Part shown: one piece after another, positions 1 through 64,000 of the stretch
Layout of the letters: every line of letters starts with the position of its first letter
Position numbering within the stretch: position 1 is the stretch's first letter
Assembly (NCBI GenBank): GCA_905479105.1
Contig: CAJQLE010000004.1
Location: forward strand, 434,001-498,000
Direction: 5' to 3'
DNA length: 64,000 nucleotides
Source of the DNA: an uncultured Flavobacteriales bacterium
GTDB taxonomy: Bacteria > Bacteroidota > Bacteroidia > Flavobacteriales_G > Salibacteraceae
The notes under the pieces: model-generated
Databases searched by the model: none
What the model saw: only the letters and a program-made list of their open reading frames with translations
What the model was told of the DNA's origin: nothing
Made by a program: the position numbers and the translations under genes

Positions 1-446
1 ATGTGCTGAATGTAGCGCAAAGCGATAATTTAAAACCAGATGCCGTTGAGAGTACTGCTGTAAGAGCACTTATCTATTCATCTGCTCTTGAAATCATATC
101 TCATCAAGATTGGTACGGTAACGGAACTGGGGATTTTCAAGATGTATTGGATGCTGAATACAATAAAAAGAATTATGTACAAGCCGCTGACAAACATTTG
201 AATGCACATAATCTCTTTCTTCAAACGTGGATTGCACTTGGGATTCCAGGCTTTGCAATGGTTCTAGGGATTTTTATTTTAATGTTCATCAATGCCTTCC
301 GGAGTAAGGAAGTCTTATTTCAAGGCTTTACTCTATTCTTCCTGATAATATCGCTCACAGAAAGTACATTCTATGTTCAAGCCGGTGTCGTGTTTTTCTC
401 CTTCTTCGCTGTGCTCTTTGAACGCAAGGCGAGAGCTTCGGGTTAG
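1..446 (+). CDS. O-antigen ligase/polymerase-family membrane protein, C-terminal part
   Basis: The reading frame is open from the window edge, so only about 148 C-terminal residues are seen. A soluble loop containing HLNAHNLFLQTWIALG is followed by about two hydrophobic segments and a short basic tail. The N-A-H-N-x-F-L-Q-x-W-x-x-x-G-I-P-G pattern is typical of the large periplasmic loop and following helix of Wzy polymerases and WaaL ligases, which join or polymerise surface glycans in the inner membrane. Polymerase and ligase cannot be told apart from this fragment. The neighbouring downstream genes are transporters, so any polysaccharide cluster would lie upstream, outside the window. Confidence 0.75.
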   Translation, partial: VLNVAQSDNLKPDAVESTAVRALIYSSALEIISHQDWYGNGTGDFQDVLDAEYNKKNYVQAADKHLNAHNLFLQTWIALGIPGFAMVLGIFILMFINAFRSKEVLFQGFTLFFLIISLTESTFYVQAGVVFFSFFAVLFERKARASG

Positions 447-655
447 CAAGCTTTAGACGAAATATACATTATAATGGCTCATTATTTGAGTATCTGATTT
501 TATTGGCGCTTATAAAATATTACCGATGATTTGATTGCAATTTAGAATTGAAGATCCATCTATTTTTTAAAGAAGTTGATTTTGATCATCAATAAAACGG
601 CATTTGGTCTTTTGTTGTTTGCTTCAGAGTGGAATCATTTCTCTTAATTCGCACC

Positions 656-2077
656 ATGATGAAGAAAATCCCACTGCATTTACAAGTAATCATTGCATTG
701 ATTCTAGGAACGTTTTATGCGCTGCTATCAGTTAATATGGGGTGGAATGATTTTACGCTAGACTTTATAGATCCTTTCGGTAAGATTTTTATTAATGTTC
801 TAAAATTGATCGCTGTACCGCTGGTCCTTTTTAGCATAATATCAGGCGTTGCAGCTTTGAAGGATATTTCTAAGTTGGGTAAAATTGGAGTTAAGACTTT
901 ATTGCTATATGTAGCCACTACATTTATAGCAGTTACCATAGGCCTTATTGCGGTAAATACACTTCATCCTGGGGATAAAGTATCCAGTGATTTACTCAAG
1001 GATAATAGAATATCCTACGAATTGTGGGCACAACAAAATCAAATTGAAATTCTTGATGAAGAGTGTTACATCTGCGATGAAGCCAATCAAGCGCGTGTGA
1101 CTAGGATCAAAGAACGCGATGGTGAGGGGCAAGGAAATGAATGGGTAGATGATAAGCTATCAAAAGCAAATAATGCCAAAGAATCGAGGCCTCTGCAGCC
1201 ACTTGTCGATATTGTTCCAAGTAATATTTTCAAAGCATTATTCGATATGGAGATGCTCCAAGTGATCTTCTTCGCTATATTTTTCGGTGTAGTGCTCGTT
1301 ATGCTTCCTGAAGAAAAGTCAAGTCCTGTTGTAGCGTTTATGGATGGTGTAAACGAAGTGTTTATAAAAATGGTTGACGTTGTGATGAAGGCGATGCCGT
1401 TTTTTGTCTTTTGTTTGTTGGCGGGAGCTATTGTGAATGCCGCTGGTGATGATCCTGGAAAGCTTACCGAACTTATTTCATTTCTTCTGTGGTACTCGCT
1501 GGCAGTGGTTCTTGGCTTGGCCTTCATGGTATTTATCTTCTATCCAGGTCTTATTTCTATGATTGTTCGAAAGATGAGTTATAGCTTTTTCATGAAAGGA
1601 ATTTCAAAAGCTCAGCTGACAGCATTTTCGACCTCATCTTCTGTGGCGACTCTCCCAGTAACACTGAATTCAGTAGAGAATAATTTGGGCGTGTCAAAGA
1701 GGACAACAAGTTTCGTGCTTCCAATAGGTGCAACTGTAAATATGGATGGCACAAGTCTTTATCAGGCTGTTGCAGTTGTGGCATTGGCTCAGTTTCATAT
1801 GGTAGATCTCAGCTTGATGCAGCAATTAACCATTGTGTTCACAGCAACGCTAGCGTCAATTGGCGCTGCGGCCATCCCAAGCGCGGGTTTGGTGCTTATG
1901 ATTATTGTGTTGGAATCAGTTGGTTTGAATCCAGCGTGGATTGCATTGATTTTTCCTGTTGATCGAATATTAGACATGTGCAGAACGGTGGTAAATGTTA
2001 CGGGTGACGCAGCTGTTTCAACCATTGTAGCAAATTCAGAAGGGGAATTGAATATTCCAGATACTAAGTCGGTCTAA
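656..2077 (+). CDS. Dicarboxylate/amino acid:cation symporter (SDF/DAACS family)
   Basis: Inner-membrane symporter of the glutamate/dicarboxylate family, importing acidic amino acids or C4-dicarboxylates with Na+ or H+. Two diagnostic stretches are present in the C-terminal half: the serine-rich hairpin AFSTSSSVATLP and the substrate/cation motif NMDGTSLY, with hydrophobic segments throughout. A charged loop of about 70 residues (roughly residues 115-185, holding a CYIC pair) separates early helices, as in many Bacteroidota homologues. The ATG ATG at 656 is preferred; a GTG nine codons upstream (629) would add a less typical extension. Length of about 473 residues suits the family. Substrate is not deducible by eye. 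Confidence 0.9.
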   Translation: MMKKIPLHLQVIIALILGTFYALLSVNMGWNDFTLDFIDPFGKIFINVLKLIAVPLVLFSIISGVAALKDISKLGKIGVKTLLLYVATTFIAVTIGLIAVNTLHPGDKVSSDLLKDNRISYELWAQQNQIEILDEECYICDEANQARVTRIKERDGEGQGNEWVDDKLSKANNAKESRPLQPLVDIVPSNIFKALFDMEMLQVIFFAIFFGVVLVMLPEEKSSPVVAFMDGVNEVFIKMVDVVMKAMPFFVFCLLAGAIVNAAGDDPGKLTELISFLLWYSLAVVLGLAFMVFIFYPGLISMIVRKMSYSFFMKGISKAQLTAFSTSSSVATLPVTLNSVENNLGVSKRTTSFVLPIGATVNMDGTSLYQAVAVVALAQFHMVDLSLMQQLTIVFTATLASIGAAAIPSAGLVLMIIVLESVGLNPAWIALIFPVDRILDMCRTVVNVTGDAAVSTIVANSEGELNIPDTKSV

Positions 2078-2162
2078 ACTATGAAACTAAATTACCCTTG
2101 AATCAAAGTATTATGGAACTTTGAGCGTTATTTAGTGTTGATACATTTAATTAAAGAACGCA

Positions 2163-3359
2163 TTGAAGTCTGAGAAAATAATACTCTATTTACTAGCAGC
2201 ATCGCAGTTTACTCATATCATGGATTTCATGATCATTATGCCTTTGGGCGAAATGCTCATGGAGGAGCTGACGATCAACTCTCAACAGTTTTCATTCCTA
2301 GTAGCTTCATATACTTTAATGGCAGGAGTTACTGGCCTAATAAGTGCGTTTTTCGTTGATAGTTTTGATCGAAAGAATTATTTCCTCGTAGCATATACAG
2401 GATTTTCATTGGGCACTCTTTTATGCGGATGGGTAGATACTTATGAGGGTTTGATCACTGCGAGAATTATTACTGGAGCTTTTGGAGGTGTTATTAGCAG
2501 CACAGTAATTGCCATCGTTAGCGATGCAATAGCTTCTGAACGCAGAGCTTGGGGGCTTGGGGTTGTAATGAGTGCTTTTTCTTTGGCTTCTGCTTTAGGG
2601 CTTCCTATTGGTTTATACTTCGCTTTTAATTATGGCTGGAATTGGCCTTTTATAGCTTTAGGATTGGTAAGTATGCTGAATGCACTTGCCGTCTACTTTA
2701 CCCTTCCGCCAGTAAGAAAGCATCTCGATCACCCTGGGCCAAAAGTTAATTCTTGGGAATTCATTAAGAATATCCCCAATCACAAAAATCAGTGGATGGC
2801 ACTGACATATACCATGCTCTTAATGTTTGGTCATTTTGCTGTAATTCCATTCATTACCCCGTATTTGGTGGAAAACGTTGGTTTTGAGCGGGAAGAGATA
2901 ACATTGGTTTACTTGGTGGGCGGTCTCGCTACGATTATTACGAACCCTAGGGTGGGACGATGGGCGGATAGAACCGATAAACACCGCGTTTTTACAATTA
3001 TGGCGGCTTTGTCGATTATTCCGATTTTGATTCTAACCAATATGCCTCCAATTCCATTATGGATGGCACTCGTTGTTACTGGGTCTTTCTTTGTGCTGGC
3101 GGGTGGAAGAATGGTGCCTTCAACAGCAATTGTTACTTCTGTTATAAAACCAAGAAACCGTGGAAGTTTTATGAGTTTGAATTCTTCAGTTCAGAATATG
3201 ACTGCCGGAGTAGCAAGTATCGTGGCCGGTATTTTAGTCACTGTTCCTGAAGGAGGACACCACGTTTATGGATTCTGGAAAGTTGGAATAATTGGCGCAG
3301 TATTTACCTTAATAGCCATGTGGTTGATGAGTCGCATCAAAGCATTAACCCTTGAATGA
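2163..3359 (+). CDS. MFS transporter, DHA1-like
   Basis: A 398-residue major facilitator protein with about 12 hydrophobic segments. The first helix carries FTHIMDFMIIMPLG, characteristic of a drug:H+ antiporter-1-like group common in Bacteroidota. The helix 2-3 loop has a D-x-x-D-R-K motif (VDSFDRKNY) resembling MFS motif A, and helix 5 has a G-P-x-G-like bend (LGLPIGLYFA). Start: TTG at 2163 is chosen because the next ATG would cut into the first transmembrane helix. It lies 85 bp after the symporter on the same strand and may be co-transcribed. The transported compound is unknown; efflux of small molecules is the family's usual role. Confidence 0.85.
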   Translation: MKSEKIILYLLAASQFTHIMDFMIIMPLGEMLMEELTINSQQFSFLVASYTLMAGVTGLISAFFVDSFDRKNYFLVAYTGFSLGTLLCGWVDTYEGLITARIITGAFGGVISSTVIAIVSDAIASERRAWGLGVVMSAFSLASALGLPIGLYFAFNYGWNWPFIALGLVSMLNALAVYFTLPPVRKHLDHPGPKVNSWEFIKNIPNHKNQWMALTYTMLLMFGHFAVIPFITPYLVENVGFEREEITLVYLVGGLATIITNPRVGRWADRTDKHRVFTIMAALSIIPILILTNMPPIPLWMALVVTGSFFVLAGGRMVPSTAIVTSVIKPRNRGSFMSLNSSVQNMTAGVASIVAGILVTVPEGGHHVYGFWKVGIIGAVFTLIAMWLMSRIKALTLE

Positions 3360-3440
3360 TCATGACATCAAGTTCATCGTTTAAATAATGAACAACGCAT
3401 CTGTTTCTGGGTTTATCACTAGGTTCTAGAGTTTAGAATT

Positions 3441-3448
3441 TATCTTTG
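3441..3448 (+). promoter_or_regulatory. Candidate -7 promoter box (TATCTTTG)
   Basis: A perfect match to the Bacteroidota -7 consensus TAnnTTTG lies only 6 bp before the ATG at 3455. If used, the mRNA of the cupredoxin pair would have almost no leader. No convincing -33 TTG is visible. Confidence 0.3.
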
Positions 3449-3454
3449 ATTAAT

Positions 3455-4297
3455 ATGTTTCGACTTCTGATGTTTTCATTAATGGTTTTACCTGCTTTTG
3501 CTCTTTCGCAGAAGACTGTTAACCTCTACATAGTGGAAGGTGAAGTGAATGAATCCAATGGCTTTGTTCCGTATTTTACATTCAGTACCACGGGCAGTTT
3601 TGATTCTTCAAACGCTGTCTTAAGGTTTGATCTAGGAGAGGTCGTGACATTCAATGTCAAAAACGAAACTGATTTCACATGTGCTTTTAGTATAACTGAT
3701 CATGGACAGATAGAAGGCATTCCGATGGGGGAGACGCAGTCAATAACGGTTACTTTCTCTCAAGAAGGAACTTTTCTTTATGAAGACCCTTTCAATGATC
3801 ATCGAGCTCTTGGATTAGGAGGTATGGTTGTAGTGAGCGATTTTTCAGGTCCTGAGTTTTATGGGGTATTTACCGAACACGATGAAGAGTGGATTAATGC
3901 CATAGCGGATGGCGGAGTTTACGACAAAAGAACATACTCGCCTGATGTGTTTACGATCAATGGCAAAGGGTTTCCGCGCACAATGTTTGATACGCTAGCG
4001 ATGATAATGGGGCATGTTGGAGATACTATTCGAATACATATTACAAACGCTGGACAGATGTATCATTTCCCTCATTTCCACGGTTATCATGTCAAGATAA
4101 TTGAAGCTTCGAAGCATGATCATTATGTTGGATGGATAAAGGACTCGTTTGGAATAGCACCAGCTGAGAGTATGACTTTAGAATTGGTGCCCGATAAACC
4201 GGGTCGATTTCCTGTCCATAATCACAACTTAGTTACAACGACTTATGGAGGCAATTACCCCGGAGGTATGATGATGCATATGTTTATTTATGAGTAG
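3455..4297 (+). CDS. Secreted two-cupredoxin protein with TNC-type His motifs, lacking the type 1 Cys
   Basis: A Sec signal peptide (FRLLMFSLMVLPAFALS) leads into two cupredoxin-like domains. The first (about residues 20-125) has no clustered His. The second (about 150-280) has HFPHFHGYH, corresponding to the HPxHLHGH motif of multicopper oxidases, and near the end HNHN followed by GGMMMHM. That sits where HCHxxxHxxxxM normally stands, so the type 1 copper Cys is replaced by Asn. It overlaps the next gene by 8 bp, implying coupled translation. ATG at 3455 is chosen over TTG at 3446 because the signal peptide begins there. Probably periplasmic or exported; activity alone is doubtful. Confidence 0.75.
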   Translation: MFRLLMFSLMVLPAFALSQKTVNLYIVEGEVNESNGFVPYFTFSTTGSFDSSNAVLRFDLGEVVTFNVKNETDFTCAFSITDHGQIEGIPMGETQSITVTFSQEGTFLYEDPFNDHRALGLGGMVVVSDFSGPEFYGVFTEHDEEWINAIADGGVYDKRTYSPDVFTINGKGFPRTMFDTLAMIMGHVGDTIRIHITNAGQMYHFPHFHGYHVKIIEASKHDHYVGWIKDSFGIAPAESMTLELVPDKPGRFPVHNHNLVTTTYGGNYPGGMMMHMFIYE

Positions 4298-5555
4298 ATC
4301 TAAGTACATATTTGCACTGGCGGTGATATTTGCTTCACTTATACTGAAGGCTCAGCCTAATCGCGAGTATTCTCTTGTTTCATTGATGAATGGTCAGGGT
4401 ACATTTGAATCTGACTCCGGATCATTATTTGATTTGCCTCTTTGGGGCTATGGTTTTAATAAAATCAATCCTACTGTCGATCTTCCTGGCCCAACAATTT
4501 ATGCCAATCAAGGCGATAGTGTTCATATAAGCATGTTTAATCCTTCTATGGAAGGACATACAATTCACTTGCATGGATTGGATGTGGACGAAGCCAATGA
4601 TGGTGTCCCTCATTTTACCGGGTTTATTCAGGAGGGTGAGTCTTTTACCTATAAATTCAAGGCTACGCATGCTGGTAATTTCTTGTATCACTGCCATGTG
4701 ACTACAACTATGCATCTTACGCTTGGTATGTATGGTATGGTAATCGTTTATCCAACAGATAGCAGCAAGAGCATCTATGATGGAGGGCCTTTTTATGACA
4801 GGCAATATGAATTTTTATTGAGTGAGATGGATGCACGATGGAATTCTGACTATACTTCAATCGGAACCTTTTTATCGTTTGATCCAGATCTATTTTTAAT
4901 CAAGGGGAAGAATCGCAGTTTGATTTACAATGACAGTAATTTAGTGATGACTGGTGAAGTCGGAGATCAACTTCTGATGCGTGCACTGAATGTCGGATAT
5001 CGGGTGAATCGTCTGATTTTTCCAACTGCTATTAGAGCTGAAGTTCATACCTCAGATGGGCGAGTATTAGATGCCCCTTTTGAAACGGATACATTGATTG
5101 TTTATCCAGGAGAACGCTATAGTATTTTGGCTGAAGTGCTTGATTCTGATCCATCTTGGGTTTCAGTCGACTACCTTGATCCATATCGGTTGAAGTTCCT
5201 TGGGAGGGAATACATACCAATAAATGACACTGCATTTAGCTATATTATCCCTCAGGTTGTTGATAATGATACCGATACAATTGGTGTCGGCTTGAGTAAT
5301 ACTCCAATTTCTTCTGTTGTTATTTTTCCAAATCCAGCATCTGAAGAACTCAACTTGAAGTCTGGGTTACATCAATTTCAATACGGTATCGTTTCAGATA
5401 TTCAAGGCAGAGTGTTAATCTCAAAGAACCTAGAAAACTATTTTGAAGTGATTTCTTTGAAAGAGTTGCAGCCAGGAAATTACTTCATTCAGCTGCAAAT
5501 GGAAGACGGTAGTTACTTGCACAAGAAATTCATTAAGGAATATAAATCTAAGTAA
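4290..5555 (+). CDS. Secreted multicopper oxidase-like protein with T9SS C-terminal domain
   Basis: Signal peptide, then a first cupredoxin domain with TIHLHGLD and, about 45 residues on, YHCHVTTTMHLTLGM. The latter matches the HCHxxxxMHxxxGM arrangement of a type 1 copper centre with adjacent trinuclear-site His. The second domain (about residues 170-310) has a cupredoxin-like order but no visible copper ligands. The last ~80 residues (from VVIFPNPASEELNL, with NYFIQLQMEDG) are a type A T9SS sorting domain, so the protein should be exported and anchored at or released from the cell surface. The start ATGAGTAG overlaps the stop of the preceding cupredoxin gene. Substrate (phenols, metals or nitrite) unknown. 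Confidence 0.8.
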   Translation: MSRSKYIFALAVIFASLILKAQPNREYSLVSLMNGQGTFESDSGSLFDLPLWGYGFNKINPTVDLPGPTIYANQGDSVHISMFNPSMEGHTIHLHGLDVDEANDGVPHFTGFIQEGESFTYKFKATHAGNFLYHCHVTTTMHLTLGMYGMVIVYPTDSSKSIYDGGPFYDRQYEFLLSEMDARWNSDYTSIGTFLSFDPDLFLIKGKNRSLIYNDSNLVMTGEVGDQLLMRALNVGYRVNRLIFPTAIRAEVHTSDGRVLDAPFETDTLIVYPGERYSILAEVLDSDPSWVSVDYLDPYRLKFLGREYIPINDTAFSYIIPQVVDNDTDTIGVGLSNTPISSVVIFPNPASEELNLKSGLHQFQYGIVSDIQGRVLISKNLENYFEVISLKELQPGNYFIQLQMEDGSYLHKKFIKEYKSK

Positions 5556-5595
5556 GTCATTTCTTGATTATTTGGTGTGCAAACACCAATCAAGC

Positions 5596-5748
5596 TTATA
5601 AACTAGAGAGGCCAGCCTGATTTATTTCCAAGAGGAGTCTGCCAAATAATTCATCGTCCGATTCAATTGGGAAACCGTATTCATAATCGTGGTAGTGAAC
5701 ATGAACATTTGTAGGCTCCATTGATTTGACAGTTGTGCAATAGGACAT
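5596..5748 (-). pseudogene. tag: Truncated DNA-3-methyladenine glycosylase I (N-terminal 50 codons)
   Basis: The minus strand reads MSYCTTVKSMEP, then YHDYEYGFPIESDDELFG and EINQAGLSS before a stop. This follows the N-terminus of Tag, where an early zinc-binding Cys precedes YHDxEWG(V/F)P, a variable D-x-x-LFE/G stretch and QAGLSW. Intact Tag is about 185-195 residues; here the match stops exactly where AGLSW is expected (AGLSSL-stop) and no continuation is seen before the convergent oxidase gene ends at 5555. It therefore looks like a 3'-deleted relic; the base-excision function must be supplied elsewhere, if at all. Too short to be active. Confidence 0.65.
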
Positions 5749-5765
5749 AGTCTAGACTTCAAAGA

Positions 5766-6044
5766 TTACTTGGTCTTATTAATTTTAATCTCTTGGTAAG
5801 CATCTGGAATTAAGCCGCAGTTAGCTCTTGAGTTTAGTTTGTCAAAGTCCATTTGTATTACCAAACGATCTTTTTGAAGCTCTGGTGCTAAATTAGTTGG
5901 TTTGTAGATTTCATTTCCTACCTCAACCACCCATCCACAGCCATCCAATGCAGGTTCGCCATAGTCATAAATAGTAGCGTCAACAAAGTCGTTTTTATCG
6001 CAGGATAAAGTGATAAATGCTGCTAAAAGGATGGCATACTTCAT
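5766..6044 (-). CDS. Small hypothetical lipoprotein
   Basis: A 92-residue protein with a lipoprotein signal (MKYAILLAAFITLSC, lipobox Cys about residue 15) and a short mature part containing two further Cys (DGCGWV and RANCGLIP), which could form a disulphide. Similar short secreted proteins with a GCGW-type opening and an acidic body recur in Bacteroidota but I do not recognise a named family. It lies just upstream of the tag relic on the same strand and downstream of the terminator of the M3 peptidase gene, so it is probably transcribed alone. Confidence 0.6.
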   Translation of the reverse strand: MKYAILLAAFITLSCDKNDFVDATIYDYGEPALDGCGWVVEVGNEIYKPTNLAPELQKDRLVIQMDFDKLNSRANCGLIPDAYQEIKINKTK

Positions 6045-6085
6045 TTTTCAATTTTATTGTAAGACGATAATGGAGATTCTGAAGT

Positions 6086-6122
6086 AAAAAAGGTTGCCTT
6101 TCATAGAAGGGCAACCTTTTTA
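6086..6122 (-). terminator. Rho-independent terminator after the M3 peptidase gene
   Basis: A hairpin of AAAAAGGTTGCC pairing with GGGCAACCTTTTT around a short loop, with A- and T-tracts on both sides. It sits about 10 bp past the peptidase stop and could work in both directions. Confidence 0.8.
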
Positions 6123-6132
6123 TTTACTAGAG

Positions 6133-8286
6133 TTATTTTACTGTTTTGACAGGAAATCCCCTGTCTCTCATCAAGGCTTCGATTTTTGCATCTCTACCTC
6201 TGAACATTCTATAAGCTTCAGCTGGCTCAATAGCATTTCTGGGAGCGAAAAGATACTTCACTAATTTATCAGCTAATTCTTTATCATAGAATCCTCCGGG
6301 AGCCTCGGCAAATGCTTCAGCAGCATCAGCAGTTAACACGTCAGCCCACATATAACCATAGTATGCGGTCGCATATCCTTCACCTGAAAATACATGCCCG
6401 AAGTGCGGAGTTCTGTGACGCATTGGAAGCTCTTTTGGCATGTTCAGTTCAGCGAGTGTCTCTTTTTCAAATTTATCTACATCAATGTTTGCAGGATCAG
6501 CCAGGTGAAACTTCATGTCCATAATAGCAGATGCCAGGTATTCTGTTGTTGAAAATCCTTGATTAAAGGTGCCGGCATTCTTAATTTTAGTGACTAGCTC
6601 AGCTGGCATTGGCTCACCAGTTTCATTGTGAACTAAAAAGTTATTGATTACCTCATCGGTAGATAACCAACGCTCTAAGAGCTGAGATTGAAACTCAGTG
6701 TAATCTCTAACACCACCATCTAAGGTTGGATACTTCACGTTGGATGCAAAGAAGTGAAGTGCGTGACCAAATTCATGAAAGAATGTTGTAGCATCATCCC
6801 AAGATACCAGAAGAGCTTCTCCTGGTGCTGGCTTTACAAAGTTGGAGTTGTTAGACGCTAACACGTTTTTCTTTCCATCAAATGTGCTGTAGCTTCTGTA
6901 TGTGTTTGCCCAAGCACCTGATCGTTTGCCTTCTCTAGCATATGGGTCTAAATACCAAAGTCCGATGTTTTCTCCTGAAGTCTTATCCGTTACTTCCCAA
7001 ACCTTCATGTCTTCTTGATAAACAGGAATAGTTCCTTCAGGAACAGGCGTAAAATTGTAGTTAAACAATCTTCCAGCAACGTAATGCATCGCTTCAGTAA
7101 GCTTGTCGAGTTGCAGGTATTGTTTTACCTCTTCAGAGTCAAGATCATATTTCTCTTTTCTAACTATTTCAGCGTAGAAGCGGTAATCCCATGGTTCGAT
7201 GGTGATTTTCTCGCCATTTCTATCAGCGACCGCCTGCATGTCAGCAACCTCTTCTGCTACACGCGCTATTGCTGCTGGCCAAACGGCCTCCATCAATCCC
7301 ATAGCGTTTTCTGGAGTTTTAGCCATTCTATTCTGCAGTCTCCACTCAGCATAATTGCTATAACCTAAAATTTCTACTTTTTTTCTTCGCAGCCTTAATA
7401 TTTCAGCAATCAATTCATTGTTGTCATATTCATCTCCGTTATCGCCTCTTGAGTAAAAGTTGGTCCAAACTTGTTCTCTTAATTCACGCTCGGTAGAGTA
7501 GGTGAGGAAGGGGTCCATAGAAGAACGGCTATTCGTAATAGCATATTTATCTTCTTCCCCTTTATCAGAGGCAATGTTAGCCGCAGATTTGATGAAGTCT
7601 TCTGGCAAGCCGCCCAGTTGATCTTCAGTAAGGTAGGTGATGTAATTCTCCTCGTCATGCAGTACATTGTTGGAAAATGTAGTGTAGATGCTTGAAAGCT
7701 CCTTACTGATGGCGGCATATTCTTCTTTCTGCGCAGGGTTGAGCTCTGCACCATTCATTTCAAAACTCTTGTAATTGAGTTCAATCACACGCTGTTGGTC
7801 AGCTTCTAATGGCGTTGTTTGCGATGCATCATAAACCGCTTTAATGCGTTCGAACAGTTTCTCGTTTTGTGTGATTTTTGAACTAAACTCTGAAATTTGC
7901 GGAACTAGCTCACCTTGAATCTCTCTGAATTCAGGACTTGACATGTTTCCACTGAAAATACCGTAATAAGTGAAAGCTCTATTCAGCTCAGCGCCTGCAC
8001 GTTCCATTTCTTCAATAGTGTTTTCAAAAGTGGCAGGCTCGGGATTATTTGCAATAGCCTCAATCTCTTCTAGGTTGATTTCGATTCCTTTGAGAATGGC
8101 TTCCCTAATGTCTTCCACCTTCATTTTATCAAAGGCAGGAACTCCTCCATAAGGTCCAGTCCATTCTTTGAGTAACACATTATCTACCATAGGTTTTTCT
8201 TTCGTTTCTTTTTGAGCACAGCTGCTCAATACAACCAACCCAGCTAAAAGCTGAGATAGGAGTTTTGTGGTCAATTTAATCTTCAT
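6133..8286 (-). CDS. M3-family peptidyl-dipeptidase, lipoprotein
   Basis: A 717-residue oligopeptidase of the M3 (Dcp/thimet) family, cleaving short peptides with a zinc ion. The HExxH motif is seen as FHEFGHALHFF at about residue 500, and downstream FGHVFSGEGYATAYYGYMW matches the conserved substrate-binding region that follows in Dcp enzymes. A lipobox (LVVLSSC, Cys about 23) predicts attachment to the periplasmic face of a membrane, as in many Bacteroidota Dcp proteins. Length suits the family (about 680-720). It is likely a single transcription unit with its own terminator. Role: peptide turnover in the envelope. Confidence 0.92.
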   Translation of the reverse strand: MKIKLTTKLLSQLLAGLVVLSSCAQKETKEKPMVDNVLLKEWTGPYGGVPAFDKMKVEDIREAILKGIEINLEEIEAIANNPEPATFENTIEEMERAGAELNRAFTYYGIFSGNMSSPEFREIQGELVPQISEFSSKITQNEKLFERIKAVYDASQTTPLEADQQRVIELNYKSFEMNGAELNPAQKEEYAAISKELSSIYTTFSNNVLHDEENYITYLTEDQLGGLPEDFIKSAANIASDKGEEDKYAITNSRSSMDPFLTYSTERELREQVWTNFYSRGDNGDEYDNNELIAEILRLRRKKVEILGYSNYAEWRLQNRMAKTPENAMGLMEAVWPAAIARVAEEVADMQAVADRNGEKITIEPWDYRFYAEIVRKEKYDLDSEEVKQYLQLDKLTEAMHYVAGRLFNYNFTPVPEGTIPVYQEDMKVWEVTDKTSGENIGLWYLDPYAREGKRSGAWANTYRSYSTFDGKKNVLASNNSNFVKPAPGEALLVSWDDATTFFHEFGHALHFFASNVKYPTLDGGVRDYTEFQSQLLERWLSTDEVINNFLVHNETGEPMPAELVTKIKNAGTFNQGFSTTEYLASAIMDMKFHLADPANIDVDKFEKETLAELNMPKELPMRHRTPHFGHVFSGEGYATAYYGYMWADVLTADAAEAFAEAPGGFYDKELADKLVKYLFAPRNAIEPAEAYRMFRGRDAKIEALMRDRGFPVKTVK

Positions 8287-8405
8287 GCTGTAAATTTAGA
8301 TATCATCAGCCAATGAAAATGGAGAAACGCAAGATGATTCAGTAAATAGATCGTTTTGGGGTGAATGGTGAAACGATTTCATTTAAAGTAACCAGAGAAA
8401 AGTTT

Positions 8406-8606
8406 CTATTCACAGGTCCAAACAGTAGTTCCCGCTGAAGAATCTTCAAGATCGCTGGCTTCATTCTCATCGCAGACCTCTCTTTCTTCATCTACAAAGT
8501 TTCCAGCGACACCTCCGATTGTTTTGGTGCACGTTTGACAGTCTTTTTTACAAGAGCTAAAGGTTAAAAGTGAAATGGCGGTTAATGCTAAAATTGAGGT
8601 TTTCAT
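8406..8606 (-). CDS. Small Cys-rich lipoprotein
   Basis: A 66-residue protein: lipoprotein signal MKTSILALTAISLLTFSSC, then a mature part of about 48 residues with CQTC, a V-C-D-E-N-E-A motif and a final TCE. The pattern K-K-D-C-x-x-C-T near the lipid anchor is frequent in short Bacteroidota lipoproteins and may bind metal or form disulphides. The ATG at 8606 starts the signal directly; an upstream in-frame codon at 8624 adds only six residues. Function unknown. It is 120 bp upstream of the peptidase gene on the same strand. Confidence 0.65.
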   Translation of the reverse strand: MKTSILALTAISLLTFSSCKKDCQTCTKTIGGVAGNFVDEEREVCDENEASDLEDSSAGTTVWTCE

Positions 8607-8736
8607 ACTACTTTTTTTATGCAATCTAAATGCATGTTATACCAGAATGACAATTGTGAAACTAAATACCCCTATTTCTATGTTCGAATATTCTATTAAC
8701 ATTCCCGGTAAAAACAATAATCCGAAGCTAATATTA

Positions 8737-9621
8737 TCAATACGCTATTTTCAGGATTAATTCTTTTTCGTTTAGTTCAAGAATGTAGAATGATGTGCGC
8801 TGAAATGCCCACTCTTCATCATCAGCTCTTTCAAGCAGATGAGAGGCATAGATTGAAAAATACATGTGAGAAGAAATGGTCTCTTGTCTGTGGTATTCGA
8901 TACTCACTCTGGAATTGGAGTCAGCGGATAGGCTCGTACTTCGCTTAAAACCAAAATCATTTTCAACTTCCCAATACTCGGAATTACGTTGACTTGGAGA
9001 GGAGTGAAGATGGATCGTAGAACCTTTTGTCAATGAGAGAAGAGAACTAGGATCATAATACCATTTGCGCTTGATTAGTTTGTTTGTGGTGGCAACGTGT
9101 TTCTCGCTATCCAATGTGAAGTCTTTGATCTGTTCACTAAAAATAGATTTATAAAAGCTTAAGTCAGGAAGCTCATTTGGACTTTCAGGATTCGCTTTGA
9201 AAGAATTGAATATGGATTGATTTGGATGTATTCGCCATTCCTTTTCCTTAAATTTAGCTATGTAAATGTCGTTTTGAAACCCGGCAATATTGACATCGTG
9301 AGGCGTTTGTTCCAATTCAGTTATAAACGCTCTGATCTTTGAAATCATGGTGTTTGATAATTGCGTCCTCCAACGAGGCACTTTATCAGTACCGCAATAC
9401 AGGTTGTTGCTGCTTACCCCGAAATAGATATTGTTTTTCTTAATGATCTGGAAGTCTCCTTTCAAGAGAATCCCTGCATTCTTATCTTCCAGGAAGCCGT
9501 CAAATGAAATCATCAACGAGATCAAGTCTTGATCATTTACTGTGCCTTCTGAGCTTTGTCCAAAAATGACAAATGGAATTAATGCCAAGAACAAGAGAAT
9601 AGCGGCATGAAGAATTTTCAT
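8737..9621 (-). CDS. Secreted hypothetical protein
   Basis: A 294-residue protein with a clear Sec signal (MKILHAAILLFLALIPFVIFG) and a mature region of mixed alpha/beta character without a motif I recognise. The middle holds a W-Y-Y-D-P-S-S-L-L-S-L stretch and the C-terminus ends in alternating beta-like segments (FYILELNEKELILKI), as in small periplasmic or surface beta proteins. No T9SS sorting domain or lipobox. It is flanked by the sulfotransferase-like gene (55 bp away) on the same strand, so it could be the last gene of that operon. Function not assigned. Confidence 0.6.
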   Translation of the reverse strand: MKILHAAILLFLALIPFVIFGQSSEGTVNDQDLISLMISFDGFLEDKNAGILLKGDFQIIKKNNIYFGVSSNNLYCGTDKVPRWRTQLSNTMISKIRAFITELEQTPHDVNIAGFQNDIYIAKFKEKEWRIHPNQSIFNSFKANPESPNELPDLSFYKSIFSEQIKDFTLDSEKHVATTNKLIKRKWYYDPSSLLSLTKGSTIHLHSSPSQRNSEYWEVENDFGFKRSTSLSADSNSRVSIEYHRQETISSHMYFSIYASHLLERADDEEWAFQRTSFYILELNEKELILKIAY

Positions 9622-9675
9622 TTCAAAGTCAATTTTAGATTACACTCTTTTTAAGACTAATCACAGTTAGCAACT

Positions 9676-10401
9676 TTAAGATTTGATGATTTGCTGGTAG
9701 AGGAGTTGACTGTTTTTAATCAATTCCTTTAAACTCTCTCTCGGTTCTGATTCTTGTTTTTTCATTGGCTTTTGAAAGCTATCAGATTCATGCACTGAAT
9801 GATACCAATGCTTTGCCCAAATACCATCTTCTTTTCTAGCTCCTTTTGGCCAATGCAGCATAGCTTTTGAAAATGGAATTCCCACTGCTTGGCAAAGGTC
9901 ACCCAATCTCTGCTCAGGTCTATCTAATATGTCTTTAGAGTCTACCACATGAAATAGAACGTTTCTTTCTTTGAATGTTTCAATCAACTTCAAATGATCT
10001 TCATAACCTAAATCATTCGCCTTTGGGGACTCAATCACTTTAGAGAATGATTGAATCATTGCTACCGGCTCCCTCGTTAAAATGACATGCTCCATTTCAC
10101 TCAAAAAGTCCAAATTCAAGTCCAACAAATGATGTGTCATGTTCTTGATGAAGAAGATGGGCTTTTCGTCAAACGCTAAAAGATTCTGAATCACTTTTTC
10201 ACCATCACACTCCATGCTGTGCATGATTTCTTCAGCTGATGGATGGTATTCTTTGGCTTTCGTTTTCTTTAGATAGAAGCCGTAGAGTGGCTCATCGATA
10301 ATGGCTGTATCATTCCTGTTTCCAAAGGAATACATCAATGCCGTGCTAATATTCCGTGGCCCAGACCAAAGGCAAATTTTTTTGGTGTTAGCGGAGCTCA
10401 T
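9676..10401 (-). CDS. Sulfotransferase-like P-loop protein
   Basis: A protein of about 241 residues opening with KKICLWSGPRNISTALMYSF, a variant of the 5'-phosphosulfate-binding loop (W-x-x-P-R-S/N-x-S-T) of the sulfotransferase superfamily. LTREPVAMIQSF in the middle corresponds to the 3'-phosphate-binding strand (R-D-P-x-x-x-x-x-S). The superfamily transfers sulfuryl groups from PAPS, but members with this divergent loop are uncharacterised. ATG at 10401 overlaps the end of the aminotransferase gene by 14 bp, so the pair is translationally coupled. The coupling suggests a shared small-molecule pathway, possibly acting on an amino-acid-derived product. Confidence 0.7.
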   Translation of the reverse strand: MSSANTKKICLWSGPRNISTALMYSFGNRNDTAIIDEPLYGFYLKKTKAKEYHPSAEEIMHSMECDGEKVIQNLLAFDEKPIFFIKNMTHHLLDLNLDFLSEMEHVILTREPVAMIQSFSKVIESPKANDLGYEDHLKLIETFKERNVLFHVVDSKDILDRPEQRLGDLCQAVGIPFSKAMLHWPKGARKEDGIWAKHWYHSVHESDSFQKPMKKQESEPRESLKELIKNSQLLYQQIIKS

Positions 10402-11293
10402 TGACAATCAAGTCTTCATAGAATTGTGATAGCTTTTTAGTCATTGTAAAGCTCTTTTCTCCAATGCTTTTTCCATCTATCGTATGCACAGGAGTGAGTC
10501 CTCCAAAGGAGCCCGTCACAAATGCTTCATCTGCTCCATACACATCAAAAAGAGAGAAGTTCTTTTCATAACAAGGAATGCCTTTGTCTTTGCAAACGGC
10601 AATTACTTTTCCTCTAGTTATTCCATTCATGCAGTATTGTCCAGTGGAAGTCCAAACTTCTCCGTTTTTGATTATGAAGAAATTTGTGGCATTGCAGGTT
10701 GCTACAAAACCATGTGGGTCGAGCATGAGTGCTTCATCGGCTCCTGCTTCTATAGCTTGCATCAAGGCTTGCACCTCATGCAATTTGCTATGGCAATTCA
10801 ATCGTGGGTCTAAATAGTCTGGAGCACCTCTTCTAAAAGTAGAGGTGAAGAGGCTGATTCCTTTTTCTTTGGTTTGAACCGAAGCTTTTTTATGCTCGGC
10901 TATAATCACCAAATTCGGTTCAGATATTGTCAGTCTAGGGTCTTGAGAAGGAGTCTTTTTTATTCCTCTCGTCAGCATTACTCTGATATGCACATCATTG
11001 CTCATTTCGTTTATAGCAATAGTGCTCATAATCTTTTCTTCCAATTCCTTTCTGCTGAAGAGTACTGGAATTCCTACAACCTTCGCAGATTGACATAAGC
11101 GATCGCAATGATCTTTGAAAAACACCAAGGTATTATGATGCAAACGAAGACCTTCCCAAACACCATCTCCCACTAAATAACCACTATCAAAAACTGAGAT
11201 TTTAGCTTCTTGGCGAGGGAAGAACTCTCCATTGATGTAAATCTTTACATGCTCATTCCTTGGATCTTCAATGGCATTATGGGTTCCTTGCAT
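10388..11293 (-). CDS. Class IV PLP-dependent aminotransferase (branched-chain/D-amino acid/ADC lyase type)
   Basis: A 301-residue fold-type IV PLP enzyme. The catalytic Lys is K170 in RLNCHSKLHEVQ; upstream FDSGYLVGDGVWEGLR matches the conserved D-x-G-x-x-x-G-D-G-x-F/W-E motif, and GGLTPVHTIDG near the end matches the phosphate-cup T-P-V region. Branched-chain aminotransferase, D-amino acid aminotransferase and aminodeoxychorismate lyase share these features, so the substrate is open. Upstream by 20 bp is an RluA enzyme and downstream, overlapping, a sulfotransferase-like gene. The coupling with the latter makes a dedicated side pathway more likely than housekeeping leucine synthesis. Confidence 0.85.
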   Translation of the reverse strand: MQGTHNAIEDPRNEHVKIYINGEFFPRQEAKISVFDSGYLVGDGVWEGLRLHHNTLVFFKDHCDRLCQSAKVVGIPVLFSRKELEEKIMSTIAINEMSNDVHIRVMLTRGIKKTPSQDPRLTISEPNLVIIAEHKKASVQTKEKGISLFTSTFRRGAPDYLDPRLNCHSKLHEVQALMQAIEAGADEALMLDPHGFVATCNATNFFIIKNGEVWTSTGQYCMNGITRGKVIAVCKDKGIPCYEKNFSLFDVYGADEAFVTGSFGGLTPVHTIDGKSIGEKSFTMTKKLSQFYEDLIVNELR

Positions 11294-11313
11294 ATTGATT
11301 CTTTTAGCTTAGG

Positions 11314-12003
11314 TTATAATGATTCTAACTTTATCGAACTCAATTTAAATTTCCAAAAATCGTTTTTTGGCAATGGTGCTTCGAAGGTTTGGAGCTCTTG
11401 AGAATCAGGAATTTGATACGTCAACTTCCAAGCATGAAGGGCAATAGTCAAAGGGAAATACTCTTGATCTGAGCCATATTTTTCATCTCCAATAATAGGA
11501 AGGTCAATATGTGCTAATTGGGCTCTTATTTGATGAAATCGACCGGTTGTTGGTTTTAACTCTAGGAGATAACCAAAATCGTTTTGGTCAATAACGCGAT
11601 AGGAAAGAGTGCCTTCCTGTGAGTCTTTTGTTTTTGATTGGATAATATCTGCTCTTTTATCAAGGTTGTTTTTTACTAAAAAATTAGTGAGGGTTTCCTT
11701 GTTTTTTGGTGGTTTATTTTTGACAATAGCCAAATACGTTTTTTGAACTTTTCGCTTGCTGAACAGATCATTGAACGCAACAAGTACGCTCTTTTTTTTG
11801 GCGAAAATTAATACTCCACTGGTGACTCGGTCCAACCTATGTATTACTCCGATATAAGGTATTTGTTTGTTTTTTAATAAATGCTTAGTCACTTGATCTT
11901 CAGCGGTTAAATCTTCATAAGGACTTTTCTCGCTTATGAGGCCAGCCATTTTGTTTATGACTATATAAGCATTGTTTTCATGAATTATTTCAAGTTCTGG
12001 CAT
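11314..12003 (-). CDS. RluA-family RNA pseudouridine synthase
   Basis: A 229-residue enzyme with the RluA signature GVIHRLDRVTSGVLIFAKK; the Asp of HRLD (D58) is the catalytic nucleophile. GRFHQIRAQLAHIDLPIIGD follows, the RxHQIRxH motif II region typical of the family. It isomerises uridine to pseudouridine in rRNA or tRNA in the cytoplasm; target positions cannot be read from sequence. There is no N-terminal S4 domain, so it is of the short type. First gene of a probable operon with the aminotransferase and the sulfotransferase-like protein. Confidence 0.9.
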   Translation of the reverse strand: MPELEIIHENNAYIVINKMAGLISEKSPYEDLTAEDQVTKHLLKNKQIPYIGVIHRLDRVTSGVLIFAKKKSVLVAFNDLFSKRKVQKTYLAIVKNKPPKNKETLTNFLVKNNLDKRADIIQSKTKDSQEGTLSYRVIDQNDFGYLLELKPTTGRFHQIRAQLAHIDLPIIGDEKYGSDQEYFPLTIALHAWKLTYQIPDSQELQTFEAPLPKNDFWKFKLSSIKLESL

Positions 12004-12179
12004 GGGCAGTGATATCTTTCAAAGATCAAAATAGTATTGGAGAATAGATGCCTATTTGTGTTGGCATCTGCATTTTCTTTATTGTATTCTTTATCCTTTC
12101 GAAGGTTCAATAAACTAAAAGCAACATTCGATTAATCCTAAATAAATCAACCAAGAAGTTATCTGGTTTGAAATCAGTA

Positions 12180-12653
12180 TTAATTCGCCTTGTCTAGGAT
12201 TAAACCTATTTCCATTGCAAAGTTTAATGGGTCAATGGGCATATTGTGCTCTATCATGTAGATATAAGTGCCCTTTTCTTCATATTCTTTATTCGCCTCC
12301 ACTAAATGCTCGCTGTCCCAAATATCGTAACCAGGTTCTCCAATATATTCACCTTTATCATCTCGAACTTTTAATTCATATTCATAGACAGACTCCTTGC
12401 CACTAGGACTTGTTTCGGTAACCATAACTTTTGCTACTTCAAATTGATAACCGTTTGCATAGCGAAAGGATAAACTCAAATTATAAGGTGAATCGATACT
12501 ATCGATGGGTACTAGAAACTCTCGACTATCCTGCTTCAACCACTCTATCTCTGGAGATAATTCTTGATGTTCGATGTAAACGCGCCCTTCGGGTTGACAC
12601 GCAATGAGGCCTATTGCTATTGTTAGCATTGAAAGTATTAGATTCTTTTTCAT
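12180..12653 (-). CDS. GldH-like gliding motility lipoprotein
   Basis: A 157-residue lipoprotein (signal MKKNLILSMLTIAIGLIAC, lipobox Cys 19). The body follows the GldH plan: an N-terminal beta region with NLSLSFRYANGYQF, a central D-x-W-D element (GYDIWDSEH) and a C-terminal YIYMIEHNMPIDPLNF-AMEIGLILDK end, where GldH proteins carry an I-E-x-N-M-R-x-x-x-L-x-x-x-M-x-x-G-x-x-x-E-K motif. GldH is needed for gliding and contributes to type IX secretion in Flavobacterium. Assigned by eye only; a general immunoglobulin-like lipoprotein is the alternative. The presence of SprB-type and T9SS cargo proteins nearby fits. Confidence 0.65.
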   Translation of the reverse strand: MKKNLILSMLTIAIGLIACQPEGRVYIEHQELSPEIEWLKQDSREFLVPIDSIDSPYNLSLSFRYANGYQFEVAKVMVTETSPSGKESVYEYELKVRDDKGEYIGEPGYDIWDSEHLVEANKEYEEKGTYIYMIEHNMPIDPLNFAMEIGLILDKAN

Positions 12654-12741
12654 GGATTAAGTTTGTTTTTCAAGTTAAGGAAAACCATTAAGCTAAGCGC
12701 TTATTAATTGCAATCGCTTAATCGTTTATGAATAAGATGAA

Positions 12742-13398
12742 ATGAAGGGATTTAAGAAGCCGTGGCCAACGAGAGATGCTATGGAGCAGATTTATAAGGA
12801 GAAACTTTGGGGCGGATCTGCATCTGATTTTTATTCCGGTGATGGATCGCATCATCCTGAGATCGTAAATCCTTATGTAGACATTGTAGGTTCATTCCTG
12901 AAGTCATTTGAAAGCCCTCTTAATATTTGTGACTTAGGTTGTGGTGATTTTAATGTTGGAAAAGAATTGGTGAAGTATGCCAATAAGTATGTTGCGATAG
13001 ATATCGTATCAGACCTCATAGATCGCAATAAAGAAAAGTTTCAAGAAGATAATCTAGAATTTCATTGTTTGGATATTGCAGTGGATGATTTGCCTTCTGG
13101 AGATTGTGCTTTATTAAGGCAAGTGCTTCAACATTTATCAAATTCTGAAGTGCAAAGCACACTGAGTAAGTTAACCGCCTTTAAGTATGTTGTACTAACC
13201 GAACATATCCCTAAAGGAGCTTTCATACCTAACAAAGAGATCATTTCAGGACAGGGAATTAGACTAAAAAAACAAAGTGGTTTAAACCTATTAGTTCCAC
13301 CTTTTAATTTTAAGGTAATAGAAGAAAAGCTGTTGGTGTCTCATGCTTTAGATGATGGGAAAGGGCTTGTAGTCACTACACTCTATACGTTGTTCTAA
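12742..13398 (+). CDS. Class I SAM-dependent methyltransferase
   Basis: A 218-residue cytosolic methyltransferase with motif I NICDLGCGDFNVGKEL (residues about 58-73), an acidic residue ending strand 2 (VAIDIVSD), and a motif IV-like CALLRQVLQHLSN. The N-terminal segment (WPTRDAMEQIYKEKLWGG) is an accessory cap seen in several bacterial small-molecule methyltransferases. The substrate is unknown. It is divergent from the GldH-like gene and stands alone. Function beyond methyl transfer from SAM is not deducible. Confidence 0.75.
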   Translation: MKGFKKPWPTRDAMEQIYKEKLWGGSASDFYSGDGSHHPEIVNPYVDIVGSFLKSFESPLNICDLGCGDFNVGKELVKYANKYVAIDIVSDLIDRNKEKFQEDNLEFHCLDIAVDDLPSGDCALLRQVLQHLSNSEVQSTLSKLTAFKYVVLTEHIPKGAFIPNKEIISGQGIRLKKQSGLNLLVPPFNFKVIEEKLLVSHALDDGKGLVVTTLYTLF

Positions 13399-13524
13399 AC
13401 GGTATTTATTTTGTCCACTTACGATTGAAGTTGAGTAGGGTTGAGGCCTCTCTTGATCTAAAAATTGGTCATATTTGAAGCCGACTTAAATACTTCAATC
13501 CAAAGTGTTATCCAATATACATCC

Positions 13525-13932
13525 ATGGAAGAACTTACACTAACTACACCAGCACTCTTGTTTTCGGCTATATCCCTCATCATGCTGGCTTATACCAATC
13601 GTTTTTTGGCCTACGCGGCAGTTATTAGAAACCTGAAAGACAAGTATTTGGAGAAAATGGATGATTCCCTGATCGAGCAGATTAAGAATCTGAGATTGAG
13701 GTTGAATTTAACACGCTACATGCAAATTTTTGGGATTACCAGTTTATTGCTTTGCGTACTAACCATGTTTTTAATCTATGTAGATTTCCATGTATTGGCT
13801 GTTTGGGTATTTGGTGCAGCCTTGTTACTCTTGATTCTTTCTTTAGCGCTGTTAATCAAAGAAATACAAATTTCAATTTATGCATTGAGTCTCCATTTAA
13901 GGGATATTGAAGAGCACTTAAAAGAGAAGTAA
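13525..13932 (+). CDS. DUF2721-family membrane protein
   Basis: A 135-residue protein with three hydrophobic segments: TPALLFSAISLIMLAYTNRF, then IFGITSLLLCVLTMFLIYVD and VWVFGAALLLLILSLALL. A charged loop with RNLKDKYLEK follows the first segment, and the protein ends in an amphipathic helix (DIEEHLKEK). This arrangement is that of DUF2721, small integral proteins of unknown role often next to envelope genes. ATG at 13525 is preferred; earlier in-frame codons would add a polar leader. It is the last clearly chromosomal gene before the integrase relics. Confidence 0.7.
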   Translation: MEELTLTTPALLFSAISLIMLAYTNRFLAYAAVIRNLKDKYLEKMDDSLIEQIKNLRLRLNLTRYMQIFGITSLLLCVLTMFLIYVDFHVLAVWVFGAALLLLILSLALLIKEIQISIYALSLHLRDIEEHLKEK

Positions 13933-13973
13933 ATAAGTGCTTTTGAATAAAATTCTTGAGGCCATCTGTGTAG

Positions 13974-14116
13974 CTGATTGACACCAATCAGACTCTATAC
14001 TCTTTTAGACACTCAGGGGCGATAGAAATCTACAAGCGCACAGGCTCATTAGTGAAGCTACAGAAGGTGATGAGTCACTCAAGTCTGAATGTTCCTTAAC
14101 TTATTTAAGGGATTAG
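13974..14116 (+). pseudogene. Tyrosine recombinase (integrase) 3' end, relic copy A
   Basis: Frame starting just after a stop reads LIDTNQTLYSFRHSGAIEIY, then KRTGSLVKLQKVMSHSSLNV. This is the C-terminal catalytic region of tyrosine recombinases: the Y-S-x-R-H-x-x-A box with the second catalytic Arg, then the L-G-H-S-S element. A one-base deletion after NV shifts the frame; in the next frame SLTYLRD-stop follows, including the expected catalytic Tyr. No N-terminal half exists upstream. It is homologous to the two later relics at 14688 and 15882. Confidence 0.75.
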
Positions 14117-14172
14117 AATTAAGTGCCAAAAGAAATCTTATATTTTCGTGCGTATTACGAATAACTAAAAAA

Positions 14173-14586
14173 ATGAAAATCAAAATCAAAACAATTTTTG
14201 TAGTAGTAGCAATACTGACAACTCTACAGATGCTTCCTTTAGCGATATCGTTGCTTAATGCTGATTTTAAAGCTATGTTACTTGCAGATATTTTTGGAGA
14301 AAATCCATCAGCTGATACCGTAAAATTCTTTGGTAATTTCGCAATGGTAGTTGGGACGCTAGTCATTGGTTTAATATTTTTATTGATTGGCTCTATGTCC
14401 TTCAAGGATGAGGCAACACTTAGAAGGTTGTCTTTTTTGTATAGTATTGTTTGGGGATTCTTCTGTATTCCAGATTTAATTTCTTTTATCACAAATGACG
14501 GAATGGCTGCGCCATTACCAGTTGTGATTATGGGAGTTGTCTCATTCGGACTTCTTCTTTATGGTTCAAAAAAAGGGACTGCTTAA
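14173..14586 (+). CDS. Small membrane protein of unknown function
   Basis: A 137-residue protein with four hydrophobic segments (about residues 5-25, 50-75, 85-105, 115-133), the first after a short basic start MKIKIKTIFVVVAI. I do not recognise a family. The ATG at 14173 is chosen since an earlier in-frame ATG (14089) lies inside the integrase relic and would add a non-hydrophobic leader. It is bracketed by integrase relics A and B and followed by its own terminator, so it looks like cargo of a former mobile element. Confidence 0.6.
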   Translation: MKIKIKTIFVVVAILTTLQMLPLAISLLNADFKAMLLADIFGENPSADTVKFFGNFAMVVGTLVIGLIFLLIGSMSFKDEATLRRLSFLYSIVWGFFCIPDLISFITNDGMAAPLPVVIMGVVSFGLLLYGSKKGTA

Positions 14587-14641
14587 AAGCTTATAACGCC
14601 CCCAATCAGGCGGGTTAGTACAGTTATCACTATTGAATATG

Positions 14642-14671
14642 AAGCATCTTCTTCGGAAGGGGCTTTTTTGT
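14642..14671 (+). terminator. Terminator with TTCG tetraloop
   Basis: GAAGCATCTTC-TTCG-GAAGGGGCTTTTTT forms a stem of about 9-10 bp with one mismatch and a G-T pair, capped by a TTCG loop and followed by six T. It follows the small membrane protein gene. Confidence 0.75.
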
Positions 14672-14687
14672 TTCCATATAGCAGGTA

Positions 14688-14771
14688 ATGGACGATATGA
14701 AAGTATCCCTAACCTACTTAAGGGGCTTAGAGGTAGCTGAATTAACCGAAGAGGATATGCCTAAGGTTTAG
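14688..14771 (+). pseudogene. Tyrosine recombinase 3' end, relic copy B
   Basis: A 27-codon open stretch, MDDMKVSLTYLRGLEVAELT followed by EEDMPKV and a stop. It is nearly identical in protein to the last residues of relic C (SLTYLRGLEVAELT, then EDDMPKV), including the catalytic Tyr context T-Y-L-R. The sequence upstream of 14688 is unrelated to the other copies, so homology begins abruptly. Confidence 0.7.
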
Positions 14772-15027
14772 ACAAACTCATTTTCACCTAAAATGCACCA
14801 TTTTCACCTCTTTTTGACCGTTTTCAGAGATTTTTGGCTCAAAAACACTCAAAAAACGTCCATTATCTCTCAAAATAAACAAAACCCTAAAACCTAAACC
14901 CTCAAATCACCTCGGGGGTGTGTGATTCTAAATCGGTTTCCAGTTTTCGATACGGTTTCCAGGGTATAGTATTACCCTATATGCCTAAGTATAGCATCGT
15001 CTTTATAATGCTCTGGTATCACACCAG
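14772..15027. other. Non-coding stretch with several short repeats
   Basis: No gene is seen. The stretch holds repeated TTTTCACCT (14780-14811), an ACCCTAAAACCTAAACCCT run, two direct copies of CGGTTTCCAG (14934-14943 and 14953-14962) and an inverted repeat GGGTA...TACCC (14962-14977). Such clusters are common around element ends, but no specific site is identified. Confidence 0.5.
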
Positions 15028-15723
15028 TTATTCGAAAATTACTTTTAAACTTGTTGTGATGTTTTGATTTGCATCTTTTGCATGAGGGTTTCGTGAGTAT
15101 CTCCATTCACTTGCATACTCAACTTCTACAAAAAATGTAGCAGTATCTCCTTTTAATTCTCCTAAATTGAAAATATTAAAAGTTGGATGTGTATTATATC
15201 TAGAGTAAACCCCAAATAAAGTACTAGAATAAGGACAATCCATACAAGTGTTTGGAGTGATTTCATATCCCACTAGATTCGTTACACTTTCACCATTTAA
15301 AATTAACCCATTAATCGAATACGTTGTATCCCCAATAGGTAGAGGGGTATTCATACTAGGTGTGCTATACCAACTCAAAATCCCATACATAGGGGTTGTA
15401 AATGAAATAGTATCAAAAGTTACCCAATAATCTGAATCTAATGTAACGCTTATATCAGGGATATCATTTATATGGTAAAAATCATAAGGTTCTTCTAATT
15501 CACCTATAATTTGAAAATATGACATTCCTCCTGTATAAACATGCCAATAACCCTCATCATCTAGATAGGCATCTGGTTGTTGTTGAGGATTAATTCCAAA
15601 ACTAGCATCACACCCCCCAGGACAAGCTGTATTAGGAGTATCTTCATAAGGGTCATATTTTTCACAACTTGCAAGGGCAAGAAATAGTAATGAAGCCCAA
15701 AACAACCTAACTATATCTTTCAT
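15028..15723 (-). CDS. Hypothetical lipoprotein, possible island cargo
   Basis: A 231-residue lipoprotein (signal MKDIVRLFWASLLFLALASC, Cys 20) with a Cys-rich segment after the anchor (TACPGGCDASFG) and a pair NTCMDCPYSS in the C-terminal third, followed by beta-rich sequence ending TTSLKVIFE. No family is recognised. ATG at 15723 places the lipobox correctly; an upstream ATG (15765) would add 14 residues. It sits between integrase relics B and C on the opposite strand, suggesting acquisition with a mobile element. Confidence 0.65.
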   Translation of the reverse strand: MKDIVRLFWASLLFLALASCEKYDPYEDTPNTACPGGCDASFGINPQQQPDAYLDDEGYWHVYTGGMSYFQIIGELEEPYDFYHINDIPDISVTLDSDYWVTFDTISFTTPMYGILSWYSTPSMNTPLPIGDTTYSINGLILNGESVTNLVGYEITPNTCMDCPYSSTLFGVYSRYNTHPTFNIFNLGELKGDTATFFVEVEYASEWRYSRNPHAKDANQNITTSLKVIFE

Positions 15724-15881
15724 CTTTTTATTTATTAAAAGCTTTATAAATTTCGTTAATATCAAAAGAAATAGTTGGTAGCTGTCTAATCAAGTCGCAT
15801 CTTTTTCTCGATGTCCTCAATACATATTCTTACTTAGAAAGTACTTTGAGAAAGGTATAGTTTTAATGGTTATGAAAAACA

Positions 15882-16011
15882 TATAAGCGTACAGGCTCAA
15901 TAGTGAAGCTACAGAAGGTTATGGGGTCATTCAAGCCTGAATGTGTCCTTAACTTACTTAAGGGGCTTAGAGGTAGCTGAATTAACCGAGGATGATATGC
16001 CTAAGGTCTGA
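15882..16011 (+). pseudogene. Tyrosine recombinase 3' end, relic copy C
   Basis: Reads YKRTGSIVKLQKVMG, then after removing one extra G in a run of four, HSSLNVSLTYLRGLEVAELT and EDDMPKV-stop. It is highly similar to relic A over KRTGS(L/I)VKLQKVM(S/G)HSSLNV and to relic B over its last 23 residues. So it bridges the two shorter copies and defines the end of the ancestral integrase. The frameshift and lack of upstream domain make it non-functional. Confidence 0.75.
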
Positions 16012-16030
16012 GGCTTTTGTTTGTTTGTAA

Positions 16031-16465
16031 TTAGGCCCTGTAATTAGATGAGCCAAAAGCTTCGCCATTCCCTGTTTGACAATATTGTCTTAGACTTTCA
16101 AGATATTTAGCTGAACTATAATTCATATTAGCGTAGGAATCGTCCATGTCACTAAAACCCTCATAAGTGTAACGAACCCTTGTTTTCCCATCGTTTTCAT
16201 CTAAGTCATATTTCATGATGTGTCCAACATTATCAAATTTAGACTCTACAACTTCGAGATGAACCGATTCGTTGTGGGTTAAGCTAATGACCTTGAACTT
16301 AAATTCCGCAAAATTTATAAATTCAATAGCTATAATTTCATCTAAGTTAAACTCACCACTCACTGAAGTGGTATACCATTTTGAAAGTTTATCTGCCTCA
16401 GTTAATGCCTGAAAGACTTCTTCTTTTGGGGAATTAATGTGCATCAGAAGTTTTATTGGAATCAT
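16031..16465 (-). CDS. SRPBCC/AHSA1-type domain protein
   Basis: A 144-residue protein beginning IPIKLLMHINSPKEEVFQAL, then ADKLSKWYTTSVSGEF, the strand-helix-strand opening of AHSA1-like START-superfamily proteins (V-x-A-P-x-x-V-x-x-A-L-x-x-x-x-x-L-x-x-W). Family members bind hydrophobic ligands or assist Hsp90; most bacterial ones have no known ligand. The cavity-lining C-terminal helix is represented by SSAKYLESLRQYC. It starts about 20 bp past integrase relic C on the opposite strand and ends close to it, so it may be island cargo. Confidence 0.7.
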   Translation of the reverse strand: MIPIKLLMHINSPKEEVFQALTEADKLSKWYTTSVSGEFNLDEIIAIEFINFAEFKFKVISLTHNESVHLEVVESKFDNVGHIMKYDLDENDGKTRVRYTYEGFSDMDDSYANMNYSSAKYLESLRQYCQTGNGEAFGSSNYRA

Positions 16466-16504
16466 ATGATTTGTGTTGATTAAAAAATAAAAATATAAAA
16501 TACT

Positions 16505-17326
16505 TTAACACCCAGGATAGAACACTTTAAATAGATATTTAAAAGCGAGTTGCACGTAAGTCTTATTGGTGTCAACCTTTTGAATTGGCTCATTAATCTC
16601 AGGAACTTCAAATTCGTTTCTATAGAATGATATTGTCCACCCAATAAGTTTATCAAAGTCCGTTTCACTTAGAATGATGCGATGACGTCTCGGACATTTT
16701 TTTTGAAAAAAGTCAAAGTGCTTCATCACCCTTTCCGCAATATCATCCGAAATATCCTCAATAACTGGTTCAGCTATATCCTGAATCTTAGAAGTCTTGA
16801 TTAGCGAATCTAGATCATCTAGAATTGATAGCACAAGGCGATAGTACTGAAGGTAATTACTTATGTCATGATCTTGTTTGATTGCCAGTTCTGTGCCTGA
16901 CGTATTTAGCCCAATAGAGTATCTATAGTACGTATATACCTTTTCTCCTGGTGGCGCCCCCATGTATATCAACTCACCTTCCTCCTCGCACTTCAATAAC
17001 CTTTTCAGACTAGAAACGGTCAATCCAAAAACATCATTGACAAAGTCAGTATTGGCCGCATAAAGGAATCTCCTCTTGTAAGTTTTGTGAAGGTCTTTTA
17101 CTATATCATTGAAAAGGGGGATTTCAATGATCTTGAGAAACTGAATACTTTGAGTGTACTCTAAACGGTAATTGTCCATGAATGGATCTGTCTCCTTGAA
17201 CTCTAACCATCGGTGCAAGGCTTCAATCTCCTCAGTGGAGGTTTTAGTATATTCCTTAATCACTGAATTTGTGCCGATAATAAATTTATTAGCAAAGAGA
17301 TTATGGGATCCTAGTGTATCAATCAT
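16505..17326 (-). CDS. Hypothetical cytosolic protein (DUF6617-like?)
   Basis: A 273-residue soluble protein without signal or membrane segments, rich in charged helices. The C-terminal third contains PRRHRIILSETDFDKLIGWT and NEFEVPEINEPIQKVDTNK, a conserved-looking block that I associate, without certainty, with a Bacteroidota-specific family of unknown function found in accessory regions. A single pair of Cys occurs near the end (CPRR and PGC). It lies between the integrase relics and tRNA-Leu, which suggests cargo. Function unknown. Confidence 0.55.
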   Translation of the reverse strand: MIDTLGSHNLFANKFIIGTNSVIKEYTKTSTEEIEALHRWLEFKETDPFMDNYRLEYTQSIQFLKIIEIPLFNDIVKDLHKTYKRRFLYAANTDFVNDVFGLTVSSLKRLLKCEEEGELIYMGAPPGEKVYTYYRYSIGLNTSGTELAIKQDHDISNYLQYYRLVLSILDDLDSLIKTSKIQDIAEPVIEDISDDIAERVMKHFDFFQKKCPRRHRIILSETDFDKLIGWTISFYRNEFEVPEINEPIQKVDTNKTYVQLAFKYLFKVFYPGC

Positions 17327-17486
17327 GGACTAATTTGAATTTTGCTAAATCGTCTTACTTATCGAAAGTAGTTCTTAAGAGATAATCAGCTGCCCAAGAT
17401 CTGAATTTGCTGAGCCAACAGAGCAACTTCCAGTTGTATGTCGGCCCAATCCTAGTAAACCAACAATTGTAAAGCCAATGTTTTGA

Positions 17487-17512
17487 GCATACTTTGTATG
17501 CAAATAGTATGC
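17487..17512. repeat. Inverted and direct repeat of GTATGC beside tRNA-Leu
   Basis: GCATAC-TTT-GTATGC is a perfect inverted repeat, followed five bases later by a third GTATGC; each GTATGC is followed by AAAT. It lies about 65 bp past the 3' end of the tRNA, between it and the accessory genes. This resembles a recombinase core but is unproven. Confidence 0.5.
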
Positions 17513-17520
17513 AAATGCCT

Positions 17521-17565
17521 TTAATTAAAAAAGGGTCTCAAGAATTAATCATCCTGAAACCCTTT
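17521..17565 (-). terminator. Terminator of tRNA-Leu
   Basis: On the minus strand AAAGGGTTTCA pairs with TGAGACCCTTTTTT around a 14-base loop, directly downstream of the tRNA. Stem of 10-11 bp with a T tract. Confidence 0.75.
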
Positions 17566-17577
17566 GTTTACATGGTG

Positions 17578-17659
17578 TGCCCGGGACTGGACTCGAACCA
17601 GCACGTCTTGCGACACACGCCCCTCAAGCGTGCGCGTCTACCAATTTCGCCACCCGGGC
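17578..17659 (-). tRNA. tRNA-Leu (anticodon GAG)
   Basis: Minus-strand sequence starts GCCCGGGTGGCGAAATTGG and ends with the T-arm GGTTCGAGTCC and acceptor strand CCCGGGC plus discriminator A. The anticodon stem CACGC/GCGTG encloses TTGAGGG, giving GAG (reads CUC/CUU Leu codons). The long variable arm expected of tRNA-Leu is present (TGTCGCAAGACG). The 82-nt gene does not encode a 3' CCA directly after the discriminator. Confidence 0.95.
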
Positions 17660-17684
17660 AAGTATTGGTTTTTTAATAGGGGCG

Positions 17685-17692
17685 CAAATGTA
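17685..17692 (-). promoter_or_regulatory. -7 box of the tRNA-Leu promoter (TACATTTG)
   Basis: A perfect TAnnTTTG on the minus strand ends about 25 bp upstream of the mature tRNA 5' end, as expected for a short tRNA leader. Confidence 0.6.
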
Positions 17693-17726
17693 GGAATTAT
17701 CCATTTTCGCAGTTCGGAATTATAAA

Positions 17727-18515
17727 ATGAACTTGCTTAATACTTCTTTGGATTTTATTCGTCATCGGTTTTCCTCTAAAACGAGGCATGGTGTGCATTC
17801 TCCGTTTGTCTATTCCTTGATTGATCAATGTGTGTACAGTTCAAATCCAAAGCCAGCAAAAGAGCTTATTCGACTTTTTGATAAAATGAAGTCTAGCGAT
17901 CGGCTTTTAACGGGGATGGACTATGGACAGAAACAAGAAACTTCAGTTTCAGTATCTCACTATGCCAAAAGATCTTCAATGCCAGATTTTCAAGTAAGGC
18001 TCTTGCATCGATTGGTATCTTACTTCAAACCTGATTCAATACTCGAACTAGGAACTAATTTGGGTAAATCATTGGCAGCGATGGCATCGGCTAGTCCTGA
18101 ATCAAAAGCAATAGGAGTGGAGGGCAATTCAAGTATTGCTCAATTCGCGAATAAAAACATAAAGCAGCTCGGCTTGGTCAATGCTGGGGTAACGTGTGAC
18201 TCGTTTGACTCCTTTCTTGAAAAGAATCAAAACTCGTTTGACCTAATCTTCCTGGATGGCGATCATCACTATGAGCCAACCATGCGATATTTTAAAGCCA
18301 TTAAGGAGGTTTTAAACGATGGAGGTGTCATTGTACTTCATGATCTCTATTACTCTGAAGGAATGAAGCAGGCGTGGGCTGAAATAAAAAAAGACCGAAA
18401 CGTGACAATCACGATCGATCTTTTCTTTTTTGGTTTGGTGTGGATTGATAAAAGCCAGGCTAAAGAAAACTTTAGCATCCAGTTTCCATCATCACTTTTT
18501 AGCGTCTTCTTTTAG
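17727..18515 (+). CDS. Class I SAM-dependent O-methyltransferase-like protein
   Basis: A 262-residue enzyme whose N-terminus (RHGVHSPFVYSLIDQCVY) is a lid typical of a Bacteroidota methyltransferase group. The Rossmann core has motif I SILELGTNLGKSLAAMA (about residue 110), an acidic strand-2 end (AIGVEG) and LIFLDGDHHYEPTMRYF, the D-G-x-H-x-Y-x-x-x-x-D-like motif of catechol-type and CmcI-like methyltransferases. The substrate is unknown. It overlaps the convergent thioredoxin-family gene by 24 bp and stands alone just after the tRNA. Confidence 0.75.
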   Translation: MNLLNTSLDFIRHRFSSKTRHGVHSPFVYSLIDQCVYSSNPKPAKELIRLFDKMKSSDRLLTGMDYGQKQETSVSVSHYAKRSSMPDFQVRLLHRLVSYFKPDSILELGTNLGKSLAAMASASPESKAIGVEGNSSIAQFANKNIKQLGLVNAGVTCDSFDSFLEKNQNSFDLIFLDGDHHYEPTMRYFKAIKEVLNDGGVIVLHDLYYSEGMKQAWAEIKKDRNVTITIDLFFFGLVWIDKSQAKENFSIQFPSSLFSVFF

Positions 18516-19955
18516 TTGGTTGTCAATAAAATCACCCAATTGCTCTGGCATCAACTTGGCGGCAACAATCTTTTTATTCTCATCAAGTAAAAAAGCCTTT
18601 GGCGTGCTGAAGATGTCATACGTATCTCTGAAATTCATGCTTGTCAGCGAAGTTTTTCCTTGAGCGATAAGCTCATGTGCATTTTTATTTGATTCAGGAG
18701 TGTCTGATACGTTGATCCACTGTAAGTCGTTTTTCTTGATGTATTTGATCCACTCTTCGTTTTCAAACTCGGTGCCTACGGCATATACTTCAATACCCAT
18801 TTCTTTATACTTAGCATAGAACTCTTTCAGCTTTGGAGTTACTTTTTTACAGTGTCCACATCCTGAATCCCAGAAGTATAGAACGGTATATTTTGCTTTG
18901 ATATCGGCCATGTTTTTCCAATTGCCTGCAGTATCTTGAAGCATAAGATTTGGCGCTTGCTTTCCTATCATCAAAGGAGCCATAGCATCAACGCGCTCAC
19001 AAAACTTATCCAACTTCTCTTTGCTAAGCCACCATGCCTGATCTGGGCAATAATAGGTTTGTCCCATGTGTACCAAAACAGCATCCATTCCCATCACTTT
19101 AGAGTCTTCAAATTTGCTCGTAATCGTGTGTACGATAAACTTGTGAGGCTCTTTGTTTCCTTTAGCCATACCCACAAGCATATCTGCCGCAGCAATAACA
19201 CTATCTGCTATTTGTGGAGTGAGCTTAGTAATGTAATAGGTCAGTTTATTGTTGAAAATAGGCGTGCGTAGAAGTCGCTCATCCGAAAAATCCATTCCGT
19301 CTAAGTAGTGACGCTTAAATTCTAAATAGCGCTTTTTGTTTCTCTCATCCGTGTCTTCAATTTCTGAATAGTCTGGCACCTCTGGTTCAGCAGTAGCATT
19401 GAAGACTTTAGAAATAAGCAAGTCTGGATTTTCTGCAATGAAGGTCTTTTTATATCCAATTACTTCACCGTCTATTTCCTTGAGCGCAGCTGTTAAGTTC
19501 TCTTTTTCCGATTCTTTAGCGTTTTCAATTCGCTTTTTCAATGCCTGTGCATTGGTTGACTTTGTGTTGATGAATCGGAGGTATTCATAAAACTTCTTGT
19601 TTTCTTCCGATGTTTTCACCTTCATCGTATTGATGAAATTGCTCGGATTGGTTTCCATTTCTATGACGGGCTCATTCACCACAAATTCAAAATAGGCTTT
19701 CTTGTCCCATGTGATGATGGAGTAAATCCCTCCTTTGATTGAATCGCCTTTAAAATGGACAATGCCATTGTCAACCATTCCTGTATCGTAGTAATACTGC
19801 TTGCCTCCGTAATAATTTGCTAAGAAAACAGCGCTATCGGTGGTGTCTGAAAGACCCGATATTTTAAATTTGAAATCATAATTTCTGATGGGGTCTTGAG
19901 CAAAACCTACGCTTGAAACTATAGAGAGAAGGAGAGAGAAATAAATACTTTTCAT
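18492..19955 (-). CDS. TlpA/AhpC-type thioredoxin-fold periplasmic protein
   Basis: A 487-residue secreted protein: Sec signal (MKSIYFSLLLSIVSSVGFAQ), an N-terminal beta domain of the DUF4369 type (FKISGLSDTTDSAVFLANYYGG), a helical middle, and a C-terminal thioredoxin domain. WDSGCGHCKK puts the active-site Cys pair at about residues 366 and 369, with the cis-Pro loop at DIFSTPKAFLLDENK. Likely a thiol-disulphide oxidoreductase of the periplasm, keeping cysteines reduced or assisting cytochrome maturation. The ATG at 19955 begins the signal; an upstream codon at 19982 is less suitable. Confidence 0.85.
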   Translation of the reverse strand: MKSIYFSLLLSIVSSVGFAQDPIRNYDFKFKISGLSDTTDSAVFLANYYGGKQYYYDTGMVDNGIVHFKGDSIKGGIYSIITWDKKAYFEFVVNEPVIEMETNPSNFINTMKVKTSEENKKFYEYLRFINTKSTNAQALKKRIENAKESEKENLTAALKEIDGEVIGYKKTFIAENPDLLISKVFNATAEPEVPDYSEIEDTDERNKKRYLEFKRHYLDGMDFSDERLLRTPIFNNKLTYYITKLTPQIADSVIAAADMLVGMAKGNKEPHKFIVHTITSKFEDSKVMGMDAVLVHMGQTYYCPDQAWWLSKEKLDKFCERVDAMAPLMIGKQAPNLMLQDTAGNWKNMADIKAKYTVLYFWDSGCGHCKKVTPKLKEFYAKYKEMGIEVYAVGTEFENEEWIKYIKKNDLQWINVSDTPESNKNAHELIAQGKTSLTSMNFRDTYDIFSTPKAFLLDENKKIVAAKLMPEQLGDFIDNQLKEDAKK

Positions 19956-20098
19956 GCCTATTTGAATATTGTTCCAAAGCAATTCAAAATTACTTTGTGA
20001 TAAAAGTCCTTTTAACGTTCGATTAACATGATCATTTTTGCCATGCTTTGTAAACGTATATGATTCATTTAGCGTCTTAACTTAACAAATGTGATATT

Positions 20099-20923
20099 AT
20101 GAATAGACTCTTCATTCTCTTTCCAGTTGTCTTACTGATGTTTTCTTCATGTAATAAAGATGGCGGTTGCAACCAAAAGGCAGCATTTAACTATGATCCA
20201 GACGGCTCCAGCGCAGAAAACTGTGTTTGGCAACCAATAGATTTTGTCGTTTCGTTTAAGCCTGTTTATGGTGAAATAGAATTAGTAGTTGGAGAAACTA
20301 TCACAACAACGGACAACAGAAAACTAACCGTTGATTATTTTGGAATGTATTTCACAGAATTTGCATTGAATTTCAATGGTGAAAACATTTCGTTTAAAAA
20401 CATCAATGAAGACTGCGTCACGGTCACCTCTGATGCCTTACTTTTTAATGATGAAAACAGAACCTTTCGTTCTAGAATTCTCCCAAGTGCCGATGCTGCG
20501 CTGGATTCTATTACGTTTAATATAGGCGTTGATACGTGCAGAAACAATGGCTTGGATCCTACTACTCAAGCTTCAGGGCCGTTTGCTCCTCAGGTGCCCA
20601 CCATGTATTGGGGCTGGGCGAGTGGATACCGGTTTGTTTCGATTGACGGAATGGTAGATGCTTCTGCCAATGCTGATGGAAGCGACATTAAAAAATTTGA
20701 ATTCCATACCGGACTGAACAGTCTTTTGAGATCTGTCACGCTTAATTTAGGAGCAAAAGAAATCGAAACCGATGGTGTTTCGTTGGAGCTGAAAGTTGAT
20801 TTCGAGAAGTTGTTAGAAGGAGTGGACTTTACTACAGAGTTGTCTACGCATACGTTTGATAATATGCCTTTGGCTGAGAAAATAACTGAAAACGCAACAC
20901 TGTCTATTTCACTGGATGAATAA
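20099..20923 (+). CDS. MbnP-like lipoprotein (first copy)
   Basis: A 274-residue lipoprotein (FILFPVVLLMFSSC lipobox) opening with GCNQKAAFNYDPDGSSAENC, a GC-x(n)-A-x-N-Y-D-P-D-A-type Bacteroidota motif. The core matches MbnP-type proteins: DPTTQASGPFAPQVPTMYWG and WASGYRFVSIDGMVD, then FEFHTGL. In methanotrophs MbnP partners the di-haem enzyme MbnH, which oxidises a Trp of MbnP to kynurenine to make a copper site; the equivalent M-Y-W-G-W is kept here. Overlaps a second MbnP-like gene by 8 bp. No MbnH is present in the window. Confidence 0.8.
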   Translation: MNRLFILFPVVLLMFSSCNKDGGCNQKAAFNYDPDGSSAENCVWQPIDFVVSFKPVYGEIELVVGETITTTDNRKLTVDYFGMYFTEFALNFNGENISFKNINEDCVTVTSDALLFNDENRTFRSRILPSADAALDSITFNIGVDTCRNNGLDPTTQASGPFAPQVPTMYWGWASGYRFVSIDGMVDASANADGSDIKKFEFHTGLNSLLRSVTLNLGAKEIETDGVSLELKVDFEKLLEGVDFTTELSTHTFDNMPLAEKITENATLSISLDE

Positions 20924-21710
20924 AGCCCTGAATATAGTTTTGCTTATTGCTATGGCTACAGGCTTTTCGCTGACTGGATGTAATGATGGAGATGCCCTTC
21001 CCGAAATTAAGAAGGCGGAACCTTCTTTGTCACTTTCATTTCACTTAGCACATAATAATGATGCATTGGATTTAAACAAAGCGTTTATTGATGAGCAAGG
21101 CAACAACGTAAAGATTGTAGCTTTTAAGTTTTATATGGCAAATATTACCTTGAAGAGCAAGAGTAGTGAGGTGCTTTTTTCTGATATGGAGTTGTTTGAC
21201 CAGCGACCGTTTGATGCTTCAATATCCACGCCACAGTGGCGAGCGGAGTATGCTTACGATGTTGAAGAAGGTGTGTATGATAGTATAGTGTTTGGAGTAG
21301 GAGTGCCGCCTGCACTCAATCAGATTGACCCTACTGTATACAGCAATAATGATCCATTGAGCACTTATTCCAATATGTATTGGTCTTGGGCATCCATGTA
21401 TCGATTCATCATTTTAGAAGCTAAAGTTGATACCAATGGTGGTGATAACTTTGATCATGATGTCATATTTCATACTGGATTAGATGATCTGTATCGCTCA
21501 AATATTGCCAGAGTGTATACAGACGAATTTACCGTTGGTGAGAATCAAAAGCTTGATATGATCGTCAATTGGAACGATTTGTTTTACCGCTATGATTATA
21601 TCAACATCAAACAGGAAAGTGTTACACATTCTACGGATAACCAAACTGAATTTGAGCTTGCTGAGCGCTTTACCGATAATTTTGTGAAGTCAATTACGAT
21701 CAAAGAATAA
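20916..21710 (+). CDS. MbnP-like lipoprotein (second copy)
   Basis: A 264-residue lipoprotein (ATGFSLTGC lipobox, about Cys 22). It lacks the N-terminal GC-repeat of its neighbour but keeps LSLSFHLAHNNDALDLNKAF, VAFKFYMANITL and the core NMYWSWASMYRFIILEAKVD with VIFHTGLDD, the MbnP signature. It is translated from an ATG overlapping the first copy's stop, so both are made together, in the periplasm or outer membrane. The two differ enough to be ancient paralogues; copper or metal handling is inferred from the family. Confidence 0.8.
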   Translation: MNKALNIVLLIAMATGFSLTGCNDGDALPEIKKAEPSLSLSFHLAHNNDALDLNKAFIDEQGNNVKIVAFKFYMANITLKSKSSEVLFSDMELFDQRPFDASISTPQWRAEYAYDVEEGVYDSIVFGVGVPPALNQIDPTVYSNNDPLSTYSNMYWSWASMYRFIILEAKVDTNGGDNFDHDVIFHTGLDDLYRSNIARVYTDEFTVGENQKLDMIVNWNDLFYRYDYINIKQESVTHSTDNQTEFELAERFTDNFVKSITIKE

Positions 21711-21713
21711 TCT

Positions 21714-22064
21714 CTATTCGGGATTTTCGCTGATGTATTGGTCTACTTCTTGCGTGACTTGCGGAACCTTGGATTCAAAGTTTTGAAATTTTTCTTCAAT
21801 CAAGTGGATGTCTTTTTTGTCCTTACCCATATCCTCAATTTCTTGCAAGGTATGCGTCATTTCATCCATTCCTAAACTTCTAAAACTAGACTTCACTTTG
21901 TGCGCATCCTTTTTGATTTGTTCATGATCGATCAGAGTAATTGACTTGCGTAATGCATCAACATCAGGCCCCAGGTTTGACTTAAAAACCCCAAAAAGCA
22001 TCACGATGAAGGCGTTTTCGTCAGAAACATTTTCAATAATGAAGGATAAGTTGAGGTGGGCCAT
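21714..22064 (-). CDS. Histidine phosphotransfer (Hpt) domain protein
   Basis: A 116-residue helical protein with AHKVKSSFRSLGM, the Hpt motif H-x-x-K-S/G-S-x-x-x-L-G, placing the phospho-accepting His at H55. A second helical pair follows (LQEIEDMGKD). Stand-alone Hpt proteins relay phosphoryl groups between hybrid histidine kinases and response regulators in the cytoplasm. No kinase or regulator is adjacent; the gene lies 9 bp from the following outer-membrane protein gene on the same strand, possibly in an operon with tsaD. Confidence 0.8.
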   Translation of the reverse strand: MAHLNLSFIIENVSDENAFIVMLFGVFKSNLGPDVDALRKSITLIDHEQIKKDAHKVKSSFRSLGMDEMTHTLQEIEDMGKDKKDIHLIEEKFQNFESKVPQVTQEVDQYISENPE

Positions 22065-22073
22065 GACGAATAA

Positions 22074-22805
22074 TTAGATTAAACCGAAGGTGAAATTGAA
22101 ACCCAAATTTAATTTAATGGGTGAAGCCAGATAGGCGCCAAGTCCACCATCAAAGAGATCTTCAACATTCATGTTGGTTTGATTGGATCGATAGTCTGTT
22201 CTTGTGGCTGTAATTCTTTTATAGCCAATCCCTGCATACGCATCCAAACCAAAACTCTCTTTGTGAATGAGTTGAAGTCCACCCAAAATACTGATGGAAA
22301 GGTTCGTCCAATCTTCTTTTGGGAAATTAGAAACTTTAGCGCTGAAGGTGGCAGTTGAATAGGAAGACTGAAGTGCGATGTACATTCCTGAAGGACTCAG
22401 ATAGTTGTTCAGTGATTTATCCATTTTCGTTTTCAAGAAATAATACCTGAGTTCTCCTTGAAGTCTAATTCCAGGAAATTGATACTGTTTGAGAATGGCT
22501 CTTGCTGAGTCTGTGACAAGATTGGTTTGATAGAGAATGGTGTTTCCCAAGTATCCGGCTCCTAGTTGGTAGGTGAATCTTTTATTGGCCACAATTTCGA
22601 AGCGCAGTCCGTATTCGGATGTTCCCGGTATTGATCCAAAAAGCACCGATAGTGGATTTATCTTCATATAAATACGCTTGGTGTCAGGAATGTTGAGGTC
22701 GGTATTTCCACCAAACGATTGAGAAAACGCAAAAATGCTTTGAATAAGGAATAGGAAAGCAAATGCGGACCTAATAAGGCATCCGTGCCTTAGGAGCTGT
22801 GTCAA
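22074..22805 (-). CDS. Predicted outer-membrane beta-barrel protein
   Basis: A protein of about 243 residues with a signal peptide-like stretch (SAFAFLFLIQSIFAFSQ) followed by alternating amphipathic strands: KRFTYQLGAGYLGNTILYQ, GIRLQGELRYYFLKTK, GMYIALQSSYSTATFSAKV, LGAYLASPIKLNLGFNFTF. The last residue cluster ends in an aromatic/hydrophobic strand, typical of barrel proteins. The start is uncertain: no ATG fits between the tsaD stop and the signal, and the TTG at 22805 overlaps tsaD by 35 bp. A longer form from ATG 22853 would overlap by 83 bp. Function unknown. Confidence 0.6.
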   Translation of the reverse strand: MTQLLRHGCLIRSAFAFLFLIQSIFAFSQSFGGNTDLNIPDTKRIYMKINPLSVLFGSIPGTSEYGLRFEIVANKRFTYQLGAGYLGNTILYQTNLVTDSARAILKQYQFPGIRLQGELRYYFLKTKMDKSLNNYLSPSGMYIALQSSYSTATFSAKVSNFPKEDWTNLSISILGGLQLIHKESFGLDAYAGIGYKRITATRTDYRSNQTNMNVEDLFDGGLGAYLASPIKLNLGFNFTFGLI

Positions 22806-23784
22806 GCTTGCCAAATCTTTTCTCAATAAACATGTAGTGCCCATAAATCGCAATCATTGCTGCATTGTCTGTGCAAAACTCGAATTTAGGAATGAATACA
22901 TCACATCCTTTTTCTTTAAGTGCTAACATACGGCTCCTTAAAAGTGAATTAGCCGATACACCACCTGCAATTCCAACATTAGTTATTCCCGTTTGATGAA
23001 TTGCTTTCTCCAATTTTTTAAGCAATGTTTCAACAATTGTATACTGCACTGAGGCGCATATATCTTCAAGGTTTTCTTCAATGAAGTTGGGGTTCTTCTT
23101 TACGTTATCTCTGACGAAATAAAGCACAGAAGTCTTAAGACCACTAAAGCTGAAGTCTAAATCAGGGATATCTGAAATTGGGAAAGTGAAGGCATCTGGG
23201 TTACCATTTTGCGCATGCTTATCAATGAGCGGTCCGCCAGGATAGGGAAGACCTAAAATTTTCGCAGCCTTATCAAATGCCTCGCCTGCGGCATCGTCAA
23301 TAGTTGTTCCAATGACTGTTTGCTCCAAGGGTTTTTCTACTAACACTATTTGAGTATGGCCGCCACTTACCGTAAGACACAAGAAAGGCAGAGAAGGAAT
23401 TGGCTTTTGGGCCTCAATAATGAAATGCGCCAACACATGAGATTTCATATGATGCGCTTCAATGAGTGGCTTGTCTAAACTGATGGATAATCCTTTGGCA
23501 AAACTGCTGCCTACCATGAGCGCTCCAATTAACCCTGGACCAACCGTATATGCGATAGCCTCAATTTCTTCTAACGATATGCTCGCTTGGTTGAGCGCCA
23601 TTTTGACAACAGGAACTATATTACTCTGATGAGCTCTAGAGGCCAATTCAGGAACCACACCACCATATTTTTCATGAATATCTTGATTGGCAATAAAATT
23701 GCTCAAAACTTTTCCATCACGAATGATAGAAGCCGATGTTTCATCGCAAGAAGACTCTATACCAAGTATTGTTATGTGCTCCAC
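22771..23784 (-). CDS. tsaD: tRNA N6-threonylcarbamoyladenosine transferase TsaD
   Basis: A 337-residue member of the Kae1/TsaD family that transfers the threonylcarbamoyl group to A37 of ANN-decoding tRNAs with TsaB and TsaE. ILGIESSCDETSAS opens the protein (nucleotide fold), HHMKSHVLAH gives the metal-binding His, LTVSGGHTQIV the SGGHT motif, and AGGVSANSLLRSRM a further conserved ATPase element. Length is typical. It is divergent from the TamB-like gene with only 21 bp between start codons, and upstream of the outer-membrane protein and Hpt genes on the same strand. Confidence 0.96.
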   Translation of the reverse strand: MEHITILGIESSCDETSASIIRDGKVLSNFIANQDIHEKYGGVVPELASRAHQSNIVPVVKMALNQASISLEEIEAIAYTVGPGLIGALMVGSSFAKGLSISLDKPLIEAHHMKSHVLAHFIIEAQKPIPSLPFLCLTVSGGHTQIVLVEKPLEQTVIGTTIDDAAGEAFDKAAKILGLPYPGGPLIDKHAQNGNPDAFTFPISDIPDLDFSFSGLKTSVLYFVRDNVKKNPNFIEENLEDICASVQYTIVETLLKKLEKAIHQTGITNVGIAGGVSANSLLRSRMLALKEKGCDVFIPKFEFCTDNAAMIAIYGHYMFIEKRFGKLDTAPKARMPY

Positions 23785-23805
23785 GCTTTAGCGTAAATTT
23801 GAACT

Positions 23806-26800
23806 TTGAAATCTGTGAAAACAACCAAGGGCAAAACTACCAAAAAGCTGCTGCGAATTATTGCGGTTATTCTGTTGGCTATTGGTTCAATTCCCTTCAT
23901 AATTGGTGGCCTTCTGTTTGTTCCTTCCATTCAAAAGTATGCCGTTGATAAGGTTGTAGCTGTTGCGGGTGGATACTTAAATACCCAACTTACACTCGAT
24001 GGCTTGCACTTAGAGCCTTTCAAAACCATACGCTTGGATGGCGTGATGGTGTACGATCAAAATCAGGATACACTCTTATACGCTGAAATTCTAAAGGTAG
24101 ATCTCACATCTTTTAATCGATTGAAAATGAGAGTCAATCTTGATTATATCGAATTGAAAAATGTCTATTTCAATCTGTATATCGCTGAGAATGATACCAT
24201 AACCAATATGCAGTTTTTGTTGGATGCTTTTAAACCTGATCAAGCAGACACCTCAGCTAGCAACTTTTCAATTACCTGCGATGACATCATTCTAGACCGA
24301 TTGAAATTCCGATACGATGACGCGAATAGTGAATATAGAAGTGCTGGAGAGGTGGACTTCAACCACCTTCTTGTTTCGGATCTTTCAGGAAGGATTGAGA
24401 ACATTTCTTTTGATGATTCATTGAGTGCTCAGGTCAAAGGACTGCATCTTCAAGAAAAGAGTGGATTCAAAGTGCGTTGCTTGAATACTGCATTTTCGCT
24501 AAGCTCTGAAGCTATTGAATGCAAACAGCTTCAGTTGGTCACCAACAGATCGGTAGTGGAAGGTGAGTACGCCATGTATTATGACAATTTTGGAGCTTTT
24601 TCAGATTTCTTCGAGCAGGTTTATCTCAAGGTTCGCTTAGAGAATTCAGATGTGAATTTCACTGATATCGCCTATTTCTCTCGATATGTTGATGGGATTT
24701 TAACTCCCATGAAGGTGAGTGCTTCTGTTTACGGTGCTTTGTCTGATTTGAGAGGAACCATTGATTACTTAGAGTTTGCAAAATCAGGCTTTTTCTCAGG
24801 GCAAGTCCGCATAAAAGGATTGCCAGACCCAAAGGCTATGCTTATAAATGCAAAGGCAGATCATTTGGCTTTTACCGCTCGTGATTTTGAAATGCTCGCC
24901 ATTCCCACTGGAGATGAATTGCTGAACATATCATTACCGAGTCAAGTGCATAATTTGGGGAATATGATTTTCGAAGGTTCCTACGTTGGCTTTATCAATG
25001 ACTTTGTGACGTTTGGTCAATTGAAAACGGATTTGGGTGTATTAAATACGGACGTTAATATTAAGAATGGAGAAAACGGAATATCCTATTCTGGTGATTT
25101 AAGAACATCTTCTTTTCAATTGGGGAAAATGTTGGAGACGTCTTCACTAGGGAAAATCGCGTTTGATCTTAAACTCAATGGAAGCGAATTTGCACTGGAA
25201 GATGTTTCGTTGGATGCGAAAGGCAAGATATTCCAGTTTGACGCTTTGGGATACAACTATCGCAACATAACAATCGATGGGGGCATTGATAAAGAAATTT
25301 TTGAAGGCAATCTGTCTCTCAATGATCCCAATCTGATTCTTGACTTTACTGGTAAGGTTGATTTTAAAAATGAGTTTCCTCAAGTAACCTGTGTGAGCCG
25401 TGTGACTGATCTCAAGCTTTCACCGTTGAACCTCGTGCCTGAAGACACATTTGGAGTGGTGTCAACCATGCTCACTCTAAACATGAAAGGAAACTCTTTG
25501 AAAAACCTGAACGGAACTCTTCTGCTAACAGGGTTTGACTATGTCAATGCATTTGATGAAATCCACCTTGATTCTATCCAGCTTATTGATAAGTTGATAC
25601 CAGAAGGACATGATATTTCATTACTCACGGATCTCTTTGACGCTAATTTTAAAGGCAGAACCAGCTTATTTGATTTGCCATATGCCTTCGTTAAAGTGGG
25701 TAAGGCCTATGCTCCAGAATATTTTGCTGATGTTGATCTTAGTAAAGTAGATACTAGTCAGCGATTTGATTATGAGATTAATATCAAGAATGACGCTAGC
25801 TTGATGACCTTTATTCATCCAGACTTGAGGGTTCATGATCCGATTCGGTTATTTGGTAAGGTAAAAGCGGTAAATGATTTTATGGACTTTCACCTTGATA
25901 CATTGTCTTGGAATCTAGGTTCAATATCGTTTAAGCGTCAAGTATTGGTTGTGAAACCAGAAGCCGATACATTGGATTTTTCGCTTTCAGCAGAGGGATT
26001 CAGTTTTTCAGGCGATTACTTCTTGGATAATCTAGTGTTGAATTCTCGATTGTTTAATGACTCGCTGGAAACTAATGTGTCTTGGTTTAATCAATCAACA
26101 TTATCAGATAGCGGTGCTTTTGAAATATTGGCTTACACGAGCGAAGAGTTTCCAATTAACGTCCTTCTGAAAAGCATGGACGCTCGAATAGCGAATGTGC
26201 GTTGGACAAGTGTTGAAACAGCATTTTTGAAAGCTGATTCAAATCGTTTAGTGATCAAAGGATTGGATATTCAAAGTGAAGTAGGGCATATTACAAGCAG
26301 AGGAGAGATAAACCCAAGGAACCAAAAGCACTTGTATCTTGATATTGAGCGATTTGACTTGGCTTACCTGTCAAATTTTGGAGTAGTATCAAATCAAGTT
26401 GTGGGGCTTTTCTCAGGCGAGCTAGATGTCTATCACCTTAATAATATGTTGGTTGCCGATGCTGACCTCCTCATTGATTCTTTGATTATTGATGAGTTTG
26501 AAATCGGAAATGTAGAAGGCGTTTCTAATTATAATTCTGAACTAAGGGCATTGGAAACAAACCTCAACTTAAATTATCAAGGCACTCGGAATATCAATAT
26601 TGTTGGGGAGTATTATCCGTTCCGAGAAGAGAATCAACTCGATATGGAAGTTACTCTAAAGAGTTTTCGAGCCTCGATAATAGAACCCTTTATCTCAAAA
26701 TATGCTTCAGGTCTAGACGGGGAAATGAATGGTTTGGTCTCTATAGGCGGAAATATTTCGAGTCCACAACTTGATGGTGAAATAATGCTTACAGATTTCA

Positions 26801-28248
26801 AGGGTCTGGTGCAATACCTAAATACAGAATATTCTATTCCTGAGGCTCGGATAAATATTGAGCGTGATTATTTCGGCCTAGATTACGTTAAAGTGTTTGA
26901 TCAAAAAGGGGATAGCGGAAACTTGGTAGCATCCATATTTCATGACAAGTTCAGCAACTTCAATTACGATTTGTTTTTTATCGTAGATAATTTTCAAGCA
27001 TTGAATACGACAATGGCTCAAAATGAAGATTATTATGGAACAGCCTACGTTACAGGCGACATCGGGATCTCTGGTTATACAGGACAAACAAATATTGTCA
27101 TTGACGCATTTACTAATAAAGGAACACGCCTTTCTATTCCTATGGATGCGGGTGGAGATGTGGGAGATATTGAATACATCAGATTTGTTGAACCCAAGAA
27201 TAAGATCGCAGAGAAGAGAATTAAGAAGGACGCATTAGCAGAGGAAATGCAAGGTTTAAATCTTGATTTTAAACTCACCGTGAATGATTTTGCGGAAGTG
27301 CAGATCATATTTGATGAGAAAGTAGGTGATATTATCAAGGTACACGGAAATGGCGATATGCTTTTGAATATTGACAATAAAGGCACATTTAAGATGTACG
27401 GTGACTACACCATCACAGGTGGAGATTATTTATTTACCCTACAAAACATCGTCAACAAGAAGTTCACGGTTCAGAATGGAAGTAGAATAATGTGGGCAGG
27501 ATCACCCACAGAGGCCAAGGTTGACTTAACAGCAGTGTATGATCTCAGAGCATCACCGATAGCATTAACGTCAAGCGTTGGAGACACCTCAGATGTCTAT
27601 AAAGACCGCACACAGGTAAATGTATTCTTAATGATGCATGGTGATTTATTAGAACCAGATATTTCGTTTGATGTGGACTTGCCCAACTTTTCAGAATCAG
27701 ATATTGTTAATCAGTTACTTGATCCCTCAACGACCAGCGAGGAAATCATGAATCAGCAAGTTTTCTCTTTGCTTCTGACCAATAATTTCTTTTCTCAAGG
27801 CAGCGGAGTTTCTGCACTTTCAACAACCCAGGTGACTACTGTTGAGATGTTGACCAATCAATTCAGTAATTACATTTCAAAATACTTTGACAATTTAGAC
27901 GTTGGCCTCAACTATCGACCTGGCGATGAGACTTCAGGCAACCAAACAGAAGTCAACCTTTCTACAGAATTGCTTAATGATCGTGTTTTTGTGCAGGTAA
28001 ATGGAAGTGTGCAAGGAGATAATGGTACATCAGAATCTACGAGCAATGTGGCTGGGGAGTTCAATGTTGAATACAAGATCAATAAAGATGGATCGCTGAG
28101 AGCTAGGGCTTTTAATGAATCCAACAACACCAATTCTACATACCTCAATCAATCTCCTTATACACAAGGTTTGGGTGTTTTTTATCGCAAAGAATTTTAT
28201 TCGGTGAAGGACTTTTTTAAGCGAAAGAAGAAAGCGAAGAAGAAATAG
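23806..28248 (+). CDS. tamB: TamB-like translocation/assembly (AsmA-like/DUF490) protein
   Basis: A 1480-residue protein with an N-terminal membrane anchor (LLRIIAVILLAIGSIPFIIG) and a long beta-rich body of repeated amphipathic strands, ending in the TamB C-terminal domain: NMDNIDNKGTFKMYG-like strands, GGDYLFTLQNIVNKKFTVQ, VDLTAVYDLRAS, then SLLLTNNFFS and a basic tail. TamB-like proteins bridge the inner and outer membranes and take part in lipid transport or outer-membrane protein insertion. TTG at 23806 is the only plausible start before the anchor. In Bacteroidota this gene is often beside tsaD, as here. Confidence 0.88.
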   Translation: MKSVKTTKGKTTKKLLRIIAVILLAIGSIPFIIGGLLFVPSIQKYAVDKVVAVAGGYLNTQLTLDGLHLEPFKTIRLDGVMVYDQNQDTLLYAEILKVDLTSFNRLKMRVNLDYIELKNVYFNLYIAENDTITNMQFLLDAFKPDQADTSASNFSITCDDIILDRLKFRYDDANSEYRSAGEVDFNHLLVSDLSGRIENISFDDSLSAQVKGLHLQEKSGFKVRCLNTAFSLSSEAIECKQLQLVTNRSVVEGEYAMYYDNFGAFSDFFEQVYLKVRLENSDVNFTDIAYFSRYVDGILTPMKVSASVYGALSDLRGTIDYLEFAKSGFFSGQVRIKGLPDPKAMLINAKADHLAFTARDFEMLAIPTGDELLNISLPSQVHNLGNMIFEGSYVGFINDFVTFGQLKTDLGVLNTDVNIKNGENGISYSGDLRTSSFQLGKMLETSSLGKIAFDLKLNGSEFALEDVSLDAKGKIFQFDALGYNYRNITIDGGIDKEIFEGNLSLNDPNLILDFTGKVDFKNEFPQVTCVSRVTDLKLSPLNLVPEDTFGVVSTMLTLNMKGNSLKNLNGTLLLTGFDYVNAFDEIHLDSIQLIDKLIPEGHDISLLTDLFDANFKGRTSLFDLPYAFVKVGKAYAPEYFADVDLSKVDTSQRFDYEINIKNDASLMTFIHPDLRVHDPIRLFGKVKAVNDFMDFHLDTLSWNLGSISFKRQVLVVKPEADTLDFSLSAEGFSFSGDYFLDNLVLNSRLFNDSLETNVSWFNQSTLSDSGAFEILAYTSEEFPINVLLKSMDARIANVRWTSVETAFLKADSNRLVIKGLDIQSEVGHITSRGEINPRNQKHLYLDIERFDLAYLSNFGVVSNQVVGLFSGELDVYHLNNMLVADADLLIDSLIIDEFEIGNVEGVSNYNSELRALETNLNLNYQGTRNINIVGEYYPFREENQLDMEVTLKSFRASIIEPFISKYASGLDGEMNGLVSIGGNISSPQLDGEIMLTDFKGLVQYLNTEYSIPEARINIERDYFGLDYVKVFDQKGDSGNLVASIFHDKFSNFNYDLFFIVDNFQALNTTMAQNEDYYGTAYVTGDIGISGYTGQTNIVIDAFTNKGTRLSIPMDAGGDVGDIEYIRFVEPKNKIAEKRIKKDALAEEMQGLNLDFKLTVNDFAEVQIIFDEKVGDIIKVHGNGDMLLNIDNKGTFKMYGDYTITGGDYLFTLQNIVNKKFTVQNGSRIMWAGSPTEAKVDLTAVYDLRASPIALTSSVGDTSDVYKDRTQVNVFLMMHGDLLEPDISFDVDLPNFSESDIVNQLLDPSTTSEEIMNQQVFSLLLTNNFFSQGSGVSALSTTQVTTVEMLTNQFSNYISKYFDNLDVGLNYRPGDETSGNQTEVNLSTELLNDRVFVQVNGSVQGDNGTSESTSNVAGEFNVEYKINKDGSLRARAFNESNNTNSTYLNQSPYTQGLGVFYRKEFYSVKDFFKRKKKAKKK

Positions 28249-28270
28249 ACTTAGCGTAATTAACAGAATA

Positions 28271-28302
28271 AAAAAAGCCCAGCATGATATGCCGGGCTTT
28301 TA
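28271..28302. terminator. Bidirectional terminator between tamB-like and adhesin genes
   Basis: AAAAAAGCCC-AGC...GCC-GGGCTTT with A and T tracts on both sides lies between two convergent genes, 20-25 bp from each stop. Confidence 0.8.
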
Positions 28303-28321
28303 TCTTTTATTTCAATTCAGC

Positions 28322-31300
28322 TTATTGAATGATCACTCTTTGATCCATTCTGATTGATTCACCTTCCAGAATCATCATGTACAATCCTCTCGCTTTTGAC
28401 TGAACATCAATCTCTGTCAAGTTGCTCGCAGATCCTGTAATTCGAATTTGCTTGTTGATGATAGATTGACCCGAAGCATTCATGATTTTGATTTGATAAT
28501 CACCTAAAGGCAAGCCCTTAGACTCTATGGTGAATAGACCTCGGTTTGGATTAGGGTAGATCGCTATTGACGGGCCAGAAGCATTCAATATATTATCAAC
28601 CGTTACATTCACGCAAGTATCAAACACCACGATCACTTGATCTGAACCAAAGCACCCAACAAACTCGCTTACGCTCACTGTATATGCACCACCAGTGGAA
28701 ACATCAATCGTTTGGGTAGTGTCATTTGTAGACCACTCATAGAAATTGAAACCTTCACCAGCATCCAATGTAATGGTTGGGTTGAAGTCGTCAATACATA
28801 CGATGGTGTCAGGTCCAAGATCAACTATTGGCTGCGTCACAAACTGAACGTTAATCGTATCAGAAGCAAAACATCCTGCAGTATTGCTAACGGTCAAATC
28901 ATAAGCTTGAGATAATGCTGCTACAATCGATGGAGTAGAAGCGCCAGTATTCCATGAGTAACTTGCATAACCACCACCAGCAGTAAGAATTACTTCAGCG
29001 CCAATACAGGCATTGACATCGTTACCAAGGTTCAATGTTGGAGCATCAAATGTTGATCCTACATTCACCACATCAATCGCAATACATCCAGCTGTATCAA
29101 TTACAGAAACTGCATAGATGCCATTGAAAAGGTTGAAGGCTGTGTCTCCCGTTTGAGCAAGTCCATCATTCCATTCAAATGTGAATGGTGCGCCTCCTAT
29201 AGCTGCAACAGTGGCAAAAGCAGTGTTCTCATTAGAACAGTTATTGTCTGTTGCAGTTGTCGCTAAGATCGCTGCGCCAAAGTTGCTTATGGCAACACCT
29301 TGGCTAGCCTCACATCCAGCTGAGTCTGTTACAGAAACTGTATAGAATCCTGCAGGGATTGTATCAAGGTTAGCGGTAGTTGTACTTAGTAAATCATCCC
29401 ACAAGTAAGTTGAAATAGGACCTTGTGTATTTGTCACTGTTGCTAAAGCGCTACCGTTAGAATCACCGCAAGCTGGTTGCACAAAACTTATTGAAATATT
29501 GATTTCATTAGGCTCCGTAATCGTGAATGGTTCAATTACCACACAACCACTATCATCAACGATTGTCAAGTCATAGTTTCCAGCGGCTAATCCGTTTACA
29601 CTTGATCCTATAGAACCATTGCTCCAAGTATAGGTGAACGGAGCAGTTCCGCCAGTAACTGTTGAACTTGCAGCTCCGCTATTGTCTCCGAAACAGCTTA
29701 GGTCTATAGTGGTAATAGCTAATACTGGTGCATTGATGTTGTCTACATCAAAGTCAGCTTCGACTGAGCATCCAACAGAATCACTTATTGTTACCAGGTA
29801 ATTTCCTGCACCAACATTTGCAATTCCTGCTATCGTATCACCAGTGCTCCAAGCATATCCAATTGTTCCAGTTCCACCTGATGCAACGAGAGTTACACTA
29901 CCTGTGTTTTGACTACAACTCGAGTTGTTGATTGTGCTTGTGAACGTGATTGGTGTGCTCAATGTGATATTAACTGAATCTACGTTTTCACATCCACCAG
30001 CATTGCTCACAGTTACGCTGTAAATACCAGAGGTAGTGATATTCAATGTGTCACTGTTGCTTCCGTCAGACCACAAGTAAGTTGTGAATCCAGCACCAGG
30101 AGTTAAATCAACATTTGTTTCACAAACCAAAGAATCAGGACCTAAGTTCGGCATAGGAAGAGGACTCAATGTGTTTACTGTAACAGTATCAATTGCTATG
30201 CAACCGAAGGTATCTGTTACTGTCACAAAGTACAATGCAGCGCCAAGCCCAGAAGCAGTATCAGTCGTTTGCATCATCGCATCAGACCACATATACGTCA
30301 ATGGCGATGCGCTTGTTGCAGCTACTAAGGCTGATCCGTTTTCAGAACCTTCACACGTTTCGTCAATCGCACTCATCGCTAGAGCAGGAGCGTTGATGTT
30401 ACTTACAATGGCAATGCTAGAATCTGAACAACCATTTGCTGTCGTAACAACTACTTGATAAACTCCTGCAGCAAGTGCTGAAGCTGTATCTGTGGTTTGA
30501 AGTGATGGATCGTTCCATGCATACGTGTAAACTCCAGCTGGAGAAACATTCGTTACTGCTGCAAAACCATCATTCGCTCCACAATTAGCATCTGAAGTTG
30601 CAATGCTATATGTTACTTGATCTGGCTCGTTAATCGCAATTGAATCAATTACTTCACAGCCATTGCTGTCAGAAACTGTAACTGAATACGTGCCGCCTAT
30701 TAAGTTGGAAGCTGTGTCGTTTGAAGTTCCATTCGACCAACTGTATGTGAAAGGAGCAGTACCATCAAGTATAGTGACAGCAGCTTGTCCATCATTGGCA
30801 CCGAAACAGGACACATCTGTTGAAGACAGATTGAAATCGAGGTCAGTATTGTTATAGATGAAAAATGATTCAGTTGCTTCGCAACCGTTAGCATCTGTAA
30901 TGCTCACGCTGTAAGCTCCATAAGCTAAGCCTGAAGCGGTAATTCCACCAATTTGACCGTTACTCCAAGTTACTGCATATCCGCCACCACCTGTTAAGTT
31001 GATGATGGAAGCAGAGCCAGTGGCACTTGCGCAAAGTGTGCTATCTGTATCAATCTCAAAATCTAAGTATGGATTGAAGCTTACTGCGATAGTGTCTGAG
31101 TTTTCACAGCCATTAGAATCTGTAACTAATACAGTGTAAGTGCCTGAAGTTTGAACAATAATGCTCTGTGTATTTTCTAGCGTATTCCATACATAAGAAA
31201 CAGCATTGGATGATGTGATTGTGAAAACGGTATCACACAGTAACGTGTCATTTCCAAGATTAACAACCGGTAAACTGAATGTTTCACTCAACGTTGTGCA

Positions 31301-34300
31301 GATTGTTTCAGAACATCCATTGGCGTCTGTTACGGTTACACATTGTGAACCGGCCATTAATGAATCAGTACTGATTCCAGTTGCACCATTTGACCATAGG
31401 TAAGAGTATCCGCTAGCTCCGCCAGAAGCGATTACTGAAGCGTATCCATCATTGCCACCAGCGCATGTTACATCTATTGTAGAGTCAATGTTCAATACAA
31501 TAGCAGGGAATTCATCCACCGTAGCAACGGTAGAGTCCATACATCCATTAGCATCCGTTATGGTAACAGTGTATGTTCCCGCTGGAATAGAAGATAATAG
31601 GCTGTCATTTGCCGTACCTACAATTGCTGGCCAAGCGAAGTTGTAAGGCATTGTTCCTCCAATAGCTCCTGCAATTGCAAAACCGGTAGAGTCACCAGCG
31701 CAATTCACTGAATCAGTTTGAACGATACTCGCGATCAATACACTGGGTTCGGCAATGACTGCTGTATCCTCAACGGTACATCCGTTGTTATCTGTGATTG
31801 TTACAGTATAAGACCCTATTACAAGTCCACCTGTTGAGTCTATTGCACTTCCAGTGCTCCAAGCATAAGTATAAGGAGCCGTTCCGCCATTTCCATTAGC
31901 AATAGCATATCCATCATTTCCTCCATTACAACTCACATCAGAGATGGAAATTGAACTGGTCAATACTGAAGGTTCTTGAAGAATTGGGTTGATTGCGGCA
32001 GTACAGCCATTGGCGTCAGTTACTGTTACTGTATATGATCCAGCGATTAATCCGCTTATACTGTCCGTTGTAGCTGCATTATTCCATAGATAAGAATAGG
32101 GAGCAGTTCCACCAGAAGTACTTGTTGTAATAAATCCATCGTTGCCTGCATTACAAGAAACATCGTTGATGCTGTCAACTGCAATGACTAAAGCAGCGGG
32201 TTCTGAAATAACGACTGTATCAGTGCCCGTGCAACCATTGGCATCGGTAACAGTAAGGAGGTAAGATCCAGCAGATAGATTATTAATAGTATCGGTTCCA
32301 GCACCGTTGCTCCATAAATAAGTGTAAGGAGCCGTTCCACCAGTTGGATCACCTTCGGCAGATCCTGTTGAAGTACCATTACATGCAGCATCTGAAATTA
32401 GAATTGCATTGGCAACAACCGCACTAGGCGCAATAATCGTAACTGATGCGCTATCGAAACATCCATTAGCATCAGTAATAGTTACGTTGTACGTTCCAGC
32501 TGCTAGGTTGATTGCTGTATCCATTGTTGTTGCATTACTCCATGCGTAAGTAAATGGAGCCGTTCCGCCTACCGCACTTGCAAATGCGGTTCCCGAATTG
32601 CTGCCACTACAAAGTGCATTGTTCAATGCCGTAGCGCTAGCAATTAAAGTTGCCGGTTCTGTAATGCTAATACTCGCGGTATCCTCGCAATTGTTGAAGT
32701 CTGTTACTGTCACAGTGTATGTTCCAGCAGATAGGCCAGAAACTGTATCTGATGCCGTTCCATTAGACCATAGGAAAGTGTAAGGTGCTGTTCCGCCAGT
32801 TCCACTTGCAAATGCCGAACCATCATTTCCACTGTTGCACGATACATTGTTAAGTAATGTTGTGGATGCTGCGAGAATAGTTGGTTCCGTAATCGTTACG
32901 GGCTCATCATCTGTACATCCATTTGCATCGGTGATGGTTACTGTATATGTTCCAGCACTTAATCCAGTTATTGAGGCTGTAGTAGCACCATTAGACCAAG
33001 CAAAGGCGTAAGGTGCTGTTCCTCCAACTCCAAGTACAGCAGCTGCTCCGTCACTTACTCCATTACAAGATACATTGGTTGTAACTGCCGTTGAAGCGAT
33101 GAGCAAAGCTGGTTCAGTGATTGTAATTGATGTAGTATCAGTACATCCATTTGCATCCGTTGCTGTGATGGTATATGTTCCAGCAGCAAGGTTTGTTAAA
33201 CTCGTATTTGCAGATCCATTCGACCACAAGTATGAGTAGGGTGAAGTTCCACCTGTGGCATTAACACTTGCTGAACCGTCAATTCCACTAAAGCACGAAA
33301 CGTTATTCGCAACGGTACCTGCAAGAACAAGTGGAGTAGGTTCAGTAATAGTTATGGTAGAGTTGCTCGTACATCCATTGAAATCTGTAATGGTCACCGT
33401 GTAAGAACCTGCGATTAAGTTTTCTGCGATAGAGTCTAAATCTCCATTCGACCAGCTGTAAGCGTATGGGGCAGTTCCTCCAATCCCTGAAGCTGATGCC
33501 TGACCGTTGCTGCCAGAATTACAAGAAACGTTACTATCAACCACTGCAGTTGCAATCAATAATGAAGGTTGAGTGATGGTTACAGAAGTGTTTTCAGTAC
33601 ATCCGTTAGCGTCTGTGACTGTTACGCCATATGTTCCGGGACTTAAGTTCGTGGCGGTGCTTAATGTATTTCCAGTCGCCCATAAATAAGTATAAGGTGC
33701 TGTTCCACCGGAAGCAATAACCGAGGCAGTTCCATTAGCCGCACCAAAGCACAATACATTAGAAGTTGTAGTCACCAAAGTAATTGGTAACGGTTCTGTT
33801 ATAATAACGCTTGAAGTATCTGTACACCCATTTGCATCTGTTACAGTCAACGTGTAGGTTCCTGCTGATAGGTTTGTTGCAATGGCAGTTAGATCACCAT
33901 TGGACCAGGCGAAGGAGTAAGCCGTTGTTCCACCAGTAGCAGAAGCTGCAGCAGATCCATCGTTTCCACTAGCACATGAGACAGCTTGTGTCATACTGGT
34001 AGAGGCGATTAAAATATTTGGTTCCGTTATCGTAACACTGCTCGTATCCGTACAACCACTTGCATCAGTAACAGTTGCAATATGTGTTCCTGCGGACAAA
34101 TTAGTTACGATAGAGGCTGTATCACCTAATGGCCAAGCATAAGTGTAAGGTAGTGTTCCACCTGTTCCAGAAACACTTGCAGAACCGTCATTTCCACCAT
34201 TACAAGACACGTTATTGATTAATGCAGTAGAGGCGATTAATAATGCAGGTTGGCTGATGGATACTGATGAAGTGTCTGTACAAAGATTAGCATCCGTAAC

Positions 34301-37300
34301 CGTCACGATATAGGTTCCTGCTCCAAGTCCTGTTGCAGCAGCGGTGCTTCCACCAAAGCTCCACGCATACGTATAAGGAGCAGTTCCACCTGCAGCAGAT
34401 GCTGTGGCCGAACCATCAAATAAACCAAAACACGAAATGTTGCTTGATGAAAGAATTGAAGCGACAAGTGGAGTAGGCTCCGTAATGGTGATAGTTTCAG
34501 TATCAGTACAAAGGTTAGCGTCAGTAACAGTAACCGTATAGGTTCCAGCAGCAAGGCCAGTAACAGCAGCCGTAGTTGCACCATTCGACCAAGCGAAAGA
34601 ATAAGCTGTAGTTCCGCCAGTAGCAGAAACCGTTGCTGAACCATCGTTTCCACCATTACAAAGGACATTGTTTCCGAGAGCTATAGAAGCTACAAGAACA
34701 GCAGGTTCAGTGATAGTGATTGTTTCCGTATCGTCACAAAGATTAGCATCAGTAACAGTTACCGTATATGTTCCAGCAGTAAGACCAGTTACCGTTGCAG
34801 TAGTAGCACCGTTAGACCAAGCGAAGGTGTAAGGAGCAGTTCCACCAGTGGCAGAAGCAGTAGCTGAACCGTCATTTCCACCATTACAAGAGACATTTGC
34901 TCCAAGAGTGATCGCGGCTACCAATGGAGTAGGCTCAGTGATGGTGACTGTCTCCGTATCAGTACAAAGGTTAGCGTCAGTAGCAGTTACCGTATAAGTT
35001 CCAGCAGCAAGACCAGTTGCATTGGCAGTGGTAGCACCATTCGACCATAAGAATGTATAAGGAGAAGTTCCACCAGTAGCGGAAGCGGTAGCCGAACCAT
35101 CGATACCACCATTACAAGAAACATTGTTTCCTAAAGCAATAGAAGCAGTAACCGCAGTAGCAGGTTGAGTGATAGTTATGGTCTCTGCATCAGAACAAAG
35201 ATTTGCATCTGTTGCAGTAACAGTAAATGTTCCAGCAGTCAGGTTAGTAACCGTAGCAGTATTACCACCGTTTGACCAAGCGAAAGAGTAAGGACCTGTT
35301 CCGCCAGTAGCAGAAGCTGTAGCTGATCCATCATTACCACCGAAGCAAGAAACGTTGTTGTTCAACGCTGTAGCTGCAAGCACTGGCGTAGGCTCAGTGA
35401 TGGTGATTGTTTCAGTATCAGTACAAAGGTTAGCGTCAGTAACAGTTACTGTATACGTTCCAGCAGCAAGACCAGTCACATTAGCTGTAGTAGCACCGTT
35501 TGACCAAGCAAATGTGTAAGGACTTGTTCCGCCAGTAGCAGAAGCAGTAGCCGAACCGGTGTTTCCACCATTACAAAGGACATTGTTTCCTAAGGCAATT
35601 GCGGCAACTAATAATGTAGGCTCAGTGATGGTAATTGTTTCGGTATCGTCACAAAGGTTAGCATCGGTAACAGTCACCGTATAAGTTCCAGCGGCAAGGC
35701 CAGTTGCGTTAGCAGTAGTAGCACCATTTGACCAGGCGAAGGTGTAAGGAGCAGTTCCGCCCGTTGCAGAAGCCGTTGCCGAACCATCGTTATTACCATT
35801 ACAAAGGACATTCGATCCAAGAGCAATAGCCGCCACAAGTGGAGTAGGCTCAGTGATGGTGATTGTTTCCGTATCGTCACAACCGTTCGCATCCGTTGCA
35901 GTCACGGTATAAGTTCCAGCAGCAAGACCAGTAGCAGAAGCAGTAGTCGTTCCGTTCGACCAAGCAAAGTTGTAAGGAGCAGTTCCGCCTGTTGCAGAAG
36001 CAGTGGCAGTACCATCGATACCACCAGAACAAGAAACATTGTTTCCAAGAGCGATGGCAGCAGTAACGGCAGTAGCAGGTTGAGTGATAGTTATGGTCTC
36101 TGTATCAGTACAAAGGTTTGCATCTGTTGCAGTAACAGTGAACGTTCCAGCAGTTAGGTTAGAAACCGTAGCAGTAGTTCCACCGTTAGACCAAGCGAAA
36201 GTGTAAGGCCCAGTTCCTCCTGTTGCAGAAGCAGTAGCCGATCCATCGTTACCACCGAAGCAAGAAACGTTGTTGTTCAATGCTGTAGCAGCAACAACTG
36301 GCGTAGGCTCAGTAATGGTGATAGTTTCAGTATCAGTACAAAGGTTAGCGTCAGTAACAGTGACAGTATACGTTCCAGCAGCAAGGTTGCTTGCAGTTGC
36401 CGCAGTAGTGCCGTTTGACCAAGCGAAAGAATAAGCTGTTGTTCCGCCAGTAGCAGAAGCCGTTGCAGAACCATCGTTTCCACCATTACAAAGGACATTG
36501 TTTCCGAGAGCTATAGAAGCTACAAGAACAGCAGGTTCAGTGATAGTGATTGTTTCCGTATCGTCACAAAGGTTAGCGTCAGTAACAGTTACCGTATATG
36601 TTCCAGCAGTAAGACCAGTTACCGTTGCAGTAGTAGCACCATTAGACCAAGCGAAGGTGTAAGGAGCAGTTCCACCTGTTGCTGAAGCAGTTGCTGAACC
36701 ATCGTTACCACCGAAGCAAGAAACATTCGATCCTAGAGCAATCGCGGCTACCAGTGGAATAGGCTCCGTGATAGTGATTGTCTCCGTATCAGTACAAAGG
36801 TTAGCGTCAGTAGCAGTAACCGTATAAGTTCCAGCAGCAAGACCAGTAGCAGAAGCAGTAGTCGTTCCGTTCGACCAAGCAAAGTTGTAAGGAGCAGTTC
36901 CGCCTGTTGCAGAAGCGGTAGCCGAACCATCGATACCACCAGAACAAGAAACATTGTTTCCAAGAGCGATGGCAGCAGTAACCGCAGTAGCAGGTTGAGT
37001 GATAGTTATGGTCTCTGTATCAGTACAAAGGTTTGCATCTGTTGCAGTAACTGTAAATGTTCCAGCAGTCAGGTTAGTAACCGTAGCAGTAGTTCCACCG
37101 TTCGACCATGCAAATGTGTAAGGTCCAGTTCCGCCCGTTGCAGACGCAGTAGCCGATCCGTCATTACCACCGAAGCAAGAAACGTTGTTGTTCAATGCGG
37201 TAGCAGCAACTACTGGCGTAGGCTCAGTGATAGTGATGGTTTCCGTATCAGTACAAAGGTTAGCATCGGTAACAGTTACCGTATAAGTTCCAGCAGCAAG

Positions 37301-40300
37301 GCCAGTAACAGCAGCAGTAGTAGCACCGTTTGACCAAGCGAAAGAATAGGCTGTAGTTCCACCCGTTGCAGAAGCCGTAGCCGAACCAGTGTTTCCACCA
37401 TTACAAAGGACATTATTTCCTAAAGCAATTGTGGCTACTAATAATGTAGGTTCAGTTATGGCTTGCGTTTCAATTCCGGTACATCCGGCATTGTCAGTTA
37501 TCGTAACCGAATACGTTCCTGCAGTTAATCCACTAATAGAAGCAGAAGTAGCTCCTGTGTTCCATAAGAATGTGTAGGCACCACCGTTTCCGCCAGAACC
37601 AGTGGCAGTAATTGTACCATCGTTTCCTCCAAAACATAAAACATTGGTCGATGTAAATGTTGCAGAGACTGGAGTTGGTTCAGTAATAGTTATGTTGTCA
37701 GTAGCAGTGCAAAGGTTAGCATCTGTTGCTGTTACAGTGTAAGTTCCAGCTGTTAATCCTGTTGCTGTTGCTGTTGAAGCTCCGTTTGACCATAAATAGG
37801 TGATGGCGCCTGTTCCGCCTGAGCCAAAGGCCGTTGCCGAACCGTCATTCCCTCCGTTACACGTAACATTGGTTGATCCAGTTACTGCAACAGTAACTGC
37901 TGTGGGCGGTTGCGTGATTGTTGCAATGGCAACAGAAACACATCCGTTAATATCTGAAACAGTGCAGACATAAGTTCCAGCAGTAAGATTTGATGCGGTG
38001 GCCGTATTAGCACCGCTGCTCCATGCGTACGAATATGCTGGTGTTCCACCAATTCCAGTAGCTGTTGCTGACCCGTCATTTCCTCCAAAACAACTTACGT
38101 TCGTAGAAGATGTGACAGTGGATGTGAGAGGCGCAGCTGGCTGAGTTATTGTTACACTCTCGGTGTTAGTACAACCATTTGCATCGGTAACTGTAAGTGT
38201 GTAAGTGCCGACTGCAAGTGCGAAAGCTACATTGGTTGTTGCTCCATTTGACCATGCGTAAGTATAAAGAGGAGTTCCTCCAGTAACAAATGCAAATGCA
38301 CTTCCCGAGTTAAACCCAGAGCAGCCAATATTGTTACCTGCTATTGTTATCGACAATGGTGCTGGGTCCGAAATAACAACCGATTGGGTAGCAGTACAAG
38401 TTGTGCCATCATTTACGGTTACAGAATATGTTCCTGCAGATAATCCTGTGATAGCAGCAGATGTAGCGCCATTAGACCATGCATATGTGTAAGCTCCAGT
38501 TCCACCACTTGCTATAGCTGTTGCTGTGCCGTTTACACCAGCGTTGCATGTTGGATTAGTAGAGTTGAGAGAAACAGAAGGGCCTGTAGTCACAGTTACA
38601 GTAATGTTTGTAGTGTCAGAACAAGTATTAGCATCTGTTCCAATCACTTGATAGTTGGTTGTTGTCGAGGGACTTGCCAATACTGTGGCACCAGTTGTAG
38701 TATTTAATCCAGTACCAGGAGACCAGGCGTACGTGCTAGCTCCACTCGCTGTTAGGGCAGTTGGCGTGCTGCAATACGATGGGTTAGGAGGAGTGATGGA
38801 TATGGTAGGCTTAGGATTTACAGTGATGGTAATACTCTCACATGATGCACCCCACGAATTACATAATGTATTGTAATATCTTACAAAGTAGGTCGTAGTT
38901 ACGGCTGGTGAAACCGTTACGACAAAACCACTATCAACAGCATTGGCAATAACGTTGTCGCATGAATTGGCAAACCAATACGGAGTAGTCGTTGAATATG
39001 GATAGGAAATTGTTACTTGGCCTTCTTGACTATACCTCGTTCCACCGTTACCGCAATAGCGGGTCATACCAAATGGTGATCCCACAAAATCTATTGAATT
39101 ATTGGATGCCCATGCGGTAATTGTGTCGACTGATACCGCAAACGACTCCTGAACAAAATTGGCGTTACACTGAGTTGTAGGGACATTTGCAACCCCAATT
39201 TGTGTTCCAGTTTCTGATAACACATTTATAAATTCACCTGGAGCCTCCACATCTCCTCTGTAATTAAAGATTATCGTTCCCGGTCCTGTGGCAAATGGAG
39301 GAGTGGAACTTATACTATAGTTAACGTTTTGACCAATAGTTCCATTTGGGCCAAGGTCATTACTGGTTGCAGATGTTCCATTGAACGTGGCATTTCCTGC
39401 AATTAAATTAATTGATAAAGTTGTGCTTTGAATATTGTTTTCACAATAACTACCCAAAGTAGCACTCACTCCAGTAGGAGTTGGGATGATTTGTGTGCCA
39501 ACAGTATAGGTATGCACTTGGCTAGGGGCTGATGTGTTAGCAATGGTTACTGTATATGTTCCTGGGTTTAAACTGACATAAGGATTGCTCGATGATCCTG
39601 TGTTCCAGGAATAAGTATAAGCTCCGCTTCCAAATTGAGGATCAAGCGTTATGCTTCCTGATGGTGTTCCAGCACATGCATCTATGATCTTTACTCCACT
39701 TTCAATCTTAATGTTATCTACCGCTCTGTCACCGTATTGCTGGGTTCCGTCGCTCAATTGTCCGATAAACCTGATCGTGACATGCTGACCATCATAGGCA
39801 GATAAATCCACAGAATCACTTAGCCAAGCTGCGCCACTTGCACCAACCTGTGTCCATAAGGTGTCGGCATCTCCCAAGGTTTGAGGTGTAATGTCAGCAA
39901 TGAGCCATAATATCCCCATGTCACCTGGGTTGCCACCGAAACCTTGAACCCGCATGTTATAATCAAATTTCAAATAGGGCAGCTCTTCTCCTACAATATC
40001 AAAGCATGGACTATTTAGTATGGCTTCATCAAAATCACTTAAGAATGAAGCTTCAGTGTAGATATAATTTGAACCTTCACTTGCACCGGTAGGGCCTGTC
40101 GGACCGGTTGGAGTTCCGCCACTATTCACAGTCCAATCAAAATCGTCATTTATGCTGTCATTATACCAACTTCCAATCCCAGATTCCCAGCCTTGCGTAT
40201 ATGAAGTCGAAGGAATGACTGGTATCGCTCCAGCTAAAACATTAAAGTCTACAGTAATGGAGGTAGCGAGGCCATCTGTTATGGTTACATTGTAACTTCC

Positions 40301-41059
40301 AGGAGCCAAGCCCGAAATAGTAGGAGTGTTTCCCCCGGTGGACCAACTGTAAGTATAAGGACCACTGCCAAAAATAGCAGAAGCTGTTGCTGAGGCATGA
40401 CTTCCCGTTGTACAATATGAATTGGTCGCTTCTACTCCTGAACTTACCAATATGTTATCGATGGCTCTGTCACCTTGAAAATTATTGCCTCGAACACCTT
40501 GAAATCTGAATTGGACGGTTTGCCCTGCATAAGTAGAAAGATCGATGAGGTGTTGAACCCAAATGTCTCCATTATTTCCAGAATCTGAGAACAGCGTAGT
40601 CCAGTTGGCGATACCGCCAGGATTTGTGTTGACTTGAAAAAACAAATAGCCCATGGCAACCACATCATTTACCTGATTGGTTAACATATGGTTATAAAAA
40701 CTAATGTAAGGAGCTGAGTTCACCGGAAATGTAAAACAAGGACTGTTTAAATTCCAAATTTGTCCTGTAGTACCATTGGTAGCTTCAGTATATGCGTACA
40801 CGTTTCCATCTTGAGCATTCGTTGGACCAGTGAAGCTGGAATTTCCTACACCATTATTTTCCGTTTGCCAACCTGGAATGTTAGCGGCACCTGAGGCTAC
40901 TATATCTCCAGTCCATAAAGTTCCAAAGCCATTTTCAAAGCTTTCGTTGAAAGGAAAGGCGGTTATGGTGGTAGTGCATTGTGCTAGAACTTTTCCTGAG
41001 TAAAAGGAAAGTGAGATAAGAAGCACAGAAGCGCTTAGCAGAGTGTAAAATTTCCCCAT
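28322..41059 (-). CDS. Giant SprB-repeat surface adhesin with T9SS sorting domain
   Basis: A 4245-residue secreted protein. After the signal (LLSASVLLISLSFYSGKVLAQ) come two MAM/jelly-roll-type domains (about residues 30-220 and 285-460), each followed by one divergent SprB-like unit. A Ser/Thr-rich linker region follows to about residue 800. Then come about 40 SprB repeats of 74-77 residues with core NNVSCNGGNDGSATASATGG and AGTYTVTVTDANLCTDTETI, interrupted near the end by short Ig-like units (LGNDTLLCD, LGPDSLVCE). The C-terminus, YPNPNRGLFTIESKGLPLG onward, is a type A sorting domain. Such proteins move along the surface during gliding and act in adhesion. The repeat core evolves by duplication (see the repeat entry). 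Confidence 0.93.
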   Translation of the reverse strand: MGKFYTLLSASVLLISLSFYSGKVLAQCTTTITAFPFNESFENGFGTLWTGDIVASGAANIPGWQTENNGVGNSSFTGPTNAQDGNVYAYTEATNGTTGQIWNLNSPCFTFPVNSAPYISFYNHMLTNQVNDVVAMGYLFFQVNTNPGGIANWTTLFSDSGNNGDIWVQHLIDLSTYAGQTVQFRFQGVRGNNFQGDRAIDNILVSSGVEATNSYCTTGSHASATASAIFGSGPYTYSWSTGGNTPTISGLAPGSYNVTITDGLATSITVDFNVLAGAIPVIPSTSYTQGWESGIGSWYNDSINDDFDWTVNSGGTPTGPTGPTGASEGSNYIYTEASFLSDFDEAILNSPCFDIVGEELPYLKFDYNMRVQGFGGNPGDMGILWLIADITPQTLGDADTLWTQVGASGAAWLSDSVDLSAYDGQHVTIRFIGQLSDGTQQYGDRAVDNIKIESGVKIIDACAGTPSGSITLDPQFGSGAYTYSWNTGSSSNPYVSLNPGTYTVTIANTSAPSQVHTYTVGTQIIPTPTGVSATLGSYCENNIQSTTLSINLIAGNATFNGTSATSNDLGPNGTIGQNVNYSISSTPPFATGPGTIIFNYRGDVEAPGEFINVLSETGTQIGVANVPTTQCNANFVQESFAVSVDTITAWASNNSIDFVGSPFGMTRYCGNGGTRYSQEGQVTISYPYSTTTPYWFANSCDNVIANAVDSGFVVTVSPAVTTTYFVRYYNTLCNSWGASCESITITVNPKPTISITPPNPSYCSTPTALTASGASTYAWSPGTGLNTTTGATVLASPSTTTNYQVIGTDANTCSDTTNITVTVTTGPSVSLNSTNPTCNAGVNGTATAIASGGTGAYTYAWSNGATSAAITGLSAGTYSVTVNDGTTCTATQSVVISDPAPLSITIAGNNIGCSGFNSGSAFAFVTGGTPLYTYAWSNGATTNVAFALAVGTYTLTVTDANGCTNTESVTITQPAAPLTSTVTSSTNVSCFGGNDGSATATGIGGTPAYSYAWSSGANTATASNLTAGTYVCTVSDINGCVSVAIATITQPPTAVTVAVTGSTNVTCNGGNDGSATAFGSGGTGAITYLWSNGASTATATGLTAGTYTVTATDANLCTATDNITITEPTPVSATFTSTNVLCFGGNDGTITATGSGGNGGAYTFLWNTGATSASISGLTAGTYSVTITDNAGCTGIETQAITEPTLLVATIALGNNVLCNGGNTGSATASATGGTTAYSFAWSNGATTAAVTGLAAGTYTVTVTDANLCTDTETITITEPTPVVAATALNNNVSCFGGNDGSATASATGGTGPYTFAWSNGGTTATVTNLTAGTFTVTATDANLCTDTETITITQPATAVTAAIALGNNVSCSGGIDGSATASATGGTAPYNFAWSNGTTTASATGLAAGTYTVTATDANLCTDTETITITEPIPLVAAIALGSNVSCFGGNDGSATASATGGTAPYTFAWSNGATTATVTGLTAGTYTVTVTDANLCDDTETITITEPAVLVASIALGNNVLCNGGNDGSATASATGGTTAYSFAWSNGTTAATASNLAAGTYTVTVTDANLCTDTETITITEPTPVVAATALNNNVSCFGGNDGSATASATGGTGPYTFAWSNGGTTATVSNLTAGTFTVTATDANLCTDTETITITQPATAVTAAIALGNNVSCSGGIDGTATASATGGTAPYNFAWSNGTTTASATGLAAGTYTVTATDANGCDDTETITITEPTPLVAAIALGSNVLCNGNNDGSATASATGGTAPYTFAWSNGATTANATGLAAGTYTVTVTDANLCDDTETITITEPTLLVAAIALGNNVLCNGGNTGSATASATGGTSPYTFAWSNGATTANVTGLAAGTYTVTVTDANLCTDTETITITEPTPVLAATALNNNVSCFGGNDGSATASATGGTGPYSFAWSNGGNTATVTNLTAGTFTVTATDANLCSDAETITITQPATAVTASIALGNNVSCNGGIDGSATASATGGTSPYTFLWSNGATTANATGLAAGTYTVTATDANLCTDTETVTITEPTPLVAAITLGANVSCNGGNDGSATASATGGTAPYTFAWSNGATTATVTGLTAGTYTVTVTDANLCDDTETITITEPAVLVASIALGNNVLCNGGNDGSATVSATGGTTAYSFAWSNGATTAAVTGLAAGTYTVTVTDANLCTDTETITITEPTPLVASILSSSNISCFGLFDGSATASAAGGTAPYTYAWSFGGSTAAATGLGAGTYIVTVTDANLCTDTSSVSISQPALLIASTALINNVSCNGGNDGSASVSGTGGTLPYTYAWPLGDTASIVTNLSAGTHIATVTDASGCTDTSSVTITEPNILIASTSMTQAVSCASGNDGSAAASATGGTTAYSFAWSNGDLTAIATNLSAGTYTLTVTDANGCTDTSSVIITEPLPITLVTTTSNVLCFGAANGTASVIASGGTAPYTYLWATGNTLSTATNLSPGTYGVTVTDANGCTENTSVTITQPSLLIATAVVDSNVSCNSGSNGQASASGIGGTAPYAYSWSNGDLDSIAENLIAGSYTVTITDFNGCTSNSTITITEPTPLVLAGTVANNVSCFSGIDGSASVNATGGTSPYSYLWSNGSANTSLTNLAAGTYTITATDANGCTDTTSITITEPALLIASTAVTTNVSCNGVSDGAAAVLGVGGTAPYAFAWSNGATTASITGLSAGTYTVTITDANGCTDDEPVTITEPTILAASTTLLNNVSCNSGNDGSAFASGTGGTAPYTFLWSNGTASDTVSGLSAGTYTVTVTDFNNCEDTASISITEPATLIASATALNNALCSGSNSGTAFASAVGGTAPFTYAWSNATTMDTAINLAAGTYNVTITDANGCFDSASVTIIAPSAVVANAILISDAACNGTSTGSAEGDPTGGTAPYTYLWSNGAGTDTINNLSAGSYLLTVTDANGCTGTDTVVISEPAALVIAVDSINDVSCNAGNDGFITTSTSGGTAPYSYLWNNAATTDSISGLIAGSYTVTVTDANGCTAAINPILQEPSVLTSSISISDVSCNGGNDGYAIANGNGGTAPYTYAWSTGSAIDSTGGLVIGSYTVTITDNNGCTVEDTAVIAEPSVLIASIVQTDSVNCAGDSTGFAIAGAIGGTMPYNFAWPAIVGTANDSLLSSIPAGTYTVTITDANGCMDSTVATVDEFPAIVLNIDSTIDVTCAGGNDGYASVIASGGASGYSYLWSNGATGISTDSLMAGSQCVTVTDANGCSETICTTLSETFSLPVVNLGNDTLLCDTVFTITSSNAVSYVWNTLENTQSIIVQTSGTYTVLVTDSNGCENSDTIAVSFNPYLDFEIDTDSTLCASATGSASIINLTGGGGYAVTWSNGQIGGITASGLAYGAYSVSITDANGCEATESFFIYNNTDLDFNLSSTDVSCFGANDGQAAVTILDGTAPFTYSWSNGTSNDTASNLIGGTYSVTVSDSNGCEVIDSIAINEPDQVTYSIATSDANCGANDGFAAVTNVSPAGVYTYAWNDPSLQTTDTASALAAGVYQVVVTTANGCSDSSIAIVSNINAPALAMSAIDETCEGSENGSALVAATSASPLTYMWSDAMMQTTDTASGLGAALYFVTVTDTFGCIAIDTVTVNTLSPLPMPNLGPDSLVCETNVDLTPGAGFTTYLWSDGSNSDTLNITTSGIYSVTVSNAGGCENVDSVNITLSTPITFTSTINNSSCSQNTGSVTLVASGGTGTIGYAWSTGDTIAGIANVGAGNYLVTISDSVGCSVEADFDVDNINAPVLAITTIDLSCFGDNSGAASSTVTGGTAPFTYTWSNGSIGSSVNGLAAGNYDLTIVDDSGCVVIEPFTITEPNEINISISFVQPACGDSNGSALATVTNTQGPISTYLWDDLLSTTTANLDTIPAGFYTVSVTDSAGCEASQGVAISNFGAAILATTATDNNCSNENTAFATVAAIGGAPFTFEWNDGLAQTGDTAFNLFNGIYAVSVIDTAGCIAIDVVNVGSTFDAPTLNLGNDVNACIGAEVILTAGGGYASYSWNTGASTPSIVAALSQAYDLTVSNTAGCFASDTINVQFVTQPIVDLGPDTIVCIDDFNPTITLDAGEGFNFYEWSTNDTTQTIDVSTGGAYTVSVSEFVGCFGSDQVIVVFDTCVNVTVDNILNASGPSIAIYPNPNRGLFTIESKGLPLGDYQIKIMNASGQSIINKQIRITGSASNLTEIDVQSKARGLYMMILEGESIRMDQRVIIQ
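34475..37445 (-). repeat. 915-bp higher-order tandem repeat inside the adhesin gene
   Basis: Thirteen successive SprB units form groups of four (76+76+77+76 residues) repeated about three and a quarter times. The DNA spacing is exactly 915 bp: CGAAGCAAGAAACGTTGTTG starts at 37171, 36256 and 35341. The strings ATAATGTAGG (37441/35611) and GCAGGTTCAG (36531/34701) are 1830 bp apart. First units open LVA(T/S/A)IALGNNVLCNGG, second VVAATALNNNVSCFGG, third AVTA(A/S)IALGNNVSC, fourth LVAAI(A/T)LG(S/A)NV. Confidence 0.9.
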
Positions 41060-41248
41060 AGGTCTAGTTAGGATGGTTTAATAATCCGATGTTAATGAAA
41101 AACTATCGAAGGTATTGCTTAGAACGTAATTCACAACCTTATGGTTGGCTTATTGTTGAAAAATGTAGATGAATGATACATTATTTTGGATGAAAGTGCC
41201 ATTTCGATACATCTATTTAGAGGGCGTAAATAAATTTATAGGTAAAGT

Positions 41249-41278
41249 GTTTGGTGATTAATAATAGTCGCATATTTG
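41249..41278 (+). promoter_or_regulatory. Candidate rpsP promoter
   Basis: A TTG at 41251 and CATATTTG (41271-41278), one mismatch from TAnnTTTG, are spaced as in Bacteroidota promoters. Transcription would start near 41285, giving a leader of about 48 nt before the rpsP ATG. The rest of the 273-bp gap to the divergent adhesin gene holds a minus-strand TACATTTT at 41160-41167, a possible adhesin -7 box. Confidence 0.4.
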
Positions 41279-41332
41279 CACCCGCATTAGTCGACCAGTT
41301 TTCGCAACGAAAAGATTAAAATTTATATATAG

Positions 41333-41989
41333 ATGGCAACACGCATAAGACTACAACGTCACGGTAAGAAAGGAAAACCATTTTTTCACATCGTAGTAGC
41401 AGACACAAGAGCAAAGAGAGACGGTCGTTTCATCGAGAAGCTCGGAATATACAATCCAAACACAGATCCTGCAACCATTGATCTAGATTTCGACAGAACG
41501 CTAGCATGGGTTCAAAAAGGTGCTCAACCGTCTGACACGGCTCGTGCTATTTTGAAGTATCAGGGTGTTATGATGAAAGATCACCTTATTCGCGGAATTG
41601 CGAAAGGTGCATTAACTGAAGAACAAGTTGAAGCTAAGTTTAGCAAGTGGTTAGAGGATAAGACGGCTTTAATCGACTCTAAGAAAGGGCGTTTAGACAA
41701 AGCAAAGAATGATGCTAAAAATGCTGCTCTTGCGGCTGAAAAAGCGGTTAACGATGCTCGTTCTGCTGCGCAACAAGCTGTTGTTGATGCGGCTAACGCT
41801 GTAGAAGAAACGGTTGTAGAGGTAGTTGAAGCTACTGAGGCTGCGGCAGAAGCTGCAGCAGAAACTGCAGAAGCGGTAGTGGAGAAAGTAGAAGAAGTAG
41901 CGGAAGAAGCGGCTCCAGAAGCTGAAGCTCCAAAAGCCGAATCCACAGAAGAAGCAGCTCCAGAAACAGAAGAGAAGAAGGAAGATTAG
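41333..41989 (+). CDS. rpsP: 30S ribosomal protein S16 with long acidic Ala-rich extension
   Basis: Residues 1-80 are S16: MATRIRLQRHGKKGKPFFHI, VADTRAKRDGRFIEKLGIYN and a helix ending near ILKYQGVMMKDHL. Binds 16S rRNA early in small-subunit assembly. The remaining about 120 residues (from roughly 95) are a low-complexity helix dominated by Ala, Glu, Val and Lys, ending EEAAPETEEKKED. Extended S16 proteins are known from Bacteroidota, but the extension length and Ala richness vary. Followed by a hairpin terminator and then rimM, the usual partner gene. Confidence 0.96.
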   Translation: MATRIRLQRHGKKGKPFFHIVVADTRAKRDGRFIEKLGIYNPNTDPATIDLDFDRTLAWVQKGAQPSDTARAILKYQGVMMKDHLIRGIAKGALTEEQVEAKFSKWLEDKTALIDSKKGRLDKAKNDAKNAALAAEKAVNDARSAAQQAVVDAANAVEETVVEVVEATEAAAEAAAETAEAVVEKVEEVAEEAAPEAEAPKAESTEEAAPETEEKKED

Positions 41990-42011
41990 TCCTAGATAAA
42001 TATTAAATTCG

Positions 42012-42043
42012 AAACCCTGACTTCAAATAGTCAGGGTTTTTTT
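42012..42043 (+). terminator. Terminator or attenuator between rpsP and rimM
   Basis: AAACCCTGACT-TCAAAT-AGTCAGGGTTTTTTT is an 11-bp perfect stem with a six-base loop and seven T. It ends five bases before the rimM ATG, so any rimM transcript coming from rpsP must read through it. Confidence 0.85.
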
Positions 42044-42048
42044 ATGCT

Positions 42049-42546
42049 ATGAATTTTATAGAAATTGGTGCGATTGTGAAGCCACATGGCTTAAAAGGCG
42101 AGTTGGTTCTCTTTACAGAAGATCTCTACGCTGGAGTTATTTTAGATTTTACAAGTTTATACTTGGATCAATTTTCTTCGAAGGTTCCATATAGAATCAA
42201 AGAAGTGAGTAGACTCTCCAACGGTACATTCAAAGTGGGGCTCCAGGGAGTTAGCTCAATTGAGGCTGCCAATGCATTGAGGAAGGTGAAAGTTTATCAA
42301 GAAGAATCGAAATTACCGAAGAGTCAAACCATTCGCTGGGAGGGCTATACAATTCAATCCATTAATGGTGAAGTAATAGGAGCGGTGGAAGAGGTGATCG
42401 AGAATAATATGCAACTTATTTTGGTAGTTGTTACAGAAACCGGATACGAGCACATGATTCCTTTGGTGGAAGACTTTATAGTTGACTTTGATGAGAAGAA
42501 TCAAACATTAAAGCTAGATCTGCCTGATGGGCTGCTGGATCTTTAA
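42049..42546 (+). CDS. rimM: Ribosome maturation factor RimM
   Basis: A 165-residue RimM: the N-terminal beta-barrel domain begins FIEIGAIVKPHGLKGELVL, the G-x-I-x-x-x-H-G-x-x-G-E-x-x-x motif, and the C-terminal PRC-like domain covers about residues 90-165 (GYTIQSINGEVIGAVEEVI through MIPLVEDFIVDFDEKNQTL). RimM binds S19 and helps 30S head assembly. Start ATG at 42049 is immediately downstream of a terminator and lacks any visible ribosome binding site, fitting Bacteroidota initiation. Expression probably depends on partial read-through from rpsP. Confidence 0.95.
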   Translation: MNFIEIGAIVKPHGLKGELVLFTEDLYAGVILDFTSLYLDQFSSKVPYRIKEVSRLSNGTFKVGLQGVSSIEAANALRKVKVYQEESKLPKSQTIRWEGYTIQSINGEVIGAVEEVIENNMQLILVVVTETGYEHMIPLVEDFIVDFDEKNQTLKLDLPDGLLDL

Positions 42547-42569
42547 TAACTAGCAGAGGAGAGAATCAC

Positions 42570-42926
42570 TTATTTACTTTCATCCGATCCAGATGACTCT
42601 CCTAATTGATCGAAGCTTATATCCGTGAATTGATTGTCCAATCTTGACTCAAGATTATTGCTCTGCTCTTTATTAAGCTCGATTATTTTCCTAAAAGATT
42701 CCCCAAGAGCGTCAGAAAATTTCTCAAAATCCTCTTTATACAAGAACAGCTTGTGCTTCTGATAGCTTACAGAACCATCATCATTGAAGCGCTTTTTGCT
42801 CTCTGTAATGGTTAAATAGTAATCATTGTTTTTTGTTGATCTAACATCGAAGAAATACGTTCTTTTTCCTGCTCTCACAGCATTTTCGTAAATCTCTTCC
42901 CTTTCTTTTCCGTCATTTTCTTCCAT
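42570..42926 (-). CDS. DUF3276 / PUR-alpha-like nucleic-acid-binding protein
   Basis: A 118-residue protein with GKRTYFFDVRSTKNNDYYLT and KHKLFLYKEDFEKFSDAL, a beta-beta-beta-helix unit repeated loosely, which is the DUF3276/PUR pattern of Bacteroidota. Homologous PUR-alpha modules bind single-stranded DNA or RNA. The C-terminus is acidic and Ser-rich (LGESSGSDESK) and likely disordered. Lies convergent to rimM (24 bp) and downstream of the ABC exporter on the same strand. Confidence 0.85.
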   Translation of the reverse strand: MEENDGKEREEIYENAVRAGKRTYFFDVRSTKNNDYYLTITESKKRFNDDGSVSYQKHKLFLYKEDFEKFSDALGESFRKIIELNKEQSNNLESRLDNQFTDISFDQLGESSGSDESK

Positions 42927-42998
42927 TCCTCATTCAGTTTATGCGCTGTGAAAGCTACCGTATGAGACAAATCTAAAAAAATAATGATTTGAAAAAAT

Positions 42999-44795
42999 TT
43001 AATTTGGCGATTGCATCGTTTCGAGCTGTTGTTGCTCATTTATTTCGAAATACACACCTCTTTTCTTCAGTAATTCATCGTGTTGTCCTTGTTCTAAAAT
43101 TGCACCATCTTCTAAAACGATGATTTTATCACAGTGCTTTACTGAGGAGACACGATGACTAATGATTAAGGTTGTTTTACCCTCCATTAATGGCTTAAGA
43201 TTGGAAAGAATTTTCTCCTCTGTTTCAGTATCAACAGCGGACAGACAATCGTCAAAAATGAGAATTTTTGGTTCTTTTATGATCGCACGGGCAATGGATA
43301 TGCGCTGTTTCTGTCCGCCAGATAATGTGATCCCTCTTTCACCAACTTTAGTTTCATAACCCTTTGGAAATGACTCAATATTACTTACTACCTGTGCATT
43401 GCGTGCTGCTCTGCTCACGGCTTCGACATTATCATCTGAAATGGAGGTACTGAATGAGATGTTATTACTAATAGTATCAGAGAAAAGAAATACTTCTTGA
43501 GGCACATATCCTATGGAACTCCGATAGGTATCAAGGTTTATTTCTCTGATATCTTCTCCATCAACTAATACTGACCCTGAATCCGCATCATATAGTCTGC
43601 AAATTAAATTGGCTAAGGTTGATTTCCCAGATCCTGTATGACCCAATATTGCTAAACTTTCACCTGGATTGACGGAAAATGAGATATCGTTTAATGCCCT
43701 AACTCCGCTGTCAGGATATACAAATGAGACATGTTTAAATTCTAATTTTCCAGATGGTTCAAATAGTTCGTCACTGTTATTTACAATGTCTACGTCCGCA
43801 AGTAAGAATTCATTGATTCTTTTTTGACTTGCGGCAGCTCTTTGAACCAATGAAGTCACCCACCCAACGGAAGCAACTGGCCACGTCAACATATTCACAT
43901 AGATCACAAATTCAGCAATGTTGCCGGGAGAGATTTTACCTTCCATGGTCAACTGACCACCGATGTATATCGTTAGGATAGTTGACAAGCCAATTAAGAG
44001 AATCATGGCTGGCATGAACAATGCGTTCACTTTTACCAATCCCAAGTTGGTGGATTTATAATCATTACAATGCTCGGCAAATTCATGCTCTTTTTCGTCT
44101 AACCTATTGTACGCCTTCATTACTCGAATGCCACTAAAAGCTTCTTGAACGAAAGAAGAAAGGTCACTTAATTTGGCTTGAACTGCCTCACTGCGCTTAT
44201 TGATTTCACGACTCACCCAGTAAATCAGTATTGATAAAATTGGCAGAGGAGTCAGCACATAAGTCGTCAAGGTTGGATTTACATTCCACATCGTGAAAAT
44301 CACCATCACAAAAAGCACGATAAGATTGATCGTATACATAATGGCCGGTCCTACGTACATTCTCACTCTGCTCACATCTTCGCTTATGCGGTTCATTAAG
44401 TCACCTGTATTATTTCTTTTATAGAATGCCATGTGAAGACCTTGATACTTGCCAAAAATTTCATTTTTCATATCAAATTCAATATGACGACTCATAACAA
44501 TGATGGTCTGGCGCATCAAATACATAAAGAAGCCTTTCAAAATGGAAAGTGAAATCACTAAAATCGAAAAAAGCAGGATGGCTTGAGATAAAATATCGCG
44601 GTAAGAATCAGAAAATTCAGGTGTATTAAAAGCAGGGTAAACACTCAATGTATCTTGCACAAAATCAATGGCATATCTGATTACTTGTGCTGGGAAAATT
44701 GCAAATAAATTTGATATTGCAACGAATACAATACCACCTATCAGGTGTTTTTTGTAGTTGCCGAAATGTTTATTGAGGTACGCTAATTCTTTCAT
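42999..44795 (-). CDS. ABC exporter, half transporter (TMD-NBD)
   Basis: A 598-residue fused exporter: six-helix transmembrane domain (residues 1-320) with the coupling-helix region, then an ATP-binding domain with Walker A GHTGSGKST (about residue 388), signature TLSGGQKQRISIARA and Walker B KILIFDDCLSAVDT. The residue after the Walker B Asp is Asp rather than catalytic Glu (FDD), as in the degenerate site of heterodimeric exporters. A dimer partner is not encoded here. Role is probably lipid or drug export; MsbA-like homologues are alternatives. Divergent from the leucine dehydrogenase gene. Confidence 0.88.
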   Translation of the reverse strand: MKELAYLNKHFGNYKKHLIGGIVFVAISNLFAIFPAQVIRYAIDFVQDTLSVYPAFNTPEFSDSYRDILSQAILLFSILVISLSILKGFFMYLMRQTIIVMSRHIEFDMKNEIFGKYQGLHMAFYKRNNTGDLMNRISEDVSRVRMYVGPAIMYTINLIVLFVMVIFTMWNVNPTLTTYVLTPLPILSILIYWVSREINKRSEAVQAKLSDLSSFVQEAFSGIRVMKAYNRLDEKEHEFAEHCNDYKSTNLGLVKVNALFMPAMILLIGLSTILTIYIGGQLTMEGKISPGNIAEFVIYVNMLTWPVASVGWVTSLVQRAAASQKRINEFLLADVDIVNNSDELFEPSGKLEFKHVSFVYPDSGVRALNDISFSVNPGESLAILGHTGSGKSTLANLICRLYDADSGSVLVDGEDIREINLDTYRSSIGYVPQEVFLFSDTISNNISFSTSISDDNVEAVSRAARNAQVVSNIESFPKGYETKVGERGITLSGGQKQRISIARAIIKEPKILIFDDCLSAVDTETEEKILSNLKPLMEGKTTLIISHRVSSVKHCDKIIVLEDGAILEQGQHDELLKKRGVYFEINEQQQLETMQSPN

Positions 44796-44839
44796 TCTAC
44801 TTGATAGGCATCTTTACTTGTGAGCTTTATGAATAAACT

Positions 44840-44873
44840 TACATTTGCCCGGCCTTATAAGGGCACAAATGTA
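44840..44873. promoter_or_regulatory. Facing promoter pair in an inverted repeat
   Basis: A plus-strand TACATTTG (44840-44847) has a TTG 19 bp upstream (44818-44820). A minus-strand TACATTTG occupies 44866-44873. The two boxes form the arms of an inverted repeat ACATTTG-GCCC/GGGC-CAAATGT. They would drive the dehydrogenase operon to the right and the ABC exporter to the left, with start points overlapping. Confidence 0.55.
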
Positions 44874-44918
44874 GTTGATCACATTACAGACATTTATAAC
44901 AGGTTCTTTTAAATTTAG

Positions 44919-46007
44919 TTGAAAGTGAATAATCAATCATCACCTCCTCTTGTGCAGATGGAGACCATGGGACACGAGCAAGTTTTATTTTGCAACGACC
45001 CTTCTACAGGTTTAAAAGCCATCATTGCAATTCACAATACAGTCTTAGGTCCAGCGCTTGGGGGCACACGCATGTGGTCATACGCTTCGGAAGCTGATGC
45101 GCTGACTGATGTTCTTAGGTTATCAAGAGGCATGACTTATAAAGCTGCAATTTCAGGTTTGAATTTGGGCGGAGGAAAAGCTGTAATCATTGGAGATTCA
45201 AGGAAAATAAAGGACGAAGCGTTGATGCGCAGATTCGGTCTTTTCGTAGAAAGCTTAGGTGGAAAGTACATCACAGCAGAAGATGTAGGAATGACCACGA
45301 AGGATATGGAATACATCCATATGGAAACGGATCATGTAGTTGGTATTTCAGAAACTTTAGGTGGAGGAGGAGATCCATCACCTGTAACCGCTTATGGCGT
45401 TTATATGGGCATGAAAGCGTCAGCTAAAAAGCTTTATGGAAGTGAAAGTCTTGGCGGAAAACAAATTTTAGTTCAGGGTGCGGGAAACGTTGGTGGATAC
45501 TTAGTAGACCATTTGGTAGCTGAAGGAGCTAACGTGATGATCGCAGATATTTATGAGGATAACCTCAAAAAAGTGGTGGACAGAAATCCAAATGTTTCTG
45601 TTGTAGATGCGGGCGATGTTTTCGCTCAAGAAATGGATATTTATGCGCCATGCGCATTAGGAGCAACCATTAATGATGAGTCAATTTCGAGAATGAAATG
45701 CCGAATCATTGCTGGAGCAGCAAACAATCAATTGGCCAATGAAGAAAAGCATGGTCAGCTTTTGCTTGAAAAAGGAATCATCTATGCACCAGACTTTTTG
45801 ATCAACGCAGGTGGATTGATCAATTGCTACAGTGAGCTTGAGGGATATAACAGAGAGCGAGCAATGGACCAAGCTGAGCATATTTATGATACTACAATGA
45901 CGGTTTTGAGTAAGTCTGAAGATGAGGGCAAGCCAACCTATCAAATTGCTAACCAAATGGCAGAGGACAGAATCAACAAAATCGCGCAAATACACAGAAG
46001 CCTTTAA
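44919..46007 (+). CDS. Leucine/branched-chain amino acid dehydrogenase (Glu/Leu/Phe/Val family)
   Basis: A 362-residue NAD-dependent amino acid dehydrogenase. Residues ALGGTRMWSY and LNLGGGKAVIIG carry the substrate-binding and catalytic Lys (GGGKAV), and LVQGAGNVGGYL is the dinucleotide-binding G-x-G-x-x-G loop. AGAANNQLANEEKHG and APDFLINAGGLINCYSEL are typical of leucine dehydrogenases. It would deaminate leucine, valine or isoleucine oxidatively in the cytoplasm. TTG start at 44919; the stop overlaps the nusB start (TAATG-type junction), so the two genes are coupled. Phenylalanine specificity cannot be excluded. Confidence 0.9.
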   Translation: MKVNNQSSPPLVQMETMGHEQVLFCNDPSTGLKAIIAIHNTVLGPALGGTRMWSYASEADALTDVLRLSRGMTYKAAISGLNLGGGKAVIIGDSRKIKDEALMRRFGLFVESLGGKYITAEDVGMTTKDMEYIHMETDHVVGISETLGGGGDPSPVTAYGVYMGMKASAKKLYGSESLGGKQILVQGAGNVGGYLVDHLVAEGANVMIADIYEDNLKKVVDRNPNVSVVDAGDVFAQEMDIYAPCALGATINDESISRMKCRIIAGAANNQLANEEKHGQLLLEKGIIYAPDFLINAGGLINCYSELEGYNRERAMDQAEHIYDTTMTVLSKSEDEGKPTYQIANQMAEDRINKIAQIHRSL

Positions 46008-46978
46008 TGAATAAAGCAAGACCCGCATTAGTTAACAGAAGGTATCTAAGGATTAAAATTTTTCAAGGACTTTACGCTTATCATCGCACCGAAAATGCTG
46101 ATCAGCTTAAGTTTGAGCGCGAAATGTTCGAGAGTATTAATAGGTTGTATAACCTCTATTTATACCTAATCAAACTGATCATGCAAGTTGGATTGGCGGC
46201 AGATGAAATCACTGCAACCAATCGTAAAAAGAGGTTGCCATCAAGCGAAGACTTGGATCCCAATATGCGTTTTGTGGAGAATCGAGTGTTCAAAATCTTG
46301 AAACAAAATGAGCAATTGAAAAAATTGCTTGAGAAAGGGAAGATCGATTGGAAAGAAGAGCACGATGACGTCCGAAGAATTTACAAAGCGTTTAAGGAGG
46401 ATGAAGCGTATCAGTTATTCATGATCCTTGAAGACAACGATTTACAAACGGACATAGATCTTATCATTACCCTTTTCAGAGATCACCTCGTGATGAATGA
46501 TATTATCCATTCAGCACTAGAAGAAAGGGATATTTACTGGCAAGATGACCTTCCAATGGCTGCGATTACGGTCATTAAAACCTTACAAGTTTTACCTGAT
46601 TTTGATGCGAGTAACTCTACCATCTTAGCAGATCTGTATAAAAACAAAGAAGAAGATCAATTATTCGCAAAGGATCTTTTCAGGAAAAGCATTCAATTTG
46701 CTGATGAATACGGAAAGATTATTGCTTCAAAAGCCGACAATTGGGAAACAGAGCGTATCGCGTACCTCGATTTGCAGCTAATGACAATGGCCCTTGCGGA
46801 ACTAGAGCATTTTTCGTCCATTCCGGTGAAAGTTACGCTGAATGAATACATCGAATTAGCTAAAGTTTACAGTACGCCAAAAAGTAAGGTATTTATAAAT
46901 GGTGTGCTCGATAAACTGGTGCATGATTTCAAATCTGAAGGCAGGATTAACAAGGTAGGAAGAGGTTTAAACGAATGA
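46007..46978 (+). CDS. nusB: Transcription antitermination factor NusB, long Bacteroidota form
   Basis: A 323-residue protein. The N-terminus has RRYLRIKIFQGLYAYHR, matching the NusB R-x-x-A/L-x-x-x-L-Q-x-L-Y start, and the C-terminal half DLQLMTMALAELEHFSSIPV followed by TLNEYIELAKVYSTPKSKVF, the classic E-Y-I-E-L-A-K-x-Y NusB motif. Canonical NusB is about 140 residues; the extra middle segment (about 60-190) is usual in Bacteroidota. With NusE it binds boxA RNA of rRNA operons. The start codon overlaps the preceding stop by one base. Confidence 0.92.
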   Translation: MNKARPALVNRRYLRIKIFQGLYAYHRTENADQLKFEREMFESINRLYNLYLYLIKLIMQVGLAADEITATNRKKRLPSSEDLDPNMRFVENRVFKILKQNEQLKKLLEKGKIDWKEEHDDVRRIYKAFKEDEAYQLFMILEDNDLQTDIDLIITLFRDHLVMNDIIHSALEERDIYWQDDLPMAAITVIKTLQVLPDFDASNSTILADLYKNKEEDQLFAKDLFRKSIQFADEYGKIIASKADNWETERIAYLDLQLMTMALAELEHFSSIPVKVTLNEYIELAKVYSTPKSKVFINGVLDKLVHDFKSEGRINKVGRGLNE

Positions 46979-47027
46979 TTTGTTAACTAAATACAAAAGG
47001 TGAGTAAGAATTAGGCAGGCATGACCC

Positions 47028-47035
47028 TATTTTTG
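47028..47035 (+). promoter_or_regulatory. -7 box TATTTTTG upstream of the DUF1573 gene
   Basis: A perfect TAnnTTTG 24 bp before the ATG at 47060. It supports that start rather than the ATG at 47021, which would lie upstream of the transcript. Confidence 0.45.
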
Positions 47036-47059
47036 CGGTTCAAAATCAAAATTCAAGAA

Positions 47060-47527
47060 ATGAAAAGAGTATTATTTAGTTCAGTTGTAGTTGTAAGCAT
47101 TATGCTTGCATCTTGCGGTGGTGGAGAGGAATCTGCTGACCAAGGGCAAACTGAAATCACAACTGAAAATGTAGAGTCAACAACATCTATAGCTTATGCT
47201 GAAGAAATGTTTGACTTTGGATCAATCACTGAAGGTGAAAAAGTGACACATGTATTCAATTTCACCAATACTGGTGATGCTGACTTGGTAATTGTCTCTG
47301 CGAAAGGAAGCTGCGGATGTACTGTTCCAGAATGGCCAAAAGAGCCTATAGCTCCAGGAGCAGAAGGTAAAATCAGTGTTGTGTTTAACAGTGAAGGCAA
47401 GAAGGGAATGCAGAACAAGCGTGTTTCTATCGTAGCGAACACTGAGCCGGCAACTACTGCTATCACCTTAAAAGGAGAGGTTATTTCTCCTGAAACTGCT
47501 GGCGAACCAGTTGAAGCAACAGAATAA
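47060..47527 (+). CDS. DUF1573 lipoprotein
   Basis: A 155-residue lipoprotein ([19 protein letters not shown], lipobox Cys 19). The mature domain has [38 protein letters not shown] and [21 protein letters not shown], the signature of DUF1573 (an Ig-like fold with the SCGC-T-x-P-x-W motif). Its role is unknown; it is among the most common envelope proteins of Bacteroidota. Immediately upstream of yajC (8 bp), in the conserved order nusB-DUF1573-yajC-YbbR-coaE. Confidence 0.92.
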
Positions 47528-47535
47528 AAACAATT

Positions 47536-47865
47536 ATGTTACAAACAATATTTTTACAGTTCGGTGGAGGAGAAGGTGGAATCATGAGCTTTTTGCCGTT
47601 GATTCTAATCGTTATCGTGTTTTATTTCTTCATGATCAGACCCCAAACCAAAAAAGCGAAAGAAGCGAAGCAATTTCGTGAGTCTCTTTCTAAGGGTGAT
47701 AAGGTGATTACCATTGGAGGTCTCCATGGAAAAATAACAGAAGTGAAAGAACTGTATGTTATGATTCAAATAGCAAACGGAATTGAAGTGAAAGTCACAA
47801 AGTCTGCTGTGAGTCCAGAGCTTAGCCAAGGAAAAGGCGACAGCGAATTGGCTCAGAAGAATTAA
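47536..47865 (+). CDS. yajC: Preprotein translocase subunit YajC
   Basis: A 109-residue protein with one N-terminal membrane span ([20 protein letters not shown]) followed directly by [20 protein letters not shown], the YajC hallmark R-P-Q-x-K-K, and a cytosolic domain [17 protein letters not shown]. It associates with SecDF to aid protein export. Followed by a strong terminator, so it ends the transcript begun upstream. Confidence 0.96.
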
Positions 47866-47885
47866 TACAAGACGAATTTTACGGA

Positions 47886-47919
47886 AAGCCCTTTTCAACG
47901 CGTTGAAAAGGGCTTTTTT
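47886..47919 (+). terminator. Terminator after yajC
   Basis: AAGCCCTTTTCAACGCGTTGAAAAGGGCTTTTTT: a perfect 14-bp stem around a small loop, followed by a T tract. Confidence 0.92.
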
Positions 47920-47934
47920 GCTTTTAAGGGATGA

Positions 47935-48107
47935 GATTGATAATTCATGATTCCTCATTTATAATTGGTGGCTGAGTGGAGCCAAAGACAGCATTGGGAG
48001 AATCTTATCATAATGATTCATCGTCAGAGGTTCATGGTTGGATGGTTCGTGGTTCATGATTATGTAGTTCATAGTTGATTCTTATAATCAATCATGAATT
48101 ATCAATT
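47935..48107. repeat. Inverted-repeat-bounded AT-rich element, MITE-like
   Basis: GATTGATAATTCATGATT (47935-47952) is matched at 17 of 18 positions by the reverse complement AATCATGAATTATCAATT (48090-48107). Between them lie degenerate GGTTCATGGTT-type repeats. No gene is present. Confidence 0.5.
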
Positions 48108-48140
48108 ATCAATGATGAATCTCAAGTATCCCACAGGGCT

Positions 48141-48148
48141 TATTTTTG
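48141..48148 (+). promoter_or_regulatory. -7 box TATTTTTG upstream of the YbbR gene
   Basis: A perfect TAnnTTTG 36 bp before the ATG at 48185, which favours that start over an upstream in-frame codon at 48146. Confidence 0.45.
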
Positions 48149-48184
48149 TTGAACCTTACCTTGTTTTATGTAGGTTTGACATCC

Positions 48185-49174
48185 ATGCCAAGAGAATCTT
48201 TTTTTAGCGTACGCGATATATTTCAGGATCGAAGGAAATTGTTCATTTTCCTGATTTGCTTGGTCTTGGCATCGTTGAGCTGGATATTTATTTCTCTTGG
48301 GAAATCATACAGCTCCACATTGGTAGTGCCGGTGAAGTACATCAACTTCCCTGAGAATAAAACCTTGTTGAACTCCGTCCCAAACAGATTGGCTGTCAAT
48401 GTGAGTGGCTCTGGCTACGATTTAATGCAGTTTGATGATCGACTCACGGAAGATACGTTGATCATCAACCTCGATAATCTTAAGATTAGTGTGCTTGGTG
48501 AATATCAAAGAGGATATTTAGATCAGGCTGCTTTGAGCAAAGATTTGCAGGACAGACTGAACGGCACTTTGGCGATAAATAGGGTTTTGAGTGACAGTAT
48601 ATTCTTCGTTTTCGATCTGAAAGTTTCCCGAATAATTCCTGTCAAACCAATCGTGATTTACTCCATTGCTAAAGGTTATATTCTCTTAGATTCCATTCAG
48701 GTAATTCCAGATGAATTAGAGGTTTTCGGAGCACTTTCTATTCTGGATACGCTTTCAGCATTAGTCACTGAACCTGTCGATATTGGCTCACTTTCAAAAA
48801 CAAAAAAGTTCAAAGCAGGAGTTTCTAAAAAGTATATTGGAAGTGAGGCTCGCGTTAGTTTTGACAGTGTTTTGGTTGTCGTTAATGTGGATAAACTAAC
48901 TGAGAAACGGTTTATGCTTAGCCCAGAATTATTGAATGTGCCCGACTCGCTTGAAATGTTGACTTTCCCCAACGGAATTGAGGTTATTGTTCAGGTTCCA
49001 CTCAGCAAATTCGATGACGTGAATGAATCGGATTTTAAAATGGTGGTTGATTACAATACCCTTCAGGATGGCTATATGGTGCTTCCGGTAAATTTGGATT
49101 CTTGGAATCCGGTGGCTGAAAACATATCCATAAAACCAATGCAAGTAGAAATTGTGCTTACCCGCGTGGAATGA
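48185..49174 (+). CDS. YbbR-like domain protein (CdaR-type)
   Basis: A 329-residue protein with an N-terminal membrane span (LFIFLICLVLASLSWIFISL) and repeated YbbR beta domains: RLAVNVSGSGYDLM, then RIIPVKPIVIYSIAKGYI with DSIQVIPDELEVFG, matching the V-x-P-x-x-V-x-V-x-G endings of YbbR units. In Firmicutes YbbR/CdaR regulates c-di-AMP synthesis, but here no diadenylate cyclase is adjacent and the gene is in the Bacteroidota yajC-coaE cluster, where its role is unproven. Overlaps coaE by 4 bp. Confidence 0.85.
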   Translation: MPRESFFSVRDIFQDRRKLFIFLICLVLASLSWIFISLGKSYSSTLVVPVKYINFPENKTLLNSVPNRLAVNVSGSGYDLMQFDDRLTEDTLIINLDNLKISVLGEYQRGYLDQAALSKDLQDRLNGTLAINRVLSDSIFFVFDLKVSRIIPVKPIVIYSIAKGYILLDSIQVIPDELEVFGALSILDTLSALVTEPVDIGSLSKTKKFKAGVSKKYIGSEARVSFDSVLVVVNVDKLTEKRFMLSPELLNVPDSLEMLTFPNGIEVIVQVPLSKFDDVNESDFKMVVDYNTLQDGYMVLPVNLDSWNPVAENISIKPMQVEIVLTRVE

Positions 49175-49761
49175 TGAAAATTATTGGACTCACGGGTGGA
49201 ATAGGAAGCGGCAAGTCTACGATAGCCAAAGTTTTTGAATCATTGCATATTCCTGTTTTTTATGCTGATCAAGCCGGAAGAGAAGTTTTGGATTTTGATC
49301 AGGTTGTCAAAAATGAAGTGATGGAATTGCTGGGAGGTCAGTCTTACACCAATGGCAAGGCCAATCGAAAACAAATGGCAGAAAAAGTGTTCGGTAATGA
49401 TGATTTGCTCCAATCCCTGAATGCCATTATTCACCCAGCAGTAAAGCGAGCCTTTTTTGATTGGAAAAAGAAACTCCCCTCAAAAACGAACTATTGTATC
49501 CGAGAAGCCGCTATTCTTTTTGAAAGTGGATCACATGCAGACTGCGACAAAGTGATATGCGTTGTTGCTGAAGATGAACTTCGGATTAGGCGAGTACTCG
49601 ACAGAGATCAGGTGAAAAGGGCAGAGGTTGAATCGAGAATGGTCAAACAAATGCCCCAAAGCGAAAAGGCCTCAAAGAGCGATTTCATTATTGACAATAA
49701 CGGACAGCAATCTGTAATTCAGCAAGTGCTGAAAATCCATGCAGACTTGACTAAGGCTTAA
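49171..49761 (+). CDS. coaE: Dephospho-CoA kinase
   Basis: A 196-residue P-loop kinase: IIGLTGGIGSGKSTIAKVF is the phosphate-binding loop, followed by FYADQAGREVL (CoA-substrate Asp) and HPAVKRAFFDW plus AAILFESGSHADCDKVICV, the conserved lid region. It phosphorylates the 3'-OH of dephospho-CoA, the last step of CoA synthesis. ATGATG junction overlaps the YbbR stop; the gene converges with the penicillin-acylase-type gene, overlapping 11 bp. Confidence 0.96.
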   Translation: MMKIIGLTGGIGSGKSTIAKVFESLHIPVFYADQAGREVLDFDQVVKNEVMELLGGQSYTNGKANRKQMAEKVFGNDDLLQSLNAIIHPAVKRAFFDWKKKLPSKTNYCIREAAILFESGSHADCDKVICVVAEDELRIRRVLDRDQVKRAEVESRMVKQMPQSEKASKSDFIIDNNGQQSVIQQVLKIHADLTKA

Positions 49762-52153
49762 ATTCTACTTTAAGTGTAGTATGCTCTTCAATATCCTTTT
49801 TATTCATGCGTTGTTTTCTCCATTCGCCTTGGGCAAACATTTGCGCTTGATCACTGTAATGATCGCTAAATGGATTGCCACTTTGCCCTGTAGGATTGAT
49901 GCTTAGGCTATTCTCAATATCTGCAAAGTCAATCAAGATACGCATGGCTGGGCCACTTTTTACTGGATAGTTTACGCCATTATCAATCCAAAAGCTTTGC
50001 TTATTAATCACTTCTTCACCACCAGCAATTTCGATTGGACCAACATTTAATAGATTTCCTAACACAGGAACTTTACCCATCGGGTGTGGATGAGTCAGCT
50101 GGTGCACATCTCTCCATTTCCATGAGGATACATTGCCGCCCAACGCTTTTTCAAGACTGTCAGCAGCTGTTTCAAACGCCATTTGCAGGATGTCATCTTT
50201 ACTTTCCACGGCTTCGGTGGTTTTATCATCCCACCACGGGTTATTTTCTACTTCAATAAATTTTGGAACGGATCGCAAATAAAAGAGTGTATGAATCAAA
50301 GCGCTAAAGTCTTTCTCGCCTAAATCGTCTTCCATAGCCAGTTTCAGAGTGTGATAGAGCATTTGGTAGTAAATCATACTCGCGTTCTCGTCTAACCCGT
50401 GCGTACCATCCCACGTTTTTAGCGTGTTGAGGACTTCTTCCTGATAAGCATTGTTGGCTTTTACGTTTTTGGTCATGATGACCGCATTCTTCGGATACCA
50501 AAGTGATTGATCATTGAGGGCGAGGTCTTGCATCATTTCGATGTCCCACAGATCAGCATTCGCGAGTTCTTTGCTAATTTTCAATGAGCGTTGACCTGCA
50601 TAATAGTATCCAAACACCACGCTGCCGTTAGTTTCTGCGGGGGCGTTGTTGGCAGAATGCACAAATCCAGAAGAAGAGTTTACCGAATGTGGATTTTCAT
50701 CAAATTCATAATATCCTAAGATGTCATCGTTTCCAGACGCTCCATCTAATATTGTTTTTGGATTCACATGGGCTGGTCGTTTGATGATTTTGGCGGTACC
50801 CCACCAGGCATAATTTCCTTCGGCATCGCCATACATTACGTTTAAGCCTGGAGCAGCAATATCTGGCAAACCGCTTTTGAATTCTTCCATCGAATTGGCT
50901 GTGCAGAAGTTATGTGTCACCTGCAGGAACTTGATTGGGAATTGGTTCAGTGTCCAGAAGCAAGAAACAGAATCAGTAAGGGTTGAATCGGCTAAAATGG
51001 AGTTGATGATTGGTCCGTGAACGGTAGTGTTGACCGTAAATGTTGATTCCTTTCCAGAGCTACTTACGATACGCTCTTTGCGGGATGCTAAGGCTTTTTC
51101 ACTTCCTTGATGAAGGTATTTATCGCCTTTGATGGTTTCGCGATACAGGTCCATATCGTCATTTTCAAACATGGTCAACCCCCACGCGCGCTCTGCAGTG
51201 TGGCCAATGATCGGGAAGGGGAAACCTGCCAAGAAATTCCCATACAAACGCATGTCGGGTGTTTCAATATGCGCTTCATACCAAACAGAAGGCTGTGCAT
51301 AGTTAATGTGTGTGTCGTTCGCAAAAAGGACTTTACCCGATTTGGATTTCTTTGGGGCAATCACCCAACTGTTTGATCCTTCAAAAAGCGGCAATTGCAG
51401 GCTATTTAGAATATCGTGCACACCAGCGGTAATGGATGCAATTCCCATAGAGTCTGCTCCAAGTGAATCTATTGCAGCAGAATCAACATTAGTCACTGGA
51501 ATTTTTGGGTGCCAATCTTCGGTGTGCATGGTTAAACTCTCCATGTATTCCTTTCCCAATTGGTGCAGTATTTTATCTGCTAACGGGTCGGTTTTCAGCG
51601 CCATTGCAAAGCTGAAACTCATGTAAGCAACTACATGATACATATCTATGGTTTCAAAAGGCTCTGGCTCTAAACCGAGTATGGTGTATTCAATGGGTTT
51701 GTGGTTGTTTTCTCTGTATGCGTTTACGCCATCTAAATACGCTTGCGCCAGAATCTGCCAATCTTCGGTTTGGTTTTTCATGAACGCTTCGTAGGAGGTG
51801 CGCGATATTTCGGCTGTGCCCATTGTTCTGAAGAGGCGGTCAATCTTGATCACATCGTCACCAAACAATTCTGCCAATCGGCCAGATCCCACTCTGCGTA
51901 ACACATCCATTTGAAACAGGCGATCACGTGCATGAACATAGCCCAGTGTTTTCCAAGCGTCTTCATTGTTCTCGGCATAGATGTGAGGGATACCGTAGTC
52001 GTCAAAATGCACTGTAGCTTCACTTTGTAGGCCATTGAGTTCAACTTCTGTCTGTATGGTGGGTGAATGCACCGAACGCAAGTAGATGAAAACGCCTCCA
52101 GCGATGATGAGAATGGCGGCTAATACAGCAGCTAAACCTTTGATGATGCGCAT
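49751..52153 (-). CDS. Penicillin acylase-family N-terminal-nucleophile amidohydrolase
   Basis: An 800-residue precursor of the penicillin acylase/acylhomoserine-lactone acylase family. After an N-terminal hydrophobic anchor (LAAVLAAILIIAGGVFIYL), the alpha part includes GIPHIYAENNEDAWKTLGY and ARDRLFQMDVLRR; the autocatalytic site is G-S-N-S-W-V, with Ser260 expected to become the nucleophile of the beta chain. The beta chain retains NDTHINYAQPSVWYEAH and WTLNQFP. It cleaves an amide in the periplasm; candidates are acyl-amino acids or acylhomoserine lactones. Beta-lactam activity need not follow. Confidence 0.9.
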   Translation of the reverse strand: MRIIKGLAAVLAAILIIAGGVFIYLRSVHSPTIQTEVELNGLQSEATVHFDDYGIPHIYAENNEDAWKTLGYVHARDRLFQMDVLRRVGSGRLAELFGDDVIKIDRLFRTMGTAEISRTSYEAFMKNQTEDWQILAQAYLDGVNAYRENNHKPIEYTILGLEPEPFETIDMYHVVAYMSFSFAMALKTDPLADKILHQLGKEYMESLTMHTEDWHPKIPVTNVDSAAIDSLGADSMGIASITAGVHDILNSLQLPLFEGSNSWVIAPKKSKSGKVLFANDTHINYAQPSVWYEAHIETPDMRLYGNFLAGFPFPIIGHTAERAWGLTMFENDDMDLYRETIKGDKYLHQGSEKALASRKERIVSSSGKESTFTVNTTVHGPIINSILADSTLTDSVSCFWTLNQFPIKFLQVTHNFCTANSMEEFKSGLPDIAAPGLNVMYGDAEGNYAWWGTAKIIKRPAHVNPKTILDGASGNDDILGYYEFDENPHSVNSSSGFVHSANNAPAETNGSVVFGYYYAGQRSLKISKELANADLWDIEMMQDLALNDQSLWYPKNAVIMTKNVKANNAYQEEVLNTLKTWDGTHGLDENASMIYYQMLYHTLKLAMEDDLGEKDFSALIHTLFYLRSVPKFIEVENNPWWDDKTTEAVESKDDILQMAFETAADSLEKALGGNVSSWKWRDVHQLTHPHPMGKVPVLGNLLNVGPIEIAGGEEVINKQSFWIDNGVNYPVKSGPAMRILIDFADIENSLSINPTGQSGNPFSDHYSDQAQMFAQGEWRKQRMNKKDIEEHTTLKVEFKP

Positions 52154-52275
52154 GCGTGAATGAATTAGTTAAGTCTACCAAGTTTAAGTAAAATAGATCA
52201 TAAATGAAGCATTAAAAAGGAAACTTCAATCTAAAACTTGCTAAGTTTATCAACCCTAAATCAAGTGATTCTAAA

Positions 52276-52689
52276 TTGAAACAGCTTATCACATTACTCA
52301 TTTGTCTCTTCTCATTGGCTTCAATAGCTCAAGTAGTGCCCAAGCGCATCATTTATGCAACCTACTATCAGCAGGATGGAGAGCCGGGAAGGACCATCGA
52401 TAAGGGTAATGGCACAGAGGTGCATTTAATGCCCGTTACGCATTCTGAAACCTTCCTTAAAATAAAGCGTTGCGGAAGAGCCAAGCATACTACCGTTGGT
52501 TATACCATGAATCAATTCTCTTTGTCATTTAAATATAGATGGCGTGCTGAAAACGACACCCTTATCATTTGGCCGAAGAAGGGCGGAGGTCCAGAAGAAA
52601 AATATTTGATGATTCATGACAATGAGCATGTCCGTAATTTGCGCTCTACAACAGAAGGCCGAAGAGGTTATTCTCGAGTATTTAATTAA
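52276..52689 (+). CDS. Small secreted hypothetical protein
   Basis: A 137-residue protein with a Sec signal (MKQLITLLICLFSLASIAQ) beginning at TTG 52276. The mature part is basic and beta-rich (KRIIYATYYQQDGEPGR, LSFKYRWRAENDTLIIW) and ends in a stretch rich in Arg and Gly (TTEGRRGYSRVFN). No family is recognised. It stands alone between the acylase gene and the REP-like/Fic region. Confidence 0.55.
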   Translation: MKQLITLLICLFSLASIAQVVPKRIIYATYYQQDGEPGRTIDKGNGTEVHLMPVTHSETFLKIKRCGRAKHTTVGYTMNQFSLSFKYRWRAENDTLIIWPKKGGGPEEKYLMIHDNEHVRNLRSTTEGRRGYSRVFN

Positions 52690-52820
52690 ACCGTAATAAA
52701 GCTGCAAATAGCGTAAGCTTTGACCCTAAAAAGATGCCTTTATGGTTGGTGGAACCAATGGTATTCAATTTTCTAAAAAACGGTTTGGAAGATCTTCGAG
52801 AAACAGCCGCTAAACTTTAG
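52686..52820 (+). other. Possible C-terminal gene fragment
   Basis: After a stop at 52683, a 44-codon frame reads NSVSFDPKKMPLWLVEPMVF and NFLKNGLEDLRETAAKL-stop. It looks protein-like, slightly resembling C-terminal helices of START-type proteins (F-L-x-x-G-L-x-x-L-R), but no start or body is present. It could be a relic or chance. Confidence 0.25.
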
Positions 52821-52853
52821 ATTATTGTTTGTCGAGCTAAATCAACTCTAACT

Positions 52854-52876
52854 CGAGCGCGGTTATACCGCGTTCG
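52854..52876. repeat. REP-like palindrome
   Basis: CGAGCGCGGT-TAT-ACCGCGTTCG: a 10-bp stem with one G-T pair. Part of a 418-bp non-coding stretch between the small secreted protein and the Fic gene. Confidence 0.5.
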
Positions 52877-52926
52877 CATTGTATTATGCTTTAATCCACA
52901 AGCTGCAACTGATTTTGTTATTTTAC

Positions 52927-52961
52927 GATCTGCACGCGTTGCAAACGCGCGCGAGGAGTGG
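52927..52961 (+). repeat. REP-like repeat, copy upstream of Fic gene
   Basis: GATCTGCACGCGTTGCAAAC, then GCGCGCGAGGAGTGG: a near-palindrome CACGCGTT-GCA-AACGCGCG. A second copy in the same orientation lies at 54671-54705. Confidence 0.6.
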
Positions 52962-52986
52962 GCACACATTTTTTCATCACATTACG

Positions 52987-53100
52987 CTTTTCACATGTAA
53001 TTTCTTGTGGAGAATGTGTTTTTCACCTGAATATGCCTTTTTAAGTATAATTCACCGTTATTAAGTGTTTTTCACTTAGGTTTGACAATTATAATTCACC
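52987..53100 (+). promoter_or_regulatory. Repeated TTTTTCAC / TATAATTCACC boxes before the Fic gene
   Basis: GTGTTTTTCAC occurs at 53016-53026 and 53065-53075; TATAATTCACC at 53046-53056 and 53090-53100; a further CTTTTCACATG is at 52988. A last CGTTTTTCACGGG falls in the first codons. The pattern suggests operator sites for an autoregulator; no regulator is identified. Confidence 0.4.
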
Positions 53101-53107
53101 AAACAGC

Positions 53108-54652
53108 ATGGTAAATAAGTCTTTTTCGCCAATGATACGCGTTTTTCACGGGCGAACCGCGCCAGAGCCAGCAACATTGGCAGGATATGGTAGCATTATT
53201 CATACGTTAGAAATGCCCATACCAATGCCTGACGTGCTTTCACTTATCAGCACCAAAAAAAGGAAATACACCGTAGAAAGGTGGCAGGTTTTCACACCCC
53301 GCCATCAGCCAGAGGATACACTGTATAAGCAATTGGTTTTTGCGCTCAAGTATGAGGGGGTAAATCTATTGGTATTCAAAAAGCTAAGTGAAATCTTAAG
53401 TGAAAACGAAAAGGTTGCACTGGTCACTCAAGAACGCACAGGAATATATAGCCGAAAAATTTGGTTTTTGTTGGAATGGGCAAGTAATGAAGAACTCCCC
53501 ATTCAAGATTTATCCAGTGGTAATTTTATAAACGTTATTGACGATTCATTGCAATATGCATTGAGCAAAGGCGAAAACTCAAGCAGGCATAGAGTAATCA
53601 ATAACTTACCAGGTACACCCGCATTTTGCCCGCTGGTGCGTAAGACAGAAAAGCTGAAGGCATTGCAAGATAAAGACCTCTCAAAAAAGAAAAACACTTA
53701 CCTAAACAGTGTGCACAAAAGTGTGCTTCAACGGGCTTCTACATTTTTACTTTTAAAGGATTCGAAGGCATCCTTCAGCATAGAAGGCGAAAGCCCAAAA
53801 AGCAAGCGTGCCGCACGATGGGGACAAGCTATTGGGCAGGCTGGCATGCAAGATTTAGATGAAAAAGAACTGCTACGCTTGCAACAACAAGTCATTGAAA
53901 ACAGCCGATTCATCACCATGGGTTTTCGCACAGACGGAGGTTTTGTTGGGGAACATGATCGAGAAACCGGTGAACCGCTCCCTGATCATATTTCTGCCCG
54001 ATGGCAAGATTTGGATGCCTTGATAGATGGCTTGTTGCAGACAAGTAAAAAACTAGAAATGGATGAGATTGATGCTGTAGTTGCTGCAGCCACTATAGCA
54101 TTTGGTTTTGTGTTCATTCATCCATATGCGGATGGCAATGGTCGTATTCATCGCTATCTTATTCACCATATTTTAGCCCGAAAGGGATTCGCCCAACAAG
54201 GTGTTATTTTCCCAGTATCAGCAGCAATTCTGGAACGAATTGATGACTACCGAAAGGTGCTTGAGTCTTATTCTCACCCATTGCTTGATCTTGTTGAGTG
54301 GCGATCAACCAAAAATCACAATGTAGAAGTGCTGAACGAAACCGCAGATCTTTACCGATACTTTGATGCCACATCTCAAGCGGAGTTTTTGTACGAATGT
54401 GTGGAAGAGACCTTGGAAAAAATTATTCCCGAAGAAGTAAACTATTTAAGGAAGTATGATGAGTTTAAGCAATTCATTGATGAAGAGTTTGAGATGCCAG
54501 ATAAACTTGTTGCAAGCTTATGTCGTTACTTGGAACAGAATGGTGGTGCTCTTTCACAGAAAAGAAGGCAAATGGAATTCAGTGCACTATCAGACCAAGA
54601 AGTAGTAGCTATTGAGAATGAATATCAAATGATTTTTGAAATTGAATCGTGA
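53108..54652 (+). CDS. Class II Fic-domain protein
   Basis: A 514-residue Fic protein. The catalytic loop is HPYADGNGRIHRYL at about residue 337, matching H-P-F-x-x-G-N-G-R-x-x-R, so AMP (or other nucleotide) transfer to target hydroxyls is expected. About 115 residues upstream, SFSIEG fits the inhibitory motif S/T-x-x-x-E-G/N of self-inhibited class II Fic proteins. The N-terminal domain (about 1-200) and the C-terminal helical region (ending LVASLCRYLEQNGGALS) are less typical and may be regulatory. Flanking REP-like repeats hint that it moved as a unit. Target unknown. Confidence 0.88.
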   Translation: MVNKSFSPMIRVFHGRTAPEPATLAGYGSIIHTLEMPIPMPDVLSLISTKKRKYTVERWQVFTPRHQPEDTLYKQLVFALKYEGVNLLVFKKLSEILSENEKVALVTQERTGIYSRKIWFLLEWASNEELPIQDLSSGNFINVIDDSLQYALSKGENSSRHRVINNLPGTPAFCPLVRKTEKLKALQDKDLSKKKNTYLNSVHKSVLQRASTFLLLKDSKASFSIEGESPKSKRAARWGQAIGQAGMQDLDEKELLRLQQQVIENSRFITMGFRTDGGFVGEHDRETGEPLPDHISARWQDLDALIDGLLQTSKKLEMDEIDAVVAAATIAFGFVFIHPYADGNGRIHRYLIHHILARKGFAQQGVIFPVSAAILERIDDYRKVLESYSHPLLDLVEWRSTKNHNVEVLNETADLYRYFDATSQAEFLYECVEETLEKIIPEEVNYLRKYDEFKQFIDEEFEMPDKLVASLCRYLEQNGGALSQKRRQMEFSALSDQEVVAIENEYQMIFEIES

Positions 54653-54670
54653 GGTTTACAAGGTGTTTCC

Positions 54671-54705
54671 GATCCACACGCGTTACAAACGCGTGCGAGG
54701 GGGGA
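54671..54705 (+). repeat. REP-like repeat, copy downstream of Fic gene
   Basis: GATCCACACGCGTTACAAAC, then GCGTGCGAGGGGGGAG. It includes a perfect palindrome CACGCGTT-ACA-AACGCGTG and matches the copy at 52927 at most positions, in the same orientation. Confidence 0.65.
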
Positions 54706-54866
54706 GTTAAAGCGATCATCAATTATTTAGGTCAATAGCAACACCGAGGTATTACGTGTTTTCATCGAATAGAAAATGGTTATAAAGCACGGACTTAAAC
54801 ATCTAAAGCCTTCCTACGTTTTTTAAGCCAGAACCTCTAGGTAGAATATATCAGAAAGAATGCCCT

Positions 54867-55754
54867 ATGAATTTATTGAATAAGCTATATCAAATTTTTC
54901 TGTCTGAATACGCCAAAAGGCGGATTGAAAAAACAATACTCTATGTTGCGTTAATTGGCTTTTTCATCCACTTAATTTTAATTTACCTATCAAAATTCAG
55001 TATTGTAAATTTTCATTTAGAATCAGAATTATTAAAAAATCCAATTTCAGCAATTTACACTCCATTCTCATTCATACTTATTTATGAAGTTTTCTTGTTG
55101 ATCTATTACTTGCCAAAGTCCTTTACCACCTATATCACTAAACAGTATGAGATTATAACACTTATTATTATCCGAAAATTGTTTAAGGATCTATCAGCCC
55201 TTGAATTGACCTCAAATTGGTTTGATATAAAAGGAGATTTACAGTTCACCTATGATATTTTAGCATCAATCATTCTTTTCTATCTCATCTTTCAGTTCGA
55301 AAAACAAGGAAGGCAGAAACCACATCCACAAAATGAGAATGAACCCAGAATTGAACGATTCATTCTGACAAAGAGAATAATTGCCCTGGTTTTAGTTCCA
55401 ATATTTTTTTCACTGGCTTCGATTACACTTTTTAACTGGGTATCAGATATCTCTTTTACATCGAATAATTTGCCCGGTTTTGAAACCATTAATGGTTTAT
55501 TCTTTGATCAGTTTTTTACCGTTCTAATATTGGTGGATGTTGTCCTACTACTGATATCGTTTTTTTATACAGATAAATTCCATAAAATAATCCGTAATTC
55601 TGGTTTTGTAGTGTCAACGATTTTAATCCGAATGTCATTCGGAGTGAGCGGATTGATAAGTACAATTTTAATTGTACTGGCTGTTCTTTTTGGATTAGCT
55701 ATAATAACAATCCATAATAAATACGAGAAAAACACTTTGCCTAACACCGAATAA
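54867..55754 (+). CDS. Polytopic membrane protein of unknown function
   Basis: A 295-residue protein with about seven hydrophobic segments, starting after a short amphipathic N-terminus (LLNKLYQIFLSEYAKRRIEK). A hydrophilic Gln/Asn-rich loop (KQGRQKPHPQNENEPRIER) separates the first four and later segments. No conserved catalytic motif is evident. It sits in the accessory patch with the Fic gene, in an AT-rich context, and may have been acquired. Confidence 0.5.
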   Translation: MNLLNKLYQIFLSEYAKRRIEKTILYVALIGFFIHLILIYLSKFSIVNFHLESELLKNPISAIYTPFSFILIYEVFLLIYYLPKSFTTYITKQYEIITLIIIRKLFKDLSALELTSNWFDIKGDLQFTYDILASIILFYLIFQFEKQGRQKPHPQNENEPRIERFILTKRIIALVLVPIFFSLASITLFNWVSDISFTSNNLPGFETINGLFFDQFFTVLILVDVVLLLISFFYTDKFHKIIRNSGFVVSTILIRMSFGVSGLISTILIVLAVLFGLAIITIHNKYEKNTLPNTE

Positions 55755-55884
55755 AATGAATTGCATAGCCCCACCACTAATCTTATGCAAACCTTCGTTT
55801 ACAGGCCTACCAGCTGGTAATGGCGAACTTTGATTAAAATCGTCCACCTTGAATACGAACATCTACACATCGTAAAAAGTAAGC

Positions 55885-56574
55885 ATGGCAAATATTACAT
55901 ACCTAGACGAATCAGTTTTTCAGTTTTTAAAGGCATTAGAAGGAAATAATAACCGAGAGTGGTTCGCGAAAAACAAGCCGAAATATGTTGCGGCCAATGA
56001 TCATTTCAAAGCGCTTGCTGAAGAGATAAATGTGGGCATGCAAAAGCAAGACAACATTGAAAAAATGAAGTTGTATCGCATCTACCGTGACGTCCGTTTT
56101 TCGAAAAGTAAAGAACCGTATAAAAATAGTTTCTCTGGTGGGTTTAGTCGTAAAACCAAGGCGTTGAGAGGCGGTTATTATTTTCATTTAGAGCCTGGCG
56201 GCAAGTCGATGGTGGGAGGTGGATTCTGGCAGCCTGAAGCATCGGATTTGAAAAGGATTCGTGAAGAAATTGCTGCTGATGCGACTCCACTTCGTAAGAT
56301 TATCAATTCCTCTAGTTTTAAAACACACTTTGGAGAATTAGGAGGAGAGCAATTGAAGACAGCACCGAAGGGTTTCCCAAAAGATCATCCAGATATTGAT
56401 TTATTGCGCTACAAGTCTTTCATTGTTTCCAAATATTTCACCGATAAAGAAGTCGAGACGCCTGGTTTTTCTGAGGAGGTGTTGAAATATTTCAACGCTA
56501 CCCGTCCTTTCTTTGATTACATGAGTGAGGTGTTAACTACAGATGTCAATGGAGTATCTCTGCTTGACAAATAG
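55885..56574 (+). CDS. DUF2461-family protein
   Basis: A 229-residue protein following the DUF2461 plan: LKALEGNNNREWFAKNKPKY near the start, KLYRIYRDVRFSKSKEPYK with KNSFSGGFSR, then GGYYFHLEPGGKSMVGGGFW and PEASDLKRIREEI. The N-N-x-x-W-F-x-x-N and Y-R-D-x-R-F/Y-S-x-x-K-x-P-Y-K signatures are diagnostic. No biochemical role is established. First gene of a plus-strand run with the FAD monooxygenase 22 bp downstream, a likely operon. Confidence 0.9.
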   Translation: MANITYLDESVFQFLKALEGNNNREWFAKNKPKYVAANDHFKALAEEINVGMQKQDNIEKMKLYRIYRDVRFSKSKEPYKNSFSGGFSRKTKALRGGYYFHLEPGGKSMVGGGFWQPEASDLKRIREEIAADATPLRKIINSSSFKTHFGELGGEQLKTAPKGFPKDHPDIDLLRYKSFIVSKYFTDKEVETPGFSEEVLKYFNATRPFFDYMSEVLTTDVNGVSLLDK

Positions 56575-56595
56575 GATGGATAAGAGCATGTTTTG

Positions 56596-58053
56596 ATGAA
56601 AGATGTCGAAAACATAAAAGATAGCTGGACTATTTGTGAGGAATGTCAAGGACGCGGTAAAAAAAGTCAGAGGCTACGCAAGAAAGCCAAACTTCGCTAC
56701 AAGCTGGCATTGGATGAATTTGAGAAAACAGGGGCTATTGGAACACCTCCCGATCGACCTAAGGGTCACTTAAACTCATGTTCGAACTGTGGCGGATCTG
56801 GATTGATTCCTTCCGTTACTCATCCTATAGCAGATGCAGAAAACTATCCACATGTTGCCATTATTGGCGGTGGTATTGGAGGAGTGGCTTTGGCTGTAGC
56901 TTGTTTGCATCGCGGTATTCCTTTCACCCTTTATGAGCGTGACAGTGCCTTCGATACTCGATCTCAAGGCTATGGCCTCACGTTGCAACAAGCTAGCAAA
57001 GCGATCGAGGGATTGGGCATTTTCTCATTAGAACAAGGCGTGATTTCAACACGACATATAGTTCACACCACCGATGGAAAAGTGATTGGAGAATGGGGCA
57101 GGAGAAAGTGGGTGCATTCAGATGCGAATACGGCTCCGAAGCGCACAAATGTGCATATCGCTCGACAGGCTTTACGCTACGAGCTGCTTGAACAACTCGG
57201 TGGACACGATGCGGTGCAGTGGGGACACCAATTGATAGATTTTAAGGAAAATGAGGGGTCGGGTGTTGAACTCAGCTTTCAAGTGAATGGTGAAATGAAA
57301 AGCGCCAAGGCAGACCTTGTAGTTGGAGCCGATGGTATTCGCAGTTCCGTTCGGAAGTTGCTGATTGGAGATGAAATTAGCCCTTTGCGTTACCTCGGTT
57401 GCATTGTGATTTTGGGCATTTGTCCACTGGAAGCGCTAAAAAGTGTTGAGAGTTCGCTGCTAGATTCTGCCACGGTATTTCAAACCGCCAATGGCAATGA
57501 GCGGATTTACATTATGCCTTACGCGTCAGACTCGGTGATGTGGCAGCTCAGTTTCCCAATGCCAGAAAAGGAAGCGATGGCCTTAAGTGCCCAAGGAGCT
57601 CATGCGCTGAAGGAAGAAGCATGTAGAAGAACTCAATGGCACGATCCCATTCCACAGATATTGGCAGCGACTCTAGAAACTCAGGTTTCTGGTTATCCCG
57701 TGTATGACCGAGAATTGCTAAACTCGGCATGGTTGGAGAAAGCGAAGCAAGTAACACTGATCGGAGATGCCGCTCACCCTATGAGTCCATTCAAAGGACA
57801 AGGTGCGAATCAAGCTCTACTGGATGCTTTGGCACTTGCTCGATGGATTTCAATAGGATGTAGACCTTTATCTCAATGGAGAGAAATAGGAGTGAGGGAG
57901 AGCGTATTGTCTGAGTTTGAATCAGAAATGATAGAACGCAGCGCACCCAAAGTAATAGATTCAGCAGAGGCAGCAGAGTACCTTCATTCCGAAAATGTGC
58001 TTCGAGAGGGTGATGAGCCTAGAGGAAGTTATTTAAAGAGAAAAGATGAATAA
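56596..58053 (+). CDS. FAD-dependent monooxygenase with N-terminal DnaJ-type zinc finger
   Basis: A 485-residue fusion. Residues 15-75 have two C-x-x-C-x-G-x-G motifs (CEECQGRG and CSNCGGSG), resembling the DnaJ zinc module, separated by a basic helix. From about 88 the FAD-binding fold starts: HVAIIGGGIGGVALAVACLH (G-x-G-x-x-G), with DLVVGADGIRSSVRKL in the middle and LIGDAAHPMSPFKGQGANQA, the G-D-A-A-H-x-x-x-P-x-x-G-x-G motif of aromatic hydroxylases. Uses NAD(P)H and O2 on an unknown substrate. ATG at 56596; the next gene starts 2 bp after its stop. Confidence 0.88.
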   Translation: MKDVENIKDSWTICEECQGRGKKSQRLRKKAKLRYKLALDEFEKTGAIGTPPDRPKGHLNSCSNCGGSGLIPSVTHPIADAENYPHVAIIGGGIGGVALAVACLHRGIPFTLYERDSAFDTRSQGYGLTLQQASKAIEGLGIFSLEQGVISTRHIVHTTDGKVIGEWGRRKWVHSDANTAPKRTNVHIARQALRYELLEQLGGHDAVQWGHQLIDFKENEGSGVELSFQVNGEMKSAKADLVVGADGIRSSVRKLLIGDEISPLRYLGCIVILGICPLEALKSVESSLLDSATVFQTANGNERIYIMPYASDSVMWQLSFPMPEKEAMALSAQGAHALKEEACRRTQWHDPIPQILAATLETQVSGYPVYDRELLNSAWLEKAKQVTLIGDAAHPMSPFKGQGANQALLDALALARWISIGCRPLSQWREIGVRESVLSEFESEMIERSAPKVIDSAEAAEYLHSENVLREGDEPRGSYLKRKDE

Positions 58054-58055
58054 CC

Positions 58056-58628
58056 ATGACTTTGAAACCTCGCAGTATCGATCTTTCGTTTGAAGATTTA
58101 TTTTTAAAAACACACCTTCACAGCCAGAGCAGCAATGCAATCAAATGCCCGATAATGGAGAATATTTCAAATAGAGCTTTAATCAGTCGACTTTATAGTA
58201 CAGCCAACCAACAATTGGAGGATGCGAACTTTGATACTGAAAATTGGTCAGAATGGTATCAAGTGGTTCAAGGACTAACGGGTCCTGAAAAGATGGTGTT
58301 TGTGATCGTGAAACTCAATCAAACCGTTACAAATGGAGGTTTTGCAGAATTTTATGAAACATCATACGGCATATTTGCTCCGGAAATCATTCATGCGCTG
58401 AATGAAATTAAGGCTACGGCCTCCGCTGAAATTGTTTCCAACTCTTTGCCAATGGTAAATCCAATGGGACTTTTGGATGACGCTTACAAGGCATTTGTTT
58501 TTAAACTTCAGTTATCGGATTCACAACGGACACTGCTTCAATCTTTGGATATTCGTTACGACCAATTGCAAGACCAGGAAAATTTGGAGGATCTTCTAGG
58601 GAATTATTTACAAGAGATGATCAAATGA
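58056..58628 (+). CDS. DMP19/DUF4375-like protein
   Basis: A 190-residue (or 157-residue, if starting at ATG 58155) soluble protein. GPEKMVFVIVKLNQTVTNGG and FAEFYETSYGIFAPEIIHAL match the DUF4375 pattern (x-N-G-G-F-x-Q-F/Y-x-x-N/T-x-x-G). Relatives include the DMP19-like group, some of which are DNA-mimic proteins; acidic surface residues in the C-terminal half (QDQENLEDLLGNYLQEM) are compatible but not proof. The first 33 residues show no domain and may be untranslated. Two bp from the monooxygenase stop, hence co-transcribed. Confidence 0.65.
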   Translation: MTLKPRSIDLSFEDLFLKTHLHSQSSNAIKCPIMENISNRALISRLYSTANQQLEDANFDTENWSEWYQVVQGLTGPEKMVFVIVKLNQTVTNGGFAEFYETSYGIFAPEIIHALNEIKATASAEIVSNSLPMVNPMGLLDDAYKAFVFKLQLSDSQRTLLQSLDIRYDQLQDQENLEDLLGNYLQEMIK

Positions 58629-58656
58629 CATTATCATAAGGAAGGGCGTCTTGCCA

Positions 58657-59160
58657 ATGCGTAAAACAACTAATACATTGACTTCTCAAAATCAACCTTC
58701 CTCATTGATTCGTGCAACAGCAGTTGACGATGCAACTGCGATAAGTAAGATGATTATCAGGAATGTAGACCATTTTCATTGTGATAATTACACGGCTGAG
58801 GAACTTGAAATATGGCGAAGAGGTTACTCCATCTTTGAAGTTGAAAAGCAGATTCAAAACAGGCAATCCTTCGTTTTGGAATATGACGAGCACATAGCTG
58901 CGTCAATACAATTTGATGCTCCTGAAATCAAAGGGTTTTATGTCGACCCGAAGTATAAAGGAATGGGGTTTGGCAAAACGCTCTTCAATTTCTTGCTATC
59001 AAACTTGAAAGAAAATGGATACAACCATGTGGAATTGACCAGTAATAAATGGACAGTAGACTTTTATGAAAAGTTTGGCTTTGAAGTCATTGGCGAGGAA
59101 ATCGTCTATTGGGAAAAGCATCCGTTTACGGAGTACAGAATGATTAAAAAGAATAGGTAA
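58657..59160 (+). CDS. GNAT-family N-acetyltransferase
   Basis: A 167-residue acetyltransferase. The acetyl-CoA motif A is FYVDPKYKGMGFGKTLFNFL (V-x-P-x-x-x-x-x-G-x-G/A), with DFYEKFGFEVIGEEIVYW as motif B at the C-terminus and RATAVDDATAISKMI as the starting strand-helix. Small amines or protein N-termini are possible acceptors. ATG at 58657 (TTG two codons earlier also possible). It is the last gene of the plus-strand run that began with the DUF2461 gene. Confidence 0.8.
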   Translation: MRKTTNTLTSQNQPSSLIRATAVDDATAISKMIIRNVDHFHCDNYTAEELEIWRRGYSIFEVEKQIQNRQSFVLEYDEHIAASIQFDAPEIKGFYVDPKYKGMGFGKTLFNFLLSNLKENGYNHVELTSNKWTVDFYEKFGFEVIGEEIVYWEKHPFTEYRMIKKNR

Positions 59161-59201
59161 GGCATTCACTCAAGTAGAGCTCCACCGCACAAAATATATT
59201 T

Positions 59202-60623
59202 CTATCCCTCAATCAACTCTAACAAAGCTACATTCTCCACATGACTCGTGTGTGGAAACATGTCTACCGGCTGAATCTGAACCACATTGTATTTGTGTTT
59301 CATTAAAGCAATGTCTCTAGCCTGAGTGGAAGGATCGCAACTCACATATACGATGCGCTTTGGCTCGGCTTCCAAAATTCTGTCAATCACATCGCTGTGC
59401 ATTCCTGCGCGCGGTGGATCGGTAATAAGTACATCGGGTTTGCCATTTTCTTCAATGAATGCTGGTGTAAGCACGTCCTTCATGTCTCCAGCAAAGAAGG
59501 AACAGTTTTCAACGTCATTCAAAGCAGCGTTTTTAAACGCATCTTCAATGGCTTCAGGAACGTATTCAACACCCACCACTTTAGCGGCTTGCTTGGCGAC
59601 AAAGAGCGCTATAGTTCCAGCGCCAGTGTATAAGTCATAAACTGTGTCTGTAGATTTTATCCCAGCCCAATTGTAAACTATTTCATACAGCTTCTCGGCT
59701 TGATTACTGTTGGTTTGAAAGAAGCTTTTGGGGCCGATGATGTAATCGACAGATCCTTGGTTATCTGGACGCTGGAAAGTCTCAATGATGTTTTCATTTC
59801 CATGAAATAACTGGGCAGGGCAATCGCTGAAAGAGTCGTTTACCTTATTGTTTACAATGATCCAAAACGATTCAATTTCAGGAAAGCGATCCACCATTTT
59901 CTGGCAAAGTGCATCCGTTTCTTCTGATCGCTCCTTGATGATCATCAGTATCATCCATTGGCCTTTGCGGTTGTTTCTTAACACAACATTTCGCATGATA
60001 CCAACTTGATTTCTTGGGTGATAAAATGAAATACCTGCGCTCAATGCCTCATCATAGATGAAGTTGCGCATATCATTGTGTAGCGTGTTTTGCAAATGAC
60101 ACTCATTGACATGCAATACCCAATCAAACCTGCCCGGAACGTGAAAGCCAAGGGCAGGGGTCTTTTTAATTTCTGGAGAACTCAACTCTTCAGGAGTGAG
60201 GTACCGTTCACTCACAAAAGTGTACTCCATTTTATTCCGGTAATGAAATGTCTCGTTAGAGCCAAGAATAGGCAAGTGGTTCACATCTTCAATTCCTCCG
60301 ATGCGTCTCATTTGCTGAAGAACGCCTCTTTCTTTAAGCTCTATTTGTTTCGCGTAATTCAAGTTTTGCCAGCTGCATCCACCGCAATGGTCAAAGTGCT
60401 CACAAAGAGGTTGAATGCGATCAGCTGATTTACTTTCTATCGTTTTTAAAAAGCCCTCTTGATAGTTTTTCTTGCTTTTCCTTATCTGAATGGACACCAC
60501 ATCTCCAGGCACAGCGCCCGAAGTCATAAAGGTTTGGCCATCTTTTTTACCAATGACTTTTCCTTTAGCGCCAATATCAACGATCTCAATTCCTTCTACA
60601 ATGCTTCCTTTCTTCACGGTCAA
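59202..60623 (-). CDS. rlmD: 23S rRNA (uracil-C5)-methyltransferase, RlmD/TrmA family
   Basis: A 473-residue RNA m5U methyltransferase. The TRAM domain (residues 1-60, IVDIGAKGKVIGKKDGQTF) is followed by CEHFDHCGGCSWQ, supplying Cys ligands for an iron-sulfur cluster. The methyltransferase core has DTVYDLYTGAGTIALFVAKQ (SAM motif I), ITDPPRAGMHSD and YVSCDPSTQARDI with the catalytic Cys. RlmD modifies U1939, but RlmCD/TrmA-like specificity is not excluded. Its start overlaps the hemerythrin stop by 4 bp, making it the last gene of a five-gene operon. Confidence 0.9.
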   Translation of the reverse strand: MTVKKGSIVEGIEIVDIGAKGKVIGKKDGQTFMTSGAVPGDVVSIQIRKSKKNYQEGFLKTIESKSADRIQPLCEHFDHCGGCSWQNLNYAKQIELKERGVLQQMRRIGGIEDVNHLPILGSNETFHYRNKMEYTFVSERYLTPEELSSPEIKKTPALGFHVPGRFDWVLHVNECHLQNTLHNDMRNFIYDEALSAGISFYHPRNQVGIMRNVVLRNNRKGQWMILMIIKERSEETDALCQKMVDRFPEIESFWIIVNNKVNDSFSDCPAQLFHGNENIIETFQRPDNQGSVDYIIGPKSFFQTNSNQAEKLYEIVYNWAGIKSTDTVYDLYTGAGTIALFVAKQAAKVVGVEYVPEAIEDAFKNAALNDVENCSFFAGDMKDVLTPAFIEENGKPDVLITDPPRAGMHSDVIDRILEAEPKRIVYVSCDPSTQARDIALMKHKYNVVQIQPVDMFPHTSHVENVALLELIEG

Positions 60624-61069
60624 TGTTTAAATGCGGTTGTACTTAGCGCGATTTTATGGAGGAGAGGCTCATCAGCATGCTTTTGGATCAATTCAAAAAG
60701 TTCGCGTTCCTCTTGCCTTACATGCTGTTCAATCAATTTGCCTAATTCATCCATGAGCCAAGCTTGATTCGCTTCACCCTGTATTTTTTGAAATAAGTTT
60801 TCAATCTCTGTATGATCATCTTGGAGCATATAGATCAGCTGATCAATCTCCTCAGAAACACCACTTATTAGAGGGAAAAGTTCCTCTTCCTCAAAGTCAA
60901 TATGCGGCTTCAAAATGCTTGAATAAACAGATACGGCATACTTTATTTTTCCTAGAATATCATTTGGTAGCTTGGGATAATCAGGAGCGTCAACCTTTAA
61001 TAATTGAGCCATTACCAAGATTTCATGATGTTCTTTGCTAAATGGTATGAGTGCCTCATGGCGTTTCAT
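60620..61069 (-). CDS. Hemerythrin-like metal-binding protein
   Basis: A 149-residue four-helix bundle with the metal-ligand pattern of the hemerythrin family: FSKEHHEILVMAQLL, HIDFEEEELFPLI, DDHTEIENLF and EQHVRQEERELFELI, giving His and Glu at the expected spacing. It could bind a di-iron site and sense or scavenge O2, NO or iron. The start overlaps the following HEAT-like gene's stop and its own stop overlaps rlmD, both by 4 bp. A role in protecting the Fe-S enzyme RlmD is an inference from the operon. Confidence 0.85.
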   Translation of the reverse strand: MKRHEALIPFSKEHHEILVMAQLLKVDAPDYPKLPNDILGKIKYAVSVYSSILKPHIDFEEEELFPLISGVSEEIDQLIYMLQDDHTEIENLFQKIQGEANQAWLMDELGKLIEQHVRQEERELFELIQKHADEPLLHKIALSTTAFKH

Positions 61070-61593
61070 TGTTCACCCAAAAGTTTATCGAGTAATAGTT
61101 GACGTAAGCTGCCTAAAACAACTTGTGTTTCACTTTTTATTTCAACCGCTTTATCCATCTTTTGAATGGCAGAGGTGAGGCCAGCGTCATTATCAAACTC
61201 AAGGTGTTCAATGATTGTGATGACTTCTATTACAGTCATATAATCACCATTGATGGCAGTATCGATTAAAATATCGATGTGCTCGGTTACGTCAAGTCCA
61301 GACTGCCAAATACTTGTTAATACAGCCGCTTGAATGTCGAAATATTTTTTGTTCTCTAGCATAGAAATCAATGGGTCGATACAATTGGGGTCTTTCAAGT
61401 TATGAATGGTTTTCTCCAATAGCATTTGCACGTCAGAGCCCATATGTCCTAACATTATTTCGAACATCGGTTCAATCATCTCAGGAGAACCTTCATGCGG
61501 AACCAGCTTCAATGCGCCAATTATTCTTCTCTCATTCTTTGACTTTAAGTCGTCAATAATTTTCGTTTCAATTTTTGCTCTTTCTTCTTCCAT
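61066..61593 (-). CDS. HEAT-like alpha-helical repeat protein
   Basis: A 175-residue all-helical protein of repeated helix pairs: NERRIIGALKLVPHEGSPEM, HNLKDPNCIDPLISMLEN and YFDIQAAVLTSIWQSGLD, in the style of HEAT repeats. No catalytic residues are evident; such proteins usually act as scaffolds. I do not assign a named family. The gene is in the middle of the five-gene operon, 2 bp after the ABM gene stop. Confidence 0.65.
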   Translation of the reverse strand: MEEERAKIETKIIDDLKSKNERRIIGALKLVPHEGSPEMIEPMFEIMLGHMGSDVQMLLEKTIHNLKDPNCIDPLISMLENKKYFDIQAAVLTSIWQSGLDVTEHIDILIDTAINGDYMTVIEVITIIEHLEFDNDAGLTSAIQKMDKAVEIKSETQVVLGSLRQLLLDKLLGEQ

Positions 61594-61595
61594 AT

Positions 61596-61880
61596 CTATC
61601 TTATTTTCTCAAGGCTCCAAGCTTGAGGTTTGTCATCAAAAAGGATCTTGGTTTTTGCCCAAGTGCTTTTAAATAATTCAGAGTGGCGATACTCTTCAAG
61701 TGCTTCTGGAGATTCCCAAATACTCTGCGTCATGATTATTCTAGGATCATTGATCTCTTGAATCAAGTCAACTTTAGAACAGCCAGGCAAGGCTTCAATT
61801 TTGGGTTTTGCACCCTCAAAGACTTCTATGAACTGATCTATCATTTCTGTCTTAAAGGTCATTTTTACAATTCTAATCAT
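61596..61880 (-). CDS. Antibiotic biosynthesis monooxygenase (ABM)-domain protein
   Basis: A 94-residue ferredoxin-fold protein: MIRIVKMTFKTEMIDQFIEV, GCSKVDLIQEINDPRIIMTQ and WESPEALEEYRHSELFKSTW, the order of the ABM superfamily (quinol monooxygenases, haem-degrading enzymes, YgiN). Those with W-x-S/D-x-x-A-x-x-x-H are often quinol monooxygenases, but many have no shown activity. Three bp separate it from the SAM hydrolase gene upstream in the operon. Confidence 0.78.
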   Translation of the reverse strand: MIRIVKMTFKTEMIDQFIEVFEGAKPKIEALPGCSKVDLIQEINDPRIIMTQSIWESPEALEEYRHSELFKSTWAKTKILFDDKPQAWSLEKIR

Positions 61881-61883
61881 CTA

Positions 61884-62660
61884 CTAAAATGTCATTATTA
61901 CTGTCGCTCCTGTATGCAAACCAAGCAGATTGGCTGCATGGCCTTGATTAATGGCTATTTCTAAATGACCGGCAGAATTCATTAATGCTAATCTATCTCC
62001 AAGCGGGACATCTGAATATCGCTTCTTAATTTCAGTCATTTCGTAGCCCTTTTGCACAAAGCCAATATGAAACTCTCTTCCTTTGCCAATTTTTTTGATG
62101 AGTGTATTGTCAATGTTGGATATCGCGTTCCCGTATTTGTCTACGTAAATCACAGCACCCTTTATGTAGTCATGTCCTGTGGTTGGTTTGACAGAAATAC
62201 GTTCAACCAGTTTGTCAGTCCTTCTGCCAATTACTTCAAGCGTTCCTCCATTAGCTAGAAATACTGCAGCAGGCGCATATAAGTCTCTCGCAGGGAAGAT
62301 AAGAACGTCCGATTCAATATTCATTTGAAGTTCAACAATCAAGTCAGCATGTTGATCAGCGATTAAGCTAAACAGCCCGGTATCCGCGGTTAAAATATAG
62401 CGGTCTTTGTATCTAATGCCGATATGTCGTATGTCATCTACCGCTTGAGTTCCCACCGCTACAATGTGTATGGTGTCTTTAGGGAATTCTTTCAGGATAG
62501 TTTTCAACACAAATGCAGCCTCAGCGATGTCAAAGGGGTTGATGGAGTGACTTATGTCAATTATTTGAGCATCAGGTAATTGTGACAATATTTTTGCCTT
62601 TACTAGTGCTAAGTAGTAATCGTCTAATCCGAGGTCTGTTGTTAAGGTTATTACGGGCAT
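61884..62660 (-). CDS. SAM hydroxide adenosyltransferase (DUF62) family
   Basis: A 258-residue protein starting PVITLTTDLGLDDYYLALVK, the signature of DUF62/SAM hydrolases related to chlorinase and fluorinase, with QIIDISHSINPFDIAEAAFV and TIHIVAVGTQ following, and GKVIYVDKYGNAISNI-like strand in the C-terminal domain (GAVIYVDKYGNAISNID). These enzymes cleave SAM to adenosine and L-methionine with water. Halogenase activity needs a different pocket and is not indicated. First gene of the minus-strand operon ending with rlmD. Confidence 0.9.
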   Translation of the reverse strand: MPVITLTTDLGLDDYYLALVKAKILSQLPDAQIIDISHSINPFDIAEAAFVLKTILKEFPKDTIHIVAVGTQAVDDIRHIGIRYKDRYILTADTGLFSLIADQHADLIVELQMNIESDVLIFPARDLYAPAAVFLANGGTLEVIGRRTDKLVERISVKPTTGHDYIKGAVIYVDKYGNAISNIDNTLIKKIGKGREFHIGFVQKGYEMTEIKKRYSDVPLGDRLALMNSAGHLEIAINQGHAANLLGLHTGATVIMTF

Positions 62661-62753
62661 AATTTCACCTGAAAAATCACCGAAAGAAATTTATTTCTTT
62701 GTGTAACGCGAAAGTAGGAAATCCTATCCGCCACATATTTTATTCATAGCAAT

Positions 62754-63710
62754 TTGCACGAAATAATTATTCTTTTTGAGGATGTCCACCCAGTAGATCT
62801 GCTTGGAGTGAATAACGCGAATCTTCAGATTATCAGAAAGCATTTCTCTTCTCTCAAGCTTGTAGCTCGCGGAGATCAATTAAAAGTGCTTGGAACGGAA
62901 GAGGAACTATCCAAATTCGAAAACAAATGGAAAGAGTTGGTCGCGTTTTTAAATCAATACAATCGCTTGGATGTTTCTGATGTTAAGAACATTATTAATT
63001 CTGATAATCCTGAAATAAAGGGTGATTCATCGGTTTTGCTTTACGGGAATAATGGAAAAGTAATCAAGGCACGAACACCTAATCAGCTGAAAATGGTGAA
63101 GCTGATGAGTGATAATGATATGCTTTTTGCAATCGGACCAGCGGGCACGGGTAAAACATACACAGCTGTGGCACTTGCTGTAAAAGCCCTAAAAGAGAAA
63201 GAGGTGCAGAGAATTGTGCTCACCAGACCAGCTGTTGAGGCAGGAGAAAGCCTCGGTTTTTTACCGGGAGACTTAAAAGAAAAAATGGATCCATACTTGA
63301 GGCCGTTATATGATGCCTTATTCGACATGATTCCTCATGATAAACTCGTCAAGCACCTTGAGCGGGGAGTAATTGAGATTGCTCCTCTTGGTTTTATGCG
63401 AGGAAGAACGTTGGCCAATGCATTTGTGATTCTCGATGAAGCTCAGAATACGACTGAAAATCAAATGCGGATGTTTTTAACCCGAATGGGCCGAGGTTCA
63501 AAGTTTATTGTCACCGGTGATTCTAGTCAGATTGACTTGCCTAAACATGTGAAAAGTGGTCTTTTGCATTCAGTGGATATTCTAGCCGATGTGCCAGGAG
63601 TAGAAACTATTAAGTTGGATAAACGAGATGTAGTTAGACATCGTCTTGTTGAAAGTATAATAGATCGATATGAGAAGGCTGATGCCGCTCAAGAAAAGAA
63701 AAAAGACTGA
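62754..63710 (+). CDS. phoH: PhoH-family ATPase
   Basis: A 318-residue protein. Residues 120-300 form the PhoH ATPase core: LFAIGPAGTGKTYTAVALAV (Walker A), RIVLTRPAVEAGESLGFLPG, NAFVILDEAQNTTENQMRMF (Walker B D-E-A-Q-N) and VTGDSSQIDLPKHVKSGLLH. The short N-terminal domain is KH-like (IIRKHFSSLKLVARGDQL). PhoH proteins are RNA-linked ATPases with unclear task. TTG at 62754 is taken as the start. It precedes purC by 16 bp. Confidence 0.93.
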   Translation: MHEIIILFEDVHPVDLLGVNNANLQIIRKHFSSLKLVARGDQLKVLGTEEELSKFENKWKELVAFLNQYNRLDVSDVKNIINSDNPEIKGDSSVLLYGNNGKVIKARTPNQLKMVKLMSDNDMLFAIGPAGTGKTYTAVALAVKALKEKEVQRIVLTRPAVEAGESLGFLPGDLKEKMDPYLRPLYDALFDMIPHDKLVKHLERGVIEIAPLGFMRGRTLANAFVILDEAQNTTENQMRMFLTRMGRGSKFIVTGDSSQIDLPKHVKSGLLHSVDILADVPGVETIKLDKRDVVRHRLVESIIDRYEKADAAQEKKKD

Positions 63711-63726
63711 TTGATTAAGAGAAATT

Positions 63727-64000
63727 ATGGCTGAAGCATTAAAAGAGACCAACTTCCACTTTCCTCATCAAACAAAGATGTACCGCGGAAAAGTGCGTGA
63801 TGTTTATCATATAGGAGATCACTATCTAGTGATGGTGGCAAGTGATCGTATATCGGCATTTGATCATGTATTGCCGAAAGGGATTCCTTTTAAGGGACAA
63901 GTCTTGAATCAGCTTGCAGCTAGATTTTTAGATGCTACCAGCGATATTGTTCCGAATTGGTTGGTCGCAGTGCCCGACCCTAATGTTACCATTGGCGTTA
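63727..64000 (+). CDS. purC: Phosphoribosylaminoimidazole-succinocarboxamide synthase, N-terminal part
   Basis: The window ends after 91 codons. [20 protein letters not shown] with [20 protein letters not shown] is the SAICAR synthetase N-terminus (G-K-V-R-D-x-Y, and S-D-R-I-S-A-F-D), followed by [12 protein letters not shown]. It ligates CAIR with aspartate in purine synthesis. 16 bp after phoH on the same strand, an arrangement common in Bacteroidota. The remaining two thirds lie outside the window. Confidence 0.93.

Follow-up and report, generated by a model that had tools for sequence, protein, structure and literature searches.

Does a cluster of truncated integrase ends mark old insertions that have decayed, or is it the remnant of a system that gathers genes? 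The question is raised by a stretch of 64,000 nucleotides from an uncultured marine Flavobacteriales bacterium (the window, here always the whole stretch analysed), in which three copies of one tyrosine-recombinase 3′ end, termed A, B and C, alternate with small genes of other kinds. The copies are not random debris. The window probably holds a decayed piece of a cassette array that has no integrase of its own, and the full system is likely to be a tRNA island whose integrase-tail (int-tail) site would capture cassettes by recombination at a short core.

Three integrase tails and one core in the window

The features are listed in Table 1. All three copies named in the preliminary description are recovered by BLASTN against an intact integrase gene (int), with E-values of 1e-23 to 1e-50. 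Homology of A to int stops at the core. B corresponds to int nt 992–1065 and then to downstream-of-int DNA as far as nt 1273, so that past its stop codon the homology extends about 235 bp and into a second repeat, REP. C, which reaches about nt 1061–1065, is 92–93% identical to intact int. The copies are thus integrase tails, as had been proposed, with two differences in detail: a frameshift in C puts the KRTGS and SLTYLRG parts in different frames, and B continues into REP. The gene content is as first described, i.e. a membrane gene, a lipoprotein gene, an AHSA1-like gene and an unassigned gene, and the membrane and lipoprotein genes have no Pfam match. The earlier observation that the N-terminal half of the integrase is missing also holds, as neither an int nor an N-terminal half was found in the window.

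Table 1. Features of the integrase-tail block and its tRNA-proximal flank, in window coordinates
Feature	Position	Strand	Basis or remark
Copy A, left half of int 3′-end site	13972–14111	+	BLASTN to intact ints 91–94%; = int nt 878–1018
Core of A, inverted repeat CCTTAACTTATTTAAGG, int codons S-L-T-Y-L-R	14094–14110	+	
Inserted cassette 1, 596 bp, between A and B cores	14111–14706	+	Gap-free joint alignment
Cassette 1 gene, small membrane protein	14173–14586	+	No Pfam family
Copy B, right half of site, up to int stop codon	14698–14771	+	Homology starts at core 14707–14723
Downstream-of-int region including ~150-bp second repeat REP	14772–15020	+	REP profile match 14850–15005
Lipoprotein cassette gene	15028–15723	−	Cassette body about 14883–15827
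Copy C, int 3′-end site with both halves, frameshifted	15882–16011	+	Int nt 937–1065; core 15947–15963
AHSA1-like gene after C, possible cassette cargo	16031–16465	−	PF08327, E = 5.9e-8
Unassigned gene adjoining tRNA-Leu	16505–17326	−	99% identity to a tRNA-Leu flank in G009; homologues in L039 and L042
tRNA-Leu(GAG)	17577–17659	−	ARAGORN; orientation matches far end of intact islands

A ends and B starts at one 17-bp near-palindrome, CCYTAACYTAYTTAAGG, whose codons S-L-T-Y-L-R surround the catalytic Tyr337. Almost every int-tail copy in the window's genus spans the 17-bp near-palindrome CCYTAACNTAYTTAAGG (int nt 1001–1017), and the start of homology is at or immediately behind the core in B and in the copies L039+4628, L032+9159 and those of L042. 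The left part of A, the core and the right part of B together align over 397 nt to the intact gene and the DNA that follows it. There is no gap at the joint once the 596 bp are removed, and therefore cassette 1 was inserted precisely at the core. The corresponding product structure, a complete int followed by a gene and an int tail, is present in locus L033. The left edges of int-tail copies are scattered from −75 to −30, however, which does not fix the exact crossover and tells against the preferred reading.

In three other loci (L032 7711–8703, L034 13147–14190 and L136) a different sequence takes the place of the integrase C-terminus, from a point close to the core on one side or the other. 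These integrases were likely broken by insertion at their own end.

The intact integrase and its tRNA islands

The search for an intact integrase ending in the motif of the tails led to a gene in the same genome. It encodes 354 amino acids with the C-terminus KRTGSLVKLQKVMGHSSLNVSLTYLRGLEVAELTEADMPKV and lies at C3:175009–176070 in a tRNA-Met island (L010:15006–16070, minus strand; G000:C3). It is the only intact copy in that genome, all others being tails only. The island is about 16.6 kb in length and consists of a tRNA 3′ half, int, cargo separated by REP copies, and an intact tRNA. Cargo between two of its REP copies includes a type I restriction-modification operon and a putative metallo-hydrolase gene (L010 1844–9312).

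Close relatives of this integrase (95–97% protein identity) occupy tRNA-Met and tRNA-Asn in congeners, where a core gene is only 67–68% identical at the DNA level, and the islands therefore pass from one species to another. Among 84,980 species genomes scanned, 65 related integrases were found, nearly all from marine Flavobacteriales and other Bacteroidota; integrases of the window's family are found in 12 of 395 sampled genomes of the class. Part of a tRNA gene (Met, Asn, Arg, His, Ala, Leu, Pro or Val) is found at most 450 nt upstream of int in 50 of the 55 relatives with readable upstream DNA, and an intact far-end tRNA was found in the C3, L032, L033 and L040 islands. These are the two ends of a tRNA-site genomic island; the window has the far tRNA-Leu only. 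Judged from sequence, the order of the full island is tRNA 3′ half, int, small cargo genes separated by int 3′-end copies, and intact tRNA.

The protein carries the motif R..K..[HY]xxR..[HW]..Y of lambda-type tyrosine recombinases. R214, K242, Y302 and R305 are invariant, and H328 and Y337 invariant or nearly so, in the two alignments made (A2/A3). A phage or satellite origin was considered and rejected, as IMG/VR viral contigs contain no close relative of the integrase (best identity 34–36%). A conserved 149-aa gene, MSRTSWSDDDLEKLSRKKNHRVRYNGH, immediately precedes the intact far-end tRNA in the C3 island (L009/L010) and in those of L040, L039 and L031; its product could be an excision factor or a site-binding protein.

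Intact islands end in a full tRNA on the same strand relative to int as the tRNA-Leu of the window. This far-end tRNA suggests that the window piece may once have been part of a tRNA-Leu island, and A, B and C together with the tRNA-Leu are best read as an integrase-less, decaying array. The unassigned gene between them probably belongs to a different tRNA-Leu element, and its homologues adjoin another tyrosine recombinase in L039 and L042. The segment 16772–17664, which comprises part of this gene and the tRNA, is 99% identical to G009:C1:407156–408048, whereas a neighbouring gene is only about 68% identical; it marks a very recent transfer at tRNA-Leu, probably by another integrase. Between the same flanks G003 has 12 kb of other genes, the G009 locus has been rearranged, and the surroundings of tRNA-Leu are different in most congeners. 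As a whole, the window block is present in no congener examined, and the intact integrase matches the tails at its C-terminus; neither of the two outcomes that the preliminary description had named as contrary to its reading, a non-matching integrase or a block kept as one stable unit, was thus encountered.

Integrase-tail arrays and the movement of cassettes

The tails are a recurrent feature of this integrase family. Of 40 loci with a complete int, mostly from marine Flavobacteriales, 19 contain further copies of its final 75 nt (49 copies), and as a control for position, no other 75-nt segment of int is repeated in more than three of the 40. When 51 copies are compared with their own int, 70–92% of positions agree from −36 to the stop codon; identity drops to background right after the stop codon and fades leftward towards the core. 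Regular arrays are found in L073 (seven sites in 5 kb), L075 (six), L068 (five) and L076 (three). On a distant branch (L035/L099, int 41% identical) the repeat is a 94-bp sequence just behind the int stop codon, at 97% identity. Arrays are common but not universal. The int-tail repeat is absent in 21 of the 40 loci, several of which have little downstream sequence; L056, L083 and L133 have at least 9 kb downstream of int and no repeat, which counts against the preferred reading. Three further int loci served as an independent check: L133 has no repeat in 9.7 kb downstream, and the other two end within 0.7 kb.

About a dozen int-tail copies within 20 kb are present in L100, on a 1.1-Mb contig that also has a 1.7-kb direct duplication at 99% identity.

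Two origins had been suggested for the repeated 3′ ends, serial insertions of whole elements that each left a tail, and recombination with the int end as target. In the first case, complete related islands would have inserted one after another at the tRNA and decayed, tails being left by chance. Tandem islands do exist: at L031 8185–11315, a decayed N-terminal int fragment at tRNA-Met is followed by the 149-aa gene with the island end and by a second intact int. Nevertheless, serial insertion is quite improbable. It fits poorly with tails in 19 loci versus three or fewer for any other part of int, and with single-gene cassettes of a few hundred base pairs between tails; N-terminal remnants almost never accompany the tails, which carry their own left arm and lie at fixed distances from the cargo start and stop codons. 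The second suggestion has fared well, as the breakpoints fall at one core, the reconstructed empty site is gap-free, and the same 3′-end repeats delimit cassettes in about 20 other loci.

The anatomy of the cassettes was determined from 32 cassettes of 11 loci. Their median length is 934 bp, and 36 of 41 genes are reversed relative to int. The cargo encodes mostly small secreted or membrane proteins, several of them SnoaL-like/DUF4440. At 13 of 72 sites a reversed open reading frame stops exactly at −3, inside the int stop codon, where about 0.2 would be expected; on the cassette strand, therefore, the site follows the gene at once, as attC follows an integron cassette gene. Small cassettes in an array, with a site where each gene ends, are one of the marks of an integron and are present here. 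In 18 of the 32 cassettes the start codon is 73–122 nt before the end of the next site, and from this near-constant distance the left arm probably holds a promoter. The spacing might also suggest that the sites are promoter or terminator modules copied along with genes, the match to int being a by-product. This is very improbable, since it accounts neither for a shared part that consists of int coding sequence and stops where int does, nor for the movement of whole cassettes between genomes with ends at the R-arm start and the next core.

Such movement is seen in L057, where three consecutive segments each match one complete cassette of another locus, L073 (88%), L080 (77%) and L064 (77%). The segments are bounded by the R-arm start (−26 to −37) and by the next core (−61 to −66), with degenerate sites separating one from another. 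The cassettes of the window are also shared. In L053, from a different Flavobacteriales genome with an int 67% identical, a homologue of the membrane gene (51%) makes up the first cassette after int, and L074 has a second homologue (56%) at a distance of 9 kb downstream of its int; the lipoprotein cassette recurs in other contexts in G010:C7 (85%) and G004:C5 (89%). Within the genus, cassettes of 1.6–1.8 kb are 94–97% identical while their order and neighbours differ in G000, G004 and G010, and the core gene in this genus is only 67–68% identical. What is seen of excision and insertion are the rearranged products; neither an excised circle nor a strain pair with and without a single cassette was observed, a point against the preferred reading.

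REP, the second repeat, is about 150 bp in length, with about 30 copies in congeneric genomes, of which eight are elsewhere in the window's genome. In the window's genus it is a commoner separator than the int tail and the gene orientation is mixed; the lipoprotein cassette, for example, is inverted in G004. Both findings weigh against the preferred reading. A 4.6-kb module with a different tyrosine recombinase (L039, reverse complement, 12863–17482; L042, reverse complement, 13384–18000) is 91% identical between two congeners and adjoins REP-bearing arrays in both.

The main rival explanation is RecA-type exchange, whereby int tails and REP are mere homology arms left from earlier island insertions and genes are shuffled between them with no site-specific step. 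REP edges are ragged and flanks mix and match over the whole REP length, long direct repeats flank some cargo (184 nt in L033, 118 nt in C3), and the direct duplication in L100 also speaks for this explanation. On the other hand, the shared site in other families is only 35–60 bp, which is short for efficient homologous recombination, and one core-to-stop segment is used across integrases that are only 40–60% identical. The single exact offset at which stop codons overlap the site and the exact A/B joints also argue against it, and RecA-dependent shuffling as the whole explanation appears unlikely.

A proposed capture mechanism and its relation to known systems

Under the preferred reading, capture at the int end, the recombination site would be the last ~65 bp of int, which begin with the near-palindromic core around the codon of the catalytic tyrosine and end with the stop codon. 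In its free form a cassette would comprise a gene, its own left arm, the core and the int tail. Cassettes may move in trans as circles that carry core and int tail; recombination at the core, with the island's own Int as the putative catalyst of cassette exchange, would slot the cassette behind int and simultaneously make the int reading frame complete again at its end, in the way that a tRNA is restored by the elements that target it. This reading is weakest in that the int-tail core is unlike the tRNA anticodon site presumed for Int, and a single enzyme would have to accept two dissimilar substrates.

Integrons are regarded as the bacterial platform for cassette capture, and are found by searches for IntI and folded attC sites. 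The arrays described here resemble them in having a tyrosine recombinase gene, a neighbouring site, and short cassettes, most of them with a single gene whose 3′ end adjoins the site; cassettes are common to several genomes in changed order, and clusters without an integrase exist, as in the window. That the arrays are true integrons can nonetheless be given hardly any credence, this shared logic notwithstanding. Pfam reports only PF00589 for the integrase, the best NCBIfam match is XerA-type (27 bits, cut-off 220), and neither database gives an integron-integrase match above cut-off. The model of the protein matches Tn1549 Int, a solved integron integrase, XerA and lambda Int at Z 15–16; the lambda Int alignment covers residues 7–353, and with an arm-binding type N-terminus the domain layout is lambda-Int-like. 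The 50 array sites have no conserved hairpin on either strand (mean z −0.11 for one and +0.19 for the other), and the alifold energy of REP is near zero. Thus the two defining features, an IntI-type integrase and a folded attC, were both looked for and not found. In addition, int points towards the array, its own coding 3′ end serves as the site, the cassettes appear to carry their own promoters and are read towards int, and the platform is itself a tRNA-inserted island.

The islands share with tRNA-targeting genomic islands and tycheposon-like elements the integrase beside a tRNA 3′ half, the cargo, the far intact tRNA and the anticodon-loop att site, but inside them a further set of repeats, which stem from the 3′ end of int, delimits single cargo genes. 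Some elements insert at the 3′ end of a gene and bring a replacement end, with icd, guaA and similar genes as targets. There too the incoming copy regenerates the end of the target gene; here the target is the integrase itself, and many small cassettes stack there. A recombination site inside the integrase gene is also found in the suicidal SSV1-type archaeal integrases, where integration of the whole element splits int. In the present islands int is complete beside the tRNA half, and insertion at its very 3′ end would restore it, so that int is kept. Recombinases that disrupt their own gene are found only in archaea according to a passage of one review (PMC8371274).

No report of such arrays was found in open full-text papers, a search field outside which most subscription journals and preprints lie. 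Related arrays in many ocean Flavobacteriales seem not to have been described before, and there is a fair chance that they constitute a separate kind of cassette platform. On balance, we favour the view that marine Flavobacteriales have a gene-capture platform independent of integrons, in which a lambda-type Int would insert its island at tRNA anticodon loops and collect cassettes at its own 3′ end, restoring its C-terminal tail each time.

If this is correct, one integrase would act on its own gene as well as on another, very different substrate, and cassette capture would have evolved more than once. Ocean Flavobacteriales would harbour an unrelated platform with integron logic, invisible to IntI and attC searches, and this would explain part of their flexible gene content, such as SnoaL-like secreted proteins, lipoproteins and a type I restriction system.
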